This document shows positions 1-55,088 of a stretch of DNA of 55,088 bases, piece after piece. Numbering within the stretch: the stretch's first letter is position 1; the number at the start of each line of letters is the position of its first letter. Under the pieces are notes generated by a model that made no database searches, was not told where the DNA came from, and saw nothing but the letters and a program-made list of their open reading frames with translations. The DNA is from Eubacterium sp. An11 (GTDB lineage: Bacteria > Bacillota > Clostridia > Lachnospirales > Lachnospiraceae): contig NZ_NFLV01000021.1 in NCBI RefSeq assembly GCF_002161065.1, positions 1-55,088 on the forward strand. The letters are read 5' to 3'. The translations under genes were made by a program, and so were the position numbers.

Positions 1-327
1 GGATTTTTGCAAAGGTGGAACAAAGATTTTTCCAATATACAGATGCCATTCGGAGTGCATACAGTTTCCGACCGCGAGCTGTGAGGGAGGACTGTCTAAG
101 ACCTGGAGAAAGCAGGGAGTAGGATGAAAAAAGGGATATCTCTCGTGTTTACACGAGGAGCAGGCCTTTTTTCATCCTGTAAGGCGCAGCCGAAACCGCT
201 TTGCAGTTTCTCCCTGCTGATCAGAAAACATCAGCAGTCCGAGTGAGGGTCGAGTCGGGAGGAACTGTATGAAAACGAATGGCATCGTCTGATATATGAG
301 AAATCTGTTACCACCTTTGCAAATCCC
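1..327. repeat. Structured repeat module (E0), possibly cut by the window edge
   Basis: The ends are near-identical inverted repeats: GGATTTTTGCAAAGGTGG at 1-18 and CCACCTTTGCAAATCCC at 311-327. Inside, the arm GATGCCATTCG (42-52) plus GCATACAGTT (57-66) pairs with AACTGTATG (263-271) and CGAATGGCATC (276-286). A 14-bp perfect stem joins 121-134 to 165-178 and encloses a second stem, CTCGTGT/ACACGAG. The conserved core pieces ACCGCGAGCTGTGAGGGAGG (71-90) and GTCCGAGTGAGGGTCGAG (237-254) recur, inverted, at 22767-22983. It has no coding potential. Its right end lies three bases beyond the stop codon of the minus-strand gene at 331-687. The element may continue left of the window. Confidence 0.75.
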
Positions 328-330
328 AAT

Positions 331-687
331 TTACTGAAATCTCTCCTCGTACTCTTTCTCTTTAAATCCCACCAGTACATAGTCATCCGCCACGATCAGC
401 GGACGTTTTACCAGCATACCGTCTGTGGCAAGAAGATCGTACTGTTCTTCTTCGCTCATGTTTGGCAGGCGGTCTTTGATGTTATTATTCCGGTAAATTT
501 GTCCACTGGTATTGAAGAATCGTTTCAGCGGAAGTCCGCTTTTTTCATGCCAGAGTTTCAGCTCTTCGGCTTTTGGATTATCTTCCACGATGTGACGGTC
601 AATGAATTCCACACCATGATCTTCCAGCCATTTTTTTGCTTTTTTACATGTGCTGCATTTTGGATATTCGATAAATAAAACGCTCAT
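331..687 (-). CDS. ArsC/Spx-family thioredoxin-fold protein
   Basis: A 118-residue cytoplasmic protein of the ArsC/Spx/YffB family, which are thioredoxin-fold proteins that reduce arsenate or glutathionylated substrates or bind RNA polymerase. The N-terminal active-site loop reads YPKCSTCKKAKKWL, a CxxC arrangement as in Spx and YffB-like members. The helical middle and the late RPLIV motif (about residue 95) are typical of the family, and length is normal. The ATG at 687 has an AAGGG-type ribosome site seven bases upstream. No arsR or acr3 gene is near, so a dedicated arsenic role is not supported. Whether it is an Spx-like regulator or a reductase cannot be decided here. Confidence 0.85.
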   Translation of the reverse strand: MSVLFIEYPKCSTCKKAKKWLEDHGVEFIDRHIVEDNPKAEELKLWHEKSGLPLKRFFNTSGQIYRNNNIKDRLPNMSEEEQYDLLATDGMLVKRPLIVADDYVLVGFKEKEYEERFQ

Positions 688-749
688 TTTTTTCCCTTTC
701 TCCGTTCTTTATATATTCTGATATATTCTGGATTTACAGTTATAGTTCT

Positions 750-1439
750 CTATGACTGACCCTGATGAATATTTTCAATCTGCCAGTCAATCGGCTCAAT
801 CTGATGAAACTTCAGAAATTCGTTGGCCTGACTGAAATGACGGCATCCAAAGAAGCCACGATAAGCAGACAGCGGACTTGGATGCGGTGCCTCCAGGATC
901 AGATGTTTTGGATTATTTAACATAGACTTTTTGCTCTGCGCCGGACGTCCCCAGAGCATGAAGACAATGGGCCGATCCTGTTCATTTAATACCCGGATGG
1001 CTGCGTCAGTGAATTCCTCCCAGCCAATGCCCCTGTGTGAATTGGCCTGATGGGCACGGACAGTCAATACGGTATTAAGAAGAAGGACTCCCTGCTTCGC
1101 CCATTTGACCAGATATCCGTTGTCCGGAATGTAACAGCCCAGGTCATCATGAAGCTCCTGATAAATATTGACCAATGACGGCGGAATTTCCACATCCGGT
1201 TTTACAGAAAAACAGAGTCCGTGAGCCTGTCCGTTATTATGATACGGATCCTGTCCCAGAATGACAACTTTCACATCTTTTAATGGTGTCAGATGAAATG
1301 CATTGAAAATATCGTCAGCTGGCGGAAAAATCTCTCTCTCCCGGTACTCCTGATTAATCTTATTGTACAGTTCCCGGTAATAAGGTTTGCTGTACTCTCC
1401 TTTCAGGGCTTCCGCCCAGTCGTTACTGATTGCTGCCAT
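750..1439 (-). CDS. ung: Uracil-DNA glycosylase, family 1
   Basis: Removes uracil from DNA as the first step of base-excision repair. The 229-residue product carries GQDPYH with the catalytic Asp, the uracil-pocket stretch around GLCFSV, and HPSPLSAYRGFFGCRHFS with the leucine-intercalation loop and catalytic His. The open frame continues upstream to 1718, adding 93 residues, but that extension is translated from the tandem repeat at 1475-1976, has no similarity to Ung proteins, and shifts frame between repeat copies. I therefore choose the ATG at 1439 (MAAISNDW), which has an AGAGAGGG ribosome site. The protein is otherwise full length and intact. Confidence 0.95.
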   Translation of the reverse strand: MAAISNDWAEALKGEYSKPYYRELYNKINQEYREREIFPPADDIFNAFHLTPLKDVKVVILGQDPYHNNGQAHGLCFSVKPDVEIPPSLVNIYQELHDDLGCYIPDNGYLVKWAKQGVLLLNTVLTVRAHQANSHRGIGWEEFTDAAIRVLNEQDRPIVFMLWGRPAQSKKSMLNNPKHLILEAPHPSPLSAYRGFFGCRHFSQANEFLKFHQIEPIDWQIENIHQGQS

Positions 1440-1474
1440 CGTTTGTCCCTCTCTTTCGTACTCATCTAAAATAC

Positions 1475-1976
1475 CGGATGCCTCCGTGCTTCGCACTCCC
1501 GCCTCCCCGCGGAGCGTTTCCCCTTTTTTGTTGGGAATGCTGGATGCCTCCGTGCTTCGCACTCCCGCCATCCTCCGGGAGCATTCGCATTCCGAGCTTC
1601 CTCTCTCCATGCTCATGTTCCCTTGCCCGTCCGCTGTCCGGGGCTTTCTTTTACCAATAGAGTTTCGCTTGCGAAACTCCTGCGCCGAACGCGGTCGCTG
1701 CAAGCGACTTAATTCCATTCGCGTGAGTGCGCCCCCCGCGGAGCGTTTCCCCTTTTTTGTTGGGAATGCCGGATGCCTCCGTGCTTCGCACTCCCGCCAT
1801 CCTCCGGGAGCATTCGCATTCCGAGCTTCCGCTCTCCATGCTCATGTTCCCTTGCCCGTCCGCTGTCCGGGGCTTTCTTTTACCAATAGAGTTTCGCTTG
1901 CGAAACTCCTGCGCCGAACGCGGTCGCTGCAAGCGACTTAATTCCCTTCGCGTGAGTGCGCCCCCCGCGGAGCGTT
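1475..1976. repeat. Tandem 229-bp direct repeat, two copies plus partials
   Basis: Two copies of exactly 229 bp (1512-1740 and 1741-1969) differ at about three positions. They are followed by the first bases of a third copy (1970-1976) and preceded by a partial copy (about 1475-1511) holding only the GGATGCCTCCGTGCTTCGCA segment. Each unit contains a perfect palindrome GAGTTTCGCTTGCGAAACTC (1661-1680 and 1890-1909) and a GGTCGCTGCAAGCGACT hairpin. It lies between eutP and ung on the minus strand, so it forms part of the ung 5' region. The period is not a multiple of three, and the open frames running through it on both strands look accidental. Confidence 0.93.
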
Positions 1977-2047
1977 TTTCTGCAAAAATCCTTTTGGAAT
2001 TTTTGCAGAAAAAAACTGCTATAATACATGCATTATATTATAGCAGT
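1976..2047 (-). terminator. Double hairpin terminator after eutP
   Basis: Read on the minus strand, ACTGCTATAATA (complement of 2036-2047) pairs with 2015-2026 and is followed by TTTTTTTC, a classical intrinsic terminator. A second long A/T-rich hairpin, with TTCTGCAAAAAT arms, follows at 1976-2014. The pair closes the eutS-eutP transcript and separates it from the repeat and ung. Confidence 0.85.
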
Positions 2048-2125
2048 CTTTTTATGTATTGACCAGTATTCCTTTATATGATCGAAAAGTCCTTCCGGTA
2101 AAGCCAAATTCTTCGGGGCTTCTTC

Positions 2126-2644
2126 TCATATTCTTAAGGTGTGTTTTTCACTTTCACCTGGCCCAAACCCAAGTTTATCGTATTCTGCCTTGGCAACCTC
2201 CCATGGAAGTATGTCAACCGGCTGTTTGAGATATTCTAATATATCTGCAATACCTTCTCCAGTATACGCGCTTGTAAAGAATATCTTTTTGCATCCGGCT
2301 AATCTCAACCACTCGGCAGCCTGTTCGGGATTTGCAGCCCAATGGTCAATCTTGGTTACAACACCAACCACTTCCCTGTTGCTGACAGAAACAACATTTG
2401 GCGGATATAATGAAAACGGCTCTATGGCGCTCATGAGCAGACCGATAATGTCTGCCTCGCAGCCATAAATCGCCAGTGCGGCTGACAATTCTTTTGTCTC
2501 CGCATACTCGCCCGGCGTGTCAATGATCACATCGTAATGATTGACATACTGGGTCTTATGATATGTGATTTTCTCACCTTTCATTGCCTGCATGATCGTA
2601 GTCTTTCCAGATTCGCTGCGACCTACAAACATAATTTTACGCAT
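2126..2644 (-). CDS. eutP: EutP/PduV-family microcompartment-associated GTPase-like protein
   Basis: A 172-residue small P-loop protein of the EutP/PduV family, found with bacterial microcompartment operons; PduV is implicated in compartment positioning. The Walker A motif is GRSESGKTT at residues 8-16, the G3-like segment is DTPGEY, and the G4 position reads TKID. It starts 11 bases after the eutS-like stop codon, and the ribosome site AAGGTGAGG overlaps that stop, so the two are co-transcribed. No other ethanolamine or propanediol genes are present within 50 kb on the right. The gene symbol reflects family membership only. Confidence 0.9.
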   Translation of the reverse strand: MRKIMFVGRSESGKTTIMQAMKGEKITYHKTQYVNHYDVIIDTPGEYAETKELSAALAIYGCEADIIGLLMSAIEPFSLYPPNVVSVSNREVVGVVTKIDHWAANPEQAAEWLRLAGCKKIFFTSAYTGEGIADILEYLKQPVDILPWEVAKAEYDKLGFGPGESEKHTLRI

Positions 2645-2655
2645 CTGACCTCACC

Positions 2656-3039
2656 TTACTTTTTCGTAACAGGGCAGGTAGCATATCCTAAATCATTCTG
2701 GAAATAGTGAATCACAGCCTGTACAGCGGACTCTACAGCGGAAATACGTCCTGTCAAAATCAATGTGCCGCTGAAACGGTCAACGAAACCTAAATAAACA
2801 TCACCGCTCTTGATGGCAATATCAGCGCCGATTACAGCGGACTCACTTGGAGTTACCGTGATAATTCCAATGGCTGAGCGCTCAAAATCGATATCCGGAT
2901 TCAAGCCCAGCTTACGATATACAATCGGCTTCGGACTTGTCACAACATGAGCGAGTGTAATCTGTCGTCCCGGTACTGTCTCCTGAATAATTCGAAGTCT
3001 TCCTTCCGCATCTTTTGGCAATAAATCTCTAATATCCAT
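2656..3039 (-). CDS. eutS: EutS/PduU-type BMC shell protein
   Basis: A 127-residue shell protein with one circularly permuted BMC domain of the EutS/PduU kind. These form hexameric facet tiles with an N-terminal beta-barrel cap over the pore. Diagnostic segments are RIIQETVPGRQITLAH near residue 17, AIGIITVTPSESAVIGADIA near residue 76, and DVYLGFVDRFSGTLILTGRI. The N-terminus is about 16 residues longer than classical EutS, and an insert near residues 44-56 (KLGLNPDIDF) aligns poorly. The ATG at 3039 has a GGAG site. It is the only shell protein in the window, so on its own it cannot build a compartment. Confidence 0.92.
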   Translation of the reverse strand: MDIRDLLPKDAEGRLRIIQETVPGRQITLAHVVTSPKPIVYRKLGLNPDIDFERSAIGIITVTPSESAVIGADIAIKSGDVYLGFVDRFSGTLILTGRISAVESAVQAVIHYFQNDLGYATCPVTKK

Positions 3040-3198
3040 CTTTTCCGCTCCTTCATTCTATATTTGTCACGTCGTTTCTAAAAATCACACACGTATGATG
3101 CAATATCGGAACTGCAACATCATAGTAAGATTATAACACAATCATTTTCAATATTCTATAAAAAAATTGGACATTTCCTGCCTTTCCTTGGTTGATTC

Positions 3199-3227
3199 TT
3201 GATATATTTTACAAAAAAGAGTACACT
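3199..3227 (+). promoter_or_regulatory. Predicted sigma-A promoter for metF
   Basis: TTGATA (3199-3204), a 17-bp spacer and TACACT (3222-3227) lie about 50 bases before the metF start. The rest of 3040-3198 is A/T-rich and shows no recognisable riboswitch. Confidence 0.6.
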
Positions 3228-3277
3228 ATCAACAAGAAAAAACAGCAAACTGCAATACAAAGAACAGGAGATTACCC

Positions 3278-4129
3278 ATGAAACACTCTTCTATTTTTCA
3301 ATCTGACTCAAATATATCTTTCGAGATCTTTCCTCCGAAGAAATGGGAAAGTTTCCCGAATCTCTATGAGACTCTGGATGCCTTAAAGGAGCTGCATCCT
3401 TCCTTTATCAGCTGTACATACGGCGCCGGCGGCAGCAACAGCAAAAAGACTGCGGAGATTGTCTCCTACATTCAAAATACCCTGGGCATCGAGGGCATCG
3501 CCCATCTGACCTGCGCCGCCCTCACGGAGGAAAGCTTTTTATCCACCATCCGCACTTTCCAGCAGAAAGGTATCCACAATGTGCTGGCCCTGCGCGGGGA
3601 TAAACCGGCGGACATGACCGACGAAGCTTTTCAGTCGAGAGTTTACCAGCATCCTTCTGAACTGATCCCGGCTCTCAAAGACGCCGGCTTCACGGTAGCC
3701 GCCGCCTGCTATCCGGAAAAGCATTTCGAATCTGCGGACATGGGAGAAGATTTATTCTTTCTCAAACATAAGGTGGGCCAGGGCGCGGATTTTCTCATCA
3801 GCCAGCTGTTCTTCGACAACGATATTTTCTATCGGTTTCTGGAAATGTGTGAAAAGGCCGGTATCCATGTACCTGTGGAGGCGGGTATCATGCCCATCAC
3901 CAGCGCAAAGATGATCGGCACCACTATCAATCTCTCCGGAGCCAGCATCCCCAAATCCATGTCCGACCTGCTGGCCAGATATCAGGATTCTCCGGATGAT
4001 ATGCGAAAAGCCGGCATTGATTACGCCATAAGGCAGATTCAGGATCTGCAGTCCCATGATGCGGACGGCATACACATTTACACCATGAACCATGCCGATG
4101 TGGCCAAAGAGATCTGCAAGGCCCTGTAA
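3278..4129 (+). CDS. metF: 5,10-methylenetetrahydrofolate reductase
   Basis: Reduces methylene-THF to methyl-THF for methionine synthesis or, in acetogens, the methyl branch of the Wood-Ljungdahl pathway. The 283-residue protein is a full-length FAD-binding TIM barrel: FEIFPPK holds the catalytic Glu (about residue 16), SCTYGAGGS is the folate/FAD loop, ALRGD is near residue 104, and ISQLFFDN and PVEAGIMPITS follow later. The start ATG at 3278 has AGGAG seven bases upstream. It is monocistronic. No metV or other acetogenesis genes are next to it, so a biosynthetic role is the simpler reading. A G/C-rich imperfect hairpin near 4208-4260 followed by a T-rich run may be its terminator, overlapping the thrS 3' end. 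Confidence 0.95.
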   Translation: MKHSSIFQSDSNISFEIFPPKKWESFPNLYETLDALKELHPSFISCTYGAGGSNSKKTAEIVSYIQNTLGIEGIAHLTCAALTEESFLSTIRTFQQKGIHNVLALRGDKPADMTDEAFQSRVYQHPSELIPALKDAGFTVAAACYPEKHFESADMGEDLFFLKHKVGQGADFLISQLFFDNDIFYRFLEMCEKAGIHVPVEAGIMPITSAKMIGTTINLSGASIPKSMSDLLARYQDSPDDMRKAGIDYAIRQIQDLQSHDADGIHIYTMNHADVAKEICKAL

Positions 4130-4274
4130 ATTTTTATCCTCTTTGTGGAAACGCATCATCCATGCGGCGCAGAGGGAAATACATCTGCGGCATATTATAA
4201 TCTCAAAAACAGGCAGACGCCCGGGAGCTGAACTTTCACTCCACAGGCGCCTGCTGTCTGTTCCTTTTATATTC

Positions 4275-6242
4275 TTATTTCTGTTTTTCTTCCGGTACTT
4301 CTTCTTTCCGGATCTCTTTAGTGCGGATTTCCTCACAGATAGCGGTGATAAAATCGGATAATGGTTTCTGTCCCTCGTCTCCGGCAAACCGGCTTCTCAC
4401 AGAAACAGAACCTTCCTCCTGTTCTTTCGCACCTACTACCAGCATGTACGGAATCTTGGCAAGACGGGCTTCGCGAATCTTGTATCCGATCTTCTCGGAA
4501 CGGTTATCCACAGTGCTCAGGATACCGTTTCTCTTTAATACACGATTGACCTCCTCGGCATAATCGGCGTATTTTTCAGAGATCGGCAGCACACGCACCT
4601 GTTCCGGGCAGAGCCAGGTCGGGAACTTGCCGGCATATTTCTCGATGAGCCATGCAAGCGTTCTCTCATAACAGCCCATGGAAGTTCTGTGGATCACGTA
4701 CGGACGCTGCTTGTCGCCATTCTGGTCAATATAGTACATGTCAAAGTTCTCAGCAATAGCACAGTCTAACTGAATAGTGATCATGGTATCTTCCTTGCCA
4801 TATACGTTTTTAGCCTGAATATCAATCTTCGGACCGTAGAAAGCGGCTTCTCCTTCTGCTTCCACAAATGGCACGCCGGATTCCACCAGAATATGACGGA
4901 TCTGATCCTGTGCGCTCTCCCAGTATTCATCATCCCCCAGATACTTCTCTTTATTGTTCGGGTCCCATTTGGACAGACGGTAAGTCACATCATCCTGTAC
5001 GCCGAGAACAGTGAGACAGTACTGCGCCAGCTTCAGACAATTCTTCAGCTCTTCATTGGCCTGATCCGGACGAACGATCAGATGTCCCTCGGAAATGGTA
5101 AACTGACGCACACGGGTCAGTCCGTGCATCTCGCCGGAATCCTCATTACGGAATAAAGTAGAGGTCTCGCTCATACGGTACGGCAGATCACGATAGGACT
5201 TCTGAGTATTCTTATAGCAGTAGTACTGGAACGGACAGGTCATCGGACGCAGCGCCAGCACTTCCTTGTCTTTCTCCTCATCGCCAAGAACAAACATGCC
5301 TTCTTTATAATGATCCCAGTGACCGGAAATCTTATAAAGATCACTCTTTGCCATCAGCGGAGTCTTGGTGCGGACATAGCCCCACTCATTATCCTCCAGG
5401 TCCTCAATCCATCTCTGCAATGTCTGGATGATCTTTGCACCCTTCGGCAGAAGCAGCGGAAGGCCCTGTCCCACCACATCCACAGTGGTAAATAACTCCA
5501 TCTCTCTTCCGAGACGGTTATGGTCGCGGAGCTTGATCTCCTCCAGATATTTCAGACGTTCTTCCAGATCTGCTTTCTTTGTGTAGGCTGTACCGTAAAT
5601 ACGAGTCAGCATCTTATTATGCTCATCGCCCCTCCAGTAAGCACCTGAGGAAGAGGTCAGTTTAAACGCCTTGATATTCTTCAGGTTCATCAAATGCGGT
5701 CCCGCGCAGAGATCTGTAAAGTCTCCCTGACGGTAAAAGCTGATGACCGCGTCTTCCGGCAGATCCTCGATAAGCTCCACCTTGTAAGGTTCATCCTTTT
5801 CCTTCATAAATGCGATGGCTTCCTCTCTCGGCAGTTCAAACCGCTCGATGACCGGATTCTCCTTGATGACCTTCTTCATCTCTTTTTCAATGGCATCCAG
5901 ATCTTCACGGGAAAGCGGCGCCATATCAAAATCATAGTAAAATCCTTCCTCAATGGCCGGTCCAATGGCAAGCTTTGCCTCCGGGTAGAGACGCTTCACC
6001 GCCTGCGCCAGCACATGGGAAGCGGTGTGGCGGAACGCCAGCTTACCCTTATCATCCTGGAAAGTGAGTATATTTAAATCACAGTCATGATCAATTACTG
6101 TACGCAGGTCCACCGTCTCGCCATTCACTTCTCCGGCGCAGGCGTTTCTGGCCAGACCTTCGCTGATATCCTTTGCAATGTCCAGAACGGACATCGGCTG
6201 ATCATATTCTTTTTCTGAACCGTCTTTTAATCGAATAATCAT
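4275..6242 (-). CDS. thrS: Threonyl-tRNA synthetase
   Basis: Charges tRNA-Thr. The 655-residue product shows the normal bacterial order: TGS domain (1-62), editing domain with HTASH (72-76) and LCAGPH (near 180), class II catalytic core with motif 2 around LFRNEDSGEMHGLTRVRQF, and a C-terminal anticodon-binding domain ending near 640. A short charged tail rich in Glu and Lys closes the protein. The ATG at 6242 has an AGAAGGAG site. Many Firmicutes control thrS with a T-box leader, but no AGGGTGGNACCGCG-type T-box sequence is visible in the 270 bases upstream. Confidence 0.98.
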   Translation of the reverse strand: MIIRLKDGSEKEYDQPMSVLDIAKDISEGLARNACAGEVNGETVDLRTVIDHDCDLNILTFQDDKGKLAFRHTASHVLAQAVKRLYPEAKLAIGPAIEEGFYYDFDMAPLSREDLDAIEKEMKKVIKENPVIERFELPREEAIAFMKEKDEPYKVELIEDLPEDAVISFYRQGDFTDLCAGPHLMNLKNIKAFKLTSSSGAYWRGDEHNKMLTRIYGTAYTKKADLEERLKYLEEIKLRDHNRLGREMELFTTVDVVGQGLPLLLPKGAKIIQTLQRWIEDLEDNEWGYVRTKTPLMAKSDLYKISGHWDHYKEGMFVLGDEEKDKEVLALRPMTCPFQYYCYKNTQKSYRDLPYRMSETSTLFRNEDSGEMHGLTRVRQFTISEGHLIVRPDQANEELKNCLKLAQYCLTVLGVQDDVTYRLSKWDPNNKEKYLGDDEYWESAQDQIRHILVESGVPFVEAEGEAAFYGPKIDIQAKNVYGKEDTMITIQLDCAIAENFDMYYIDQNGDKQRPYVIHRTSMGCYERTLAWLIEKYAGKFPTWLCPEQVRVLPISEKYADYAEEVNRVLKRNGILSTVDNRSEKIGYKIREARLAKIPYMLVVGAKEQEEGSVSVRSRFAGDEGQKPLSDFITAICEEIRTKEIRKEEVPEEKQK

Positions 6243-6297
6243 TACTTTCTCCTTCTATTATATATAGTCGTCACTGTCAGCATTTTTGCTAAAGCTT

Positions 6298-6326
6298 ATT
6301 CTATCAAATAAATTCCTGTCATTCAA
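6298..6326 (-). promoter_or_regulatory. Predicted sigma-A promoter for thrS
   Basis: On the minus strand TTGAAT (complement of 6321-6326), a 17-bp spacer and TAGAAT (complement of 6298-6303) precede the thrS start by about 55 bases, leaving no room for a T-box antiterminator. Confidence 0.6.
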
Positions 6327-6410
6327 CTGAATTTTTCACCAAAACTCTCCCCGGCATACCACAGACCTGTGACATCGCAGGACAGGGTACCTTGCCTTGT
6401 TATTCCGGCA

Positions 6411-6445
6411 CAAAAAATGCCGCCCGTCGCCGGACAGCATTTTTA
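6411..6445 (-). terminator. Intrinsic terminator after glmS
   Basis: On the minus strand an 11-bp stem (AATGCTGTCCG / CGGGCGGCATT, with two G-U pairs) with a GCGA tetraloop is followed by TTTTTTG. It is about 70 bases downstream of the glmS stop codon. Confidence 0.88.
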
Positions 6446-6514
6446 TCTTACTGTTATATTGACCTTTTTTATCGTTTTGCTCTCGCTATCTGCGTTCCGG
6501 TCTCTGTTTCCCGG

Positions 6515-8356
6515 TTATTCCACCGTCACGCTCTTGGCAAGATTCCTCGGTTTATCTACGTCAAGTCCTCTGGCCACACTCACATAATATCCCATGAGCT
6601 GCAACGGCACGATGGCCACGCTGGTGGTAAAATGTGGGTCAGTCTTCGGAGTGTAGACTACAAAGTCCACCATATCTTCCAGATAATAATTTCCATTTTC
6701 GGTCACGCCCATGAGATAAGCGCCGCGGCTTTTGACTTCCTGCATATTACTCAGCGTTTTCTCACAGAGATTACTCTGGGTCAGCAGACCGATGACCAAA
6801 GTTCCGTCTTCAATGAGACTGATGGTCCCATGTTTAAGCTCGCCGGCGGCATAGGCCTCCGAGTGCACGTAACTGATTTCTTTCATTTTCAGACTGCCTT
6901 CCTGGCAGATGGCATAATCAAGACCACGTCCGATAAAGAAAATATCCCTGGCAGAAGCGAATTTATTGGCAAACCACTGAATCCTCTCCTTATTGGATAA
7001 AACATCGGCGATCTTTTCCGGCAGCTGCATCAGCTCATCCATCATGCTCTCAAAGGTAGTGTCATCCATCTCCCCGCGAACCCTTGCCATATGCATAGCC
7101 AGCAAATACATACAGATCAGCTGCGTGCTGTATGCCTTGGTGGTGGCAACGGCAATTTCCGGGCCGGCCAGGGTGTACATTACATGATCCGCTTCCCTGG
7201 CGATACTGGAGCCGACCACATTGACAACACTCAAAGTTCTGATTCCTCTTTTTTTCGCCAGACGGAGAGCAGCCAGACTGTCAGCGGTCTCCCCGGACTG
7301 GGAAATGATAATCACCATCGTATCCTTCGTCAGCTTCGGGCTGCGGTAACGGAATTCGGACGCCAGATCGATCTCCACCAGCACATCGGTAAGATCTTCC
7401 ATAATGTATTTTGCCGCCATTCCCACATGGTAAGCAGAACCGCAGGCCACGATAAATATTCTGTTGAATTCCCGGAATTGTTCATCGGAAATGCCCACAG
7501 CGCTCAGATCAATATTTTTATCTTTCACATAGGCGCCGATGGTATCTTTCACAGCTTTTGGCTGTTCGTGGATTTCCTTCATCATGAAATGTTCAAATCC
7601 ACCCTTTTCTGCGGACTCCGCATCCCATTTGATCGTGACCATATCCTTTTTAATCTCTTCTCTGTCGATGGTATAAAAACGTATGTCGTCTCCGGTGAGT
7701 TCCGCCATCTCCATGTTATCCAGATAATATACATTTCTGGTGTAGGAAAGGATGGCCGGCACATCAGAAGCGATGAACGCGCCGTCATCATTCTGACCGA
7801 TGATCAGCGGACTGTCCTTTCTGGCCGCGTAAATGACGCCTGGCCGGTCCATGAACATGATCCCCAGAGCGTAGGAGCCCCGGACCCTTAGAAGAGCTCC
7901 GGCCATTCCCTGCAGCGGATCGTGACCGGTCTTTTCATAATAGTAATGAATCAGTTTTGTCACTACTTCCGTGTCGGTTTCTGAATAAAAAGTATAGCCT
8001 TTATGAATTAAATGTTCTTTCAGTTCCTGATAATTTTCAATGATTCCGTTATGAACAGCCACAACCATTCTGTCATCGCTGCAGTGCGGATGCGCATTGA
8101 GCTCCGACGGCACCCCATGGGTCGCCCAGCGGGTATGGCCGATACCACATTGTCCCGGCATACTTTTCCCACCGTCTGTCTTTTCTATCAGGTTCTTCAG
8201 TCTTCCCTTCGTCTTCACAATCTCGATCTGACCGGTCTGGTCGTTGAAGGTCGCCATTCCGGCCGAATCATATCCTCTGTATTCAAGCTTTGACAAACCG
8301 TTTAATATGATCGGCGCCGCCGCTTCTTTTCCTGTATATCCAACAATTCCACACAT
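6515..8356 (-). CDS. glmS: Glutamine--fructose-6-phosphate aminotransferase (isomerizing)
   Basis: Makes glucosamine-6-phosphate, the entry step to UDP-GlcNAc and cell wall. The 613-residue protein starts MCGIVGYTG, so Cys2 is the class II glutaminase nucleophile once Met is removed. The glutaminase domain fills about residues 2-220 (HTRWATHG, HNGIIENY), followed by two SIS domains (ISQSGETADS; GRGLDYAICQEGSLKMKEISY) and the conserved C-terminus LAKSVTVE. The frame is open to 8494 but Cys must be second, and the ATG at 8356 has an AAGGAG site. I looked for a glmS ribozyme in the 140-base leader and did not find its conserved core. Confidence 0.98.
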   Translation of the reverse strand: MCGIVGYTGKEAAAPIILNGLSKLEYRGYDSAGMATFNDQTGQIEIVKTKGRLKNLIEKTDGGKSMPGQCGIGHTRWATHGVPSELNAHPHCSDDRMVVAVHNGIIENYQELKEHLIHKGYTFYSETDTEVVTKLIHYYYEKTGHDPLQGMAGALLRVRGSYALGIMFMDRPGVIYAARKDSPLIIGQNDDGAFIASDVPAILSYTRNVYYLDNMEMAELTGDDIRFYTIDREEIKKDMVTIKWDAESAEKGGFEHFMMKEIHEQPKAVKDTIGAYVKDKNIDLSAVGISDEQFREFNRIFIVACGSAYHVGMAAKYIMEDLTDVLVEIDLASEFRYRSPKLTKDTMVIIISQSGETADSLAALRLAKKRGIRTLSVVNVVGSSIAREADHVMYTLAGPEIAVATTKAYSTQLICMYLLAMHMARVRGEMDDTTFESMMDELMQLPEKIADVLSNKERIQWFANKFASARDIFFIGRGLDYAICQEGSLKMKEISYVHSEAYAAGELKHGTISLIEDGTLVIGLLTQSNLCEKTLSNMQEVKSRGAYLMGVTENGNYYLEDMVDFVVYTPKTDPHFTTSVAIVPLQLMGYYVSVARGLDVDKPRNLAKSVTVE

Positions 8357-8465
8357 GGCAATGTCTCCTTTTCTTAAATCATGACACATTGGGATTCCCT
8401 GTAAATCCGGTAATTTCATTCTCTGTACATCATATGTACTTTTCATCCGGACTTTACATTTGTTG

Positions 8466-8494
8466 AGTGTAGCACGGCAGATTGGAAAAGGCAA
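8466..8494 (-). promoter_or_regulatory. Predicted sigma-A promoter for glmS
   Basis: On the minus strand TTGCCT (complement of 8489-8494), a 17-bp spacer and TACACT (complement of 8466-8471) lie 110 bases before the glmS ATG. The gap 8357-8705 otherwise holds only the ptsH terminator. Confidence 0.6.
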
Positions 8495-8601
8495 GAATAA
8501 ATCAGACGCCGGTTTCCCGGCATTTTCGCTTTTCTGCTTTTTTTAAGCAAACCGCCCCATTTTGTTTATTATATTCAGCCGGCTCCGGGCAGGAAGCGCA
8601 A

Positions 8602-8668
8602 CATAAAAAAGAGCCGTGGCACAATGTGATCCAGCGATAACACCGCGCCCTGATGGCTCTTTTTTATG
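8602..8668 (-). terminator. Large-loop hairpin terminator after ptsH
   Basis: A perfect 14-bp inverted repeat, CATAAAAAAGAGCC (8602-8615) and GGCTCTTTTTTATG (8655-8668), encloses a 39-base G/C-rich loop. A and T runs on both sides would let it act on either strand. It lies 38 bases past the ptsH stop codon. Confidence 0.85.
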
Positions 8669-8705
8669 TTTGAGAATACTAATCTATGAATATATACTCG
8701 TCGCC

Positions 8706-8969
8706 TTATTCTTCAAGGCCGCTCTCCACGGCCTTTACCAGCGTCTTCAGAGCTTCCTCCTCGTCTGCTCCGATACACTCTATGGTGATCTCCGTTCCGC
8801 GCATGATGGATGCGTCCATCAGCGCCAGAACATTTTTTGCGTCCACTTTCCGTGAACCTGACGCAACCGAAATCTCCGATTGAAACTGTTTTGCTTCTCT
8901 GGCGAGAACCGCTGCCGGTCTGGCATGCAGGCCCGTCAGATTTATCACCGTCACTTTCTGTGATACCAT
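8706..8969 (-). CDS. ptsH: HPr-family phosphocarrier protein
   Basis: An 87-residue phosphocarrier of the phosphotransferase system. The active-site loop GLHARPA carries the His that accepts phosphate from enzyme I. Length and fold match HPr throughout. The regulatory site is changed: the usual KSIMGVM segment with Ser46, the HPr kinase target for CcpA signalling, reads KNVLALM, with Asn in place of Ser. It could therefore carry phosphate for transport but should not be Ser-phosphorylated. The ATG at 8969 has a GAGAGG site. No ptsI is adjacent, so this may be a second HPr paralogue. Confidence 0.92.
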   Translation of the reverse strand: MVSQKVTVINLTGLHARPAAVLAREAKQFQSEISVASGSRKVDAKNVLALMDASIMRGTEITIECIGADEEEALKTLVKAVESGLEE

Positions 8970-9063
8970 TTATACCTCTCCCTCTTTATTGAGCGTTTTT
9001 CTGTTGAACTGCTTTTGATTTCTTCTCTTCTATGCCGTTCCCAGAGAAAATCCGCCCGCTCCG

Positions 9064-11427
9064 TCATTCTGTATCCTCATCCTGAAGATAGAAGAATGAG
9101 GTCTGCTGATCATCTTTTCCAAATAAATTATTGTATTCCAGCAGATTGTATTGGTGAATCAGATCATAATACGGAGAACTCTCATCCTCCAGCTCATAGA
9201 AGTTTCCGTCGCTGCCCCAGTATCCAATGGCATTGATACATGGAACCTCCTCCCGGAGATCTGTCAGAAATTCCAGATAACCGGTCTTCTCAAGTCCTGC
9301 CACATCGGCAAGATATGTGCTGAGATAATTATTGCTGGTACGCTCAATGGTCTGCTCTTCGATATCATAATTGGCCCAGATCAAAAACGGAACTTTATAT
9401 AACTGTTCCAGTTCTTCTCCCTGGAGATCTTCCACCTTTTCTCCCAGAAGTGTATCATAAAAACTGTCTTCCAGATCCGGCTGATGGTCGCCAAAGAATA
9501 CGATCACCGTCGGTTCATCAACTTTCTCAAAATAATGAATCAGCCGTTTCAGCGCTTTATCCGACATCTTCACCATATTCAGATATTGTTCCGCCTTGGA
9601 GAAGCCTTCCAGATTCCCCTTCAGACGGACAGAATCTCCGGTCTCCAGCAGACTTCCGTCGTAACTGCCGTGATTCTGCATGGTGACATTGAACAGATAA
9701 AACGGAGAATCCTCATCCTGCGACTCCTCATACAGCTCGATGATCTTATCATAATCCTCATGGTCAGTGATATGATAATTGACTGTATCCGTGAAAACAG
9801 AGAAATCATCGGACGTATAGAACCGGTCAAAGCCCATCAGCGGATAGATCTTATAACGGCTGTATCCGGTCTTATAATACGGATGCAGCGCATACAGCGG
9901 TCCGTATCCCTGCGCTCCCAAAGTGTAAGTAAGTCCCGCTGTCCTGCTTCTCAGGAACAGCTGATACGGCACGGAATTATCCGGCAGAAAAGCCATGGTG
10001 TTTCCTGTCAGGAACTCAAACTCCGAGTTAGCTGTATTTCCTCCGAACACAGAAGAATACGTGTATCCTTTAATGGTGTTCTCTTTTAACTTGCGGATAA
10101 ACGGCATATAATCTTTCGTCACTTCCATGTCGCCTACGGCCATCAGATCAGAGAAGGACTCATTCATGATAGCGATGATATTTGGTTTCTGTGACGGCGC
10201 ATTCTTTTTATCAGCGTCAGAATCTTCTTCCGCCTCATCGCTGCCCGGGTCGCCGGCGTCATTCTGTGCGGTACCGGCATCCACGCCATCGGCAGACGCT
10301 TCTGTCTTATTGCCGGCTGCGGTTTCCGTGCCGGCGCCGGAGGTATCTGCCGCAGCCCCCGCGCTGTCGGTTCCGTCCACGGACGCACTGTCCTTGTTCC
10401 TGATCTCCGCGGCGTTCACCCTGGCACTGTCCAGCGGATTCAGGCTGTCCACATGTCCCACTGTCTTATCCTTGTCTGATACTTCAGCGCTGCCTGTGGA
10501 TGACTGCTCCTCCGTGACATAATTGCTGGTGATCTCCTGCACCGCATCCACAGAATAGCCTTCCGGCTCCGTCACGTGCAGATATCCGAAAGTCCGGATG
10601 GTAGTCAGCAGGGTGCCGTAATAGCGGTATTTATACTGCGGGCGATATACACGGAAGTCCACGCCGATATTTTCCAGGTAGTCGCTGAAAACATACACCT
10701 GGCAGAAACACATGAATACTGCCACGTAGGCAGCGGCAAAAGCGGTTCTCGCCTTCCACCGGAATAATTTGAATCTTTTCAGTTTAAACAGCAGCGCGAT
10801 CATCACCAGAGCCAGCATGAAAAACTCTGCCGTGTCCACGTCTATTTCAATCCGGTATGTATTGGCCACCGAGACGGCCGTCAAAAAAGAATAGATATCG
10901 GATGCAATAAACGACATGCTCCGGAATACCGTGAGCTCATAGTTCATAATCCCGAAAAATGCCGTCGCAATTATCATCGCTATGGACGCTCCCCGGATGC
11001 TGTTGCAGATGAGCAGCAGAAACAGATAAATGACATAATAAATCATTAAATCCAGGAACAGATACAGAACAGGGATCTGACTCAACGGTCCCCAGAACTG
11101 CATGTCATTGTAATATTCCAGCCATAAAAATGCGGCCAGAGGCGTCAATGCCGCCACGGCCCAGCTGATCCGCTTATTTAATTTGTCACTTAAATGAAAG
11201 TCCTTGATCGTAAGGAATACGAGAACGATCCACAGCCCCCCGCAGATTGTGATGGAATCGGCGTAAAATCTTTTGAAAAAGCTAGAGGCTGTCCCATCAT
11301 AATACAGATGTGGCTGCAGCAGAAACGCTGCCGCCAGCAGCACTTCCAGAAAAACCAGGAACTTCTTCCCGGATTTTCCCTTGAAAAACTTCCGTATTCC
11401 CCATGTTTTTCTTTTTCCTTTGCTCAT
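9064..11427 (-). CDS. LTA synthase-family membrane sulfatase (phosphoglycerol transferase type)
   Basis: A membrane enzyme of the LtaS/MdoB family that transfers glycerol phosphate or similar groups to glycolipids or glycans outside the cell. About five membrane helices occupy residues 25-250. A low-complexity acidic Ser/Ala/Asp/Gly linker spans about residues 305-413, and the sulfatase domain begins at KPNIIAIMNESFSDL. The nucleophile Thr is in FGGNTANSEFEF (near 465), and the metal site includes FFGDHQP. I prefer the ATG at 11427 (MSKGKRK), three bases after GGAGG; the upstream ATG at 11442 has no ribosome site. Substrate is unknown; no glycolipid synthase genes are next to it. Confidence 0.9.
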   Translation of the reverse strand: MSKGKRKTWGIRKFFKGKSGKKFLVFLEVLLAAAFLLQPHLYYDGTASSFFKRFYADSITICGGLWIVLVFLTIKDFHLSDKLNKRISWAVAALTPLAAFLWLEYYNDMQFWGPLSQIPVLYLFLDLMIYYVIYLFLLLICNSIRGASIAMIIATAFFGIMNYELTVFRSMSFIASDIYSFLTAVSVANTYRIEIDVDTAEFFMLALVMIALLFKLKRFKLFRWKARTAFAAAYVAVFMCFCQVYVFSDYLENIGVDFRVYRPQYKYRYYGTLLTTIRTFGYLHVTEPEGYSVDAVQEITSNYVTEEQSSTGSAEVSDKDKTVGHVDSLNPLDSARVNAAEIRNKDSASVDGTDSAGAAADTSGAGTETAAGNKTEASADGVDAGTAQNDAGDPGSDEAEEDSDADKKNAPSQKPNIIAIMNESFSDLMAVGDMEVTKDYMPFIRKLKENTIKGYTYSSVFGGNTANSEFEFLTGNTMAFLPDNSVPYQLFLRSRTAGLTYTLGAQGYGPLYALHPYYKTGYSRYKIYPLMGFDRFYTSDDFSVFTDTVNYHITDHEDYDKIIELYEESQDEDSPFYLFNVTMQNHGSYDGSLLETGDSVRLKGNLEGFSKAEQYLNMVKMSDKALKRLIHYFEKVDEPTVIVFFGDHQPDLEDSFYDTLLGEKVEDLQGEELEQLYKVPFLIWANYDIEEQTIERTSNNYLSTYLADVAGLEKTGYLEFLTDLREEVPCINAIGYWGSDGNFYELEDESSPYYDLIHQYNLLEYNNLFGKDDQQTSFFYLQDEDTE
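10189..10515 (-). other. Low-complexity linker inside the LTA-synthase-like gene
   Basis: About 109 codons encode a Ser/Ala/Asp/Glu/Gly/Thr-rich, almost hydrophobic-free stretch between the membrane domain and the extracellular sulfatase domain. Typical LtaS linkers are far shorter. Confidence 0.8.
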
Positions 11428-11475
11428 AAACCTCCACTCCATCTTATATTTACCTTATTTTTACAAATCTTTTTA

Positions 11476-11503
11476 AATATATCACATTTCCTTACAATGT
11501 CAA
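11476..11503 (-). promoter_or_regulatory. Predicted promoter for the LTA-synthase-like gene
   Basis: On the minus strand TTGACA (complement of 11498-11503), a 16-bp spacer and TATATT (complement of 11476-11481) precede the start by about 50 bases. Confidence 0.6.
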
Positions 11504-11580
11504 TAAACTTATTCTGACGAAATTCTTGCAGTGAAGTTGTAAATTTACGGACATTTTCACCTTCCGCGCGCCCTTCTGCA

Positions 11581-12543
11581 CTACCGGAACTGTTTCAGTT
11601 TCTCATACATCCGGCTGGAAACCGGCACCGGAATACCGTATTTTTCTGCTTCCCGCACAATGTATCCGCTGAACACATCCGCCTCAGACCTGCGCCCGGC
11701 ACGGATATCCCTCTGAAGAGAACTGGTGGCATTATCCGCATAGCCATGATAAAAACGATCTATGATGGCATCCGTATGTTCTTTTTTGATGGCAACGCCC
11801 TTAGCCAGCGCCACCTGTTCCGCCTCCCGCACGAGAGCCTCATACTCTTTTGCTTTACGCTCCTCTTTCCGAAGCTGCCCGATATCATTGTCATAATAGG
11901 CGGTCACCACATTATAAGCACAGTTTAAAATGTATTTGCGCCAGATCTCCACCTCGATATCTTCCGCCACCTCAAAATCGATTCCCGCAGCGGTTAGAAG
12001 CGCCGCCGCTTCCTCCACCTTTTTCTGCTGCAGGGCGTCCGCATTCTTAATGCCGATGCAGAGCCGTGCAAAGTCTCCCTGCTGGGTGATGGAGAAATCC
12101 TCATTGGCAAAGGCCACAATATAGATCAGGGCATCCACCACGGTGCCTTTTCCCAAAAGATCACGCACCCGCTCACCCGGATTCACTCCGTTCATCACCG
12201 GGATCAATATGGTTCTGTCGGACACCGCCTGACCAAGCTCCCGGCAGACCTCTTCCAGCGAATAATTTTTCACACAGATAAAAATGATATCCTGTTCCGG
12301 CAGATCGCCTGTCTCCACCACCTGCTCCGGCACAGCTCTTAGCTCGCCCTTATATTCACTGTGAAGAATAAGCCCCTCTTTCTCAAGGGACTCCTTCCTT
12401 GCACCCCGGGCCGCCAGTGTAAGATGCGGGCAGACCTGACCAAGCATTCCGGCCAGATAGCCGCCAACGCCGCCGATTCCCACTACGGCAATCCTTTTAT
12501 CTGCTATGTTTCTATCACAAATTTGTGTCTTTTCCATATCCAT
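11581..12543 (-). CDS. panE: 2-dehydropantoate 2-reductase family protein
   Basis: A 320-residue protein of the ketopantoate reductase (ApbA/PanE) family, which uses NADPH to reduce 2-dehydropantoate in pantothenate synthesis. The Rossmann motif is VGIGGVGGYLAG (about 22-33), the substrate/cofactor segment FICVKNYSLEEV is near 90, PVMNGVNPGE is near 117, and the C-terminal helical domain has RDIRAGRRSEADVFSG. Length is normal. The start at 12543 has a rather distant GGAG. No panB, panC or panD is beside it and several paralogues often occur per genome, so the true substrate is uncertain. Confidence 0.85.
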   Translation of the reverse strand: MDMEKTQICDRNIADKRIAVVGIGGVGGYLAGMLGQVCPHLTLAARGARKESLEKEGLILHSEYKGELRAVPEQVVETGDLPEQDIIFICVKNYSLEEVCRELGQAVSDRTILIPVMNGVNPGERVRDLLGKGTVVDALIYIVAFANEDFSITQQGDFARLCIGIKNADALQQKKVEEAAALLTAAGIDFEVAEDIEVEIWRKYILNCAYNVVTAYYDNDIGQLRKEERKAKEYEALVREAEQVALAKGVAIKKEHTDAIIDRFYHGYADNATSSLQRDIRAGRRSEADVFSGYIVREAEKYGIPVPVSSRMYEKLKQFR

Positions 12544-12564
12544 TTTCTTTCTCTGCTCCTTTTT

Positions 12565-13152
12565 TCATTTTTTCATCTGAAATCCTTCCGCAAAAAAATA
12601 AGCTGCCATCTGGGCCCTCCCCGAAAAACGCTCCTTTTTCAAAAGCTCCGCCGTCTCTTCCCGGCTGTAAAATCCCGGTTGGATCCACTCATCGGCCTCT
12701 GTATGTTCCGAGGCTCCGCCAGGCAATTCTCCTTCCACCTCGGCAAACAGCACCCAGGCGGAGGAATCGCTGAGATCCGGAGACGCATAGGAAGGCGAAA
12801 GCACCTGCCGCACTCTTTTCAATGCCAGCCCGGTTTCTTCAAAAAGCTCTCTCCTGGCGCACTCCTCCACATTTTCTCCCTCATCAATATGTCCGGCAGG
12901 CAGATTGTAGACAAAATGGTTGACTCCCATGCGAAACTCCCGGCAGAGAAGAATCTTCTCCCCCGCAAACCCCACAATGACCACGCCGGAAGCCCGCTGC
13001 CCCAGCTGTTCCGGGCAGTCATAATCAAAGTTACTGACAGTCTCATAGATTTTCTCGCCACCCTCTGAATTGGTATAATTCAAGGTGTAATTTTTTAAAA
13101 AGCGGGTATCCCGGGTCTTCTGCATAGAATTTAGAACTGGAATTTTTTTCAT
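12565..13152 (-). CDS. Nudix hydrolase, ADP-ribose pyrophosphatase-like
   Basis: A 195-residue Nudix hydrolase. The box is complete: GHIDEGENVEECARRELFEETGL fits G-x5-E-x7-REU-x2-EE-x-G-U and holds the metal-binding glutamates. The N-terminal beta-strand region and overall length resemble ADP-ribose pyrophosphatases. The frame is open to 13284, but the ATG at 13152 (MKKIPVLN) has a strong AGGGGG site six bases upstream and the extra 44 residues look like leader sequence. It lies between gatB and the ketopantoate reductase on the same strand, probably in the same transcript. Confidence 0.88.
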   Translation of the reverse strand: MKKIPVLNSMQKTRDTRFLKNYTLNYTNSEGGEKIYETVSNFDYDCPEQLGQRASGVVIVGFAGEKILLCREFRMGVNHFVYNLPAGHIDEGENVEECARRELFEETGLALKRVRQVLSPSYASPDLSDSSAWVLFAEVEGELPGGASEHTEADEWIQPGFYSREETAELLKKERFSGRAQMAAYFFAEGFQMKK

Positions 13153-13267
13153 AATTTCCCCCTGTATCATATTCTCCTGTACGCAGGAAAGGGCAGCCGC
13201 AAATTCTGTTTTCTCTTTTGCAGCCGCCCCTGTGTAATCGGTTTTTATTTTATGGCAGGAACTTTTG

Positions 13268-14701
13268 TCAGTCCAGAAGTTCATGAAGAATCTGATTGAC
13301 CATGGTAGGATCTGCCTTACCCTTCATGGCGCGCATGGTCTGTCCTATAAAAAATCCCATGGCTTTTTTCTTGCCGGCCTTGTAATCTTCGACAGATTTC
13401 GGATTATTCTCCACGATTTCCTCGATGACCTTCCGAAGTGCTCCCTCGTCGTTCACTGTCTTCAGTCCATTTTCTTCCACATAGGCCTCCGGTTCCACAT
13501 CATCTTTAAAAATGGCCTCAAATACTTTTCTCGCCACTTTCCGGTTGATGGCTCCGGACTCGATCAGCTCGATCATTTTTACCAGGTGAGCCGGACTGAA
13601 ATGCAGATCAGAAGCCTCCATCTCATTTTCTTTCAGGAGACGCATCGTATCTCCCATAATCCAGTTGGATACTTCCTTCGGTGCAGCACCCAGAGCGATA
13701 CAGCTCTCAAAGAGGTCTGTCAATGTCTTATCTGAGGTGAGAATATCTATATCATATTCCGGCAGACCGTATTCTTCTTTGTAGCGGGCCTGTTTTTCAT
13801 CCCGAAACTCCGGCTGTCTCTTCCGGATCTCCTCCAGCCACTCATCAGAAATAATGATCGGCGGCAGGTCCGGTTCCGGGAAATACCGATAATCCTGAGC
13901 ATCCTCCTTGGAACGCATCGGATAAGAATACTCCTTGTCATCATCCCAGCGGCGGGTCTCCTGCACTACCTTTTTCCCGTCTTCCAGCAGGTCAATCTGA
14001 CGCTCTGTCTCTCCCTCGATGGCTCTGGCAATGGCGCTGAAAGAATTCAGGTTTTTCATTTCAGTCCTGGTGCCGAACTCTTCTGCTCCCAGTTCACGGA
14101 CAGAAAGATTGACATCCGCGCGCATGGAGCCTTCCTGCAATTTACAGTCGGAAGCGCCCAGATACTGAATGATCATACGGAGCTTTTCCAGGTACGCGAT
14201 CACTTCGTCCGCGGAACGCATATCCGGTTCCGACACGATTTCGATCAGCGGCACGCCGCTTCGGTTGAAATCCACCAGAGAGTTACCGGTGGCAGGATCA
14301 TGGATCAGCTTGCCGGCATCTTCTTCCATATGAATCTCGTGGATGCCGATACTCTTTTTACGGCCGTCCACTTCGATATCCACATGTCCATTGCGGCATA
14401 TCGGATAGTATAACTGAGAAATCTGATAATTTTGTGGATTATCCGGATAAAAATAATTTTTCCGGTCAAATTTACAATTCTGCGTGATGGTACAGTTGGT
14501 CGCCAGACCTACAGCCGCAGCGTATTCCACCACCTGTTTATTGAGAACCGGAAGGGAACCCGGCATCCCGGTGCATACCGGACAGGTATGAGTATTTGGC
14601 GCACCGCCAAATTCCGTGCTGCATCCGCAGAATATCTTTGTCTTAGTGGCAAGCTCCACATGCACTTCCAGACCAATCACTGTCTCATACTGTCTGCTCA
14701 T
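13268..14701 (-). CDS. gatB: Asp/Glu-tRNA(Asn/Gln) amidotransferase subunit B
   Basis: The tRNA-binding and kinase subunit of GatCAB, which converts Glu-tRNA-Gln (and Asp-tRNA-Asn) to the correct aminoacyl-tRNA. The 477-residue product has the cradle domain starting with GLEVHVEL, the conserved CGCSTEFGGAPNTHTCPVC zinc-type segment (32-50), GVPLIEIVSEPD, and the C-terminal helical plus YqeY-like tail with GFFIGQTMRAMKGKADP. It overlaps the gatA stop by four bases (ATGA), showing translational coupling, with AGGAGG inside the end of gatA. Confidence 0.97.
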   Translation of the reverse strand: MSRQYETVIGLEVHVELATKTKIFCGCSTEFGGAPNTHTCPVCTGMPGSLPVLNKQVVEYAAAVGLATNCTITQNCKFDRKNYFYPDNPQNYQISQLYYPICRNGHVDIEVDGRKKSIGIHEIHMEEDAGKLIHDPATGNSLVDFNRSGVPLIEIVSEPDMRSADEVIAYLEKLRMIIQYLGASDCKLQEGSMRADVNLSVRELGAEEFGTRTEMKNLNSFSAIARAIEGETERQIDLLEDGKKVVQETRRWDDDKEYSYPMRSKEDAQDYRYFPEPDLPPIIISDEWLEEIRKRQPEFRDEKQARYKEEYGLPEYDIDILTSDKTLTDLFESCIALGAAPKEVSNWIMGDTMRLLKENEMEASDLHFSPAHLVKMIELIESGAINRKVARKVFEAIFKDDVEPEAYVEENGLKTVNDEGALRKVIEEIVENNPKSVEDYKAGKKKAMGFFIGQTMRAMKGKADPTMVNQILHELLD

Positions 14702-16185
14702 TTCTCTTCCCCTCCTTCTTTCGCAGTCCCTGGCGCTGTCATATCAAACCCCCGGTGCTGCTCATACGTATAGGCCGCCCGGATGATATTTTTCTCTTTA
14801 AAGCAGTCCCCGATCAGCTGCAGTCCCACCGGCAGACCTTTTTTGTCTGTACCGCACGGAACTGTAATTCCCGGCAGTCCGGCAAGATTTACAGAGATCG
14901 TATAAATGTCTCCCAGATACATCTTGATCGGATCACTCAGGCTGGCGCCAAGCTTCGGAGCGGTGGTCGGAGCCGCCGGTCCAAGGATCATGTCATATTT
15001 TGCAAATGCTTTGTCAAACTCCTGCTTGATGAGCGCTTTGGTCCGGAGCGCTTTCAGATAGTAAGCGTCATAATAGCCGGAACTCAACACAAAGGAACCC
15101 AGCATGATCCGGCGCTTCACTTCCTCGCCGAATCCCTCGGAACGGGTCTTCTTGTACATATTATGGAGTCCTTCAAATTCCGGTGTGCGATAGCCGTACT
15201 TTACGCCGTCAAAACGGGCCAGATTGGAGCTGGCTTCCGCACAGGCGATGACATAGTAAGCTGGGATGGCATATTTCACCAGTCCCAGATCAAACTCCTC
15301 CACCTGGGCACCCTGTGCTTCCAGAACTTTGGCCGCTTTCAGAACTGCCTCCCGCACATCTTCGTCCAGTCCTTCTCCGAAATAATCTCTCGGAATACCG
15401 ATCTTCATTCCTTTCACATCGTCCACCAGAGCGGAGGCAAAACTGCCGTCTTCCCTTTTTACGGAAGTGCTGTCTTTCTCATCGTGAGAAGTGACAGCAT
15501 CCAGGATCACCGCACAGTCCCTCACATCTTTCGCCATGGGACCGATCTGGTCAAGAGAGGAACCGTAAGCGATCAGCCCGTACCGGGACACAGTTCCGTA
15601 GGTCGGTTTCATACCTACCACGCCGCAGTAAGACGCCGGCTGGCGGATGGATCCGCCGGTATCGGAACCCAGCGCAAAAATACATTCCTCCGCTGCCACT
15701 GCCGCCGCGGAGCCGCCGGAAGAACCGCCCGGCACGTGTCCGGTATCCCACGGATTCTTTGTCGGTCCGTAATAGGATGTCTCCGTGGTGCTTCCCATGG
15801 CAAACTCATCCATATTTGTCTTTCCGATGATGACCACTCCGGCTTTCTCCAGATTCTTTACCGCTTCCGCTGTGTATGGCGGCACAAAATTATCAAGGAT
15901 CCGGGAACTGCAGGTGGTACGGATCCCCTCGGTGCACATGTTGTCTTTGATGGCCGCCGGCACGCCGGCCAGCGGTCCGGTGAGAACGCCCTCGTCTATC
16001 AGCTTCTGAACTTCCTGCGCCCGTTTTAGTACTGTTTCTCTATCAAGAACTGTAACATAGCAGTGATAGGCAGGCTCTTTTTCTTCAATGGCATCCATAG
16101 CCGCCATCGCCGCATCCATGACGGTAATCTCGCCTGCTTTGATTCTCTCACTGAGCTTCACAGCTGTATCATTCATCAAACCCAT
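14698..16185 (-). CDS. gatA: Asp/Glu-tRNA(Asn/Gln) amidotransferase subunit A
   Basis: The amidase-signature glutaminase subunit of GatCAB, releasing ammonia from glutamine. The 495-residue protein contains the Ser-cisSer-Lys triad: Lys in PAAIKDN (about 79) and the serines in PGGSSGGSAAAVAA and GSDTGGSIRQPA. The remainder, including YGTVSRYGLIAYGSSLDQIGP, is standard. The ATG at 16185 has AGGAGG six bases upstream. The gene follows gatC by 21 bases and runs into gatB. Confidence 0.98.
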   Translation of the reverse strand: MGLMNDTAVKLSERIKAGEITVMDAAMAAMDAIEEKEPAYHCYVTVLDRETVLKRAQEVQKLIDEGVLTGPLAGVPAAIKDNMCTEGIRTTCSSRILDNFVPPYTAEAVKNLEKAGVVIIGKTNMDEFAMGSTTETSYYGPTKNPWDTGHVPGGSSGGSAAAVAAEECIFALGSDTGGSIRQPASYCGVVGMKPTYGTVSRYGLIAYGSSLDQIGPMAKDVRDCAVILDAVTSHDEKDSTSVKREDGSFASALVDDVKGMKIGIPRDYFGEGLDEDVREAVLKAAKVLEAQGAQVEEFDLGLVKYAIPAYYVIACAEASSNLARFDGVKYGYRTPEFEGLHNMYKKTRSEGFGEEVKRRIMLGSFVLSSGYYDAYYLKALRTKALIKQEFDKAFAKYDMILGPAAPTTAPKLGASLSDPIKMYLGDIYTISVNLAGLPGITVPCGTDKKGLPVGLQLIGDCFKEKNIIRAAYTYEQHRGFDMTAPGTAKEGGEEK

Positions 16186-16206
16186 TGCTGTCCTCCTGTT
16201 TCCGTT

Positions 16207-16500
16207 CTAATCAAATGTTTTCGGAACCACGAAGGCTCCCTCTTTCGCTTCCGGAGCATTGGCAAGCACCTTGTCCCGCTCATCTGTATTGGTAACCACA
16301 TCTTCCCGAAATACATTATGCACCGGAAATACATGACTCATCGGCTCCACACCGCTGGTATCCAATTCATTTAATGTGTCAATATAGTCAAGCATTTTCG
16401 CCATATCTTCTTTTGCCCGCTCTTTCTCCTCCGGAGAAAGCTCCAGTTTCGCGAGAATTCCGACATAGTCAATTGTTTCGTTCGAAATTACATTTGCCAT
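16207..16500 (-). CDS. gatC: Asp/Glu-tRNA(Asn/Gln) amidotransferase subunit C
   Basis: The small stabilising subunit of GatCAB. The 97-residue protein has the usual helical start (TIDYVGILAKLELSPEEKERAKEDM) and the extended C-terminal belt (FREDVVTN, LANAPEAKEGAFVVPK). I start it at the ATG at 16500; an upstream in-frame GTG at 16509 lies inside the ribosome site (GGAGTG) and is unlikely. First gene of the gatCAB transcript. Confidence 0.95.
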   Translation of the reverse strand: MANVISNETIDYVGILAKLELSPEEKERAKEDMAKMLDYIDTLNELDTSGVEPMSHVFPVHNVFREDVVTNTDERDKVLANAPEAKEGAFVVPKTFD

Positions 16501-16548
16501 GACTGTCACTCCTTCATATATATTCTTTTATAAGGATTCTCCTCTTAT

Positions 16549-16643
16549 AAACCAAAAGAAAACCGGGGCAGGGCGCATCGCTCCGGCAAAAGGCCCAAAA
16601 CCTTTCGCCCATCAGCTGTAACAAGCACGCCCTTGTGCCCCGG
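16549..16643 (-). terminator. Structured RNA ending in a T-run: terminator or leader upstream of gatC
   Basis: On the minus strand CCGGGGCACAAGGGCG (complement of 16628-16643) pairs with CGCCCTGCCCCGG (complement of 16563-16575), with a small bulge, and is followed by TTTTCTTTTGG. The 52-base interior holds a second 9-bp stem, GGCGAAAGG/CCTTTTGCC (complement of 16601-16609 and 16585-16593), plus unpaired conserved-looking stretches. It sits 90 bases beyond the acetyltransferase stop and 50 bases before gatC. It may only terminate the upstream gene, but the branched interior also fits a leader or small RNA. It did not match any riboswitch class I know. Confidence 0.6.
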
Positions 16644-16733
16644 CAACATTATCCATTATTCTGTGGGAACCATCTGGCTGTCAGATGCTCCCGTGAGAGA
16701 AAAACTGCATTTCCAGCAAAAAACATACCACAT

Positions 16734-17300
16734 TTAATAATGTTTATCAAGCGCAAAACGTACATTTTTCTCATACATCTCATCACTCAGGATGGAATGA
16801 TACAGGGCTTTCATGGCATTTTTTGCCTGTTCTCCCTGCAGTTCGCGGCCCAGATTGAGGATCAGATACGGTACTCCGAACACCTGCGCTTTAAGATCCG
16901 TGTACCGGACATCGTTTCTCAGATAAAACTGGATCCTTCGTTTCTGCAAATCCAGCACCTCCGGTTCTCTGGCCAGCGGCTCCTCCACCTCCAGCAGCAC
17001 GCTCTCTCTGTCCTCCAAATGTTCTTTCATGATTCCTAAAATCTGACTGCCGGTTCCTTTTCCCCGTCCCTGTTCCATGACAGCAAAATAATCCAGCAAA
17101 AAGAAATCTCCGGTTTTCAGCAGGCAGGTGTAAGCTGACAGGCTGCCGTTTTCATAATATCCATATGGGAAGTATTTTCCCTCTTTTACGGCCTTTTCCA
17201 TAATATAAAAAGGCTTGATCTCATCCGCCGGGAAATGATTTCCCATCTGGGTATCATACAGATGACGGAATTCCGCTAGCTGCATCAGTCTGCGTTCCAT
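16734..17300 (-). CDS. GNAT-family N-acetyltransferase
   Basis: A 188-residue GNAT-fold acetyltransferase of unknown substrate. The acetyl-CoA binding signature is YFAVMEQGRGKGTGSQILGIM (motif A, about residues 78-98), followed by an EVEEPLA strand and a C-terminal FYLRNDVRY segment typical of GNAT motif B. The ATG at 17300 (MERRLMQL) has AGGAGG seven bases before it; the open frame to 17330 lacks a site. It follows the TPM protein by 26 bases on the same strand and probably shares its transcript. Confidence 0.85.
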   Translation of the reverse strand: MERRLMQLAEFRHLYDTQMGNHFPADEIKPFYIMEKAVKEGKYFPYGYYENGSLSAYTCLLKTGDFFLLDYFAVMEQGRGKGTGSQILGIMKEHLEDRESVLLEVEEPLAREPEVLDLQKRRIQFYLRNDVRYTDLKAQVFGVPYLILNLGRELQGEQAKNAMKALYHSILSDEMYEKNVRFALDKHY

Positions 17301-17326
17301 AATATATCCTCCTTGATTTATCATTC

Positions 17327-18163
17327 TCAATGGCGGCCTCCTCCGCCGCCATGTCCGTTGCTTCCGCCGATGGAGCCTCCACCTCCTCCGTGTCCGCCGG
17401 AATCATGATCCGTCTCAATCTTCTGCCTTGTCACATGGGAGCGAAGGAAAATATCCTGCCGCTGGTTGATTTTCACTCCTCCTTCCGGCACGTAGGTGGA
17501 TCGTCCCGTTGTTGCTTTTCCTTTATTGCCAATGAGATTGCAGGCGGCAAAAATACCGGCAGCCACCAGAGCGATCAGCAGCAGCCAGATATTTCCGATA
17601 CGAAAATGACACAGGTTGAGATTCTGCATCTCCGCAGCAGCCGTCTCAATCATGGTCTCATAAGCGCCATACGGATCTTCATTGACCGTCTCATTGGTTC
17701 TGTCAATGACAAACTGAATCGTGCGGTCATCCAGCTTTTCCGTTACTTTTCCTGTTGTACACAGCCAGCAGTACCCGGTCGCCCAGTTATCCACATAAAT
17801 CATCCCGTCTCCATTGGGATGATTCCAGCCAAATTTATATTCTTCGTAATAGCTCTGGGCGTAATCCCGGATGGCATAATAATCGTCAATTTCGGGATCC
17901 CGGATGGTGAGCAGTACGATATCCGCACCGATCATTTCTTCCTTTTTCGATAAAAGCTGCAGCAGATCGGCCTCCTGCGCATCAGTCAGTACATTTGCCT
18001 CATCAAATATCCTTTCTTCCGTCAGACACTGGGTATTGGTCCGGGCTTCTTTCGACGCCATCATTCCCTGAAATACGCCGTATTTGAGAAACAGTCCCAG
18101 TCCGCCCAGCACCAGGCCTGCGATGAGGATTCCCAGCGCAACATTCCGATATGTCTTATTCAT
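17327..18163 (-). CDS. TPM-domain membrane protein with Gly/His-rich tail
   Basis: A 278-residue protein with an N-terminal membrane anchor (residues 8-28), an extracytoplasmic TPM domain (about 50-185, starting RIFDEANVLTDAQEADLLQLL), a second membrane helix (about 195-215), and a cytoplasmic tail ending in Gly/His/Ser repeats. TPM domains occur in YgcG-like proteins and in photosystem II repair factors; their role in Firmicutes is unclear. Its ATG directly follows the TAA of the zinc-ribbon gene (TAAATG), so the pair is translationally coupled and likely works together at the membrane. Confidence 0.85.
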   Translation of the reverse strand: MNKTYRNVALGILIAGLVLGGLGLFLKYGVFQGMMASKEARTNTQCLTEERIFDEANVLTDAQEADLLQLLSKKEEMIGADIVLLTIRDPEIDDYYAIRDYAQSYYEEYKFGWNHPNGDGMIYVDNWATGYCWLCTTGKVTEKLDDRTIQFVIDRTNETVNEDPYGAYETMIETAAAEMQNLNLCHFRIGNIWLLLIALVAAGIFAACNLIGNKGKATTGRSTYVPEGGVKINQRQDIFLRSHVTRQKIETDHDSGGHGGGGGSIGGSNGHGGGGGRH

Positions 18164-19147
18164 TTACAGCACCTCCAGAAAATAACATAACATTTTCAGA
18201 AAAAAGAACACCAGCGCAAAAATCCCCGCACTCATACCGAATACCCTGGCCAGGCTGACCGGAGGCCCGCCGACAACTTTACCGGTCTGCCCGTTGATGT
18301 AGAACGGATATTCTTTCCCGTTATAGCGGTATATGTATTTCCAGACCGGCAAAAAAGCGAAAAAAGTATCTTCCACATTATTCTCTTTCTTGTCCACAAA
18401 CGGCCGGATCATGGTATAACCGGCATTCTCTTCAGCCAGATACCCCTCCGAGAAACTATCCGCTTTCTCCTCAGCCCTCGGCCGGAGAGCCTCGCTGTCC
18501 TGCTCATAAACATCCGCCTGAAAACCAGACAGATATTCCGGTGTGAAGTCCCCTAACTCGCCATATTGATAAGGCTCCAGCAGATCCATCATCCCGTCCT
18601 CCATGGCGACAGAGGCATCCACCGGGATCTTATCATATTCCACCTCAAAATCCCGGACCAGGCGGTAAATTCTGGTCTCCGTGATCTCATAGTCACCCTC
18701 ACGCCAGGTCCGCACCCGGTCTCCTTCTCCCTCAAAATGGATATGACTGCGGAAGTCATACATCCAGAAAGGTACATAAATTCCTTCCATGGATTCAAGG
18801 CTCGCCGCCGAACAGAAATTGGACGGCAGAAACAACTTGCCGGAAAAAGTTTCCTGCAGTTTTTCCGCCGCCTGATGTTTGTCCATGCCAAACGGAAGAA
18901 GCAGACGCGGATGATAGTCTCCTTCCATCCTGTCCTCCAGAATATGAAAGGTCTGACAGTAAGGACACCGGCAGGCAAGAGTATATTCTGTCGTCTCAAT
19001 CTGTCCGCCGCAATTGCTGCATATGTGGATTTCTTTCTGCGGAATCTCCTGCTGACTTTCCTCGCTGCCGCAGCTTTCACATATCATCTTCTTTTTTTCG
19101 GGATGATATGTTACATTTCCTCCACAGTTCTTACAACGATAAAACAT
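18164..19147 (-). CDS. Zinc-ribbon membrane protein of unknown function
   Basis: A 327-residue protein with two N-terminal zinc ribbons: CKNCG...CESCG (about 5-26) and CSNCG...CPYC (about 43-64). A long middle domain rich in aromatic residues follows (IYVPFWMYDF, AFLPVWKYIY, GKEYPFYINGQTGKVVG), then a C-terminal membrane helix (about 300-320). The layout resembles TFIIB-type zinc-ribbon membrane proteins often found next to TPM or phage-shock genes. The ATG at 19147 has GGGGAGG six bases upstream; the longer frame to 19201 is not needed. Function is unknown. Confidence 0.8.
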   Translation of the reverse strand: MFYRCKNCGGNVTYHPEKKKMICESCGSEESQQEIPQKEIHICSNCGGQIETTEYTLACRCPYCQTFHILEDRMEGDYHPRLLLPFGMDKHQAAEKLQETFSGKLFLPSNFCSAASLESMEGIYVPFWMYDFRSHIHFEGEGDRVRTWREGDYEITETRIYRLVRDFEVEYDKIPVDASVAMEDGMMDLLEPYQYGELGDFTPEYLSGFQADVYEQDSEALRPRAEEKADSFSEGYLAEENAGYTMIRPFVDKKENNVEDTFFAFLPVWKYIYRYNGKEYPFYINGQTGKVVGGPPVSLARVFGMSAGIFALVFFFLKMLCYFLEVL

Positions 19148-19297
19148 AATTTCCTCCCCGGATATCATATATCCTGTTCTCCGGCATAAACTGTAATACA
19201 TTTTTGCAGGCCGACTCTCTCCACTGCCGCCGGCGCCCTGATCCGCCGCAAACCGCAGACGATATTACAGCCGGCTTTTCCTGAAAGGAGGATTCCT

Positions 19298-20449
19298 TTG
19301 AAAAAATATATTACTGCCTTATGCCTGTTTCTTTTGTTTATCCTGTCTCCTTATCATACCATAAATTTGCGTTCAGCGGAAACACCTTCGGGACTTTATG
19401 CCAAAGCCGCCATTCTGATGGATGGGACAAATCAGCGGGTCCTATTTGGAAAAGAAGAAAAAATAGAACTGCCTATGGCAAGCACCACCAAAATCATGAC
19501 CTGCCTATACACTCTGGAACACGGCAATCTCTCAGATGTCGTTACCTTTTCTGAAAGAGCCGCTTCCGCTCCCAAGGTACATCTGGGTGCTAAAGAAGGC
19601 AGTCAGTTCCTTTTATCAGATCTTCTCTACGCCCTCATGCTGGAGTCCTACAATGACGCCGCCGTGGCTATTGCCGAGCATCTGGGCGGTTCCGTGGAGG
19701 CCTTCTGTCAGGCCATGACCGAAGAAGCCCGTTCCTACGGCTGCTATCAGACTTCCTTCGAGACCCCCAATGGTCTGGACAGCGACAATCATTATACCAC
19801 CTGCTACGATCTGGCCATCCTCACCTGTCATGCTCTGAACAATAAAAATTTCCGCAGCATCATCCGGGAACCTTCCTACACCATCAAGGAAATCACCAGC
19901 GGCCAGACCTATTCTCTGAACAACAAAGACGCTTTCCTCACCTCTTATCCCGGCGCCATCGGCGTCAAAACCGGTTTCACCAACAACGCCGGCTACTGTT
20001 TCGTAGGTGCCGTGGAAACCGACGACCGTCTGCTCATCTCCGTAGTGCTGGGCAGCGGCTGGCCACCCAACCGCAGCTATAAATGGAAGGATACCCGCAA
20101 ACTCATGGATTACGGCATGGAGAATTTTGAAAATGTGACCATATCCCTGGGCGACAGCGTTCCCGGGCAGCTTCCTGTGGAACACGGGCAGGCTAAAATC
20201 TGCGACATCAGCCAGCCCGGCACCGCCACCCTTCTTCTGAATCCGGAAGAAGAACAGGCCGTCTGCACCACCGACCTTCTTCCCTGCCTGGACGCCCCCG
20301 TCCGCCAGGGAGATTCCGTCGGCACCGTGACACTGTCCATCAACGAAGAAACCTACCGGACATACCCCGTGACAGCGGCTGCCAGCGTAAAACGCATCAA
20401 CTACCGCTGGTGCCTGGAGAGGCTGGTGAGGGAGTATTTTTATAGATAA
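19298..20449 (+). CDS. dacF: D-alanyl-D-alanine carboxypeptidase (PBP5 type)
   Basis: Trims the terminal D-Ala of peptidoglycan stem peptides outside the cell. The 383-residue protein has a signal peptide (1-28), the serine nucleophile in MASTTKIMT (SxxK), SYN in MLESYNDAA, and KTG in IGVKTGFTNNAGY. A PBP5 C-terminal beta domain follows from about residue 280. The start is a TTG at 19298 preceded by AAAGGAGG at ideal spacing. Its stop codon is immediately followed by a structured repeat (20450). DacF or DacB-like naming is provisional. Confidence 0.93.
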   Translation: MKKYITALCLFLLFILSPYHTINLRSAETPSGLYAKAAILMDGTNQRVLFGKEEKIELPMASTTKIMTCLYTLEHGNLSDVVTFSERAASAPKVHLGAKEGSQFLLSDLLYALMLESYNDAAVAIAEHLGGSVEAFCQAMTEEARSYGCYQTSFETPNGLDSDNHYTTCYDLAILTCHALNNKNFRSIIREPSYTIKEITSGQTYSLNNKDAFLTSYPGAIGVKTGFTNNAGYCFVGAVETDDRLLISVVLGSGWPPNRSYKWKDTRKLMDYGMENFENVTISLGDSVPGQLPVEHGQAKICDISQPGTATLLLNPEEEQAVCTTDLLPCLDAPVRQGDSVGTVTLSINEETYRTYPVTAAASVKRINYRWCLERLVREYFYR

Positions 20450-21063
20450 GGAGTAAATTTCTTTGCAACCCATAGAAGGCTGCTTTACCGAAGACAAGTC
20501 ATTTATAAAAGTTTTCCTCCTCCACTTCGGCAGGCTGACACCTGGCTGTATCTCATCAATATAAATCAGACGCCTGCGCTCACAGTCGTCGTCAAACCAT
20601 ATCAATGACTTGTCTTCTCCAAATGCAGTCTACGTGCATAGAAATTTACAAGAATCCTGTGCTACGTTGGTCAAAACAGTTAGTTATGGCAACATGCGGC
20701 CACTCTGATTTTATAATCTAAAGCAATATCTGTGCAGGCAGCGATAACCTGGTGAGCGAGCCATTCAGGTAGCTTTGCAGTCGTTTTGAATCAGGTGATT
20801 TTGCTATAATCCGGGTAATGCAGACAACAGGGATTTGCGGCATAGTTTGAGGCTGATAGAAAAACGTATCGGGAAAGATCGACGACGACTGTGAGTGCAG
20901 GCGTTTCTGGTAGTCATAAAAGGGGCATAGTTGTCAGCCTGCCGAAGTGGAGGAGGAGACTTCCCTGACTACGTTTTTCTATGGTACATACAAAGCGCAA
21001 ATCCCGTCTGTTCATCCATACCCGGATCATTTCAAGACCTTTAAATTCAAATCGACAAATCCC
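20450..21063. repeat. Composite structured element E1 (module A, linker, module C)
   Basis: It begins GGAGTAAATTTC directly after the dacF-like TAA and ends ACAAATCCC. Module A (20450-20649) has the arm GAAGACAAGTCATTTAT (20490-20506) pairing with ATCAATGACTTGTCTTC (20601-20617), and core pieces CCTCCACTTCGGCAGGCTG (20519-20537) and CAGACGCCTGCGCTCACAG (20567-20585). Module C repeats the core inverted: GACGACTGTGAGTGCAGGCG (20884-20903) and CCTGCCGAAGTGGAGGAGG (20939-20957). Its arms are GAAAAACGTA (20859-20868) and TACGTTTTTC (20970-20979), with outer GGGATTTGCGG (20830-20840) against GCGCAAATCCC (20995-21005). No protein of note is encoded. Confidence 0.9.
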
Positions 21064-21071
21064 ACCTCTCA

Positions 21072-21108
21072 TAAAAATACTCCCGCAGGTCCTCACCCGC
21101 GGGAGTAT
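21072..21108 (-). terminator. Intrinsic terminator after glgA
   Basis: A 10-bp stem, ATACTCCCGC/GCGGGAGTAT (21077-21086 and 21099-21108), is followed on the minus strand by TTTTTATG. It lies 45 bases past the glgA stop and abuts element E1. Confidence 0.9.
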
Positions 21109-21153
21109 ATATTTTATGTTCTTTTATGAATGGCGATAAAAAACAGCCGTCTC

Positions 21154-22605
21154 CTATCTTCCGATCAGCGTATTATACAGCTCTTCGTAACGTTTCTTGG
21201 AAACACCCCAGGACAGGTCTTTCTTCATGCCTCTCTTGACCATGTTATCCCAGACCTTCTTCTGTTCGAAGAAAATGTACTTGCTGTAGTTGATGACATT
21301 CACCATGTCATCTCCATTATAATTGGTGAAAGAGAATCCATCTCCGGTATCCTCAAACTCATTCAGCGGTTCCACCGTATCTTTCAGTCCACCCGTCTCT
21401 CTCACGATCGGAACGGTTCCATAGCGGAAAGCGATAATCTGTGTCAGTCCGCAAGGTTCAAAGAGGGACGGCATCAGAAATGCATCCGCTGCAGCATATA
21501 ATTTATGTGCCAGATCATCGGAGTAAAGGATATTGGCAGATACTTTGTTCGGATAACGATATGCATAATAGCGGAACATATCCTCGTATCTCTGCTCGCC
21601 GGTACCAATGACAACCAGCTGTGTATTATCGTCTACGATTCTTTCCATACCATACTGAATGAGGTCAAGACCCTTCTGGTCTGTCAGTCTGGAAATGAGA
21701 CCGATCAAATACTTATCCGGGTTCACCTCAAGACCCAGCTCTTTCTGGATAGCCTCTTTATTGGCTGCTTTGCCTTTCTTGTAGCTGCGCACATCATAAT
21801 TGGAATAAATAGATCCGTCTGTCTTCGGATTATAGACGGTATAGTCAATACCATTCACGATACCAAACAAACTCTGATTTCTCGCACTCAGAAGGCCGTC
21901 CAGTCCCTCGCCGTAATACGGAGTCTGAATCTCCTGAGCGTAAGTATTGCTCACAGTGGTGATGAAATCAGAATAAACAATTCCACCCTTTAACATATTG
22001 GCGTCTTTCTTATATTCCAGCTTATCCGGTGTGAACAGATAATCCGGAAGTCCGGAAAGCCCCTTGATCGTCTTGATATCCCAGATACCCTGGAAACGCA
22101 GGTTATGAATGGTCATGATCGTCTTGATGCCCCAGAAGAACGGATTCGCCGCAAACTCCGTCTTCAGATATACCGGGATCAGACCTGTCTGCCAGTCGTG
22201 ACAGTGAATGATATCCGGTTTGAAATCCACAATCGGAAGAATGGATAATACTGCTTTACAGAAGAAAATGTACTTCTCCACATCTGTTCTGGTATCGGCA
22301 TATGGCTTCTCAGCGCCAAAATAATCCAGGTTGTCAATGAAATAATAGGTGATGCCATTATACTCATACTTCATAATGCCCACATGAGTATGAGGAACCA
22401 TCGGTCCTGTGCCCATGTAAAAATGTGTGACATACTGGAAAGTGTTACGGAACTTATCCGGAATACCCCGATAGTTCGGCATAATCACTCTGACATCCCA
22501 CTCATTCTTGTCAAACTCTTTTGGCAATGCCCCCACAACGTCTGCAAGTCCCCCCGTTTTCATAAACGGTACACACTCAGAAGCAGCAAATAAAATCTTC
22601 TTCAT
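21154..22605 (-). CDS. glgA: Glycogen synthase (ADP-glucose type)
   Basis: A GT5-family alpha-glucan synthase that extends glycogen from ADP-glucose. The 483-residue protein starts MKKILFAASECVPFMKTGGLADVVGALPKE, with the KxGGL nucleotide-sugar motif. It has the GT-B fold throughout, and a C-terminal domain with LIGLISRLTDQKGLDLI, MPSLFEPCGLTQIIAFRYGTVPIVRETGGLKDTV. Length is normal. AGGAGG lies seven bases before the ATG at 22605. No glgB, glgC or glgD is adjacent; the gene stands alone between two repeat elements. The 160 bases upstream contain a TACAAT -10 candidate but no clear -35. Confidence 0.97.
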   Translation of the reverse strand: MKKILFAASECVPFMKTGGLADVVGALPKEFDKNEWDVRVIMPNYRGIPDKFRNTFQYVTHFYMGTGPMVPHTHVGIMKYEYNGITYYFIDNLDYFGAEKPYADTRTDVEKYIFFCKAVLSILPIVDFKPDIIHCHDWQTGLIPVYLKTEFAANPFFWGIKTIMTIHNLRFQGIWDIKTIKGLSGLPDYLFTPDKLEYKKDANMLKGGIVYSDFITTVSNTYAQEIQTPYYGEGLDGLLSARNQSLFGIVNGIDYTVYNPKTDGSIYSNYDVRSYKKGKAANKEAIQKELGLEVNPDKYLIGLISRLTDQKGLDLIQYGMERIVDDNTQLVVIGTGEQRYEDMFRYYAYRYPNKVSANILYSDDLAHKLYAAADAFLMPSLFEPCGLTQIIAFRYGTVPIVRETGGLKDTVEPLNEFEDTGDGFSFTNYNGDDMVNVINYSKYIFFEQKKVWDNMVKRGMKKDLSWGVSKKRYEELYNTLIGR

Positions 22606-22766
22606 GGTAATCCTCCTCGAATAAAAAGTTTTCCCTTTGTTAATGTATATTCAGGATACTGCGTACGGTCACGTCCAGCTGAAATGCGCGCGGCGGTGCG
22701 TAAGTTCCTTATATTTCATTGTACAACAATTTTGCGTGAATTACTATGATAAATTAAGAAAAAATT

Positions 22767-23402
22767 GAGATTTGTAAAGATGGTAACAGCTATCTGCTCA
22801 GACAGACAATGACGCAAGGGCACATACGGATTCGCCCGTCTCGACCCTCAGTCGGACTGACCAGGGGTATTCATTGTAAAATGATTATATCAGTCCTCCC
22901 TCACAGCTCGCGGTCGAAAGCCGTATGTACCCAAAACGTCATTTGCCTGTTGAAAAGCCTTTGTTTCACCTTTACAAACATCCTGTGCTACGTTGACAAA
23001 ACAGCAGGTTATGGTTACAGACGAATCAACTGATACCCAAATTTATGGTTGTGTCTGCCTGGTATAAACCTGCAGAGCAAGCCACACAGGTAGCTCTTCT
23101 ATCGGTTTGAATTAGGTATTTTTGTTATCATCAATGGACCGTTTAAAAGTCAAAAACTGCCACAATCTGCTGTCTCGCCAGGGTAGCCAGGATTCTTTGT
23201 AAATCTCTATACACGCAGACTGCATTTGGAGAAGACGAGGTATTGATATGGTTTGACGACGACTGTGAGCGCAGGCGTCTGATTTATGTTGATGAAATAC
23301 AACCAGGTACCAGTCTGCCGAAGTGGAGGAGGAGAACTTTTATCAATACCTTGTCTTCGGTAAAGCAGCCTTCTGTGGGCTGCAAAGAGATTTACAAATC
23401 CC
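22767..23402. repeat. Composite structured element E2 (module R1, linker, module C)
   Basis: Ends are GAGATTTGTAAAG (from 22767) and TTTACAAATCCC (to 23402). The left module (22767-22983) is the inverted counterpart of E0: CGACCCTCAGTCGGACTG and CCTCCCTCACAGCTCGCGG cores, with arms CAATGACG (22807-22814) and ACATACGG (22822-22829) pairing with CCGTATGT (22921-22928) and CGTCATTTG (22937-22945). A linker like those of E1 and E3 starts near 22984 (TGCTACGTTGACAAAACAG). The right module has arms GAAGACGAGGTATTGAT (23231-23247) and ATCAATACCTTGTCTTC (23342-23358) around the core (23255-23334). The final base is shared with the hisC stop codon. Confidence 0.9.
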
Positions 23403-24457
23403 TATTTATGCAGATACTCTCTCAAAAACTCCAGAAACTTCCGCATCTCTTCGTCGGTGCCAATGGTGATTCTGAGATAATTGTCAATGCGGTCTTTGTT
23501 AAAGTAGCGCACATAAATATTTTGTTTCCGGGCAGCTTCGAAGATTTCTTTTGCCGGCACGGATTCGTGGGAAGCAAACAAAAAGTTGGCTTTGGAGTCC
23601 GGAAATGTGAAACCGAGGTCCCGCATTTCTTTTGTGAACCACTCTCTGGTGGCTATGATCTTGGCAGTGGTTTCCCGGAAATATGCGTCGTCTTCCACGG
23701 AGGCGGCTCCTAACAGGATGGACGGCTGATTCATGGTGTAGGAATTAAAAGAATATTTCACATCATGAAGGGCACGGATCAGTTCCGGAGATCCCATGGC
23801 ATAGCCGATGCGGAGTCCTGCCAGGGAGCGGGATTTGGAGAAGGTCTGCACGATCAGCAGATTCTCATAAGTGTCAAGAAGGCTCTGGGCAGTCTCGCCG
23901 CCAAAGTCGATATAAGCCTCATCGACGATGACTACCACATCCTGATTATGTTCCAGAATGTCCCGGATGCCGTCAAGGGGCATCAGAATACCTGTGGGCG
24001 CATTGGGATTCGGGAAAATCACGCCGCCGTTTTCCCCGTAATAATCTTCTCTGCGAATCTGAAATGCATCGTCCAGAGCTCTGGTTTCATAAGGAATCCG
24101 GAACAGATCTGCCCACACATCATAAAATGAGTAGGTGATATCCGGAAACAGAATCGGTTTGTCACTGTTAAAAAATGTGAGAAATGACAGCGCCAGCACG
24201 TCGTCGGAACCGACGCCCACGAATACCTGGCTGCGGTCAATACCCTTGTAGCCGGCGATGGCATCCACCAGCCGGGACGCCGCCGGATCCGGATACAGCC
24301 GGAGGTTTTCAATCCGGCTGCACATTTCCTTTACCTTCGGAGAAGGCGGATACGGATTCTCATTGGTATTTAACTTTATCACATCCGTCTCTTTCGGCTG
24401 TTCACCTGGCACATAAGGAATCACCTGACGGATATTTTTTTTCCATGCTTTCATCAT
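23402..24457 (-). CDS. hisC: Histidinol-phosphate aminotransferase
   Basis: A PLP-dependent class I/II aminotransferase that converts imidazole-acetol phosphate to histidinol phosphate. The 351-residue protein has LNTNENPYPPSPKVKE near the N-terminus, VGVGSDDVLALSF, FPNPNAPTGI, VDEAYIDFGG with the PLP Asp, and TFSKSRSLAGLRIGY with the Schiff-base Lys. Length is normal. The start at 24457 has AAGGAG. No other his gene is in the window, so it may also serve aromatic amino acid synthesis, as HisC does in some Firmicutes. Its TAG stop shares its last base with element E2. Confidence 0.92.
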   Translation of the reverse strand: MMKAWKKNIRQVIPYVPGEQPKETDVIKLNTNENPYPPSPKVKEMCSRIENLRLYPDPAASRLVDAIAGYKGIDRSQVFVGVGSDDVLALSFLTFFNSDKPILFPDITYSFYDVWADLFRIPYETRALDDAFQIRREDYYGENGGVIFPNPNAPTGILMPLDGIRDILEHNQDVVVIVDEAYIDFGGETAQSLLDTYENLLIVQTFSKSRSLAGLRIGYAMGSPELIRALHDVKYSFNSYTMNQPSILLGAASVEDDAYFRETTAKIIATREWFTKEMRDLGFTFPDSKANFLFASHESVPAKEIFEAARKQNIYVRYFNKDRIDNYLRITIGTDEEMRKFLEFLREYLHK

Positions 24458-24520
24458 TCATGCATCTCCTTGTCTTCCGGTAATATCACCTGCACACGCA
24501 GGTTTCCGGAATTATTCCGA

Positions 24521-25600
24521 TCATCCCTGCATTTCCTGTAATTTACTCAGTTTCGCAGCCTGGTCCGCTGCTGTGAGGCTGTCGATGATCTCATCCAGAT
24601 CACCATTTAAGATGCTCTCCAGTTTGTGAAGAGTCAATTTGATTCTGTGATCGGTGACACGTCCCTGAGGGAAGTTATACGTACGGATTTTTTCCGCCCG
24701 GTCTCCGGTACCGATCTGGCTCTTTCTAAGTTCCGCCTCCGCATCGTGGGCCTTGGCAGATTCCATCTCGTAAAGTCTCGCACGAAGCACCTTGATGGCC
24801 TTCTCTTTATTCTTAAGCTGGGATTTCTCATCCTGGCAGGACACAACGATTCCGGTAGGAATGTGTGTCAGACGGACCGCCGAGTCGGTGGTGTTGACAC
24901 ACTGTCCGCCGTTACCGGACGCACGGAATACATCAAACCGGCAGTCATTCATATCCAGATGCACATCCACCTCTTCGGCCTCCGGCATGATAGCCACTGT
25001 AATGGTGGACGTGTGGATTCTTCCGCCGGACTCTGTTGCCGGAATCCTCTGCACCCGATGTACGCCACTCTCGTACTTCAGACGGGAGTAAGCGCCATGT
25101 CCGGTGATCATAAAGGAAACTTCCTTAAAACCTCCGATTCCATTCTCATTGACATCGATAAACTCTGTCTTCCACCGTTTGGACTCCGCATAAGACTTAT
25201 ACATACGATAAATTTCCGCCGCGAAAAGCGCCGCCTCATCGCCGCCGGCTCCCGCACGGATTTCCACGATAACGTTCTTGTCATCGTTCGGGTCCTTCGG
25301 CAGAAGAAGGATCTTCAGCTCTTCCTCACATCTTGCCTCAGCCGCCTTGGCATCGGACAGTTCTTCCTTTAACATTTCGCGCATTTCTTCATCGTTCTCA
25401 GCTTCCAGCATCTCCACGCTGTCCTCGATGGTCTGCTTCGCATCTTTGTATTCATTATATTTCTCTACAATGGGCGTCAACTCATTCTGTTCTTTCATAA
25501 GATTACGGAATCTCGTCTGATCATTGACCACGTCCGGTTCACTGAGTTCTTCCATGACCTCTTCCAGACGTTTTACCAAATCTTCCAATCTGTCAAACAT
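24521..25600 (-). CDS. prfA: Peptide chain release factor 1
   Basis: Releases peptides at UAA and UAG. The 359-residue protein has the helical N-terminal domain, the anticodon-mimic loop region, and the catalytic GGQ in [17 protein letters not shown]. It ends with the standard [10 protein letters not shown] segment. The frame is open to 25756, but [14 protein letters not shown] at 25600 is the family start and has AGGAGG six bases upstream. It follows prmC, the enzyme that methylates its GGQ glutamine, by 73 bases. Confidence 0.98.
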
Positions 25601-25673
25601 ACTGTACCTCCTGTTTGTTATCTTTATCATAAAATCATAGCATAAAAAATATGCTGCAGTGTCCGGCGAAACG

Positions 25674-26537
25674 CTAAGGCTCCACATTTTCCGGCCAGCG
25701 CCCCACGGCAATCCGGTCAAGCCCCGCCAGATCCTTTTTAATCTCCGTATTCTCAAAGCCCTGCTCTCTCAATATAGAAAGAAGGTCCTCTCCCTGCTCC
25801 TGTCCAATCTCAAAAATCAGCCAGCCGCCGGGCCGGAGATAGCCCACAGCATCCTCCGCTATGGCGCGGTAAAAATACAAGCCGTCTTCTGTGCCGTCCA
25901 GCGCGATTCTCGGCTCAAACTCCCTGACTTCCGGCATCAGGCCTTCAATCACCCGGGAAGGGATGTACGGCGGATTAGACAAAATGTAATCATAGGAGCC
26001 CTGTATATTTTCAAATAAATCACTCTCTATGGTCCGGACGGAAGCCCCCAGATTCCAGGCATTCTTCTTTGCCACATCCAGCGCTCCTTCCGACACATCG
26101 GAAAGAGTAACCTCCGCCTCCGGGCAGAGCAGCTTCACGCTGATGCCAATGCATCCGCTGCCGGTGCAAATATCCAGCACCTGACAGGATGCCTGCTCAC
26201 GCAGCGTCTGACGTATCTTTTTCACCGCCAGTTCCACCAGGCACTCGGTATCCTGCCTCGGAATCAGCACTCTCTCATCGACCTCAAAGGTATATCCCAT
26301 AAATTCACAGCTCCCCATGAGATACTGCAGAGGGACCCGGCGCTCTCTTTCTCTGAGCACCTCATTGAGGGACATCCACGCCTTGTCCGGGATCTCCCGG
26401 TCAGGATCCATAAAATACTCTGCCCGGCCGATGCCCAGCTTCCATTCCAGAAGCATCCAGACCTCATATTCAAAATCTTCGATTTCTGCTTTTTGTAAGC
26501 GCTTCTGTATTTTTTCTCTGACTTCTTTTACCGTCAT
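25674..26537 (-). CDS. prmC: Peptide chain release factor N5-glutamine methyltransferase
   Basis: Methylates the glutamine of the GGQ motif in release factors using S-adenosylmethionine. The 287-residue protein has the HemK N-terminal helical domain, the SAM motif [15 protein letters not shown] (about 150) and the catalytic NPPYIPS. It begins two bases after the stop of the yqhQ-like gene, with GGAGG overlapping that gene's end, and precedes its substrate gene prfA, an arrangement common in Firmicutes. Confidence 0.96.
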
Positions 26538-26539
26538 GT

Positions 26540-27487
26540 TCAGTCCTCCAGCTCGCCATTGCGCATAGCCCGCACATACTCCCGCCAGTCAAACACACCT
26601 TCCACCGATGCGATGGCAACTTCCAGCATAGAATCATCCGGCTCTTTGGTAGTAAAAAACTGAAGGGACATCCCCGGTTTGCTTAAGATATTCATGATCT
26701 TTGAATCGCTTCTGCCCGCCAGCCGGATAAATTCATAGGAGATTCCGGCAATCACAGGGACCAGGAGCACCCGCAGCAGCATTTTTAACACCGGCTGATC
26801 CACACGGATAAACAAAAATACAATGATACTGACAATCATGACAATCAGCAGAAAGCTGGTGCCGCAGCGCTTATGAAACCGGGAATATTTCCGGATATTT
26901 TCCGGCGTCAGATCTTCGCCGTGTTCCAGGCAGTTGATGGTTTTGTGCTCCGCCCCGTGATACATAAACACCCGGCGGATATCTTCCATCCTGGAAATGA
27001 GCCAGATATATAATAGAAAAATCCCCACCCGGATGACGCCCTCAATGAGGGTGCGCACTGTATAAGACGCAATGACGCCCTCCAGCAGGGTGGACAGATA
27101 AAACGGCAGCAGCATAAAAATCCCCACTGCCAAAATCACGGAAACCGCAATGGTCAGTCCCATGATAACGCTCTCCAGCTTATCTCCGAATATCCTCGTG
27201 AGCGCCTGTTCAAAGCGTCCCGGCTGCGCTTCCTCCTCCTCTTCTTCATAAAAGGAAGAAGAAAACGCCAGGGTCTTCATGCCGATGTACAAAGACTCGA
27301 TGAAGGTGACCACGCCCCGGATGATCGGCACCCGGCAGATGGCGTACCGGTTTCCCAGGCTCTCATATTTGCCCTTCATCACTTCTATCTCATCGTTGGG
27401 CTTGCGGACGGCCACCGCGTACTGCTCCATGTTTTTCATCATGACGCCTTCCATGACCGCCTGCCCTCCGATACTTGTTCTCTTCAA
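26540..27487 (-). CDS. DUF1385 (YqhQ-like) membrane protein
   Basis: A 316-residue membrane protein of the DUF1385 family (B. subtilis YqhQ). It starts near SIGGQAVMEGVMMKN, has about four to five membrane helices (about 105-165 and 200-255), and contains MYHGAEHKTINCLEHGEDLT, a His/Glu/Cys-rich signature of the family. The biochemical role is not established. I place the start at TTG 27487, which has AAGGAGG at seven-base spacing; the ATG at 27505 overlaps that ribosome site and lacks one of its own. It heads the yqhQ-prmC-prfA gene string. Confidence 0.87.
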   Translation of the reverse strand: MKRTSIGGQAVMEGVMMKNMEQYAVAVRKPNDEIEVMKGKYESLGNRYAICRVPIIRGVVTFIESLYIGMKTLAFSSSFYEEEEEEAQPGRFEQALTRIFGDKLESVIMGLTIAVSVILAVGIFMLLPFYLSTLLEGVIASYTVRTLIEGVIRVGIFLLYIWLISRMEDIRRVFMYHGAEHKTINCLEHGEDLTPENIRKYSRFHKRCGTSFLLIVMIVSIIVFLFIRVDQPVLKMLLRVLLVPVIAGISYEFIRLAGRSDSKIMNILSKPGMSLQFFTTKEPDDSMLEVAIASVEGVFDWREYVRAMRNGELED

Positions 27488-27596
27488 ACGGATTCCTCCT
27501 TCCATTTACCGGAAAATGTATCATCATCCAGATGACGACCGTCCCCGCCGGCACATTCGTCCGTGCGGACAGCTCATTTCCGGAAAACTTTCATGT

Positions 27597-27656
27597 AAAG
27601 AGAAAGCGACGACGCTTAAATCACGATATATTACATCATGATACCAGCGCCGCCGC
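27597..27656 (-). terminator. Intrinsic terminator after rpmE
   Basis: On the minus strand GCGGCGGCGCT pairs with AGCGTCGTCGC (complements of 27646-27656 and 27606-27616; two G-U pairs) and TTTCTCTTT follows. The loop holds ATCATGAT and ATCGTGAT, which can pair further. Confidence 0.8.
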
Positions 27657-27677
27657 CTCTATAAAACCATATGGTTA

Positions 27678-27884
27678 TTATTCCTGAGTCATGCCATACT
27701 TACGATTGAACTTGTCAATACGTCCACGAGCCTTAGCAGCCTTCTGCTGTCCTGTGTAAAATGAATGACATTTAGAACAAATCTCTACATGGATATCTTC
27801 CTTTGTAGAACCTGTAACAAATTCGTTGCCGCAGTTGCAGACAACCTTTGCCTGATAATAATTTGGATGGATTCCTTCACGCAT
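27678..27884 (-). CDS. rpmE: 50S ribosomal protein L31
   Basis: A 68-residue large-subunit protein, starting [22 protein letters not shown]. It is the zinc-binding (C+) type, with CNCGN and CSKCH supplying ligands. The ATG at 27884 is preferred over the in-frame GTG at 27893, which forms part of the AGAGGTG ribosome site. It ends [15 protein letters not shown], normal for the family. Confidence 0.97.
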
Positions 27885-28074
27885 CTTCTTCACCTCTTCT
27901 AAACCTATATCTTCATAGTAAATTCATCTATTATTGATGCAAGCATCAATTATCATCGTTACAAACAGCTTTCTCATTATAGCATAGCTCTTATGTAAGC
28001 GCAAGGAGAAAAATTAAAAATATCAACTAAAATTTTCAGAATATATACTTAATATACCGGAAAATCTGACATAT

Positions 28075-28458
28075 TTACCATCTTTTTTCGCCTTCTTTCA
28101 GCCGAATCATCAGACTGGCGATCAGCGCCTGATCCTTCTTCTCCATGGCAGCGTAGATCCCCTCCGGGAAAACCGCGTCCACATTTTTCTCCTTTTCTTC
28201 ATGGAGATGAAAAATCATATTTTCGCTGACTCCCAGAGCCTTTGCTATATAGGGAATGGCGTCACAGGGAGGTTTTCTGGTGCCTCTCTCCCACTTATAA
28301 TAAGTGTCCGCTGACAATTCATACCCGTAATCGTTAATCTTATCCACAATTCTGGCGACACTGAGCCGGCCCTTTTTCTTTCGTATTTCCCTGAGATTCT
28401 CTCCGATATTCTCACGAAACACTTGCCTTGCCTCCTTTTTTTCCGACAGCTTGTCCAA
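28075..28458 (-). CDS. XRE-family helix-turn-helix regulator
   Basis: A 127-residue probable DNA-binding regulator. The HTH domain covers about residues 15-82: IGENLREIRKKKGRLSVARIVDKI, then LSADTYYKWERGTRKPPCDAIPYIAKALGV, the normal XRE helices 2-5. A short helical tail (about 95-127) may mediate dimerisation. It is divergent from the hypothetical gene at 28597; the 138-base region between them has a TATAAT -10 on the minus strand near 28499-28504. Target unknown; self-regulation and control of its neighbour are plausible. Confidence 0.85.
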   Translation of the reverse strand: MDKLSEKKEARQVFRENIGENLREIRKKKGRLSVARIVDKINDYGYELSADTYYKWERGTRKPPCDAIPYIAKALGVSENMIFHLHEEKEKNVDAVFPEGIYAAMEKKDQALIASLMIRLKEGEKRW

Positions 28459-28596
28459 AAATCCCTTCTCCTTTGGACAGATTAAACCTACTCAAAAATT
28501 ATAACATAATGTATCATTTTTAAATAGAAACTGTCGTGCACACTTTTCTGACAGGATAATAAAAAATCAGACAAAATTAGAAAGGGGCCAGTGCAA

Positions 28597-29031
28597 ATGT
28601 ACTCTGATTTACTATTACCGCATCTCCAGCGGGAGATGATCGAAAACTACTTTGAAATATGCTGCTATTTCATCATGACAAAACGTTTCGAACAGCAGGA
28701 AGATCTTCTCCGGTTAAATTATTATAAGTCACTTCTCCTGACAGAACCTTTTCCGCAGCTTTCCAGCAAAAACAAGCTGGATCTGGAAATCATCTCCTGT
28801 ACTAAAGATGTCAAAGACCAGCTTCTCCATACATACCCGTCCGAATTCATCATTCGGATCATCGACTCCGGCATCCACGTATTTTTTGATAAAATGGAAC
28901 GCTACGCCGCCATCGATGTCCGTCTCCGGAGCCTGCCGGAACTTTATACCTATTTTACCGCCATGTCACCGGTAATCATAGAAAAACTGAAAAAGACCAT
29001 CCGCCGGGAATTTCACTTTGGCACCGCATAA
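28597..29031 (+). CDS. Hypothetical protein, 144 residues
   Basis: I do not recognise this protein. It is predicted cytoplasmic and mostly helical, with no signal peptide, and begins YSDLLLPHLQREMIENYFEI. It has several aromatic and Cys residues (ICCYF), LIISCTKDVKDQLLHTYP-like middle sequence and a basic C-terminus (KLKKTIRREFHFG). I start it at the ATG 28597, nine bases after AAAGGGG; an in-frame GTG at 28591 is too close to that site. It faces the XRE regulator divergently and converges on the CpXC gene, and codon use matches its neighbours. Confidence 0.6.
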   Translation: MYSDLLLPHLQREMIENYFEICCYFIMTKRFEQQEDLLRLNYYKSLLLTEPFPQLSSKNKLDLEIISCTKDVKDQLLHTYPSEFIIRIIDSGIHVFFDKMERYAAIDVRLRSLPELYTYFTAMSPVIIEKLKKTIRREFHFGTA

Positions 29032-29095
29032 ATCACCTGCCGTTCCAAACCACCGGAAAATACATTCTGGCAAAATCCGCTTTTATATAGAAGAC

Positions 29096-29737
29096 TCAGC
29101 TTCGCATAAAGAAAATATCTCCCGCCCATTTCATGTCGACTTTCATAAAATCGTCTGTGGAATGGGCTTTGATCTGCCGCTCATACCGGCTGGCAGTACT
29201 GCGGTACAGTTCCAGATCAAAAGGCATTCTCCCGATTCCCTTTTTTTCAAAAAATACAAGGAAATACATCTGGTTTCCATTGTAATCAAAAAGAATGTTC
29301 ATAAGGGTATCTTCCTTCATCTCCTTCTCCAGCCGGCGCAGATAAGCGATTTTTACCAGCTCAACCACCCGGTCATCCAGAAGATTCTCAGCGATCATGA
29401 TCTTTTCTTTCAGATCATTGATATTGTCGACCACCCGGAGAGTCATTCCCTTTCTGCTCTTCCACTTCTCCAGCTGTTCCATGTCCGTCTCCTCCGTGGA
29501 TAAACAGATGGCCAGCTTCTTTTTGCTGTCCAGATACATACTCTCATAAGTCAGCGGAGCCACCAGATCACAATTTTCACAGTCAAAATTAAAAATCCGG
29601 TTCTTTAAGATATCCTCCTTCATGGCCGGTTTTTCCGTGACATTGATCACCGAATACTTTTTCAGATGATGGGCGTGTCCGCACTTCGGACATTTTAATT
29701 CTTCTATACTATATTGGGTCATGGTATCACTGCTCAT
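29096..29737 (-). CDS. CpXC-domain protein
   Basis: A 213-residue protein with an N-terminal CpXC domain: CPKCGHAHH at about residues 16-24 and FDCENCDL near 52-59 form a predicted zinc site. The remainder is a mixed alpha/beta region without a motif I can assign, ending with an aromatic stretch (MKWAGDIFFMRS). CpXC proteins are common in Clostridia but of unknown function. The ATG at 29737 has GGGAGG nine bases upstream. It converges on the hypothetical gene at 28597-29031 and is divergent from bioY. Confidence 0.8.
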   Translation of the reverse strand: MSSDTMTQYSIEELKCPKCGHAHHLKKYSVINVTEKPAMKEDILKNRIFNFDCENCDLVAPLTYESMYLDSKKKLAICLSTEETDMEQLEKWKSRKGMTLRVVDNINDLKEKIMIAENLLDDRVVELVKIAYLRRLEKEMKEDTLMNILFDYNGNQMYFLVFFEKKGIGRMPFDLELYRSTASRYERQIKAHSTDDFMKVDMKWAGDIFFMRS

Positions 29738-29795
29738 TTTCTTCTGCCTCCCTTTTTATCATATAAATGCATCAGCTTTCAGGCCTTCTTTGTTT

Positions 29796-29857
29796 AATTG
29801 TCAACCATATTCTCAAATACCGGTTGACAATTTGTTATCATATCGTTATGATAACAA
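29796..29857 (+). promoter_or_regulatory. bioY promoter with two adjoining palindromic operators
   Basis: AATTGTCAACC (29796-29806), 15 bases, then GGTTGACAATT (29822-29832) is a perfect 11-bp inverted repeat of the BirA-operator type (TTGT-AACC N15-16 GGTT-ACAA). The right half contains the -35 TTGACA (29824-29829); 17 bases later is the -10 TATGAT (29847-29852). A second perfect palindrome, TTGTTATCAT-ATCGTT-ATGATAACAA (29832-29857), covers the spacer and -10. BirA control is well known for bioY genes; the second palindrome is unassigned. Confidence 0.8.
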
Positions 29858-29979
29858 TATAATCTATCAGCCTGATATTTTTTCGCATCATTCCCTGGAA
29901 TCTTATCATACAACTATCCTGCCAAATTGGCAAATAATTTCCCTGCGAAAACGGGCTGCCGGAAGGAAAGGAGTACATT

Positions 29980-30570
29980 ATGCTTTTATCAGACAAAAAA
30001 ATGATTTCCAACTCAAAAAGAACGGGCGCCTCAAGGCGCGCTTTCACCACCAGACAGATGACTCTCTCCGCCATCATGGCCGCCGTCATCTGCATTCTTG
30101 GTCCCCTGTCCATCCCCATCCCGGTGAGTCCGGTTCCCATCACCCTCACCAACCTGGCTATCTACTTTACCGTATGTATCCTGGGGTGGAAACTGGGCAC
30201 TGTCAGTTATCTCATCTATCTCGTCATCGGCCTGGCCGGTCTTCCGGTCTTCTCATCCTTTGGCGCCGGCTTCGGAAAATTACTGGGCCCCACCGGCGGA
30301 TACCTCATCGGTTTTATCTTCATGGCGATCATCTGCGGCCTGTTCTTCGAAAAAACCGATAACCGAATCGTTCTGTTCCTTGGCCTCATTCTGGGTTCTC
30401 TGGTCAACTATCTCTTCGGCACGGCATGGCTGGCCGTACAGGCCAGCCTTACCTTCTCCCAGGCACTGTGGGCCGGCGTGATTCCGTATATTCCGGCCGA
30501 TCTCATCAAAATACTGCTGGCTGTGATGCTGGCTCCGCCGCTGCAAAAAAGATTGCAGAGGGATTTGTAA
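29980..30570 (+). CDS. bioY: Biotin transporter substrate-binding subunit BioY
   Basis: The S-component of an ECF-type biotin transporter. The 196-residue membrane protein has six predicted helices from residue 27 on and the family signatures PIPVSPVPITLTNLAIYF, the GxGKLLGPTGGYLIGF stretch and a terminal AGVIPYIPADLIKILLA. The N-terminal 22 residues are basic and soluble. The ATG at 29980 has GGAAAGGAG. No EcfA or EcfT genes are adjacent, so it would use a shared energising module. The last codons and the TAA stop lie inside repeat element E3, so the C-terminal Arg-Asp-Leu appears to be element-encoded. Confidence 0.95.
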   Translation: MLLSDKKMISNSKRTGASRRAFTTRQMTLSAIMAAVICILGPLSIPIPVSPVPITLTNLAIYFTVCILGWKLGTVSYLIYLVIGLAGLPVFSSFGAGFGKLLGPTGGYLIGFIFMAIICGLFFEKTDNRIVLFLGLILGSLVNYLFGTAWLAVQASLTFSQALWAGVIPYIPADLIKILLAVMLAPPLQKRLQRDL

Positions 30571-31176
30571 ATCTCTTTGCAACCCATAGAAAACTACTTT
30601 ACCGAAGACAAGCCATTGATAAAAGTTCTCCTCCTCCACTTCGGCAGGCTGGCACTTGGCTATATCTCATCAATATAAATCAGACGCCTGCACTCACAGT
30701 CGTCGTCAAACCCTATCAATGGCTTGTCTTCTCCAAATGTACTCTGCGTGCATAGAGATTTGCAAGGATTCTGTACTACGCTGGCAAAACAGTGGGTTAT
30801 GGCGGCAAGAGGACCAGCCGATACCAAAATTTACAGTTGTGTATGTCTGAATGATATGAACCTGCTGAGCAGGCCATCCAGGTAGCTCTTTTGTCGGTTT
30901 AAATCCGGTGATTTTGCTGTAATCCGGGTGATGCGGATGGCAGGGATTTGCGGCATGGTCTTTGTATTGAAAAACGTATCGGGAAAGATCGACGACGACT
31001 GTGAGCGCAGGCGTTGGATAGTAATATATGAATGTAGCCATATGTCAGTCTGCCGAAGTGGAGGAGGAGACTTTCCCGGCTACGTTTTTCTATGATAAAT
31101 CTAACGCCGCAAATCCCGTCTGATTATCCATCTCCGGATCATTTCAAAACCGATAGATTCAAATCGATCAATCCCC
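30560..31176. repeat. Composite structured element E3 (module A, linker, module C)
   Basis: It starts GGGATTTGTAAATCTC, of which TTGTAA gives the last sense codon and stop of bioY, and ends near GATCAATCCCC. The module A arm GAAGACAAGCCATTGAT (30604-30620) pairs perfectly with ATCAATGGCTTGTCTTC (30715-30731). The module C core GACGACTGTGAGCGCAGGCG (30994-31013) and GTCTGCCGAAGTGGAGGAGG (near 31048-31067) repeats module A inverted, with arms GAAAAACGTATCGGGAAAG and CTTTCCCGGCTACGTTTTTC. The linker TACTACGCTGGCAAAACAG and GGTTTAAATCCGGTGATTT match those of E1. Length is 617 bp. Confidence 0.9.
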
Positions 31177-31256
31177 AATGAACATAAAAATGCTGTAAAA
31201 GAGCGAAAAAATACTACAACTTCACGAATCGTTTCCCCCTTTTCCATTTATACATA

Positions 31257-31332
31257 TGCTATAATGATTTTGTTATTGATTGTCACGTATTTGCAACAGA
31301 GATTTTGAACACCGGTTCGGAATCTCTGTTTT
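31257..31332 (+). promoter_or_regulatory. Extended -10 promoter and leader hairpin before the hydrogenase genes
   Basis: TGCTATAAT (31257-31265) is an extended -10 without a good -35. About 30 bases on, ACAGAGATT (31296-31304) pairs with AATCTCTGT (31321-31329), with an inner GAAC/GTTC stem, and TTTTC follows. This resembles a weak intrinsic terminator between the promoter and the start at 31381, so read-through could be regulated. Confidence 0.5.
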
Positions 31333-31380
31333 CTGCATCTATTTTAATGACGATGTCTAATTAATCTTAAGGAGGGAATT

Positions 31381-33222
31381 ATGAGCAGACTCGAAGTGAT
31401 TACCAAAACAAAGGCTCAGTCGGTGGTCGATGATCTTTATAAGGATCTGGAACGCCGGATTGTCGCCGCTCCGCCCGGTCTCTGTCCCGTGGACATGACC
31501 GCCTCTTTCCTAAAACTTTTTCACACACAGACCTGTGGAAAATGTGTGCCGTGCCGGATTGGCCTCGGCCTTCTCGTGGAAATGCTGGAAGATGTTCTAG
31601 ACGGCAAGGCCACCATGGAAACCCTTGATCTGATCGAAAGGACCGCGTGGGTCATTTACAATAGTTCCGACTGTGCCATTGGTTACGAAGCCGGACGCAT
31701 GGTCTTAAAAGGTCTGGAAGGATTCCGGGATGATTTCATTGAACATATAAATGAAGGGCACTGCTCTTTCCATCTGGAACAGCCGGTACCGTGTGTCACC
31801 TTGTGTCCTGCCGGCGTAGATATTCCGGGATACATTTCTCTGGTTGCCGAGGGACGATACGCCGACGCCGTGCGTCTCATCCGAAAGGATAATCCTTTTG
31901 TCACCGCCTGCGCTCTGGTCTGTGAACATCCGTGTGAGACCAAATGCCGCAGAAATATTGTGGATGACTCCATTAATATCCGGGGACTGAAACGCTATGC
32001 CGCCGACCACTGCGGTCTTGTCCCTCCGCCAGCTTGTTCCGAGGCCACAGGCAAACAGGTAGCTATCATCGGCGGCGGTCCGTCGGGCCTGAGTGCCGCT
32101 TACTATCTCCAGCAGATGGGCCATCAGTGTACTGTTTTTGAGCAGCGCAGCCATCTGGGCGGTATGCTTTATTACGGTATTCCAAATTACCGGCTGCCAA
32201 AGGACCGGCTCATGGAGGACATTTCCAATATCCTCGCCACCGGTGTGGAAGTACGTTTCAACACTTCCATCGGAGATGACGACGGCCAGCTTTCCTTTAA
32301 AATGCTCCGGGAAAATTATGACGCTGTCTATGTCGCCATCGGCGCCCACACAGATAAAAAACTTGGCATTCCGGGCGAAGATGCAAAAGGCGTGGTTTCC
32401 GCGGTGCAGATGCTTCGGGAAATCGGCGAGGGCAATCCTCCGGACTTTACCGGCAAAAATGTCATCGTCGTGGGCGGCGGAAACGTGGCCATGGACGCCA
32501 CCCGCTCTGCCATCCGTCTCGGCGCCAACAACGTCAGCGTTCTCTACCGGCGCAGAAAAGCCGATATGACGGCTCTCGAAGAAGAAATTGAGGCGGCCAT
32601 CGCAGAAGGAGCAGAGATCCTTGAACTTCACGCTCCAAAAGAAATCGAAACCAACGAAGAGGGGCATGTGACAGCCATGGTAGCCGACCCGAAAATCATC
32701 GGTCTCATCAGCGGCGGCCGTCCGATGCCTGCGGAGTCCAACCGCCAGCCGATTCACCTGCCTTGTGATGTGGTGATCATCGCCATCGGCCAGGATATCG
32801 TTTCCGATTCCTTTGCCCGCGCCGGACTGCCGGTCAAAAGAGGCCGCATCCTCACGTCCGATGACAGTTCTATTCCAAATGTGGATGGCGTATTCTCCGG
32901 CGGCGACTGTGTTTCCGGCCCAGCAACGGTAATCCGCGCCATCGCGGCAGGCAAAGTTGCCGCTGCCAACATCGACAATTATCTGGGATACAATCATATC
33001 ATCGAAAGCGAAGTGACCGTGCCTGATCCGAGAATTGAAAATAAATCTCCTTGCGGCCGTGTCACCATGATGCAGAGAAACACTACCGAACGGAAACAGG
33101 ATTTTGAACTGGTTGAAAAAGGAATGTCCGAAAAAGAAGCCATACAGGAAGCACACCGCTGTCTTCGCTGCGACCACTTTGGCTACGGAGTATTTAAAGG
33201 AGGCCGAGTAGAAGAATGGTAA
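31381..33222 (+). CDS. NuoF-type Fe-S domain fused to GltD-type NAD(P)H oxidoreductase, hydrogenase partner
   Basis: A 613-residue electron-transfer subunit next to [FeFe] hydrogenase. The N-terminus has the NuoF/HydB [4Fe-4S] motif TCGKCVPCRIG (Cys52, 55, 58; fourth Cys near 98). From about 135 it is a GltD/NfnB-like flavoprotein: CVTLCPAGVDIPGYI and CALVCEHPCETKC Fe-S motifs, FAD site VAIIGGGPSGLSAAYYL (near 228), and NAD(P) site VIVVGGGNVAMDATRSA (near 361). The FMN/NADH Rossmann domain of true NuoF is absent. The C-terminus (HRCLRCDHFGYGVF) carries extra cysteines. It overlaps hydA by seven bases. Likely passes electrons between NAD(P)H and the hydrogenase, possibly by bifurcation; direction is not known. 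Confidence 0.88.
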   Translation: MSRLEVITKTKAQSVVDDLYKDLERRIVAAPPGLCPVDMTASFLKLFHTQTCGKCVPCRIGLGLLVEMLEDVLDGKATMETLDLIERTAWVIYNSSDCAIGYEAGRMVLKGLEGFRDDFIEHINEGHCSFHLEQPVPCVTLCPAGVDIPGYISLVAEGRYADAVRLIRKDNPFVTACALVCEHPCETKCRRNIVDDSINIRGLKRYAADHCGLVPPPACSEATGKQVAIIGGGPSGLSAAYYLQQMGHQCTVFEQRSHLGGMLYYGIPNYRLPKDRLMEDISNILATGVEVRFNTSIGDDDGQLSFKMLRENYDAVYVAIGAHTDKKLGIPGEDAKGVVSAVQMLREIGEGNPPDFTGKNVIVVGGGNVAMDATRSAIRLGANNVSVLYRRRKADMTALEEEIEAAIAEGAEILELHAPKEIETNEEGHVTAMVADPKIIGLISGGRPMPAESNRQPIHLPCDVVIIAIGQDIVSDSFARAGLPVKRGRILTSDDSSIPNVDGVFSGGDCVSGPATVIRAIAAGKVAAANIDNYLGYNHIIESEVTVPDPRIENKSPCGRVTMMQRNTTERKQDFELVEKGMSEKEAIQEAHRCLRCDHFGYGVFKGGRVEEW

Positions 33223-34970
33223 ATATTACGATTAACAACAGACCGATCGCGGTCAAAGAAGGCACCACTATCATGGAGGCCTGTAAAGAAGCAAAAATGC
33301 CGGTGCCAAGCCTGTGCTATTTAAAAGGCATCAACGAAATCGGCGCCTGCCGCGTCTGCGTGGTCGAGGTAAAAGGCATTGAACGTCTGGTCACCTCCTG
33401 CAACAACGTGGTCAAAGAAGGCATGGAGATTCTCACCAACTCCCCGAAAGTCCGGGAGGCACGCCGGATCAACATCAAGATGATCCTGTCCCAGCACAAC
33501 TGTTTCTGCCCGACCTGCGTCCGCACCGGAAACTGTCAGCTGCAGAAAGTTGCCAGCGAGCTGGAATTCGGTACCGGCTCCTATCCGCAGCATATCACTT
33601 ACAACAGCTGGCCGACGGATTTCCCGTTGATCCGGGACGAGAGCAAATGTATCAAATGTATGCGCTGTATTCAGATTTGTGACAAAGTACAGTCTCTTCG
33701 TGTCTGGGATCTGGCTAAAACCGGTTCCAGAACCACGGTGGATGTCTCCCTGCGCCGGAATATCAAGGAAGCCGACTGTGCCCTCTGCGGCCAGTGCATC
33801 ACCCACTGTCCGGTGGGCGCCCTGACAGGCCGGGATGACAAACGTCCGGTGTTCTCGCAGAACGGTTTTCTGAACGCCAAAGGCAAGACCACGGTGGTTC
33901 AGGTGGCTCCGGCTGTGCGCACCGCCTGGGCAGAAAGCTTCCGGCTGTCAAGAAAGTTTGCCTCCACAAAACGTCTTGCCGGCGCGCTGCGCATGATGGG
34001 ATTTGACTATGTATTCGACACCACATTTGCCGCTGACCTGACCATCATGGAGGAAGCCAGCGAATTTCTGGAACGGCTTCATCACAAAGAAGATTACCAG
34101 TGGCCGATGTTCACCTCCTGCTGCCCGGGCTGGGTGCGTTTCTTAAAATCCCAGTATCCGGATATGACCGGCTGTCTCTCCACAGCTAAGTCCCCGCAGC
34201 AGATGCACGGCGCCATCATAAAAACATATTTTGCAGATAAGATACACGAAGACCCGGAGAACATTTTCAGTGTGTCGATCATGCCATGCATCGCCAAAAA
34301 AGCCGAGTGTGCTCTTCCAACCATGGACAGCACAGGCACAGGACCGGACGTGGATGTGGTATTAAACACCAGGGAATTTGTCAATTATCTCCGTTCCCTG
34401 AACATTGATATCTACAGTCTGCCGGAAGACGAATTCGATTCTCCTTGCGGGGAAGGTTCCGGCGCCGGCGTGATCTTCGGCACCACCGGCGGCGTCATGG
34501 AAGCAGCGCTGCGCACCTGCTACAACATGGCTACAGGAGAGAATCCGGAACCGGACGCTTTTTACGGTATCCGCGGCATGGACGGCTGGAGAGAAGCCTC
34601 GATCGATATCGCCGGCACCACCGTCAAGGTTGCCGTGGTCAGCGGTCTTGGCAACGCCCGCCGGCTGATCGAAGCGGTACGCAAGAAAAAAGTGTTCTAC
34701 CACTTCGTTGAAGTCATGGCCTGTCCGGGCGGCTGCGTGGGCGGCGGCGGACAGCCGATCCACGACGGCCGTGAGATGGCGGAGATCCGCTCCAAAAACC
34801 TTTATTTCCTGGACTCAAAAAATGAACTCCGATTCTCCCACGAGAATCCGGAAATCAAAAAGGTCTATGACGAGTATCTGGAAAAACCGCTCTCCCGCAT
34901 GGCGCACAAACTGCTGCACACGGACCACGACGCCTGGGAAATGCCTCTGGCGCCGAAACGGACAAAATAA
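33216..34970 (+). CDS. hydA: [FeFe] hydrogenase, group A catalytic subunit
   Basis: A 584-residue hydrogenase that makes or oxidises hydrogen at an H-cluster. In order: N-terminal [2Fe-2S] domain (Cys34, 45, 48, 62), His-Cys3 [4Fe-4S] site HNCFCPTCVRTGNC (94-107), two ferredoxin-type clusters (CIKCMRCIQIC near 145; CALCGQCITHC near 188), then the three H-cluster motifs TSCCPGW (300-306), MPCIAKKAE (356-364) and MACPGGCVGGGGQP (501-514). A small-subunit-like C-terminus follows. All H-cluster ligands are present. It is soluble and is translated with the upstream flavoprotein. No HydE, HydF or HydG maturase is in the window. Confidence 0.97.
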   Translation: MVNITINNRPIAVKEGTTIMEACKEAKMPVPSLCYLKGINEIGACRVCVVEVKGIERLVTSCNNVVKEGMEILTNSPKVREARRINIKMILSQHNCFCPTCVRTGNCQLQKVASELEFGTGSYPQHITYNSWPTDFPLIRDESKCIKCMRCIQICDKVQSLRVWDLAKTGSRTTVDVSLRRNIKEADCALCGQCITHCPVGALTGRDDKRPVFSQNGFLNAKGKTTVVQVAPAVRTAWAESFRLSRKFASTKRLAGALRMMGFDYVFDTTFAADLTIMEEASEFLERLHHKEDYQWPMFTSCCPGWVRFLKSQYPDMTGCLSTAKSPQQMHGAIIKTYFADKIHEDPENIFSVSIMPCIAKKAECALPTMDSTGTGPDVDVVLNTREFVNYLRSLNIDIYSLPEDEFDSPCGEGSGAGVIFGTTGGVMEAALRTCYNMATGENPEPDAFYGIRGMDGWREASIDIAGTTVKVAVVSGLGNARRLIEAVRKKKVFYHFVEVMACPGGCVGGGGQPIHDGREMAEIRSKNLYFLDSKNELRFSHENPEIKKVYDEYLEKPLSRMAHKLLHTDHDAWEMPLAPKRTK

Positions 34971-35007
34971 GACAAACAGAATCCTGCGTTTCACAGAAAC
35001 GAAGTTT

Positions 35008-35056
35008 TCTATAAAAGAAACAATACGCCGGGGACGCTTTCACATCCCCGGCGTAT
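35008..35056 (-). terminator. Intrinsic terminator between hydA and thiolase
   Basis: A perfect 12-bp stem, ATACGCCGGGGA (35023-35034) and TCCCCGGCGTAT (35045-35056), is followed on the minus strand by TTGTTTCTTTTATAG, serving the thiolase gene; it can also stop hydA transcripts from the other side. Confidence 0.85.
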
Positions 35057-35121
35057 CGTTATGCTTACCCGCATACATATGGAACCCGCATACATGCGGA
35101 TCAGCTTTATTACCGTTTTCT

Positions 35122-36321
35122 TTAAATTTCTGTGGTCCACAGAGAAGCCATGGCAGGTCCTGTTCCTACACAAAGAGCAGCTCCGCCAATCTTATAATCA
35201 TTTCTCTTCATCTCATAGTACATGGATACGATGATTCTAAGAGCGGTACATCCGATCGGATGTCCGAGAGCGATACCAGAACCATTCACATTGGTTCTGT
35301 CCATGTTGATCTTGATACCGTGATTCTTCTCCAGCTGACGTCCACATCCAATGAACTGCGGAGCAAACGCTTCGTTGATCTCCCAGTAATCTACGTCTTC
35401 GTATTTCAGTCCTGCTAATTTCAGAGCTTTCGGAATCGCTTCCGCCGGGCCTACACCCATGATCTCCGGTTTTACACCTGCCGCACAGATATTGATCATC
35501 TTTAACAGAGGTTTCACGCCCAGTTCTTTCGCTTTATCCAGACTCATAACCACAACAGCTGCGGCTGCGTCATTGATACCGGAAGCGTTGGCTGCAGTAA
35601 CCACACCATCTTTGATAAAAGCCGGACGAAGTTTAGACAGAGTCTCCATGTTGCAGTCTCTGATCGGATGCTCATCCTCTGTGGCAAGGATTGTTTTCTT
35701 TTTCATTTTGACTTCAACCGGAACAATCTCTTCTTTGAACTTACCTTCATCAATAGCTTTGCAGGCCAGGCGATGGCTTCTTAAAGCCAGCTCATCACAT
35801 TCTTCTCTTGTGATGCCGTACATTTTTGCAACATTCTCTGCGGTTACACCCATATGTCCGCCTGACAGCTCGTCGATCAGAGCGTCATGAAGCATGGAAT
35901 CCACCACTTCTGCATTACCCATCCGGTAGCCGCCTCTTGCCTTAGGAAGCATATACGGTGCCTGTGTCATATTCTCCACACCGATGACAAGACCGATTTC
36001 AGATTTGCCCATGGCAATATTATCACAGGCAATCTCCAGCGCTCTCATACCAGAAGCACAGTTCTGATTCACAACACATGCGTTGCTTTCCGGCGGGCAT
36101 CCAAGACGATAGCTGATCTGTTTTGCCGGAAGACTTCCCTGCATTCCGGCATATACCTGTCCCACAACAACATTATCAATCACTGCAGGCTCGATACCGG
36201 CTCTGTTTATCGCTTCCTTTCCAGCTGTCATCGCCAGCTCTCTTGCGCTGACATCTTTAAACATTCCGAGAAACTTACCAATTGGCGTTCTGCACGCGCT
36301 AACTATTACTACGTCCTTCAT
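35122..36321 (-). CDS. thlA: Acetyl-CoA C-acetyltransferase (thiolase)
   Basis: Condenses two acetyl-CoA to acetoacetyl-CoA, the entry to butyrate-type fermentation, or runs in reverse. The 399-residue protein has the acyl-accepting Cys in VNQNCASGMRALE (near 89), NEAFAPQF, and the catalytic His in GSGIALGHPIGCTALR. At the C-terminal active-site Cys, the usual CIGGGxG is CVGTGPA, a modest departure. The ATG at 36321 has AAGGAGG seven bases upstream. It is monocistronic; no hbd, crt or bcd genes are adjacent. Confidence 0.95.
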   Translation of the reverse strand: MKDVVIVSACRTPIGKFLGMFKDVSARELAMTAGKEAINRAGIEPAVIDNVVVGQVYAGMQGSLPAKQISYRLGCPPESNACVVNQNCASGMRALEIACDNIAMGKSEIGLVIGVENMTQAPYMLPKARGGYRMGNAEVVDSMLHDALIDELSGGHMGVTAENVAKMYGITREECDELALRSHRLACKAIDEGKFKEEIVPVEVKMKKKTILATEDEHPIRDCNMETLSKLRPAFIKDGVVTAANASGINDAAAAVVVMSLDKAKELGVKPLLKMINICAAGVKPEIMGVGPAEAIPKALKLAGLKYEDVDYWEINEAFAPQFIGCGRQLEKNHGIKINMDRTNVNGSGIALGHPIGCTALRIIVSMYYEMKRNDYKIGGAALCVGTGPAMASLWTTEI

Positions 36322-36351
36322 TAATATTCCTCCTTATATTATTCTACTAAA

Positions 36352-36380
36352 AGAATATCGTTAAACGGGCAGAAAGTCAA
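36352..36380 (-). promoter_or_regulatory. Predicted sigma-A promoter for thiolase
   Basis: On the minus strand TTGACT (complement of 36375-36380), a 17-bp spacer and TATTCT (complement of 36352-36357) precede the start by 30 bases. Confidence 0.65.
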
Positions 36381-36445
36381 CGAAAAAGACGAAATTTGTT
36401 ATAAAATTATCATAAACTTCGGGATTTTAGATATATGAACGCAAA

Positions 36446-36530
36446 AAGTAAGCCGCCACTCCCCACAGTGACGGCTTGGTTACTTTGTAACTAAAACATT
36501 ATGGGGCAGGCCGTTCTGGCTTTCCCTTTT
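36446..36530. repeat. Short imperfect repeat, copy 1
   Basis: AAGCCGCCACT...AGTGACGGCTT forms a hairpin, followed by GGTTACTTTGTAACTAAAACA and GGGGCAGGCCGTTCTGGCTTT. It shares its layout with 36764-36868. The rest of the 585-base gap 36322-36906 is A/T-rich without a gene. Confidence 0.6.
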
Positions 36531-36763
36531 CTTTCTCAAATATACCACAGAAAAGTTTTGATTACAAGAACTTTATTTGACAAATAGCTTTTATTTCTGC
36601 ATACATTTCTTTTTTTACTTTACGTCTATTCCCCATCTGGCAAAGCCATCATAACCGCAAGCAGGATATTTCCCCATAAAGCTTGCTTTTCACTTTTCTT
36701 TTTCATATTTTTATGCTGTCTTTTATAAACAGCACAATTTATGTAAGAAACACCCAAAACAAT

Positions 36764-36868
36764 AAGCCGCCGCTCTGCCTGATACCTTCAAAAATACCAG
36801 TTTAAAGCAACGGCTTGTTTAATTTCTAACTAACACAAACACAGGGCAGACCTCCCGGCCTGCCCTGC
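36764..36868. repeat. Short imperfect repeat, copy 2, including the aldolase terminator
   Basis: AAGCCGCCGCT...AGCAACGGCTT, then GTTTAATTTCTAACTAACACA and a G/C hairpin, in the same order as copy 1. The end CAGGGCAG (36842-36849) pairs with CTGCCCTG (36860-36867) and, on the minus strand, is followed by TGTTTGTG, so it is also the likely fba terminator. Confidence 0.6.
36842..36867 (-). terminator. Intrinsic terminator after the aldolase gene
   Basis: An 8-bp G/C-rich stem with an inner GGCC-type extension, 40 bases past the fba stop; the downstream tract on the minus strand is only moderately T-rich. Confidence 0.6.
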
Positions 36869-36906
36869 AGTTTCCTATATCTATTGATTATTACACTCTG
36901 TACTGA

Positions 36907-37776
36907 TTATTCAGCTTTTCCGATGGAACCGAAGATTTCCATTTTTTCTTTTACAGTAGCTTTGATCGCTTCTGCGCCAGGAGCTAATAATTTACGTGGG
37001 TCGAAGCCTTTGCCTTCCAGGTCTTTGCCAGCTTCGATGTATTTACGTGTAGCTTCTGCGAATGCGATCTGGCACTCTGTGTTTACGTTGATCTTGGAAA
37101 CACCGAGGGAGATAGCTTTCTTGATCATGTCTTCCGGAATACCTGTACCGCCGTGTAATACGAGAGGCATGTCACCAGTTAATTTCTGGATGGCATCCAG
37201 TACGTCGAACTGTAATCCAGCCCAGTTTTCCGGATATTTGCCGTGAATGTTGCCGATGCCGGCTGCCAGCATAGAAACGCCCAGGTCAGCGATTGCTTTA
37301 CATTCCTGAGGATCTGCACATTCGCCCATTCCAACTACGCCGTCTTCTTCGCCGCCGATGGAACCAACTTCTGCCTCGATGGACATTCCTTTTTCTTCAC
37401 AGATTGCTACTAATTCTTTTGTTTTCTCTACGTTCTCTTCGAATGGAAGATGAGAACCATCAAACATGATGCTGGAGAATCCTGCTTCGATACATTTTTT
37501 AGCTCCTTCGTAGGAACCATGATCAAGATGCAGAGCTACAGGAACAGTGATGTTCAGCTCTTCCAGCATACCGTTTACCATACCGACAACGGTTTTGTAT
37601 CCGGCCATGTATTTGCCCGCGCCTTCGGATACGCCCAGGATGACAGGAGATTTGCACTCTTCTGCTGTTAACAGGATAGATTTGGTCCACTCCAGATTGT
37701 TAATGTTGAACTGGCCGACTGCATAGTGTCCTGCTTTTGCTTTCTGTAACATTTCTTTTGCTGATACTAAAGCCAT
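36907..37776 (-). CDS. fba: Class II fructose-1,6-bisphosphate aldolase
   Basis: Splits fructose-1,6-bisphosphate in glycolysis. The 289-residue TIM-barrel protein has the zinc-ligand segment ALHLDHGS (His and catalytic Asp near 82-86), EAEVGSIGGEEDG, a zinc His in GNIHGKYP, HGGTGIP and the phosphate loop KINVNTE. It is of the normal short bacterial type. AGGAGG-like GGAGG lies nine bases before the ATG at 37776. Related tagatose or ketose bisphosphate aldolases look alike, but the isolated location and strong signals suggest the glycolytic enzyme. Confidence 0.95.
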   Translation of the reverse strand: MALVSAKEMLQKAKAGHYAVGQFNINNLEWTKSILLTAEECKSPVILGVSEGAGKYMAGYKTVVGMVNGMLEELNITVPVALHLDHGSYEGAKKCIEAGFSSIMFDGSHLPFEENVEKTKELVAICEEKGMSIEAEVGSIGGEEDGVVGMGECADPQECKAIADLGVSMLAAGIGNIHGKYPENWAGLQFDVLDAIQKLTGDMPLVLHGGTGIPEDMIKKAISLGVSKINVNTECQIAFAEATRKYIEAGKDLEGKGFDPRKLLAPGAEAIKATVKEKMEIFGSIGKAE

Positions 37777-37844
37777 AATAAATAACCTCCATAAAATATA
37801 TTCTTCTGTTTACACAGTTGTCGATGTATATACCATCGCCCTAA

Positions 37845-37873
37845 GTTATACGGATTTATTATACCCCGTACAA
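37845..37873 (-). promoter_or_regulatory. Predicted sigma-A promoter for fba
   Basis: On the minus strand TTGTAC (complement of 37868-37873), 17 bases and TATAAC (complement of 37845-37850) lie about 70 bases before the start codon. Confidence 0.55.
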
Positions 37874-37896
37874 AATAAAAAAGGAAGTGTTTTCCT
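37873..37896 (-). terminator. Intrinsic terminator after the parvulin gene
   Basis: On the minus strand AGGAA-AACAC-TTCCT is followed by TTTTTATTTTG. The stem is short but the T-run is strong and it is 17 bases past the stop codon. Confidence 0.6.
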
Positions 37897-37912
37897 GACA
37901 AATTTTGAATTT

Positions 37913-38659
37913 TTATTTAAATTCCAGTCCGTATTTCTCAATAAGTTCCTGACGAACTTCCATGTATACTTTATTCTGCTTCTCTGCGGTGATCTGCTGG
38001 GCGATCTGCGGAGCCACCTCCTCATAGGCTGCCGTTCCCTCGCCGGTCAGAGCGTCCACACGAATCAGGTGATAGCCGAAGTTTGTCTTGATCGGTCCGA
38101 GAAGTTTGCCGGCTTCTGCCGTGAAGACTGCCTCGTCAAACTCTTTCACCATCTGGCCTCTGCCAAAAGTGCCGAGATCTCCGCCTTTGGCACCGGACGG
38201 ACAGGTGGAATATTCTTTGGCTGCTTCCTCGAAAGTTTTCTCTCCATTCTGGATCTCCGCGAGGATTTTCTTTGATTCTTCCTCTGTGGCGGTAAGGATA
38301 TGCTTCGCTGAGGCCTGAGCGCCTTTCTTAAAGGAATCTTTATGCTCCTCGTAATAAGCCCGGCACTCCTCCTCTGTGGCCCGGATATCTTTTACAGTCT
38401 GGGTGAGCGCGTACTGGCTCAGCAGTTCTCTCTGCACGCCTTCCAGCATGGTGAGGAATTCCTCGCTCTTATCATATCCTTTCTCCTGTCCCAGTTTTTC
38501 AAACAGGAAATAGTTGGCATACTGGGTGAGGGCCTGTTTCCTGCCTTCCGGCGTCTTGATATAGGCCTGCTGTTCCTGCGGAATCCGTGCCTCAAACTGC
38601 GCGAACTCTTCTTCGGTAATCTCTCTTCCTGCCACAACGGCAATGACTTTATTGTCCAT
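37913..38659 (-). CDS. Cytoplasmic parvulin-type peptidyl-prolyl isomerase
   Basis: A 248-residue prolyl isomerase and chaperone of the PrsA/SurA class. A SurA-like N-terminal helical region (residues 1-110) precedes a parvulin domain (about 113-205): AKHILTATEEE, YSTCPSGAKGGDLGTFGRGQMVKEFDEAVF, and TNFGYHLIRVD. Unlike PrsA it has no signal peptide or lipobox, so it should act in the cytoplasm. The ATG at 38659 has an AAAGGA site. It is divergent from the phosphohexomutase gene. Confidence 0.93.
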   Translation of the reverse strand: MDNKVIAVVAGREITEEEFAQFEARIPQEQQAYIKTPEGRKQALTQYANYFLFEKLGQEKGYDKSEEFLTMLEGVQRELLSQYALTQTVKDIRATEEECRAYYEEHKDSFKKGAQASAKHILTATEEESKKILAEIQNGEKTFEEAAKEYSTCPSGAKGGDLGTFGRGQMVKEFDEAVFTAEAGKLLGPIKTNFGYHLIRVDALTGEGTAAYEEVAPQIAQQITAEKQNKVYMEVRQELIEKYGLEFK

Positions 38660-38804
38660 CTGTGTTTTCCTTTCTCTTTTACATTTTTATACAGAATAGA
38701 CACCTTTCCCGGCTGTCTCTTCTATGATATATCAGGGTTTTACAAAGACCCTGACACATTCTTGTTAATCATACACTATTTTTTTATTTTTATAAAGACA
38801 ATCC

Positions 38805-38833
38805 TTTCAATTTTTCACAAAATAAGGTATACT
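38805..38833 (+). promoter_or_regulatory. Predicted promoter for the phosphohexomutase gene
   Basis: TTTCAA (38805-38810), a 17-bp spacer and TATACT (38828-38833), leaving a leader of about 110 bases. Confidence 0.5.
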
Positions 38834-38946
38834 ATGCACATAACCTGGATGATGTCCGGGAGGCGGTACATTTCCTTTCTGGCAAATGTTCCGGAAGAAC
38901 TATGGACATTATCTGTCAATTTAATTTATGGGAGGTATACAAGGAA

Positions 38947-40677
38947 ATGGGCTATATGGATGTTTATAACGAATGGTTATCCAATCCTTATTTTGACGAG
39001 GAGACGAAGGCAGAACTCCGTGCCATCAAAGATGATGAGAACGAGATCAAAGAACGGTTCTACACGAACCTGGCGTTTGGTACTGCCGGTCTTCGGGGGG
39101 TGCTCGGTGCCGGAATCAACCGTATGAATATTTACGTTGTACGCCGTGCTACTCAGGGTCTGGCCAACTACATTTTAAAACAGGGCAAAAAAGACAATCG
39201 CGTAGCTATCGCGTACGATTCAAGACACATGTCACCGGAATTTGCCGATGAATCCGCAAGAGTTCTTGCTGCCAACGGCATCACCGCATATAAATTTGAA
39301 TCTTTAAGACCGACTCCTGAGCTTTCTTTCGCAGTTCGTGAGCTGGGCTGTATCGCAGGTATCAACATTACCGCCAGCCACAACCCGCCGGAGTATAACG
39401 GATACAAGGTATACTGGGAAGACGGCGCTCAGTTTACACCGCCGCATGACGCAGGTGTCACCGCAGAGGTTCTTGCCATCGAAGATTTATCCACAGTAAA
39501 AACCATGACCGCTTCCGATGCCAAGGCTGCCGGCCTTTACAAAGTCATCGGCGCTGACATTGATGATAAATACATCGCAGCCCTGAAGAAACAGATCAAG
39601 AATCAGGACGCTATCGACAAGATGCAGAAAGACATCACCATCATCTACACTCCGCTTCACGGAACAGGAAATATTCCGGCAAGACGGGTGCTCCATGAAC
39701 TTGGTTTTGAAAATGTCTACGTGGTACCGGAACAGGAACTGCCGGACGGCGACTTCCCTACTGTAGGATATCCGAATCCGGAATCCAGCGAAGCATTTGA
39801 ACTTGGTATGAAGATGGCCAAAGAAAAAGATGCGGATCTTGTTCTTGCCACAGACCCTGACGCTGACCGTCTCGGCTGCTATGTAAAAGACAACAACGGC
39901 GAGTATCATGTACTGACCGGTAACATGAGCGGCTGCCTGCTCTGCGAATACACATTAAGCCAGATTGCTGCCAAGGGAGGCATTCCGGAAGACGGAGAGG
40001 TTATTTCCTCCATCGTTACCACCAACATGGTTGCCGCCATCGCCAAGGCTTACGGCGCTAAATTCGTGGAAGTTCTCACCGGTTTCAAATGGATCGGAAG
40101 AGAGATCCTCCGTATGGAAAAAGAAGGAAAAGGAACCTACCTCTTCGGTCTGGAAGAAAGTTATGGCTGTCTGATCGGAACTCACGCAAGAGACAAAGAC
40201 GCCATCGTTGCCACCATGGCTCTCTGCGAGGCTGCCTGCTACTATAAGGCACAGGGCAAGACCATGTGGGACGCTATGATTGACATGTACGAGAAATACG
40301 GCTACTACTTAGACAGCGTGAAGTCTGTCACCATGGCCGGTATTGAAGGACAGGCACAGATTCAGAAGATTCTGGATACTCTTCGTGCAGACGCTCCTAC
40401 CACCATCGGTTCCTACCAGGTACTCTCCGCAAGAGATTACCAGACAGGCGTTATCAAAAACCTGGCTACCGGCGAAGAAACCGAGACAGGCCTGCCGGCT
40501 TCCAACGTTCTTTACTATGACTTAAATGACGATGCATGGGTTTGCGTTCGTCCGTCCGGTACAGAGCCTAAGATTAAGTTCTACTATGGTGTAAAAGGTA
40601 CAAGCCTTGAAAATGCACAGGAATTATCCGACGCCATGGGAGAAAATATCCAGAAAATGCTTGACAGCATGCTGTAA
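38947..40677 (+). CDS. pgcA: Phosphoglucomutase/phosphomannomutase (PgcA type)
   Basis: Interconverts hexose-6- and hexose-1-phosphates, feeding UDP-glucose, glycogen and wall precursors. The 576-residue protein has FGTAGLRGVLGAG near residue 45, the phosphoserine loop ITASHNPPEYNGYK, the metal loop TDPDADRLG, the sugar-binding loop GLEESYGC and the phosphate-binding FVRPSGTEPKIKFY-like segment (VCVRPSGTEPKIKFYY). I choose ATG 38947 (11 bases after GGGAGG); ATG 38956 is nearly as good, and the upstream frame to 38902 has no site. Together with glgA it suggests active glycogen metabolism. Confidence 0.95.
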   Translation: MGYMDVYNEWLSNPYFDEETKAELRAIKDDENEIKERFYTNLAFGTAGLRGVLGAGINRMNIYVVRRATQGLANYILKQGKKDNRVAIAYDSRHMSPEFADESARVLAANGITAYKFESLRPTPELSFAVRELGCIAGINITASHNPPEYNGYKVYWEDGAQFTPPHDAGVTAEVLAIEDLSTVKTMTASDAKAAGLYKVIGADIDDKYIAALKKQIKNQDAIDKMQKDITIIYTPLHGTGNIPARRVLHELGFENVYVVPEQELPDGDFPTVGYPNPESSEAFELGMKMAKEKDADLVLATDPDADRLGCYVKDNNGEYHVLTGNMSGCLLCEYTLSQIAAKGGIPEDGEVISSIVTTNMVAAIAKAYGAKFVEVLTGFKWIGREILRMEKEGKGTYLFGLEESYGCLIGTHARDKDAIVATMALCEAACYYKAQGKTMWDAMIDMYEKYGYYLDSVKSVTMAGIEGQAQIQKILDTLRADAPTTIGSYQVLSARDYQTGVIKNLATGEETETGLPASNVLYYDLNDDAWVCVRPSGTEPKIKFYYGVKGTSLENAQELSDAMGENIQKMLDSML

Positions 40678-40688
40678 AAAATATTCAC

Positions 40689-40725
40689 AAAAAATGCCGC
40701 GCTGAATTCAGCGCGGCATTTTTTT
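40689..40725 (+). terminator. Strong intrinsic terminator after pgcA
   Basis: AAAAAATGCCGCGCTGAA and its inverted repeat meet at the centre GAATTC, with TTTTTTT following. It is nearly symmetrical and could also stop minus-strand transcripts from the MATE gene. Confidence 0.95.
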
Positions 40726-40806
40726 GCGACAACCCATCAGGCGGATACCATGACTTATGAGCGGACATTTCTGTTTTCTGCCGGCAATTCCTCCATTGCC
40801 GCATCC

Positions 40807-42168
40807 TCATCCTTCCAGCAGCCGTTTTCTCTGCTGTTTTCTCACAAAAGGCAGCGCCAGCAGCACCGCTTTGCACACGTTATCGGCAATCATGCAGTAC
40901 CAGACGGCGCGCAGTCCCAGTCCCCAGACCTGCACCACAAGAAATGTGAAGAAGATCCGCACGCCCCACATACCGATGCTCTCCACCACAAAGGCGTAGC
41001 GGGTGCGGCCGAGGCCATAAAACACACCCTCCAGCACAACCATCAGTCCGAAAAACGGCTCGGACAGAGCCACCAGCCGAAGCATCTGAGTGCCCAGGCT
41101 CACCACCGCTTCGCTGGGCGAAAAAAGTCCCATGAGCAGATGCGCGCCAAAGTACAAAAGGATGCCGCTCACGCACATCATAGCCACAGTAAGCCCGATA
41201 CTCACACCGGCCACCGTCTTTAATTTTCCTGCATTTCCTTCCCCACGGGCATTGCTGATAAGAGTAGACGCCGCGGAACGCAGCCCGTAACCCGGCACAT
41301 AAAAGATCGTCTCCGCCGTCACGGCAATGGAATGAGCTGCAAACACCGTAGTTCCCATACCGGAAATCAGGCCGGCGAAAACCACATATCCCAGACAGGA
41401 TACCATACTGGTGCCGAGCACCGGCGTGCCGATGGCGGCACACTGCCGGAGCAGGCCGGTGTCCGGCGCAAAATGTTTCCACTCCCAGCGGAGCAGCTCA
41501 TTTTTCCGGCACGACAGAACCATGAGCACACCGGAAAGCACATAAGAAACCGCCGAGGCGATGGCTGCTCCGGCCACACCGTACCCAAGCACGTAAATAA
41601 ACAGATAGTTTAACACAATATTGGAACCGTTGGCCGCCACATTGATGAGCATAGGCGTCCGGGTATTCTGCACAGCTCTGAGAGCCGCGCCCATGATCGT
41701 GCTTGCGGCCCGGAATACCATAGGCACACTGATAATAAAAAAGTAAAGAGATGCCGTCCCCTGAATGGCCGGTTCCGCACCCATCCAGACAGGGATTCTG
41801 CCGCAAAGCAGAATCGACAGGATTCCCAGCGTCAGCCCGGAAACCAGAGACAACAAAAAAGCCTGCTGTGCAAGCTTTTTTATCTGTTCCTTATCTCCCG
41901 CTCCCTGAGCTTTTGATATGAGTACCAGCATCGCCGTGCCGATGGCTCCGGGAATACTGTTTACCAGCCAGGTTACATTGGTTGTGATGCTGACCGACGC
42001 CGTCGCCTGTTCTCCCAGACGCCCCACCATGGCCGTATCCACATACTGCAGCAGCGTCGCCAGCACTTCTTCTATTATAGTGGGAACAGACAGCCACAGC
42101 AGGGTACGCAGCAACGGCATATATGCCGGTTTATTTAATTGACGAGTTATGATTTTTCTCTCCGCCAT
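40807..42168 (-). CDS. MATE-family efflux transporter
   Basis: A 453-residue multidrug and toxin extrusion-type membrane protein with about twelve predicted helices. The two-fold MATE repeat is visible: LLWLSVPTIIEEVLATLLQYVDTAMVGRLG near the N-terminus and CAAIGTPVLGTSMVSCLGYVVFAGLISGMG near 245. Such carriers export cationic or other compounds using sodium or proton gradients; the substrate is unknown. I use the ATG at 42168; the TTG at 42177 sits too close to GAGG. It is at the downstream end of the minus-strand redox cluster. Confidence 0.92.
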   Translation of the reverse strand: MAERKIITRQLNKPAYMPLLRTLLWLSVPTIIEEVLATLLQYVDTAMVGRLGEQATASVSITTNVTWLVNSIPGAIGTAMLVLISKAQGAGDKEQIKKLAQQAFLLSLVSGLTLGILSILLCGRIPVWMGAEPAIQGTASLYFFIISVPMVFRAASTIMGAALRAVQNTRTPMLINVAANGSNIVLNYLFIYVLGYGVAGAAIASAVSYVLSGVLMVLSCRKNELLRWEWKHFAPDTGLLRQCAAIGTPVLGTSMVSCLGYVVFAGLISGMGTTVFAAHSIAVTAETIFYVPGYGLRSAASTLISNARGEGNAGKLKTVAGVSIGLTVAMMCVSGILLYFGAHLLMGLFSPSEAVVSLGTQMLRLVALSEPFFGLMVVLEGVFYGLGRTRYAFVVESIGMWGVRIFFTFLVVQVWGLGLRAVWYCMIADNVCKAVLLALPFVRKQQRKRLLEG

Positions 42169-42221
42169 TCCAGTCAAATCCTCAGAATTCTCTATATTTC
42201 ATCAGTAAATGTACGAAAATC

Positions 42222-42794
42222 TCACTGTATTTCAAAGGTTACTTCCACACTGCCTCTTCCCACAGCTTCCGCCAGACCTTCTGCGTTATCGATCCGCCCC
42301 AGCGGAGTGTAACTGTAGGACGTGGAAAACGTCTCATAAAAGAGTACCAGACAGTCGGAGCCAAAAAGCATCAGATCACCTGCCTGGATCTGCCCCGGCG
42401 TCTCCGAGCGCATGCTCAGACTATCCGGCATATAATAGTACTTCTCATTGCCATTCAACTCGCTCATATTCACCGTCATCGGCAGACTCTCTGCAAATGT
42501 CCTCGCCGTCTCATTATCATACAATGTGGCATCAAACGTCTTCCCGCCGATTGTAATATGGATTGTCTGCATTTCTTCCTCCTCTGACTCTGTCTGCGCT
42601 GCTGTTTCCGAACCGGCAGCCTCACTGTTGTCTGCCTGCGCTGCTGTCCCGGTCTCCGTCGCCGCCTCTGTCATTGTTTCTGTCCATTCGGTACTTCCCA
42701 TCCAGCTGTTGTTTCCCATGCAGCCGTCCAGAGAACATACAACGCCAAGGGCCAGCGCCATCGTCAATACTTTCTTCCCTATACTTTTCTTCAT
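42222..42794 (-). CDS. Cyclophilin-like-fold lipoprotein
   Basis: A 190-residue predicted lipoprotein. The signal peptide ends in a lipobox (VVCSLDGC, Cys near 25). A Thr/Glu/Ala-rich linker follows (about 28-75), and then a cyclophilin-like domain of about 115 residues (IHITIGGKTFDATLYDNETARTF, MSELNGNEKYYY, AGDLMLFGSDCLVLFYETF, YTPLGRID). Domains of this kind recur in gut Firmicutes beside flavodoxin and aldo/keto reductase genes; their activity is unknown and classical prolyl isomerase residues are not evident. I start at ATG 42794, where AGAGG is well placed. Confidence 0.85.
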   Translation of the reverse strand: MKKSIGKKVLTMALALGVVCSLDGCMGNNSWMGSTEWTETMTEAATETGTAAQADNSEAAGSETAAQTESEEEEMQTIHITIGGKTFDATLYDNETARTFAESLPMTVNMSELNGNEKYYYMPDSLSMRSETPGQIQAGDLMLFGSDCLVLFYETFSTSYSYTPLGRIDNAEGLAEAVGRGSVEVTFEIQ

Positions 42795-42840
42795 TAAAGA
42801 TCCTCTTACTCTTTCTGACAAACCCTTTTTCTGTGTATAT

Positions 42841-43716
42841 TTACGCACAGCAGCAGGTACATTGGTCTGTTTTCTTCTCTATGCCCCGGACGATCACCTC
42901 ACCTCTGGCTTCCTTATCATCCATGATGATCTCTCCCACTTCCGGAACCTCAATACGGCCGGAACGAGGATTCTTAATGCTGATAACCGGCGTTGTCACT
43001 GTGGCTTCCACCTCAGATTTCTCAAAGCAGAGATCCGTGTCGATCATTTCACAATTGACCAGTTTCAGATTCTTACAATAGCAGAACGGCTGCGTTCCGA
43101 TAATCTTGCAGTTGACAAGCGTCAGCCCGTCTGAATACCACGCAAAATATTCTCCCTTGATGGTGCTGTTTCTCACTGTGATATTCTGCCCGTGCCAGAA
43201 CGCATCTTTGGTATCAAATACGCAGTTGTCAAAGACCGCGTCTTTAATATACTGGAACGAATATTTTCCTTTGAACTCTACATCGGAAAAACGAATATTT
43301 TCTGAACGCATCATAAAATACTCACTCTCGGCGTGACAGCGGCGCATTTCAATATTCTTCACCGACCATCCAAATTCCGGAGAGATAATATCACAATCTG
43401 CCACGGTCACATTACTGCACTCCCGGAGTGCTTTGATTCCATGCATTGTTGTTCCGGTAATAGTAATATCATCGGAATACCACAGCGCTGCCCGGCAAAG
43501 TTCTGTCATCTCAGAATCTTTGATGGTCAGGTGCTGATCATGCCAGAACGGATACCGCAGATTACAAAAAGTACGGTTCACCTGAATATTCCGGCTCTCC
43601 TTTAATGCGCTTTCTCCATCAGCCGGGCCGTCAAAGGCACAGTCTTCCAGCATGACGCCGTCGCTTCCGTATAATGCTCTCTCTTCATCAAAAGTTTGAT
43701 TCTCTATTATTTTCAT
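42841..43716 (-). CDS. DUF3737 right-handed beta-helix protein
   Basis: A 291-residue protein of the DUF3737 family, built of about ten short repeats with spaced Cys, Asn and Asp residues (for example DCAFDGPADGESALKES, FWHDQHLTIKDSEMTE, FWHGQNITVRNSTIKG), consistent with a right-handed parallel beta helix. It has no signal peptide. It ends in CTCCCA, a cysteine cluster. Function is unknown; family members are often near flavodoxin or transport genes. The ATG at 43716 has GGGAGG. The lipoprotein gene follows it closely. Confidence 0.85.
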   Translation of the reverse strand: MKIIENQTFDEERALYGSDGVMLEDCAFDGPADGESALKESRNIQVNRTFCNLRYPFWHDQHLTIKDSEMTELCRAALWYSDDITITGTTMHGIKALRECSNVTVADCDIISPEFGWSVKNIEMRRCHAESEYFMMRSENIRFSDVEFKGKYSFQYIKDAVFDNCVFDTKDAFWHGQNITVRNSTIKGEYFAWYSDGLTLVNCKIIGTQPFCYCKNLKLVNCEMIDTDLCFEKSEVEATVTTPVISIKNPRSGRIEVPEVGEIIMDDKEARGEVIVRGIEKKTDQCTCCCA

Positions 43717-43858
43717 GCTGATTACCTCCCACACATTGATTTTTATCTGTAATTACTCTACCACTTCAATAGTTTGATAGCAAATACCTGGTTTGTATGG
43801 CGTTCTATAGCTTTTCCCTATAGTGCAGGAGTTTGTGATGAGCTCTGGCAATACATCT

Positions 43859-43899
43859 CAGGGGCGCCCACACCTTATCAGCAGGTGCGGGCGCCCCTG
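43859..43899. terminator. G/C-rich hairpin downstream of the nuclease remnant
   Basis: CAGGGGCGCCC-ACACCT pairs with AGGTG-C-GGGCGCCCCTG around a short loop. T-runs on both sides are poor (GTTATTTG on the plus strand), so termination is likely but not certain. Confidence 0.5.
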
Positions 43900-43964
43900 T
43901 TATTTGCAATTCAATGTAACTGACCTGCATCTCTTACGTTAAAAATATAACTACTTTTTAATAA

Positions 43965-44288
43965 CTATTTTTTATTCAATAGCTGCAAAAAAGCTTCCTC
44001 GGACATAGACAGCCTTGCGGCAGCATCTTTCACAGAAATGATCTCCTCCTGAACCAGCTGCACCAGCATGTCTATCTTGCCCTCTTGTCTTCCTTCAAGG
44101 CGTCCTTCATCGCGTTCTTCACTGAGCAGCTTCTCCATCACACCCATCATAGTTCTCACTCCCTCCTGATTCTCTTTCAGATATCTTTTCTGCCCGGACA
44201 CATGCGGAAACTTTTTCTCATCGTAAAAATTATCCTGCACAAATATCTTCATCAGTTCTGCTATATCACTTCCGTCATCTCCTTCCAT
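43965..44288 (-). pseudogene. C-terminal remnant of an Rpn/PD-(D/E)XK recombination nuclease
   Basis: A 107-residue open frame matching only the tail of Rpn-family (YhgA-like) putative transposases: a KRYLKENQEGVRTMMGVMEKLLSEERDEGRLEGRQEGKIDML stretch with the telltale Glu/Gly/Arg repeats, then VKDAAARLSMSEEAFLQLL. The catalytic nuclease domain (about 200 residues) is missing. Just upstream, in another frame, a short stretch (EILNEQNNEIILYL) also looks family-like, suggesting a frameshift and 5' deletion. Full-length relatives are about 300 residues. The region 44289-44566 contains no further gene. Confidence 0.7.
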
Positions 44289-44566
44289 AAATACAATATG
44301 ATTTCATTGTTCTGCTCATTCAGTATTTCTCCGCGGTTTTTAACAAAAACAGAAAATTAATAATACCCATCTATGTTGTATCCCGTTTTGTGCGATATTC
44401 TCATTTGTAATATGGAAGCAGCAGATATTTCCCCACTGCTGTTTTTCTCATTGCTATATTTATATTTATAAGAAAAATGAAGTCCTGGAGATTATTTATA
44501 TAATACCTTATTTCATATATGAAAAGCAATCTTTTTTCCGAATTTTATTGCTCCGCCTTCGCCAGA

Positions 44567-45469
44567 TCATCCTACCAGGTTCACTGCCAGGCCGCTGCCA
44601 AAAGCAAACACCATGACAAATACCAGGTAGAACAGGAAGTGCCGCAATCCCAGCACGATTTTCAGGGCGCCGAGATTGGTGATCTTTGTGGCCGGTCCCG
44701 TGATCATGAAAGAAGCCGCGCTGCCGAGGCTCATCCCCTCCCACAGCCACTGCTGGAGAAGAGGGATCGTTCCGCCGCCGCAGGCGTAAAGGGGAACGCC
44801 GATGGTGGCGGCCATCAACACGCCGAAGGCTTCGTTGCCGCCGAACAGCGTAGTCATGGTTTCTGCCGGAACATAACGCTGGAACAGTGCTGACAGAGCA
44901 ACACCGATGAGGAAATACACGCCGGTTGCCCGGACATTTCTTCCTAGATTTTTTATGTACCGGAGGAGAGGACTGGGGTCCGTATCCCGGTTTTCGGGTT
45001 CTGAAAAGCCCTGAAATTCAAAAAACGGCTTCCGTTCATAGAGGAAATGTATCAGCAGCCCGGCGGCAGCGCCGCAAAAGAAACAGGACAGTATCCTGAT
45101 GATGAGCGCCGGCATTCCCAGGGCGGCGCTGTACAGGATGAGCTGAGGATTCAGCAGGATGGAGGACATCATGAAGGCCGCCAGCCAGTCGTCCTTCATG
45201 CCGCTTTCGGAGAAAGAGGCGGCAATGGGGATTGTCCCGTACATGCACAGGGGCGAGGCAATCCCCAAGGCGCTTGCTGCAAAAATACCGGCGATTCCCA
45301 GCTTTTTATCCTGCAGAGAACGAAAGAGATTGTGGATATGGTCTTTTGCAAATACAGATACAGCCGATCCGATCAGCATTCCCAGAACCCAATATCCGGC
45401 AATCTGCTCCAGCTGCACGCTGAAATAATACCAGAGGTAAATGATCTCCCGGTGTAGTAGCTCTGTCAT
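44567..45469 (-). CDS. UPF0718-type permease
   Basis: A 300-residue membrane protein of the permease family PF03773 (formerly DUF318), with about eight helices in two halves separated by a hydrophilic loop (about 150-175). Signature segments are ASPLCMYGTIPIAASF and GVPLYACGGGTIPLLQQWL, each with a conserved Cys. Some relatives are linked to metal, metalloid or thiol export, but substrates are poorly defined. It starts 41 bases after the aldo/keto reductase stop, with GGGAGG, and is probably co-transcribed with it. Confidence 0.85.
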   Translation of the reverse strand: MTELLHREIIYLWYYFSVQLEQIAGYWVLGMLIGSAVSVFAKDHIHNLFRSLQDKKLGIAGIFAASALGIASPLCMYGTIPIAASFSESGMKDDWLAAFMMSSILLNPQLILYSAALGMPALIIRILSCFFCGAAAGLLIHFLYERKPFFEFQGFSEPENRDTDPSPLLRYIKNLGRNVRATGVYFLIGVALSALFQRYVPAETMTTLFGGNEAFGVLMAATIGVPLYACGGGTIPLLQQWLWEGMSLGSAASFMITGPATKITNLGALKIVLGLRHFLFYLVFVMVFAFGSGLAVNLVG

Positions 45470-45510
45470 TGAAGCCTCCCATCTGCCGCCTTTTCCGGCC
45501 CGCTGTCTTC

Positions 45511-46554
45511 TCAGTCATCCAGTTTCTGGTTTCCGGTGCCCCACACATGTTTTTCTTTGGCAGCCGCTTTTGTATTCTGCGCCATAACGCCCACCAGTCT
45601 GTGCGGCACATACATTTCTTCCAGATAATTACATTCTTCTTCTGTCAGGACCAGATCCACCGCTTTCGCTGCCCCGTCAATGTGATGCAGTTTCGTGGCT
45701 CCCACCACCGGAGCAGTCACCTTGGTAAGAAGCCATGCCAGAGCCACTTCCGTCATGGTCACACCACGTTTGTCAGCCAGCTCCGCCACCCGTCCGATAA
45801 TGATATCATCCTGTTTTGCAGTGGCGTCGTATTTGAACTTTGCGTAACTGTCCTCTTCCAGACGTTTGGAAGTCTCGCCCGGGTGTTTGGACAGACGGCC
45901 GCTGGCCAGAGCACTGTACGGCGTCATTGCGATGTTATCCTCGGCACAGAGTTTTGCCATCTCCCGCTCTTCCTCCCGGAAGATCAGATTGTAATGTCCC
46001 TGTACGGACACGAACTTTGCGAATCCCTCTTTTTCCGCCAGCGCATTGGCTTTGGCCAGCTGCCATGCAAAGCAGTTGGAAATACCGATATAGCGGACTT
46101 TTCCGGCTTTTACCATCCGGTTCAGTCCATCCATGATATCATAAAGAGGGGTCTGGTAATCCCACATATGATAAATATACAGATCCACATAGTCCATTCC
46201 CAGATTGGAAAGACTTTTATTCAAAAGTCGCTCAATATGCTGCTGTCCGGTGACGCCGGAGGCGATTTCCTCCTCGGTGCGAGGCAGAAACTTTGTGGCC
46301 ACAACCACATCATCCCGTTTTGCAAAATCCCGCAGTGTTCTTCCTAGATACTGTTCGCTGGTACCGCTCTGATAGCCAATGGCCGTATCAAAAAAATTTA
46401 CTCCCAGTTCCAGTCCCCGCCGAATAATCTCCCGGGAATGTTCTTCATCAAGAGTCCAGCTGTGCTGTCCGTTTTTAGCGTCGCCAAATCCCATGCATCC
46501 CATACAGATGCGGGACACCATAAGTTCTGAATTACCAAGTTTTGTGTATTTCAT
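45511..46554 (-). CDS. Aldo/keto reductase
   Basis: A 347-residue NAD(P)H-dependent oxidoreductase. The TIM-barrel catalytic tetrad is visible: Asp in NFFDTAIGYQ with Tyr, Lys in VVVATKFL and His in DLYIYHMWDY. SNCFAWQL and TPYSALASGRLS fit the YajO/PerR-like aldo/keto reductase group that reduces aldehydes and ketones. The ATG at 46554 has AGAGGAG. Its position in a block with alcohol dehydrogenase and flavoproteins suggests detoxification of reactive carbonyls. Confidence 0.94.
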   Translation of the reverse strand: MKYTKLGNSELMVSRICMGCMGFGDAKNGQHSWTLDEEHSREIIRRGLELGVNFFDTAIGYQSGTSEQYLGRTLRDFAKRDDVVVATKFLPRTEEEIASGVTGQQHIERLLNKSLSNLGMDYVDLYIYHMWDYQTPLYDIMDGLNRMVKAGKVRYIGISNCFAWQLAKANALAEKEGFAKFVSVQGHYNLIFREEEREMAKLCAEDNIAMTPYSALASGRLSKHPGETSKRLEEDSYAKFKYDATAKQDDIIIGRVAELADKRGVTMTEVALAWLLTKVTAPVVGATKLHHIDGAAKAVDLVLTEEECNYLEEMYVPHRLVGVMAQNTKAAAKEKHVWGTGNQKLDD

Positions 46555-46650
46555 TGGTTATTTCTCCTCTTCTTCCATCTTCATCATTTATATATTCTTT
46601 CACCATTTTATTTTCCGCCGATGCTCACCGGGATATCCTCCTTGATCCTT

Positions 46651-47763
46651 TTATTCTCCGTCGATGCTCACCAGAGAATATTCCCGGCTCCCGAGACCGA
46701 TTTCTTCCGCGTGTTCCAGGGTCAGAAGACCGTTTCTCGATTCAATCCGCTCGATCAGGGATGCTCCATCCTCCGCATTGTAGACCAGATCCACACAGGC
46801 CTGGTCCAGCGCCACCGGATCGTAGGAAGCGAGAATACCGATATCATGCATATCGGGTTCCGCCGGATTGCTGTCACAATCGCAGTCCACAGACAGGCGG
46901 TTCATCACATTAATATAAAGGATATGTCCATCCAGATAATCCGTCACCGACTTGCCAGCCTCAGCCATGGATTCCAGAAATGCATCCTGGTCTCCTCCCC
47001 ACATACTGCCGCCGGTTCCTCCGGAATGGATGTGGGACTTCCCGTCAGAGGATGCAATGCCGATGGATATATTTTTAATGGCTCCGCCGTAACCTGCCAT
47101 GGCATGTCCCTTAAAATGTGATAAAACCACATAGTAATCATAATCGGCAAAATGTGATCCCACATAATTTTCTGTGAGATGTCTGCCGCCGCTTACCGGC
47201 AGCGTCATGGAACCATCCGCATCCATGATATCCACATTGGCAATGTCCGTATAACCGTGGTCTTCCGCCAGCTGCATATGGTATGCGGTATTGGCCCGGT
47301 CGCCGCCGTAGGCTGTGTTACATTCCACGATAGTTCCCTCTATCTGCCGGACCAGGTCACCGATCAGCTCCGGCCGCAGATAATTACTGCCATTTTCACC
47401 GGTGCTGATCTTCACGGCCACATGTTCTCCCGGAGCGCCCATGTCTCCTTCCCGCAGAGCACTGTAAATGTCCAGAAGTCCCTTCGTACTGATATCTGTT
47501 GTCATGTAGACCACTGAACCTCCGGCTTCCGTCTCCGCCATATCATCTGTACCTGTTTCCGACAAATTCTCTGTACCTTCCTCCCTGCCGGCCGCTTCTG
47601 TATTCTGAGGTTTTTTTGTATTTTGTACATTTTCTGTATTCTGCACATTTTCCGTCACGGTGTCTCCGCCGCTCTGACCGGTCCGGGCGTCCTCCGCCGC
47701 GGCACAGCCGGTCAGTGTACCGGCAAGAAGCATTGCCAGTCCCAGTGAAAATAATTTTCTCAT
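46651..47763 (-). CDS. DUF362-domain lipoprotein
   Basis: A 370-residue exported lipoprotein: lipobox LAGTLTGC (Cys20), an Asn/Thr/Glu-rich linker (about 25-82) with repeated ENVQNT units, then a DUF362 domain (about 85-365) with VAVKISTGENGSNYLRPELI, VLSHFKGHAMAGYGGAIKNI, SGGTGGSMWGGD and DIGILASYDPVALDQACVDL. DUF362 proteins often carry [4Fe-4S] ferredoxin domains; this one does not, though it has CDCDSNP. It may be an extracytoplasmic redox or Fe-S protein. It overlaps the upstream flavoprotein gene by four bases. Confidence 0.87.
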   Translation of the reverse strand: MRKLFSLGLAMLLAGTLTGCAAAEDARTGQSGGDTVTENVQNTENVQNTKKPQNTEAAGREEGTENLSETGTDDMAETEAGGSVVYMTTDISTKGLLDIYSALREGDMGAPGEHVAVKISTGENGSNYLRPELIGDLVRQIEGTIVECNTAYGGDRANTAYHMQLAEDHGYTDIANVDIMDADGSMTLPVSGGRHLTENYVGSHFADYDYYVVLSHFKGHAMAGYGGAIKNISIGIASSDGKSHIHSGGTGGSMWGGDQDAFLESMAEAGKSVTDYLDGHILYINVMNRLSVDCDCDSNPAEPDMHDIGILASYDPVALDQACVDLVYNAEDGASLIERIESRNGLLTLEHAEEIGLGSREYSLVSIDGE

Positions 47764-48296
47764 TTAATCCCCCTTCCAAGCTCATATGCTTCCTTCATAT
47801 ACCGGGAATGTTTCGTCATGGACGGAGTACCACAGCCTCTGCCCCAGACTCTTCCCATATCCGTCAGATTTAAATACCGTACCAGTGTATCATAGTGGGC
47901 CTCCAGCGCGTCAAACGTCCAGTGATCGCTGTTCCAGGCCGCGGAAAGGATCGCTGACTTCATGCCTTTTCCCTGTATACTGCTGTTAAAGGCACAGAAA
48001 CGGTCAATCAGTGTTTTCAGCTGTGCCGACATTCCGTAGTAATAAAGAGGCGTCACAAAGACCATCATATCCGCCTCCAGAATCTCTTTGCGGAATACTT
48101 CCACATCATCCTTCTGCACACATGGGCCTTCATAACCACAATGGATGCATCCGGTACACGGATGGATATCCGCGTGGGCCGCGTCTATCACCTGAACATG
48201 ATGTCCGGCCTCTTCTGCTCCCCTGATAAATTCTCCTGCCAGAAGATTCGATGAACCTTTTTTATTGGGACTTCCTTCCAGTACAACAATTTTCAC
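47760..48296 (-). CDS. Flavodoxin-fold NAD(P)H-dependent FMN reductase-like protein
   Basis: A 178-residue flavoprotein of the NADPH-dependent FMN reductase / iron-sulfur flavoprotein superfamily. The FMN phosphate loop is LEGSPNKKGSSNLLAGEF, followed by CTGCIHCGYEGPCVQKDD, a Cys-rich motif that binds Fe-S in related proteins, and FVTPLYYYGMSAQLKTLIDRF. The frame is open to 48371, but GTG at 48296 with AAGGAGG nine bases before it gives the family start (MKIVVLEGSPN). It overlaps the DUF362 gene (ATGA), so the two proteins may work together. Confidence 0.9.
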   Translation of the reverse strand: MKIVVLEGSPNKKGSSNLLAGEFIRGAEEAGHHVQVIDAAHADIHPCTGCIHCGYEGPCVQKDDVEVFRKEILEADMMVFVTPLYYYGMSAQLKTLIDRFCAFNSSIQGKGMKSAILSAAWNSDHWTFDALEAHYDTLVRYLNLTDMGRVWGRGCGTPSMTKHSRYMKEAYELGRGIK

Positions 48297-48341
48297 GTTA
48301 AGATTCCTCCTTTTTCTGCCAATACATTTTCGGATACTTTT

Positions 48342-48371
48342 ATTATAAAACGGCGTTTTCGGAATGTACAA
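48342..48371 (-). promoter_or_regulatory. Predicted promoter for the flavoprotein-DUF362 pair
   Basis: On the minus strand TTGTAC (complement of 48366-48371), an 18-bp spacer and TATAAT (complement of 48342-48347), 45 bases before the GTG start. Confidence 0.6.
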
Positions 48372-48462
48372 TGCCTATCCCTCATTGCCTTTCATGCCGA
48401 TAAAGCATTAATGCCGGCCGCATCACTGCGTCACCAAAATCATCTGCATATCATCAATACAA

Positions 48463-48876
48463 TTACATATTTTTTCCCGTCTGATATGCTTCTTCCATGG
48501 CGCGGGTTCCGATGACCTCTCCCTTCTGCCATACACGTTCTCCCCAGATGGTTCTGCGTACTGTACAGCCAAGATTTTGCAAAATAGCTGTCAGATCATC
48601 CGCCGTTCTTTTAAGCCCCTGTCTGCCATCATGCCCCGTCACTATGACAAACGCATCTTCTATTTTCTTAAGGATCTCAGCCATATCATCCTTCTGCACG
48701 CAGACTCCCGTCCGAAAGCAGGCGTAACACGCTTTGCACGGCTGTATCTTCTTTTCCCGAAGCGCAATCTTTTCTACCTCATGTCCTGCTTCCTCCGCTC
48801 CCAGGATCCATTGGTCACAGAGCAGATCGGAATTTCCCCTGTCCCGCGGACTTCCGTTAATCACTACAACTTTCAT
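48463..48876 (-). pseudogene. Iron-sulfur flavoprotein paralogue with internal deletion
   Basis: A 137-residue relative of its neighbour at 47760: INGSPRDRGNSDLLCDQWI, CKACYACFRTGVCVQKDDM and a normal end (GERVWQKGEVIGTRAMEEAYQTGKNM). Between them, the sequence jumps in frame from FVIVT to GHDGRQGLKRTADDLTAI; the segment equivalent to TPLYYYGMSAQLKTLIDRF, which covers the flavin edge and dimer interface, plus about 25 further residues is missing. Relatives are about 180 residues. The open frame is intact with a good GGAGG site, so it is either a decayed gene or a shortened protein lacking FMN binding. Confidence 0.75.
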
Positions 48877-48917
48877 GGTGTGTTCCTCCCGTCTTTCTAC
48901 ATTGAAAAAAATGTACG

Positions 48918-49502
48918 CTAGGAATATATTTCCTCTCCATCATAAAATCCTTCTTTATGTCCCATGATCTCTATATGCTGTACGGAATCTTCCATCTCTT
49001 CTGTCACTTTTGCTTTCCCGAAGAAACCATACACTTTTTCACCGTCATAGATGGTCAGAGAGACGCTGGCATCCCCAAATTCGTCCGGATGTATGTTTTC
49101 AGGCATATTCTTTTTTTCATCGGATACAGTCTCCTCTTTTTCCACCGGACCGCTGATTTCCAGAAAATATTCGCCCTCTCCGTCTTCCGGATCAATCACG
49201 TCCAACATTCCCCGTACTGTGTAACTTTCCTCGCCGTAAGTGTATACCGTGATCTCCGTCTCTCTTTCTGCCGGCAGGAATACATCAACGGTGTTTTCTC
49301 CTGAATCTGTCATCTGTCCTTTCAATGCATTTCCTCCTGATGCTGTCTCTGTTTCACTCGCAGCAGTTTTCTCCGGGACAGCAGCGGCAAAGACCTCATG
49401 CCACATTCCGGTGTGGAAACCTGCCATCAGAAAACAAAACAGAAAGGCACAGAGAAATATCGTTTGGAATCGTATATATTGTTTTTCGTTTAAATGAAAC
49501 AT
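48918..49502 (-). CDS. Hypothetical exported protein
   Basis: I do not recognise this 194-residue protein. It has a basic N-terminus and one hydrophobic helix (about 13-33) that fits a signal peptide or anchor, possibly ending at AFAAAV. An acidic extracellular region follows, with VDVFLPAERETEITVYTYGEESYTVRGMLDVI and VSLTIYDGEKVYGFFGKAKVTEEM, probably beta-rich. The start is ATG 49502, preceded by AGGAG; the GTG at 49511 lies within that site. It begins 14 bases after the lipoprotein-flavodoxin stop, so it is probably co-expressed and may act at the same surface. Confidence 0.7.
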   Translation of the reverse strand: MFHLNEKQYIRFQTIFLCAFLFCFLMAGFHTGMWHEVFAAAVPEKTAASETETASGGNALKGQMTDSGENTVDVFLPAERETEITVYTYGEESYTVRGMLDVIDPEDGEGEYFLEISGPVEKEETVSDEKKNMPENIHPDEFGDASVSLTIYDGEKVYGFFGKAKVTEEMEDSVQHIEIMGHKEGFYDGEEIYS

Positions 49503-49516
49503 TCTCCTCACTCCTA

Positions 49517-50296
49517 TCAGTATCCTAATCCTTCCACCCAGCTCAGAATCTCTTCCCGGGAGGAATGGACATCCTCTTCGTAGCAGTCAAAAATATTATC
49601 AGAAATCTCTGCAGCCGGCGCCGCTTCCTCGATGATGTCTACACTGTCTGCCAGGCCGCCGGTCCCGTGGGAGCAGAACAGATATACCTGCTTACCGGAC
49701 AGATCATTTTCTTCGAGGAAAGAAAGAAGGGCCATCGGCACACCATACCACCAGTTGGGATATCCCAAAAATACAGTGTCATAATGATCCAGATTCTCTA
49801 CATTTTCCTGCAGCTGCGGCCGGGCGTCTTCTCCCCGCTCGTCATTGGCTCTCTCCAGACAGGCGTCCCAGTCACTGGGATACGGGTCTGTCACCCGGAT
49901 AGAAAACAGGTCTCCACCCGTTTCCTCCTGCACCCATCCTGCCAGCTCCTGTACATTTCCCGGTGCTGTGACACTCGGGGAAGAGACGGCATCCACGTTC
50001 TCATCAGTCACAGCATTATCCGCCCAGGAAAAATACGCCACCAGAATGTGGGAGCCATCTTCTGTTTCCTCTGGCACTGCGGCAGTCCCTTCCGCCGTCC
50101 CGATGACATCACCTGTCGTCTGTTCTTCATTTTGTGTATCTTCCTGAGCATCATCAGCAGCCGCCGTTGTATTTTCCACCGCCGGCTGTGTGTTTTCTGT
50201 CTGCCCACCGCTGCTCTGCGTTCCTGTATTTCCGCACCCTGCAGCAGCCATCAGAAGAGCTGATGTCAGCACAAGAGCAATTACTTTTTTTCTCAT
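49517..50296 (-). CDS. Flavodoxin domain carried on a lipoprotein
   Basis: A 259-residue protein with a lipoprotein signal peptide (LLMAAAGC, Cys near 21), a disordered Gln/Thr/Glu-rich linker (about 22-82) and a flavodoxin-like domain (about 83-259): HILVAYFSWADNAV at the FMN phosphate loop, VFLGYPNWWYGVPMALLSFL with the Trp and Tyr that flank flavin, and LFCSHGTGGLADSVDII. Flavodoxins are normally cytoplasmic; this one would be anchored outside the membrane. The ATG at 50296 has GAGGAGG. A strong hairpin separates it from the upstream flavin reductase gene. Confidence 0.9.
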   Translation of the reverse strand: MRKKVIALVLTSALLMAAAGCGNTGTQSSGGQTENTQPAVENTTAAADDAQEDTQNEEQTTGDVIGTAEGTAAVPEETEDGSHILVAYFSWADNAVTDENVDAVSSPSVTAPGNVQELAGWVQEETGGDLFSIRVTDPYPSDWDACLERANDERGEDARPQLQENVENLDHYDTVFLGYPNWWYGVPMALLSFLEENDLSGKQVYLFCSHGTGGLADSVDIIEEAAPAAEISDNIFDCYEEDVHSSREEILSWVEGLGY

Positions 50297-50334
50297 GGAT
50301 CTACCTCCTCACGTGATACGGTCTGCATTTTATA

Positions 50335-50375
50335 TAAAACAGGCGGCAGAGTAAGTCATTCCGTCTGCCGCCTGC
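50335..50375 (-). terminator. Intrinsic terminator after the flavin reductase-like gene
   Basis: A perfect 11-bp stem, CAGGCGGCAGA (50341-50351) and TCTGCCGCCTG (50365-50375), is followed on the minus strand by TTTTATATAAAA. It would limit read-through from the alcohol dehydrogenase operon into the exported flavodoxin. Confidence 0.85.
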
Positions 50376-50388
50376 ACGTCGCAGTGAA

Positions 50389-50943
50389 TTATTTTTCTTT
50401 TTTCCCGAAGGACATGCACTTTGCGATGACGTCTCCTGTCCGCAGATACTCATATCCAGGCATCTGGAACAGTACCGGTTTTAAGGTATGATAATCAATT
50501 TTTCCTTCCGGTGTCAGTACATCTTCTTCCACAAATGTATTATCAATCTTGCAGATAAAACTTTCGAAACCTTCTGTCTCATAGATATCATCCACGGTAC
50601 ATTCCATGACCACCGGTGCATCGGCGATCATCGGGGTCCCGTTGTTGGCGTATACGGTCTGAAAGAGTGTCGACTTATCTTCCTTTGCTCCGCTGACACA
50701 GCCGGCACGATCTGCCTGCGGCAAAAGCTCCTCATTGATAATATTGATGGAAAGTTTCTGCGTCTCTTTGATTCCTTTGTTCGTATAGTGCGGTTTTGCC
50801 AGACTTACCATCACCCGGTCATGGCCGATGATGCCCACATGTCCTACCAGCACCCAGTTTGGTCTGCCGTCTACGAGAGTTCCGACTACCACAAGCGGTG
50901 TCGGGTATAACGCTAATGTATGTCCGATATTTTTCTTCATCAT
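50389..50943 (-). CDS. Flavin reductase-like (flavoredoxin family) protein
   Basis: A 184-residue FMN-binding split-barrel protein of the flavin reductase/flavoredoxin family. The N-terminal half has the typical PTPLVVVGTLVDGRPNW and VMVSLAKPHYTNKGIKETQKLSINI (substrate/flavin contact), followed by the AGCVSGAKEDKS loop. Such proteins reduce flavin or carry FMN as electron carriers. It starts 18 bases after the flavodoxin stop and ends at the hairpin 50335-50375, so it is the third gene of the alcohol dehydrogenase operon. Confidence 0.9.
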   Translation of the reverse strand: MMKKNIGHTLALYPTPLVVVGTLVDGRPNWVLVGHVGIIGHDRVMVSLAKPHYTNKGIKETQKLSINIINEELLPQADRAGCVSGAKEDKSTLFQTVYANNGTPMIADAPVVMECTVDDIYETEGFESFICKIDNTFVEEDVLTPEGKIDYHTLKPVLFQMPGYEYLRTGDVIAKCMSFGKKEK

Positions 50944-50961
50944 TCTATTCTCCTTTTCCTT

Positions 50962-51495
50962 TTATAAATCAATCTTGTTTTTCTCCATCCAGAGTCTCAC
51001 TCTGCCTGAGAGGCTGTCCCCGCCGTCATTGATGATGCTTAAAACCTCTCTTACGTCCGATTTCGGACAAATGCGTTCCACGTCTCTTTGCATATTTCCC
51101 GGCACCCCTCCGCAGTGGGAACTGAACGGGAGCAGGACTTTTCCCGCCAGATTATTGTGATACAGCCAGGAAGCCAGCGGCGGCGCGATCGTCCCGCACC
51201 AGTTGGGAGAACCCACAAAAATCACGTCATATTCTTTTGGAAAATACGGCTGTGGAAGCAGACGGGGGCGGTAATTGCTGCGCACCTCCTGCCTCACCTG
51301 CGCGAGAAGTTCCGGGAACGACATGGGATAAGGCTGCCACGGATAGATTTCGCACAGATCGCCGTCTGAAAGTTTCTGAATCTCCCGGGCAATCCGATGG
51401 GTATTTCCCGAATATGAGTAAGAGACAATCAGTATTTTCTCTTTTTCCGGCTCTCTTTCTTCGTGTATGTACGTCATTTTCTTTTCCGTCTCCAT
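50962..51495 (-). CDS. Flavodoxin family protein
   Basis: A 177-residue cytoplasmic flavodoxin-like protein. After a charged N-terminus it has ILIVSYSYSGNTHRIAREI (FMN phosphate loop, about 21-39), VIFVGSPNWCGTIAPPLASWL near 92 and LPFSSHCGGVPGNMQRDV near 121, matching the flavodoxin_4 layout also seen in the lipoprotein at 49517. The ribosome site before the ATG at 51495 is modest (GAGGG). It lies between alcohol dehydrogenase and flavin reductase genes on the same strand and may shuttle electrons for the cluster. Confidence 0.9.
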   Translation of the reverse strand: METEKKMTYIHEEREPEKEKILIVSYSYSGNTHRIAREIQKLSDGDLCEIYPWQPYPMSFPELLAQVRQEVRSNYRPRLLPQPYFPKEYDVIFVGSPNWCGTIAPPLASWLYHNNLAGKVLLPFSSHCGGVPGNMQRDVERICPKSDVREVLSIINDGGDSLSGRVRLWMEKNKIDL

Positions 51496-51557
51496 ATTTT
51501 TATTGCCCTCATCATGATCCCTGTCTGTCCCCCGCCTGTCTTATTGCGGCAGCAGTT

Positions 51558-52715
51558 TTACAGACACATTCTAAGAATTTCAATGACATCTTCTTTGCCA
51601 AGAGGCACATAGGCGTCTTTCAGGCAGCCCACCTGCACGGCTTTTTCTGCCATCTGCTCAAATTTAGAACTGTCGATACCGAATTCTCCCAGCGTGGACG
51701 GAAGTCCGATTTTTTCAAAGAATTCTTCGGTGGCGTCAATCCCTTTTCTGGCAAGGGCAAATGTATCGTCTTCTCTGGCAAATCCCCACACATTTACCGC
51801 ATAGTCACAGAATTTATCCACAGTTTTATCCGATAAAATGTACCGCATCCACTTTGGTGTCAGCATGGCAAGACCGGCTCCGTGGGTGATGTCATAGTGG
51901 GCGGAAAGTTCATGCTCAATATAATGGCAGCTCCACATAAAGCTCTTTCCTGTGCTGGTGATCCCGTTGAGCGCCAGAGAGCTGGTCCACATGAGCTGCG
52001 CCCTCGCCTCATAATTTTCCGGATCCTCCAGAGCCATCGGCGTATATTTTATAGCGGAGCGGAGCAGGCCTTCCGCGATGGCATCCGGCACAAAAGCTTC
52101 CACTGTGTCAAAATAACTCTCAATGACATGGCTCATCATATCGGCAGAACCGGAGGCCGTCTGGTAAGGCGGCACCGTAAAGGTATTTTCCGGGTTCAGC
52201 ACAGCAATCTTTGGCAGGAGCGCCGGATGTCCCATCAGCAGCTTTTCATTGGTATCCATATTGGAAATGACAGCCGCACAGTCCATCTCGCTGCCCGTCG
52301 CCGCGATGGTCAGCACCACAGCAATTGGCAAAGCCTGTGTAATCCGGCCTTTTCCTGTCAGCAGATCCCAGGCGTCTCCGTCATAAAATGCTGCCGCCGC
52401 AATGGCTTTGGAGCAGTCGATGGTACTGCCGCCTCCCACTGCCAGGATCAGATCGACCCCTTCTCTTTTGCAGATATCCGCTCCTTCATTGACACTTTCC
52501 ACGCGGGGATTCGGGTCAATGCCGCCCAGCTCAAAAATCTCAAAATCACTGAGTAATTTTTTTATTTTGTCATATAATCCATTCTTTTTAATACTTCCTC
52601 CACCATAGGTCAGAAGAATCTTTTTTCCAAAAGAAGCAAGCTTCGCCGGAAGTTGCTCCTCCTGTCCTTTTCCGAATAATACATCGGTGGAAACACAAAA
52701 CTCAAAATTATTCAT
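51558..52715 (-). CDS. Iron-containing alcohol dehydrogenase (YqhD/BdhA type)
   Basis: A 385-residue group III alcohol dehydrogenase that reduces aldehydes with NAD(P)H. It has the nucleotide motif GGGSTIDCSKAIAAAAFY (GGGS near 94-97), AATGSEMD, and metal ligands in GSADMMSHVIESYF, the SCHYIEHELSAHYDITHGAGLA run and its two histidines. It is most like YqhD/BdhA butanol dehydrogenases, usually NADPH-dependent and active on short and toxic aldehydes. I use ATG 52715 (AAGGA nine bases upstream) rather than the GTG three bases earlier. First gene downstream of a LysR-adjacent promoter. Confidence 0.95.
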   Translation of the reverse strand: MNNFEFCVSTDVLFGKGQEEQLPAKLASFGKKILLTYGGGSIKKNGLYDKIKKLLSDFEIFELGGIDPNPRVESVNEGADICKREGVDLILAVGGGSTIDCSKAIAAAAFYDGDAWDLLTGKGRITQALPIAVVLTIAATGSEMDCAAVISNMDTNEKLLMGHPALLPKIAVLNPENTFTVPPYQTASGSADMMSHVIESYFDTVEAFVPDAIAEGLLRSAIKYTPMALEDPENYEARAQLMWTSSLALNGITSTGKSFMWSCHYIEHELSAHYDITHGAGLAMLTPKWMRYILSDKTVDKFCDYAVNVWGFAREDDTFALARKGIDATEEFFEKIGLPSTLGEFGIDSSKFEQMAEKAVQVGCLKDAYVPLGKEDVIEILRMCL

Positions 52716-52762
52716 CACATTCTTTCCTTTCTTTGAGACTTGTATTCATTTCTTACGCTTTT

Positions 52763-52809
52763 AGTATAACCATCCTTTATTTTCATGTAAAATACTTATG
52801 ATTTATCAT
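52763..52809 (-). promoter_or_regulatory. Alcohol dehydrogenase promoter with upstream palindrome
   Basis: On the minus strand TTTACA (complement of 52786-52791), a 17-bp spacer and TATACT (complement of 52763-52768) form a good promoter. A palindrome, ATGATAAATCAT (complement of 52798-52809), ends six bases upstream of the -35, where an activating LysR-type protein would bind. Confidence 0.6.
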
Positions 52810-52825
52810 TTCCCATACAAAAAAA

Positions 52826-52881
52826 GAATATAAAAATACAGCACCTGCCCATTTGGCAGGATCCACTGCATTTTTATATTC
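52826..52881 (-). terminator. Intrinsic terminator after lysR
   Basis: GAATATAAAAATACAG (52826-52841) pairs with CTGCATTTTTATATTC (52866-52881) with one mismatch, and an inner CCTGCC/GGCAGG stem lies inside. On the minus strand the arm itself gives TATTTTTATATTC after the inner stem. Confidence 0.85.
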
Positions 52882-52926
52882 TTTCGTCTTTCTCCTATTA
52901 CCGGAGATAACATGATGGAATTATCC

Positions 52927-53823
52927 TCACTCGCTCTCCCTGCTCTCATTTTTCAGCATATTGATTTCCTGAATAAACAGGGAAGTTACCGGAGTGAATA
53001 ACTGATTTTTCTTCCAGAGCAGAACACTCCGGGTAGTATGTTCCGGAACAATGGGCACAAAACGCAGGCTCGGACTGCTGTGAATGGCAAGAGCGCCATC
53101 CAGACAAAACGCACATCCCATACCGGCATCCACCATCAGCACCGCGTTGGATAAAAGGGTATAGTATAATGGAATCTGAAGCTCTCTCTCTTCCTTCCCG
53201 ATCCAGTTTAAAATCTCCGCCCGCACATTTTCTCTCAGGGGCAGGATCAGCGGATAAGCGGAAATCTCCTCCACGGATATCACTTCTCTCTGCGCCAGCG
53301 GATGCGTATCTTTCATGAGCACGCCCCAGGTCTCTTTCTGAGACAGTCGTATAAATTCATATTTTGTAGTATCCACCGGTTCCAGCAGAAGACCGATATC
53401 TATGAGACCTTTGTCCATTTTATCTTTGATATTATCCGCCATCTCATTATACAGATGGAACTGCACCAGCGGATATTTTTCTGAAAATCGTTTCATGATC
53501 TTTGCCAGCAGCCGGCTTCCCACCGCCTCTGTCGCTCCTATGGTGATTATGCCGCTGACCGCGTTGTCTCTCTCCGCAAACGCCTTTTCCGCCCGGTCCG
53601 CCAGTTCCACGATTTCCTCTGCTCTCTGGCGGAAAAATACGCCGTCATCGGTGAGAGTGACTCCCTTTTTCCCACGTACCATCAACACCGCTCCCAGCTC
53701 TCTTTCCAGCTCCATCAGCTGCCGGCTCAGAGTCGGCTGTGTCACATGCAGGATATCAGCGGCCCTGCTGATATTCCCCTCGTTGGCTGTTGTTAAAAAA
53801 TACCGTAGTGTACGAAGTTCCAT
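52927..53823 (-). CDS. LysR-family transcriptional regulator
   Basis: A 298-residue regulator. The winged HTH (about 1-60) reads MELRTLRYFLTTANEGNISRAADILHVTQPTLSRQLMELERELG, followed by a dimerisation helix and a periplasmic-binding-like effector domain (about 90-295) with GATEAVGSRLLAKIMKRF and a single-loop CAFCLDGAL segment. It is transcribed in the same direction as the alcohol dehydrogenase operon that follows its terminator. By analogy with LysR-aldehyde-reductase loci it probably activates those genes in response to electrophiles or carbonyls. The ATG at 53823 has GGGGGG; the longer frame to 53850 is unlikely. Confidence 0.92.
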   Translation of the reverse strand: MELRTLRYFLTTANEGNISRAADILHVTQPTLSRQLMELERELGAVLMVRGKKGVTLTDDGVFFRQRAEEIVELADRAEKAFAERDNAVSGIITIGATEAVGSRLLAKIMKRFSEKYPLVQFHLYNEMADNIKDKMDKGLIDIGLLLEPVDTTKYEFIRLSQKETWGVLMKDTHPLAQREVISVEEISAYPLILPLRENVRAEILNWIGKEERELQIPLYYTLLSNAVLMVDAGMGCAFCLDGALAIHSSPSLRFVPIVPEHTTRSVLLWKKNQLFTPVTSLFIQEINMLKNESRESE

Positions 53824-53887
53824 GGATATCCCCCCTGCCTTTCCTCTCAAATGCGGGCTGCTCTTCTGGTGTCCGTCTGATTTCCGT

Positions 53888-54889
53888 CTAGATCAAAATG
53901 TACGAATTGACTTCTCTCCCATTTTCCTCTTTCTTTATCTGCCGGATCTCTCCTCTGGCCTGTAGATATTCCAGATGTGCCAGGGTCTCCCCCACTGCAA
54001 ACCATTTCTGCCTGTTCGGAGCGTCTTTCCAGGCTTTTCCGCGCATGGACCAGGTAAGTCCTCCGGCAATTTCATAACCGGTAGCTCCGGGATGTTCTTT
54101 TAATACCTGCATGATCTGCCCGAGACGCTTTTCATGATGAGCGAGAATCTCTCCTACCCGGTCTTTGATCCTTTTATTAGCAAGACCCCGGTGAGCCGGA
54201 AGGGCCACCGCAATGTCAAATTCCAGCAGACGATCCAGGTTGTGCATGTACTGCTGCAGAGAATTATCCACTCCCGCCCACTTGGTGATATTTGGCGTAA
54301 TATCAAAAAGCAGGTGATCGGCAAGAAACATGATTTTCTTGTCTCTGATATAAAAAATCATCTGACCCGGCGTATGTCCCGGCATAAACAGCGCGGTGAG
54401 AACGGTGTCTCCCACCCTCACCTCATCTCCTTCCCGGAGAGTTGTCACAGGAAATGTGGCGTCCGGCAGATAAATACTGGCGGGATTTGTCTTAATGGCA
54501 TCCTGCAGTTCTTCCTCCGGGAATCCTTCCAGCCGGTACTGCTGATCAATCCGGCCAAGAAGATCCCCCTCTTTCATCCGGCGGTAATACTCATACTCTG
54601 TCTCTCCCATATAAATGGTGGTATCCGGATAATCGAAGGATGCTGCCAGACCGATATGATCAGAGTGCAGGTGAGTGATGAGCAGTTTTGTATGCTCCGG
54701 TGATACGCCAATCTCATGCAGTCCATCCATCAGTGCCCGGTGGCATTCCTCCATACGGAATCCGGTATCTATGACGGCACTTTCCCCGCCGTCCTTTATG
54801 ACATAACAATTGAGATTCTTTAAAGGATTCCCTGTAAGGGGGACGTTGATTCTGTATATTTCCGGATTACTGTATATCAATTCTGCCAT
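53888..54889 (-). CDS. MBL-fold metallo-hydrolase
   Basis: A 333-residue metallo-beta-lactamase-fold enzyme. The metal site is complete: THLHSDHIG (near 72-80), later His in MPGHTPGQM, Asp in FLADHLLFD and His in ALPAHRG. A C-terminal helical region with a winged-helix-like end (ETLAHLEYLQARGEIRQIKKEENG) follows, as in LACTB2/glyoxalase-II-like hydrolases. Substrates of this subgroup may be thioesters or nucleic acids; none is evident. It lies upstream of lysR on the same strand with a 64-base gap, so the two may be co-transcribed. Confidence 0.9.
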   Translation of the reverse strand: MAELIYSNPEIYRINVPLTGNPLKNLNCYVIKDGGESAVIDTGFRMEECHRALMDGLHEIGVSPEHTKLLITHLHSDHIGLAASFDYPDTTIYMGETEYEYYRRMKEGDLLGRIDQQYRLEGFPEEELQDAIKTNPASIYLPDATFPVTTLREGDEVRVGDTVLTALFMPGHTPGQMIFYIRDKKIMFLADHLLFDITPNITKWAGVDNSLQQYMHNLDRLLEFDIAVALPAHRGLANKRIKDRVGEILAHHEKRLGQIMQVLKEHPGATGYEIAGGLTWSMRGKAWKDAPNRQKWFAVGETLAHLEYLQARGEIRQIKKEENGREVNSYILI

Positions 54890-54984
54890 GTTTTGTTCTC
54901 TGTCCTTTCTCTTTTATTGCTTTTCTCACATCAATTCTTTTTAAACATAGCATAATTTTAGAGCCGCTGCAATGAACTGCTCCC

Positions 54985-55053
54985 CGTCAAGTAGACAATG
55001 AAAAAAATATAAATTTTTCCTGCCAGTAGATTAAAACTACTGGCAGATTTTAT
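54985..55053. other. Window-end intergenic sequence: possible IS terminus and hairpin
   Basis: CCCCGTCAAGTAGACAATGAAAA (about 54982-55004) resembles, from memory, the ends of IS3-like elements in related genomes, but no transposase is in view. CTGCCAGTAG (55020-55029) and CTACTGGCAG (55038-55047) form a 10-bp hairpin followed by ATTTTATG. No gene is visible from 54890 to the window end. Confidence 0.3.
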
Positions 55054-55088
55054 GCTGCCTGCAAATAAATTTCATGTTTTTCCATAGG

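Follow-up and report, generated by a model that had tools for sequence, protein, structure and literature searches.

MITEs carry terminal inverted repeats and have no coding capacity. REP units are described in PMC3733652 as being 20-40 bp long and as carrying a GTAG or CGTC tag that is left unpaired; in the same account REP dimers and REPINs are dispersed, non-autonomous pairs of inverted, often dissimilar hairpins about a spacer, which are found beside the 3' ends of ORFs and whose termini can provide the stop codon. The BOX repeats of Streptococcus pneumoniae, as described in PMC3049150, are composite and modular, with strong secondary structure, a dispersed distribution and few recent insertions.

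Here we describe a repeat from Eubacterium sp. An11, present in a window of 55,088 nucleotides (the whole stretch of DNA analysed). It resembles these small repeats known from bacteria, though at a larger size and with exchangeable modules. It shares with REP dimers and REPINs the design and placement outlined above. However, its modules measure ~130 nt or more and its elements 429-895 bp, its core is nearly invariant, its outer ends are of GGGATTTGT type, and, unlike the case of RAYT-mobilised REPs and REPINs, a dedicated intact Y1 transposase was not found, the genome (G000) holding partial matches only. With BOX it has in common a composite, modular make-up, strong secondary structure, dispersal and few recent insertions, but by description, on which alone the two were compared, it has two similar inverted modules where BOX has the order boxA-boxB(n)-boxC. 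Like MITEs it has terminal inverted repeats and is dispersed and, as far as the four window ORFs tested indicate, non-coding; what sets it apart from them is the covarying hairpins in its interior, which share a conserved core, and no target-site duplication was recognised and no parent transposon found. An earlier description was not found in the open-licence literature, partly judged by title, on Anaerobutyricum, Eubacterium hallii, Lachnospiraceae repeats and Firmicutes REPIN/RAYT systems.

Three elements lie in the window where a first-pass annotation had placed them, and a fourth copy is cut short at the contig start (Table 1). E1 and E3 align as four ungapped direct-repeat blocks of 65-223 nt at 82-89% identity, and the right part of E2, once inverted, aligns to the left part of E1 at 87% identity over 218 nt and to that of E3 at 85% over 245 nt. 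These alignments, together with 101 places found across the whole genome by BLAST with E1 as query, confirm that the three are one family, as the annotation had held. Its description of inverted outer ends and of a second module carrying the same core inverted stood in part: GGGATTTGT-type ends are present, but the left end of E1 is eroded and lacks a full GGGATTTGT, and modules are indeed inverted, but the first module of E2 has a diverged B core, so that the two modules of an element need not carry one core in opposite orientations. The annotation could not match the core to a known ncRNA, and Rfam 15 gave no element match at gathering level in the whole window, nor at E up to 1 within 20400-31300; a single weak match (27602-27683) falls outside the elements. 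No Pfam match was obtained for the four tested ORFs that overlap elements in the window. Promoter-like (21 versus 17.1 in shuffles) and terminator-like (18 versus 10.2) patterns within 20400-31300 were near or modestly above the shuffled level and were left out of the argument. Beyond the annotation, the analysis adds that this is a dispersed, mobile-type repeat abutting stop codons, that it has a second module type, and that modules differ at corresponding sites in relatives.

Table 1. Repeat elements of the window and their parts.
Feature	Coordinates	Strand	Remarks
Element E1: A1 module, linker, A2 module	20450..21063	.	left end eroded
E1 A1 hairpin	20490..20622	-	arms GAAGACAAG/CTTGTCTTC; A core 20510-20595, minus strand
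E1 linker	20647..20833	.	approximate, by-eye bounds; other copies hold similar stretches
E1 A2 hairpin	20858..20990	+	arms AGAAAAACG/CGTTTTTCT; A core 20879-20962
Element E2: B module, linker, A1 module	22767..23402	.	
E2 B hairpin	22790..22955	-	core CTGTGAGGGAGGACTG ... CAGTCCGACTGAGGGTCGAG
E2 A1 hairpin	23225..23360	+	A core 23253-23338
Element E3: A1 module, linker, A2 module	30560..31176	.	
E3 A1 core	30624..30709	-	
E3 A2 core	30989..31073	+	
Fourth copy, truncated by contig start: B module	~1..333	.	nested insert in apical loop; terminal TTTGCAAATCCCAATTT; by-eye bounds

Across the genome, a draft assembly of 104 contigs of which several terminate inside elements, 32 elements were delimited, their bounds drawn by eye from end motifs and some ends being eroded. 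Each has a linker between two hairpin modules of opposite orientation, closed off by inverted ends of GGGATTTGT type, the modules being of types A1, A2 and B, with the B core diverged from the A core; by inspection, inverted pairing of modules was observed at 30 loci. Exact copies of the end motif GGGATTTGTAAA number 36, rising to 86 when up to one mismatch is allowed, versus 7 for a reversed-pattern control. The A core has 43 matches and the B half 39 similar places genome-wide, and 45 distinct A cores were used to build a model (R1). The core is nearly invariant, yet much of it is without Watson-Crick pairing; GACGAC/GTCGTC is present in the A core, inside the hairpin.

The annotation had proposed that the hairpin arms vary together. 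The changes on which it drew (AGTCATT/AATGACT, AGCCATT/AATGGCT and AGGTATT/AATACCT in the arms, AAATTTC/GAAATTT versus AAATCTC/GAGATTT at the outer ends) are present in the sequence, and covariation was borne out on the wider family. Both-sided changes that keep the pair were found at six pairs (14 of 712 cells) among 21 A1-type modules, at three pairs (21 of 780 cells) among 26 A2-type modules and at 10 pairs (26 of 1342 cells) among 32 B modules, and in each set none of 500 shuffles matched either the cell counts or the covariation score. Two other measures were less exceptional: 90 of 500 shuffles reached the number of both-sided-change pairs in the A2-type set, and for further pair types the observed number was reached in 199, 168 and 31 of 500 in the three sets. 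The A sets come from 49 sorted modules, with one of neither type (L032) and one with a deletion (L025) excluded and three script-classed A1 modules reassigned by eye to the A2 alignment, including L167, a chimera of an A1-type left arm and an A2-type right arm; the B set comes from 40, less six with a core of at least 110 nt and two with different arms (L007, L017). The signal emerged once the A1 and A2 arms were aligned separately: with mixed A1/A2 modules, RNAalifold gave both-sided change at 0 of 15 pairs, and the core alone showed it in eight cells, at one of 13 pairs.

The covariation supports the annotation's reading of selection for a folded RNA or DNA. On the sense strand G.T pairs, found at 35 pairs in 122 cells, outnumber A.C mismatches, found at 17 pairs in 18 cells (by pair, P = 0.009), which is moderate evidence that one strand folds and that the arms are not simply corrected as passive palindromes. 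With pairs pooled from folds of both strands the ratio was 46:10 for A1 but only 40:33 for A2, the latter counting against this reading. Alifold energies also favour the sense over the antisense strand (-45.3/-23.9, -34.6/-23.6 and -47.9/-33.1), as do those of four modules folded as RNA (-44.6/-34.8, -41.7/-31.5, -48.8/-35.7 and -63.8/-47.1 kcal/mol, sense versus other strand). The energy of the E1 A2 hairpin is itself unexceptional (z = -1.96; 10 of 200 shuffles equally good), and folding of three A modules under DNA parameters failed to reproduce the extended A-core helix. The sequence is compatible with either RNA or DNA as the folded strand.

Elements tend to abut the ends of genes. For 23 of 31 elements a stop codon is found no more than 13 nt from a boundary, with 12.0 expected. 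In this count the cut-off was chosen after the distances were known, a stop was taken as adjacent even if it fell as far as 12 nt within the element, and spacer lengths were supplied manually, several of them read by eye, with 100 nt assumed in two cases. Gene calls for this count were ORFs of at least 100 codons in the 900-bp flanks (not the longest ORF for E3 and C13_36558), and one of the 32 elements, without a gene call, was omitted. In the window, E1 begins immediately after a Peptidase_S11 gene whose TAA stop has its last base at 20449, E2 adjoins the stop of a minus-strand aminotransferase gene (23402-24457), and the BioY gene upstream of E3 (29980-30570) owes its TAA stop to the left end of that element. 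Diverged A modules in sense orientation were also seen between the end of an LPXTG-type gene and a sortase-like gene, at two loci in this genome and in its relative G023, the gene names being assigned from reading the sequence.

Among the genomes searched, the repeat is confined to four related ones: four of 24 in the genus match, namely this genome and its three nearest by glgA, and samples of the family (397 genomes) and order (392) returned only this genome, apart from two family-level model matches judged to be chance, one inside a long ORF (G245) and one weak (G051). Plasmid and phage collections gave no match to E1, and the core pattern matched viral contigs only once, within ordinary coding sequence, which was likewise judged to be chance. 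Corresponding sites in relatives vary in both occupancy and content. The element is absent at the E1 site in G023, G001 and G022, and at the E3 and C23_40047 sites in G023; the E2 site is occupied in this genome and likewise in G023 and G001, and the four more distant relatives compared showed no element there. Where sites are shared, modules can differ, the E2 site being B-A1 here versus B-A2 in G023 and the C18_26331 site A1-A2 versus A2-B. Within this genome (n = 32), the 68 pairs whose alignment covers 90% of the shorter copy reach at most 92.6% identity (median 85%), and thus do not demonstrate recent transposition; in G001 and G023 the best copy pairs are 96% identical over about 300 nt.

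A transposase with matching ends was not found, which counts against reading the repeat as mobile. Y1 (IS200/RAYT-type) transposases occur in 16 of the 24 genus genomes, a distribution that does not track the repeat family and leaves Y1/RAYT unsupported as the mobiliser; this genome has only two partial matches to PF01797 (positions 25-121 and 26-63 of 121) and G022 none, an absence that is not certain because the genomes are drafts. Some 6.3 kb at one corresponding site in G023 was considered as an autonomous copy and rejected, its ORFs looking, as read by eye, like PTS- and beta-glucosidase-type genes, with no transposase recognised among them. No clean target-site duplication was definable at element ends or at the compared sites: AAATT/AAATG precedes many ends, as an inverted and not a direct repeat, and the element-free sites of relatives are too diverged to read.

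These observations bear on three other explanations. Long palindromic arms are substrates of quasipalindrome correction, and covariation might arise from template switching between arms during replication, with no selection on the fold. Arms that differ among copies while pairing persists would fit such an origin, but strand-symmetric correction does not give the sense-strand excess of G.T over A.C (a point that is weak for A2 with another pair list), and the core is nearly invariant though much of it is not Watson-Crick paired; we regard this account as distinctly improbable. That the elements are MITEs of a DDE transposon, their modules being double-stranded transposase binding sites and the palindromes secondary, would agree with the terminal inverted repeats, the inverted internal blocks and the four overlapping ORFs without Pfam match. 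We nevertheless consider it unlikely, given that what covariation preserves is pairing and not sequence, that a target-site duplication was not recognised, and that neither a long copy nor a parent transposon with the same ends was noticed among the end motifs of the draft genome, as judged by inspection.

The elements could instead be structured regulatory RNAs, whose intercistronic or 3'-UTR hairpins would stop ribosomes or protect or process mRNA and be bound via the core. Their position at stop codons, the greater stability of the sense strand of the four modules folded as RNA and the sense-oriented modules before sortase-like genes are consistent with such a role, and REPs no more than 15 nt from a stop are reported in PMC12306157 to stall ribosomes. 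Against it, presence and module type at a given site differ between species, and the inverted design places one module antisense in any transcript. We consider this explanation possible but doubtful.

On the evidence above, the elements are probably a non-autonomous, dispersed, mobile-type repeat that would work in the manner of REP dimers, REPINs and BOX elements, made up of two inverted modules (A1, A2 or B), a linker and GGGATTTGT-type ends. Such a repeat would have spread in the ancestor of the four-genome clade, each module acting as a folded single strand, the strand that runs from the linker outwards. A trans-acting transposase or recombinase, as a candidate enzyme class, may recognise the invariant, partly non-Watson-Crick core, and the copies would now diversify mainly by recombination with each other. 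Because they lie after stop codons, the elements would be expected to be co-transcribed and to fold into hairpins within the mRNA, either in its 3' part or between cistrons, as REP sequences do. Only tentatively do we suggest that they represent a putative, previously undescribed class of two-ended single-strand-hairpin elements, in which the A and B modules would be homologous, the core would alternate C-G pairs with tandem G.A/A.G, a predicted protein would both move the elements and act on the mRNAs that carry them, and the module in the pilin-sortase operons would be kept vertically as a cis-acting RNA.

The repeat brings the plan of a REP dimer, inverted hairpins after stops, to a Lachnospiraceae-type lineage, where it is enlarged several-fold and its modules can be exchanged. 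Its nearly invariant and apparently non-Watson-Crick core offers a clear starting point in the search for its recognition protein, and the sites that carry different modules in sister species make module exchange directly open to study.

The three composite hairpin elements proposed by the first-pass annotation, E1 to E3, were borne out at their coordinates by the sequence found there, with E1 and E3 matching in four blocks at 82-89% identity. The right part of E2, when inverted, aligns with the left part of each of them. In the draft genome holding them (G000; 3.9 Mb in 104 contigs, the window being contig C19), a BLAST search with E1 as query found 101 places, the copy-number check with a covariance model built on the A core (described below) gave 43 matches, and the B half of E2 was found at 39 places, part of them partial. 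The end motif GGGATTTGTAAA occurs 36 times exactly and 86 times at no more than one mismatch, against 7 for a reversed-pattern control. Using these ends, we delimited by eye 32 elements of 429-895 bp; several contigs end inside repeat copies, and the window itself starts inside one.

Locations of the elements and of other features observed (G001 and G023, related genomes of the genus; L-numbers, single repeat loci)
Feature	Location	Content
E1	window 20450-21063	A1-linker-A2
E2	window 22767-23402	B-linker-A1
E3	window 30560-31176	A1-linker-A2
Further copy	window, about 1-333	
Apical-loop insert of B	window, ~109-217	own stems
Tandem duplication	window 1505-1962	229 bp, 99% identical; Clostridiales-1 RNA (RF01699), minus strand, in each copy
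L110	G001 C55, 1084-2040	three more weak A-like cores, 24.9-32.1 bits, ~430 bp apart, in tandem
L108	G000 C14	two diverged A modules, sense
L109	G000 C31	one diverged A module, sense
L118	G023 C19	one diverged A module, sense

Each element consists of a linker flanked by two hairpin modules, and inspection of 30 scanned loci showed the conserved strand of each module running from the linker outwards, so that the two are inverted to each other. Three kinds of module occur: A1 and A2, which differ in their arms and have the core GACGACGACTGTGAGCGCAGGC ... GCCTGCCGAAGTGGAGGAGG in common, and B, with the core CTGTGAGGGAGGACTG ... CAGTCCGACTGAGGGTCGAG. The earlier description of two modules carrying the same core in inversion thus fits E1 and E3 but not E2. 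By inspection, A and B look homologous, with CTGTGAG on the left and CCGA..TG.AGG on the right. The strands of the A core could pair C with G at every third position, as proposed by alifold and by single RNA folds, with G.A and A.G oppositions between, which we read as tandem G.A. An insert of about 110 nt occupies the apical loop in five of 40 B modules, and a shorter one that of another; the longer insert, with its own stems (GCAGGGAG...CTCCCTGC), was seen at L012, L033, L042, L063, L171 and in the window, and is perhaps a separate repeat. Some copies contain short hairpins lacking the core (C24 of G000, L040 of G023), and in G000 copy L123 no longer has its A1 core. At L040, L043 and L117 (G023) and L034 (G022, another related genome), elements or repeat stretches hold short hairpins of the ACGGTT...AACCGT type in arrays. 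By inspection, L112-L116 (G022) are single A hairpins with arms differing from those of G000, adjoined in L112-L115 by a B-like stretch.

The arms covary, as the first-pass annotation had argued. In the RNAalifold structures, 97.9% of cells are paired in A1-type (n = 21), 97.8% in A2-type (n = 26) and 98.4% in B modules (n = 32), with both-sided changes at 6, 3 and 10 pairs, respectively. The covariation score was reached by none of 500 shuffles in each set, the shuffles ignoring relatedness, and slid controls lean towards the structures since these derive from the same alignments. The A2-type count of pairs with both-sided changes was unexceptional (matched by 90/500 shuffles), and so were the additional pair types counted in the A1- and A2-type sets (199/500 and 168/500); in B modules the latter count was reached by 31/500. 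On the sense strand, read from the linker outwards, G.T filled 122 cells at 35 pairs versus 18 cells at 17 pairs for A.C (p 0.009 by pair, relatedness uncorrected; the pairs were taken from RNA folds of the sense strand, in which G.U is allowed). From the pooled pair list the values were 46 versus 10 in A1 and just 40 versus 33 in A2. We take these counts as moderate support for folding of one strand in vivo. Folded singly as RNA, three of four modules were much stabler than shuffles (z -4.6, -4.8 and -6.1), whereas the A2 hairpin of E1 was not (z -1.96). DNA parameters largely reproduced the B fold and did not recover the extended A-core helix.

Within the genus, four of 24 genomes match (G000 43, G001 10, G023 8, G022 5), and G001, G022 and G023 are the closest to G000 by glgA DNA (89, 88 and 86%; next genome 81%). 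A search of a named genome collection for the exact core gave nine stretches; six belong to Eubacteriaceae bacterium CHKCI004, and Candidatus Anaerobutyricum avicola contributed the other three. In samples scoring 11 candidates per genome, at the loss of weak matches, three of 397 family genomes exceeded the limit, namely G000 itself and two whose matches were judged chance; under a stricter limit G000 was the one match among 392 genomes of the order.

Of the 31 elements for which a gene was called, 23 have a boundary no more than 13 nt from the stop of a long ORF, where 12.0 are expected if insertion is uniform across the remaining spacer; the limit was set after the distances were seen, stops up to 12 nt inside the element are included, and spacer lengths were entered by hand, several of them read by eye and two taken as 100 nt. 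The end motif of E3 provides the TAA of a BioY gene, and other elements have a stop at +11 or +12.

The best supported reading is a non-autonomous dispersed repeat working like REP dimers or BOX elements, in which a trans-acting enzyme would recognise the folded strand. No mobilising enzyme emerged: the distribution of Y1 transposases does not track the family, and four tested ORFs overlapping elements had no Pfam match. The family works like both REP/REPIN and MITE. It differs from REP/REPIN in unit size, and a dedicated intact Y1 transposase was not seen in the draft genome, so it is not filed there; nor is it filed as a proven MITE, with no target-site duplication readable and no parent transposon, or long copy with the same ends, noticed in the G000 end-motif list. 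AAATT or AAATG precedes many ends, inverted between the two sides. An RNA role for the elements is a serious rival, favoured by the diverged A modules of L108, L109 and L118, which lie in sense orientation between the end of an LPXTG-type gene and a sortase-like gene (names from reading the sequence) and may be cis elements retained through vertical inheritance.

Corresponding sites in relatives bear on the history of this dispersed repeat. The E1 site has no element in G023, G001 or G022; the E2 site has one in G000, G023 and G001, and none was seen in four more distant relatives inspected. Within 1.19 Mb of G023 plus the glgA locus, both flanks of 14 of the 32 G000 sites were matched on a single contig, and the 12 of these that were read comprised seven with an element or remnant, four without (E1, E3, C23_40047 and C8_72435) and one ambiguous (C28_222577). 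Modules can differ at filled sites, with B-A1 in G000 versus B-A2 in G023 at E2 and A1-A2 versus A2-B at C18_26331, and one module, L167, is a hybrid whose left arm is A1-type and whose right arm is A2-type. Among G000 copies, the 68 pairs aligning over 90% of the shorter reach at most 92.6% identity (median 85%), and comparison of copies from G001 and G023 gave best pairs of 96% across some 300 nt, so that recent jumps are not evident from copy identities in these three genomes. These limited identities and the differing modules at filled sites suggest an older spread of the family, with reshuffling since then.
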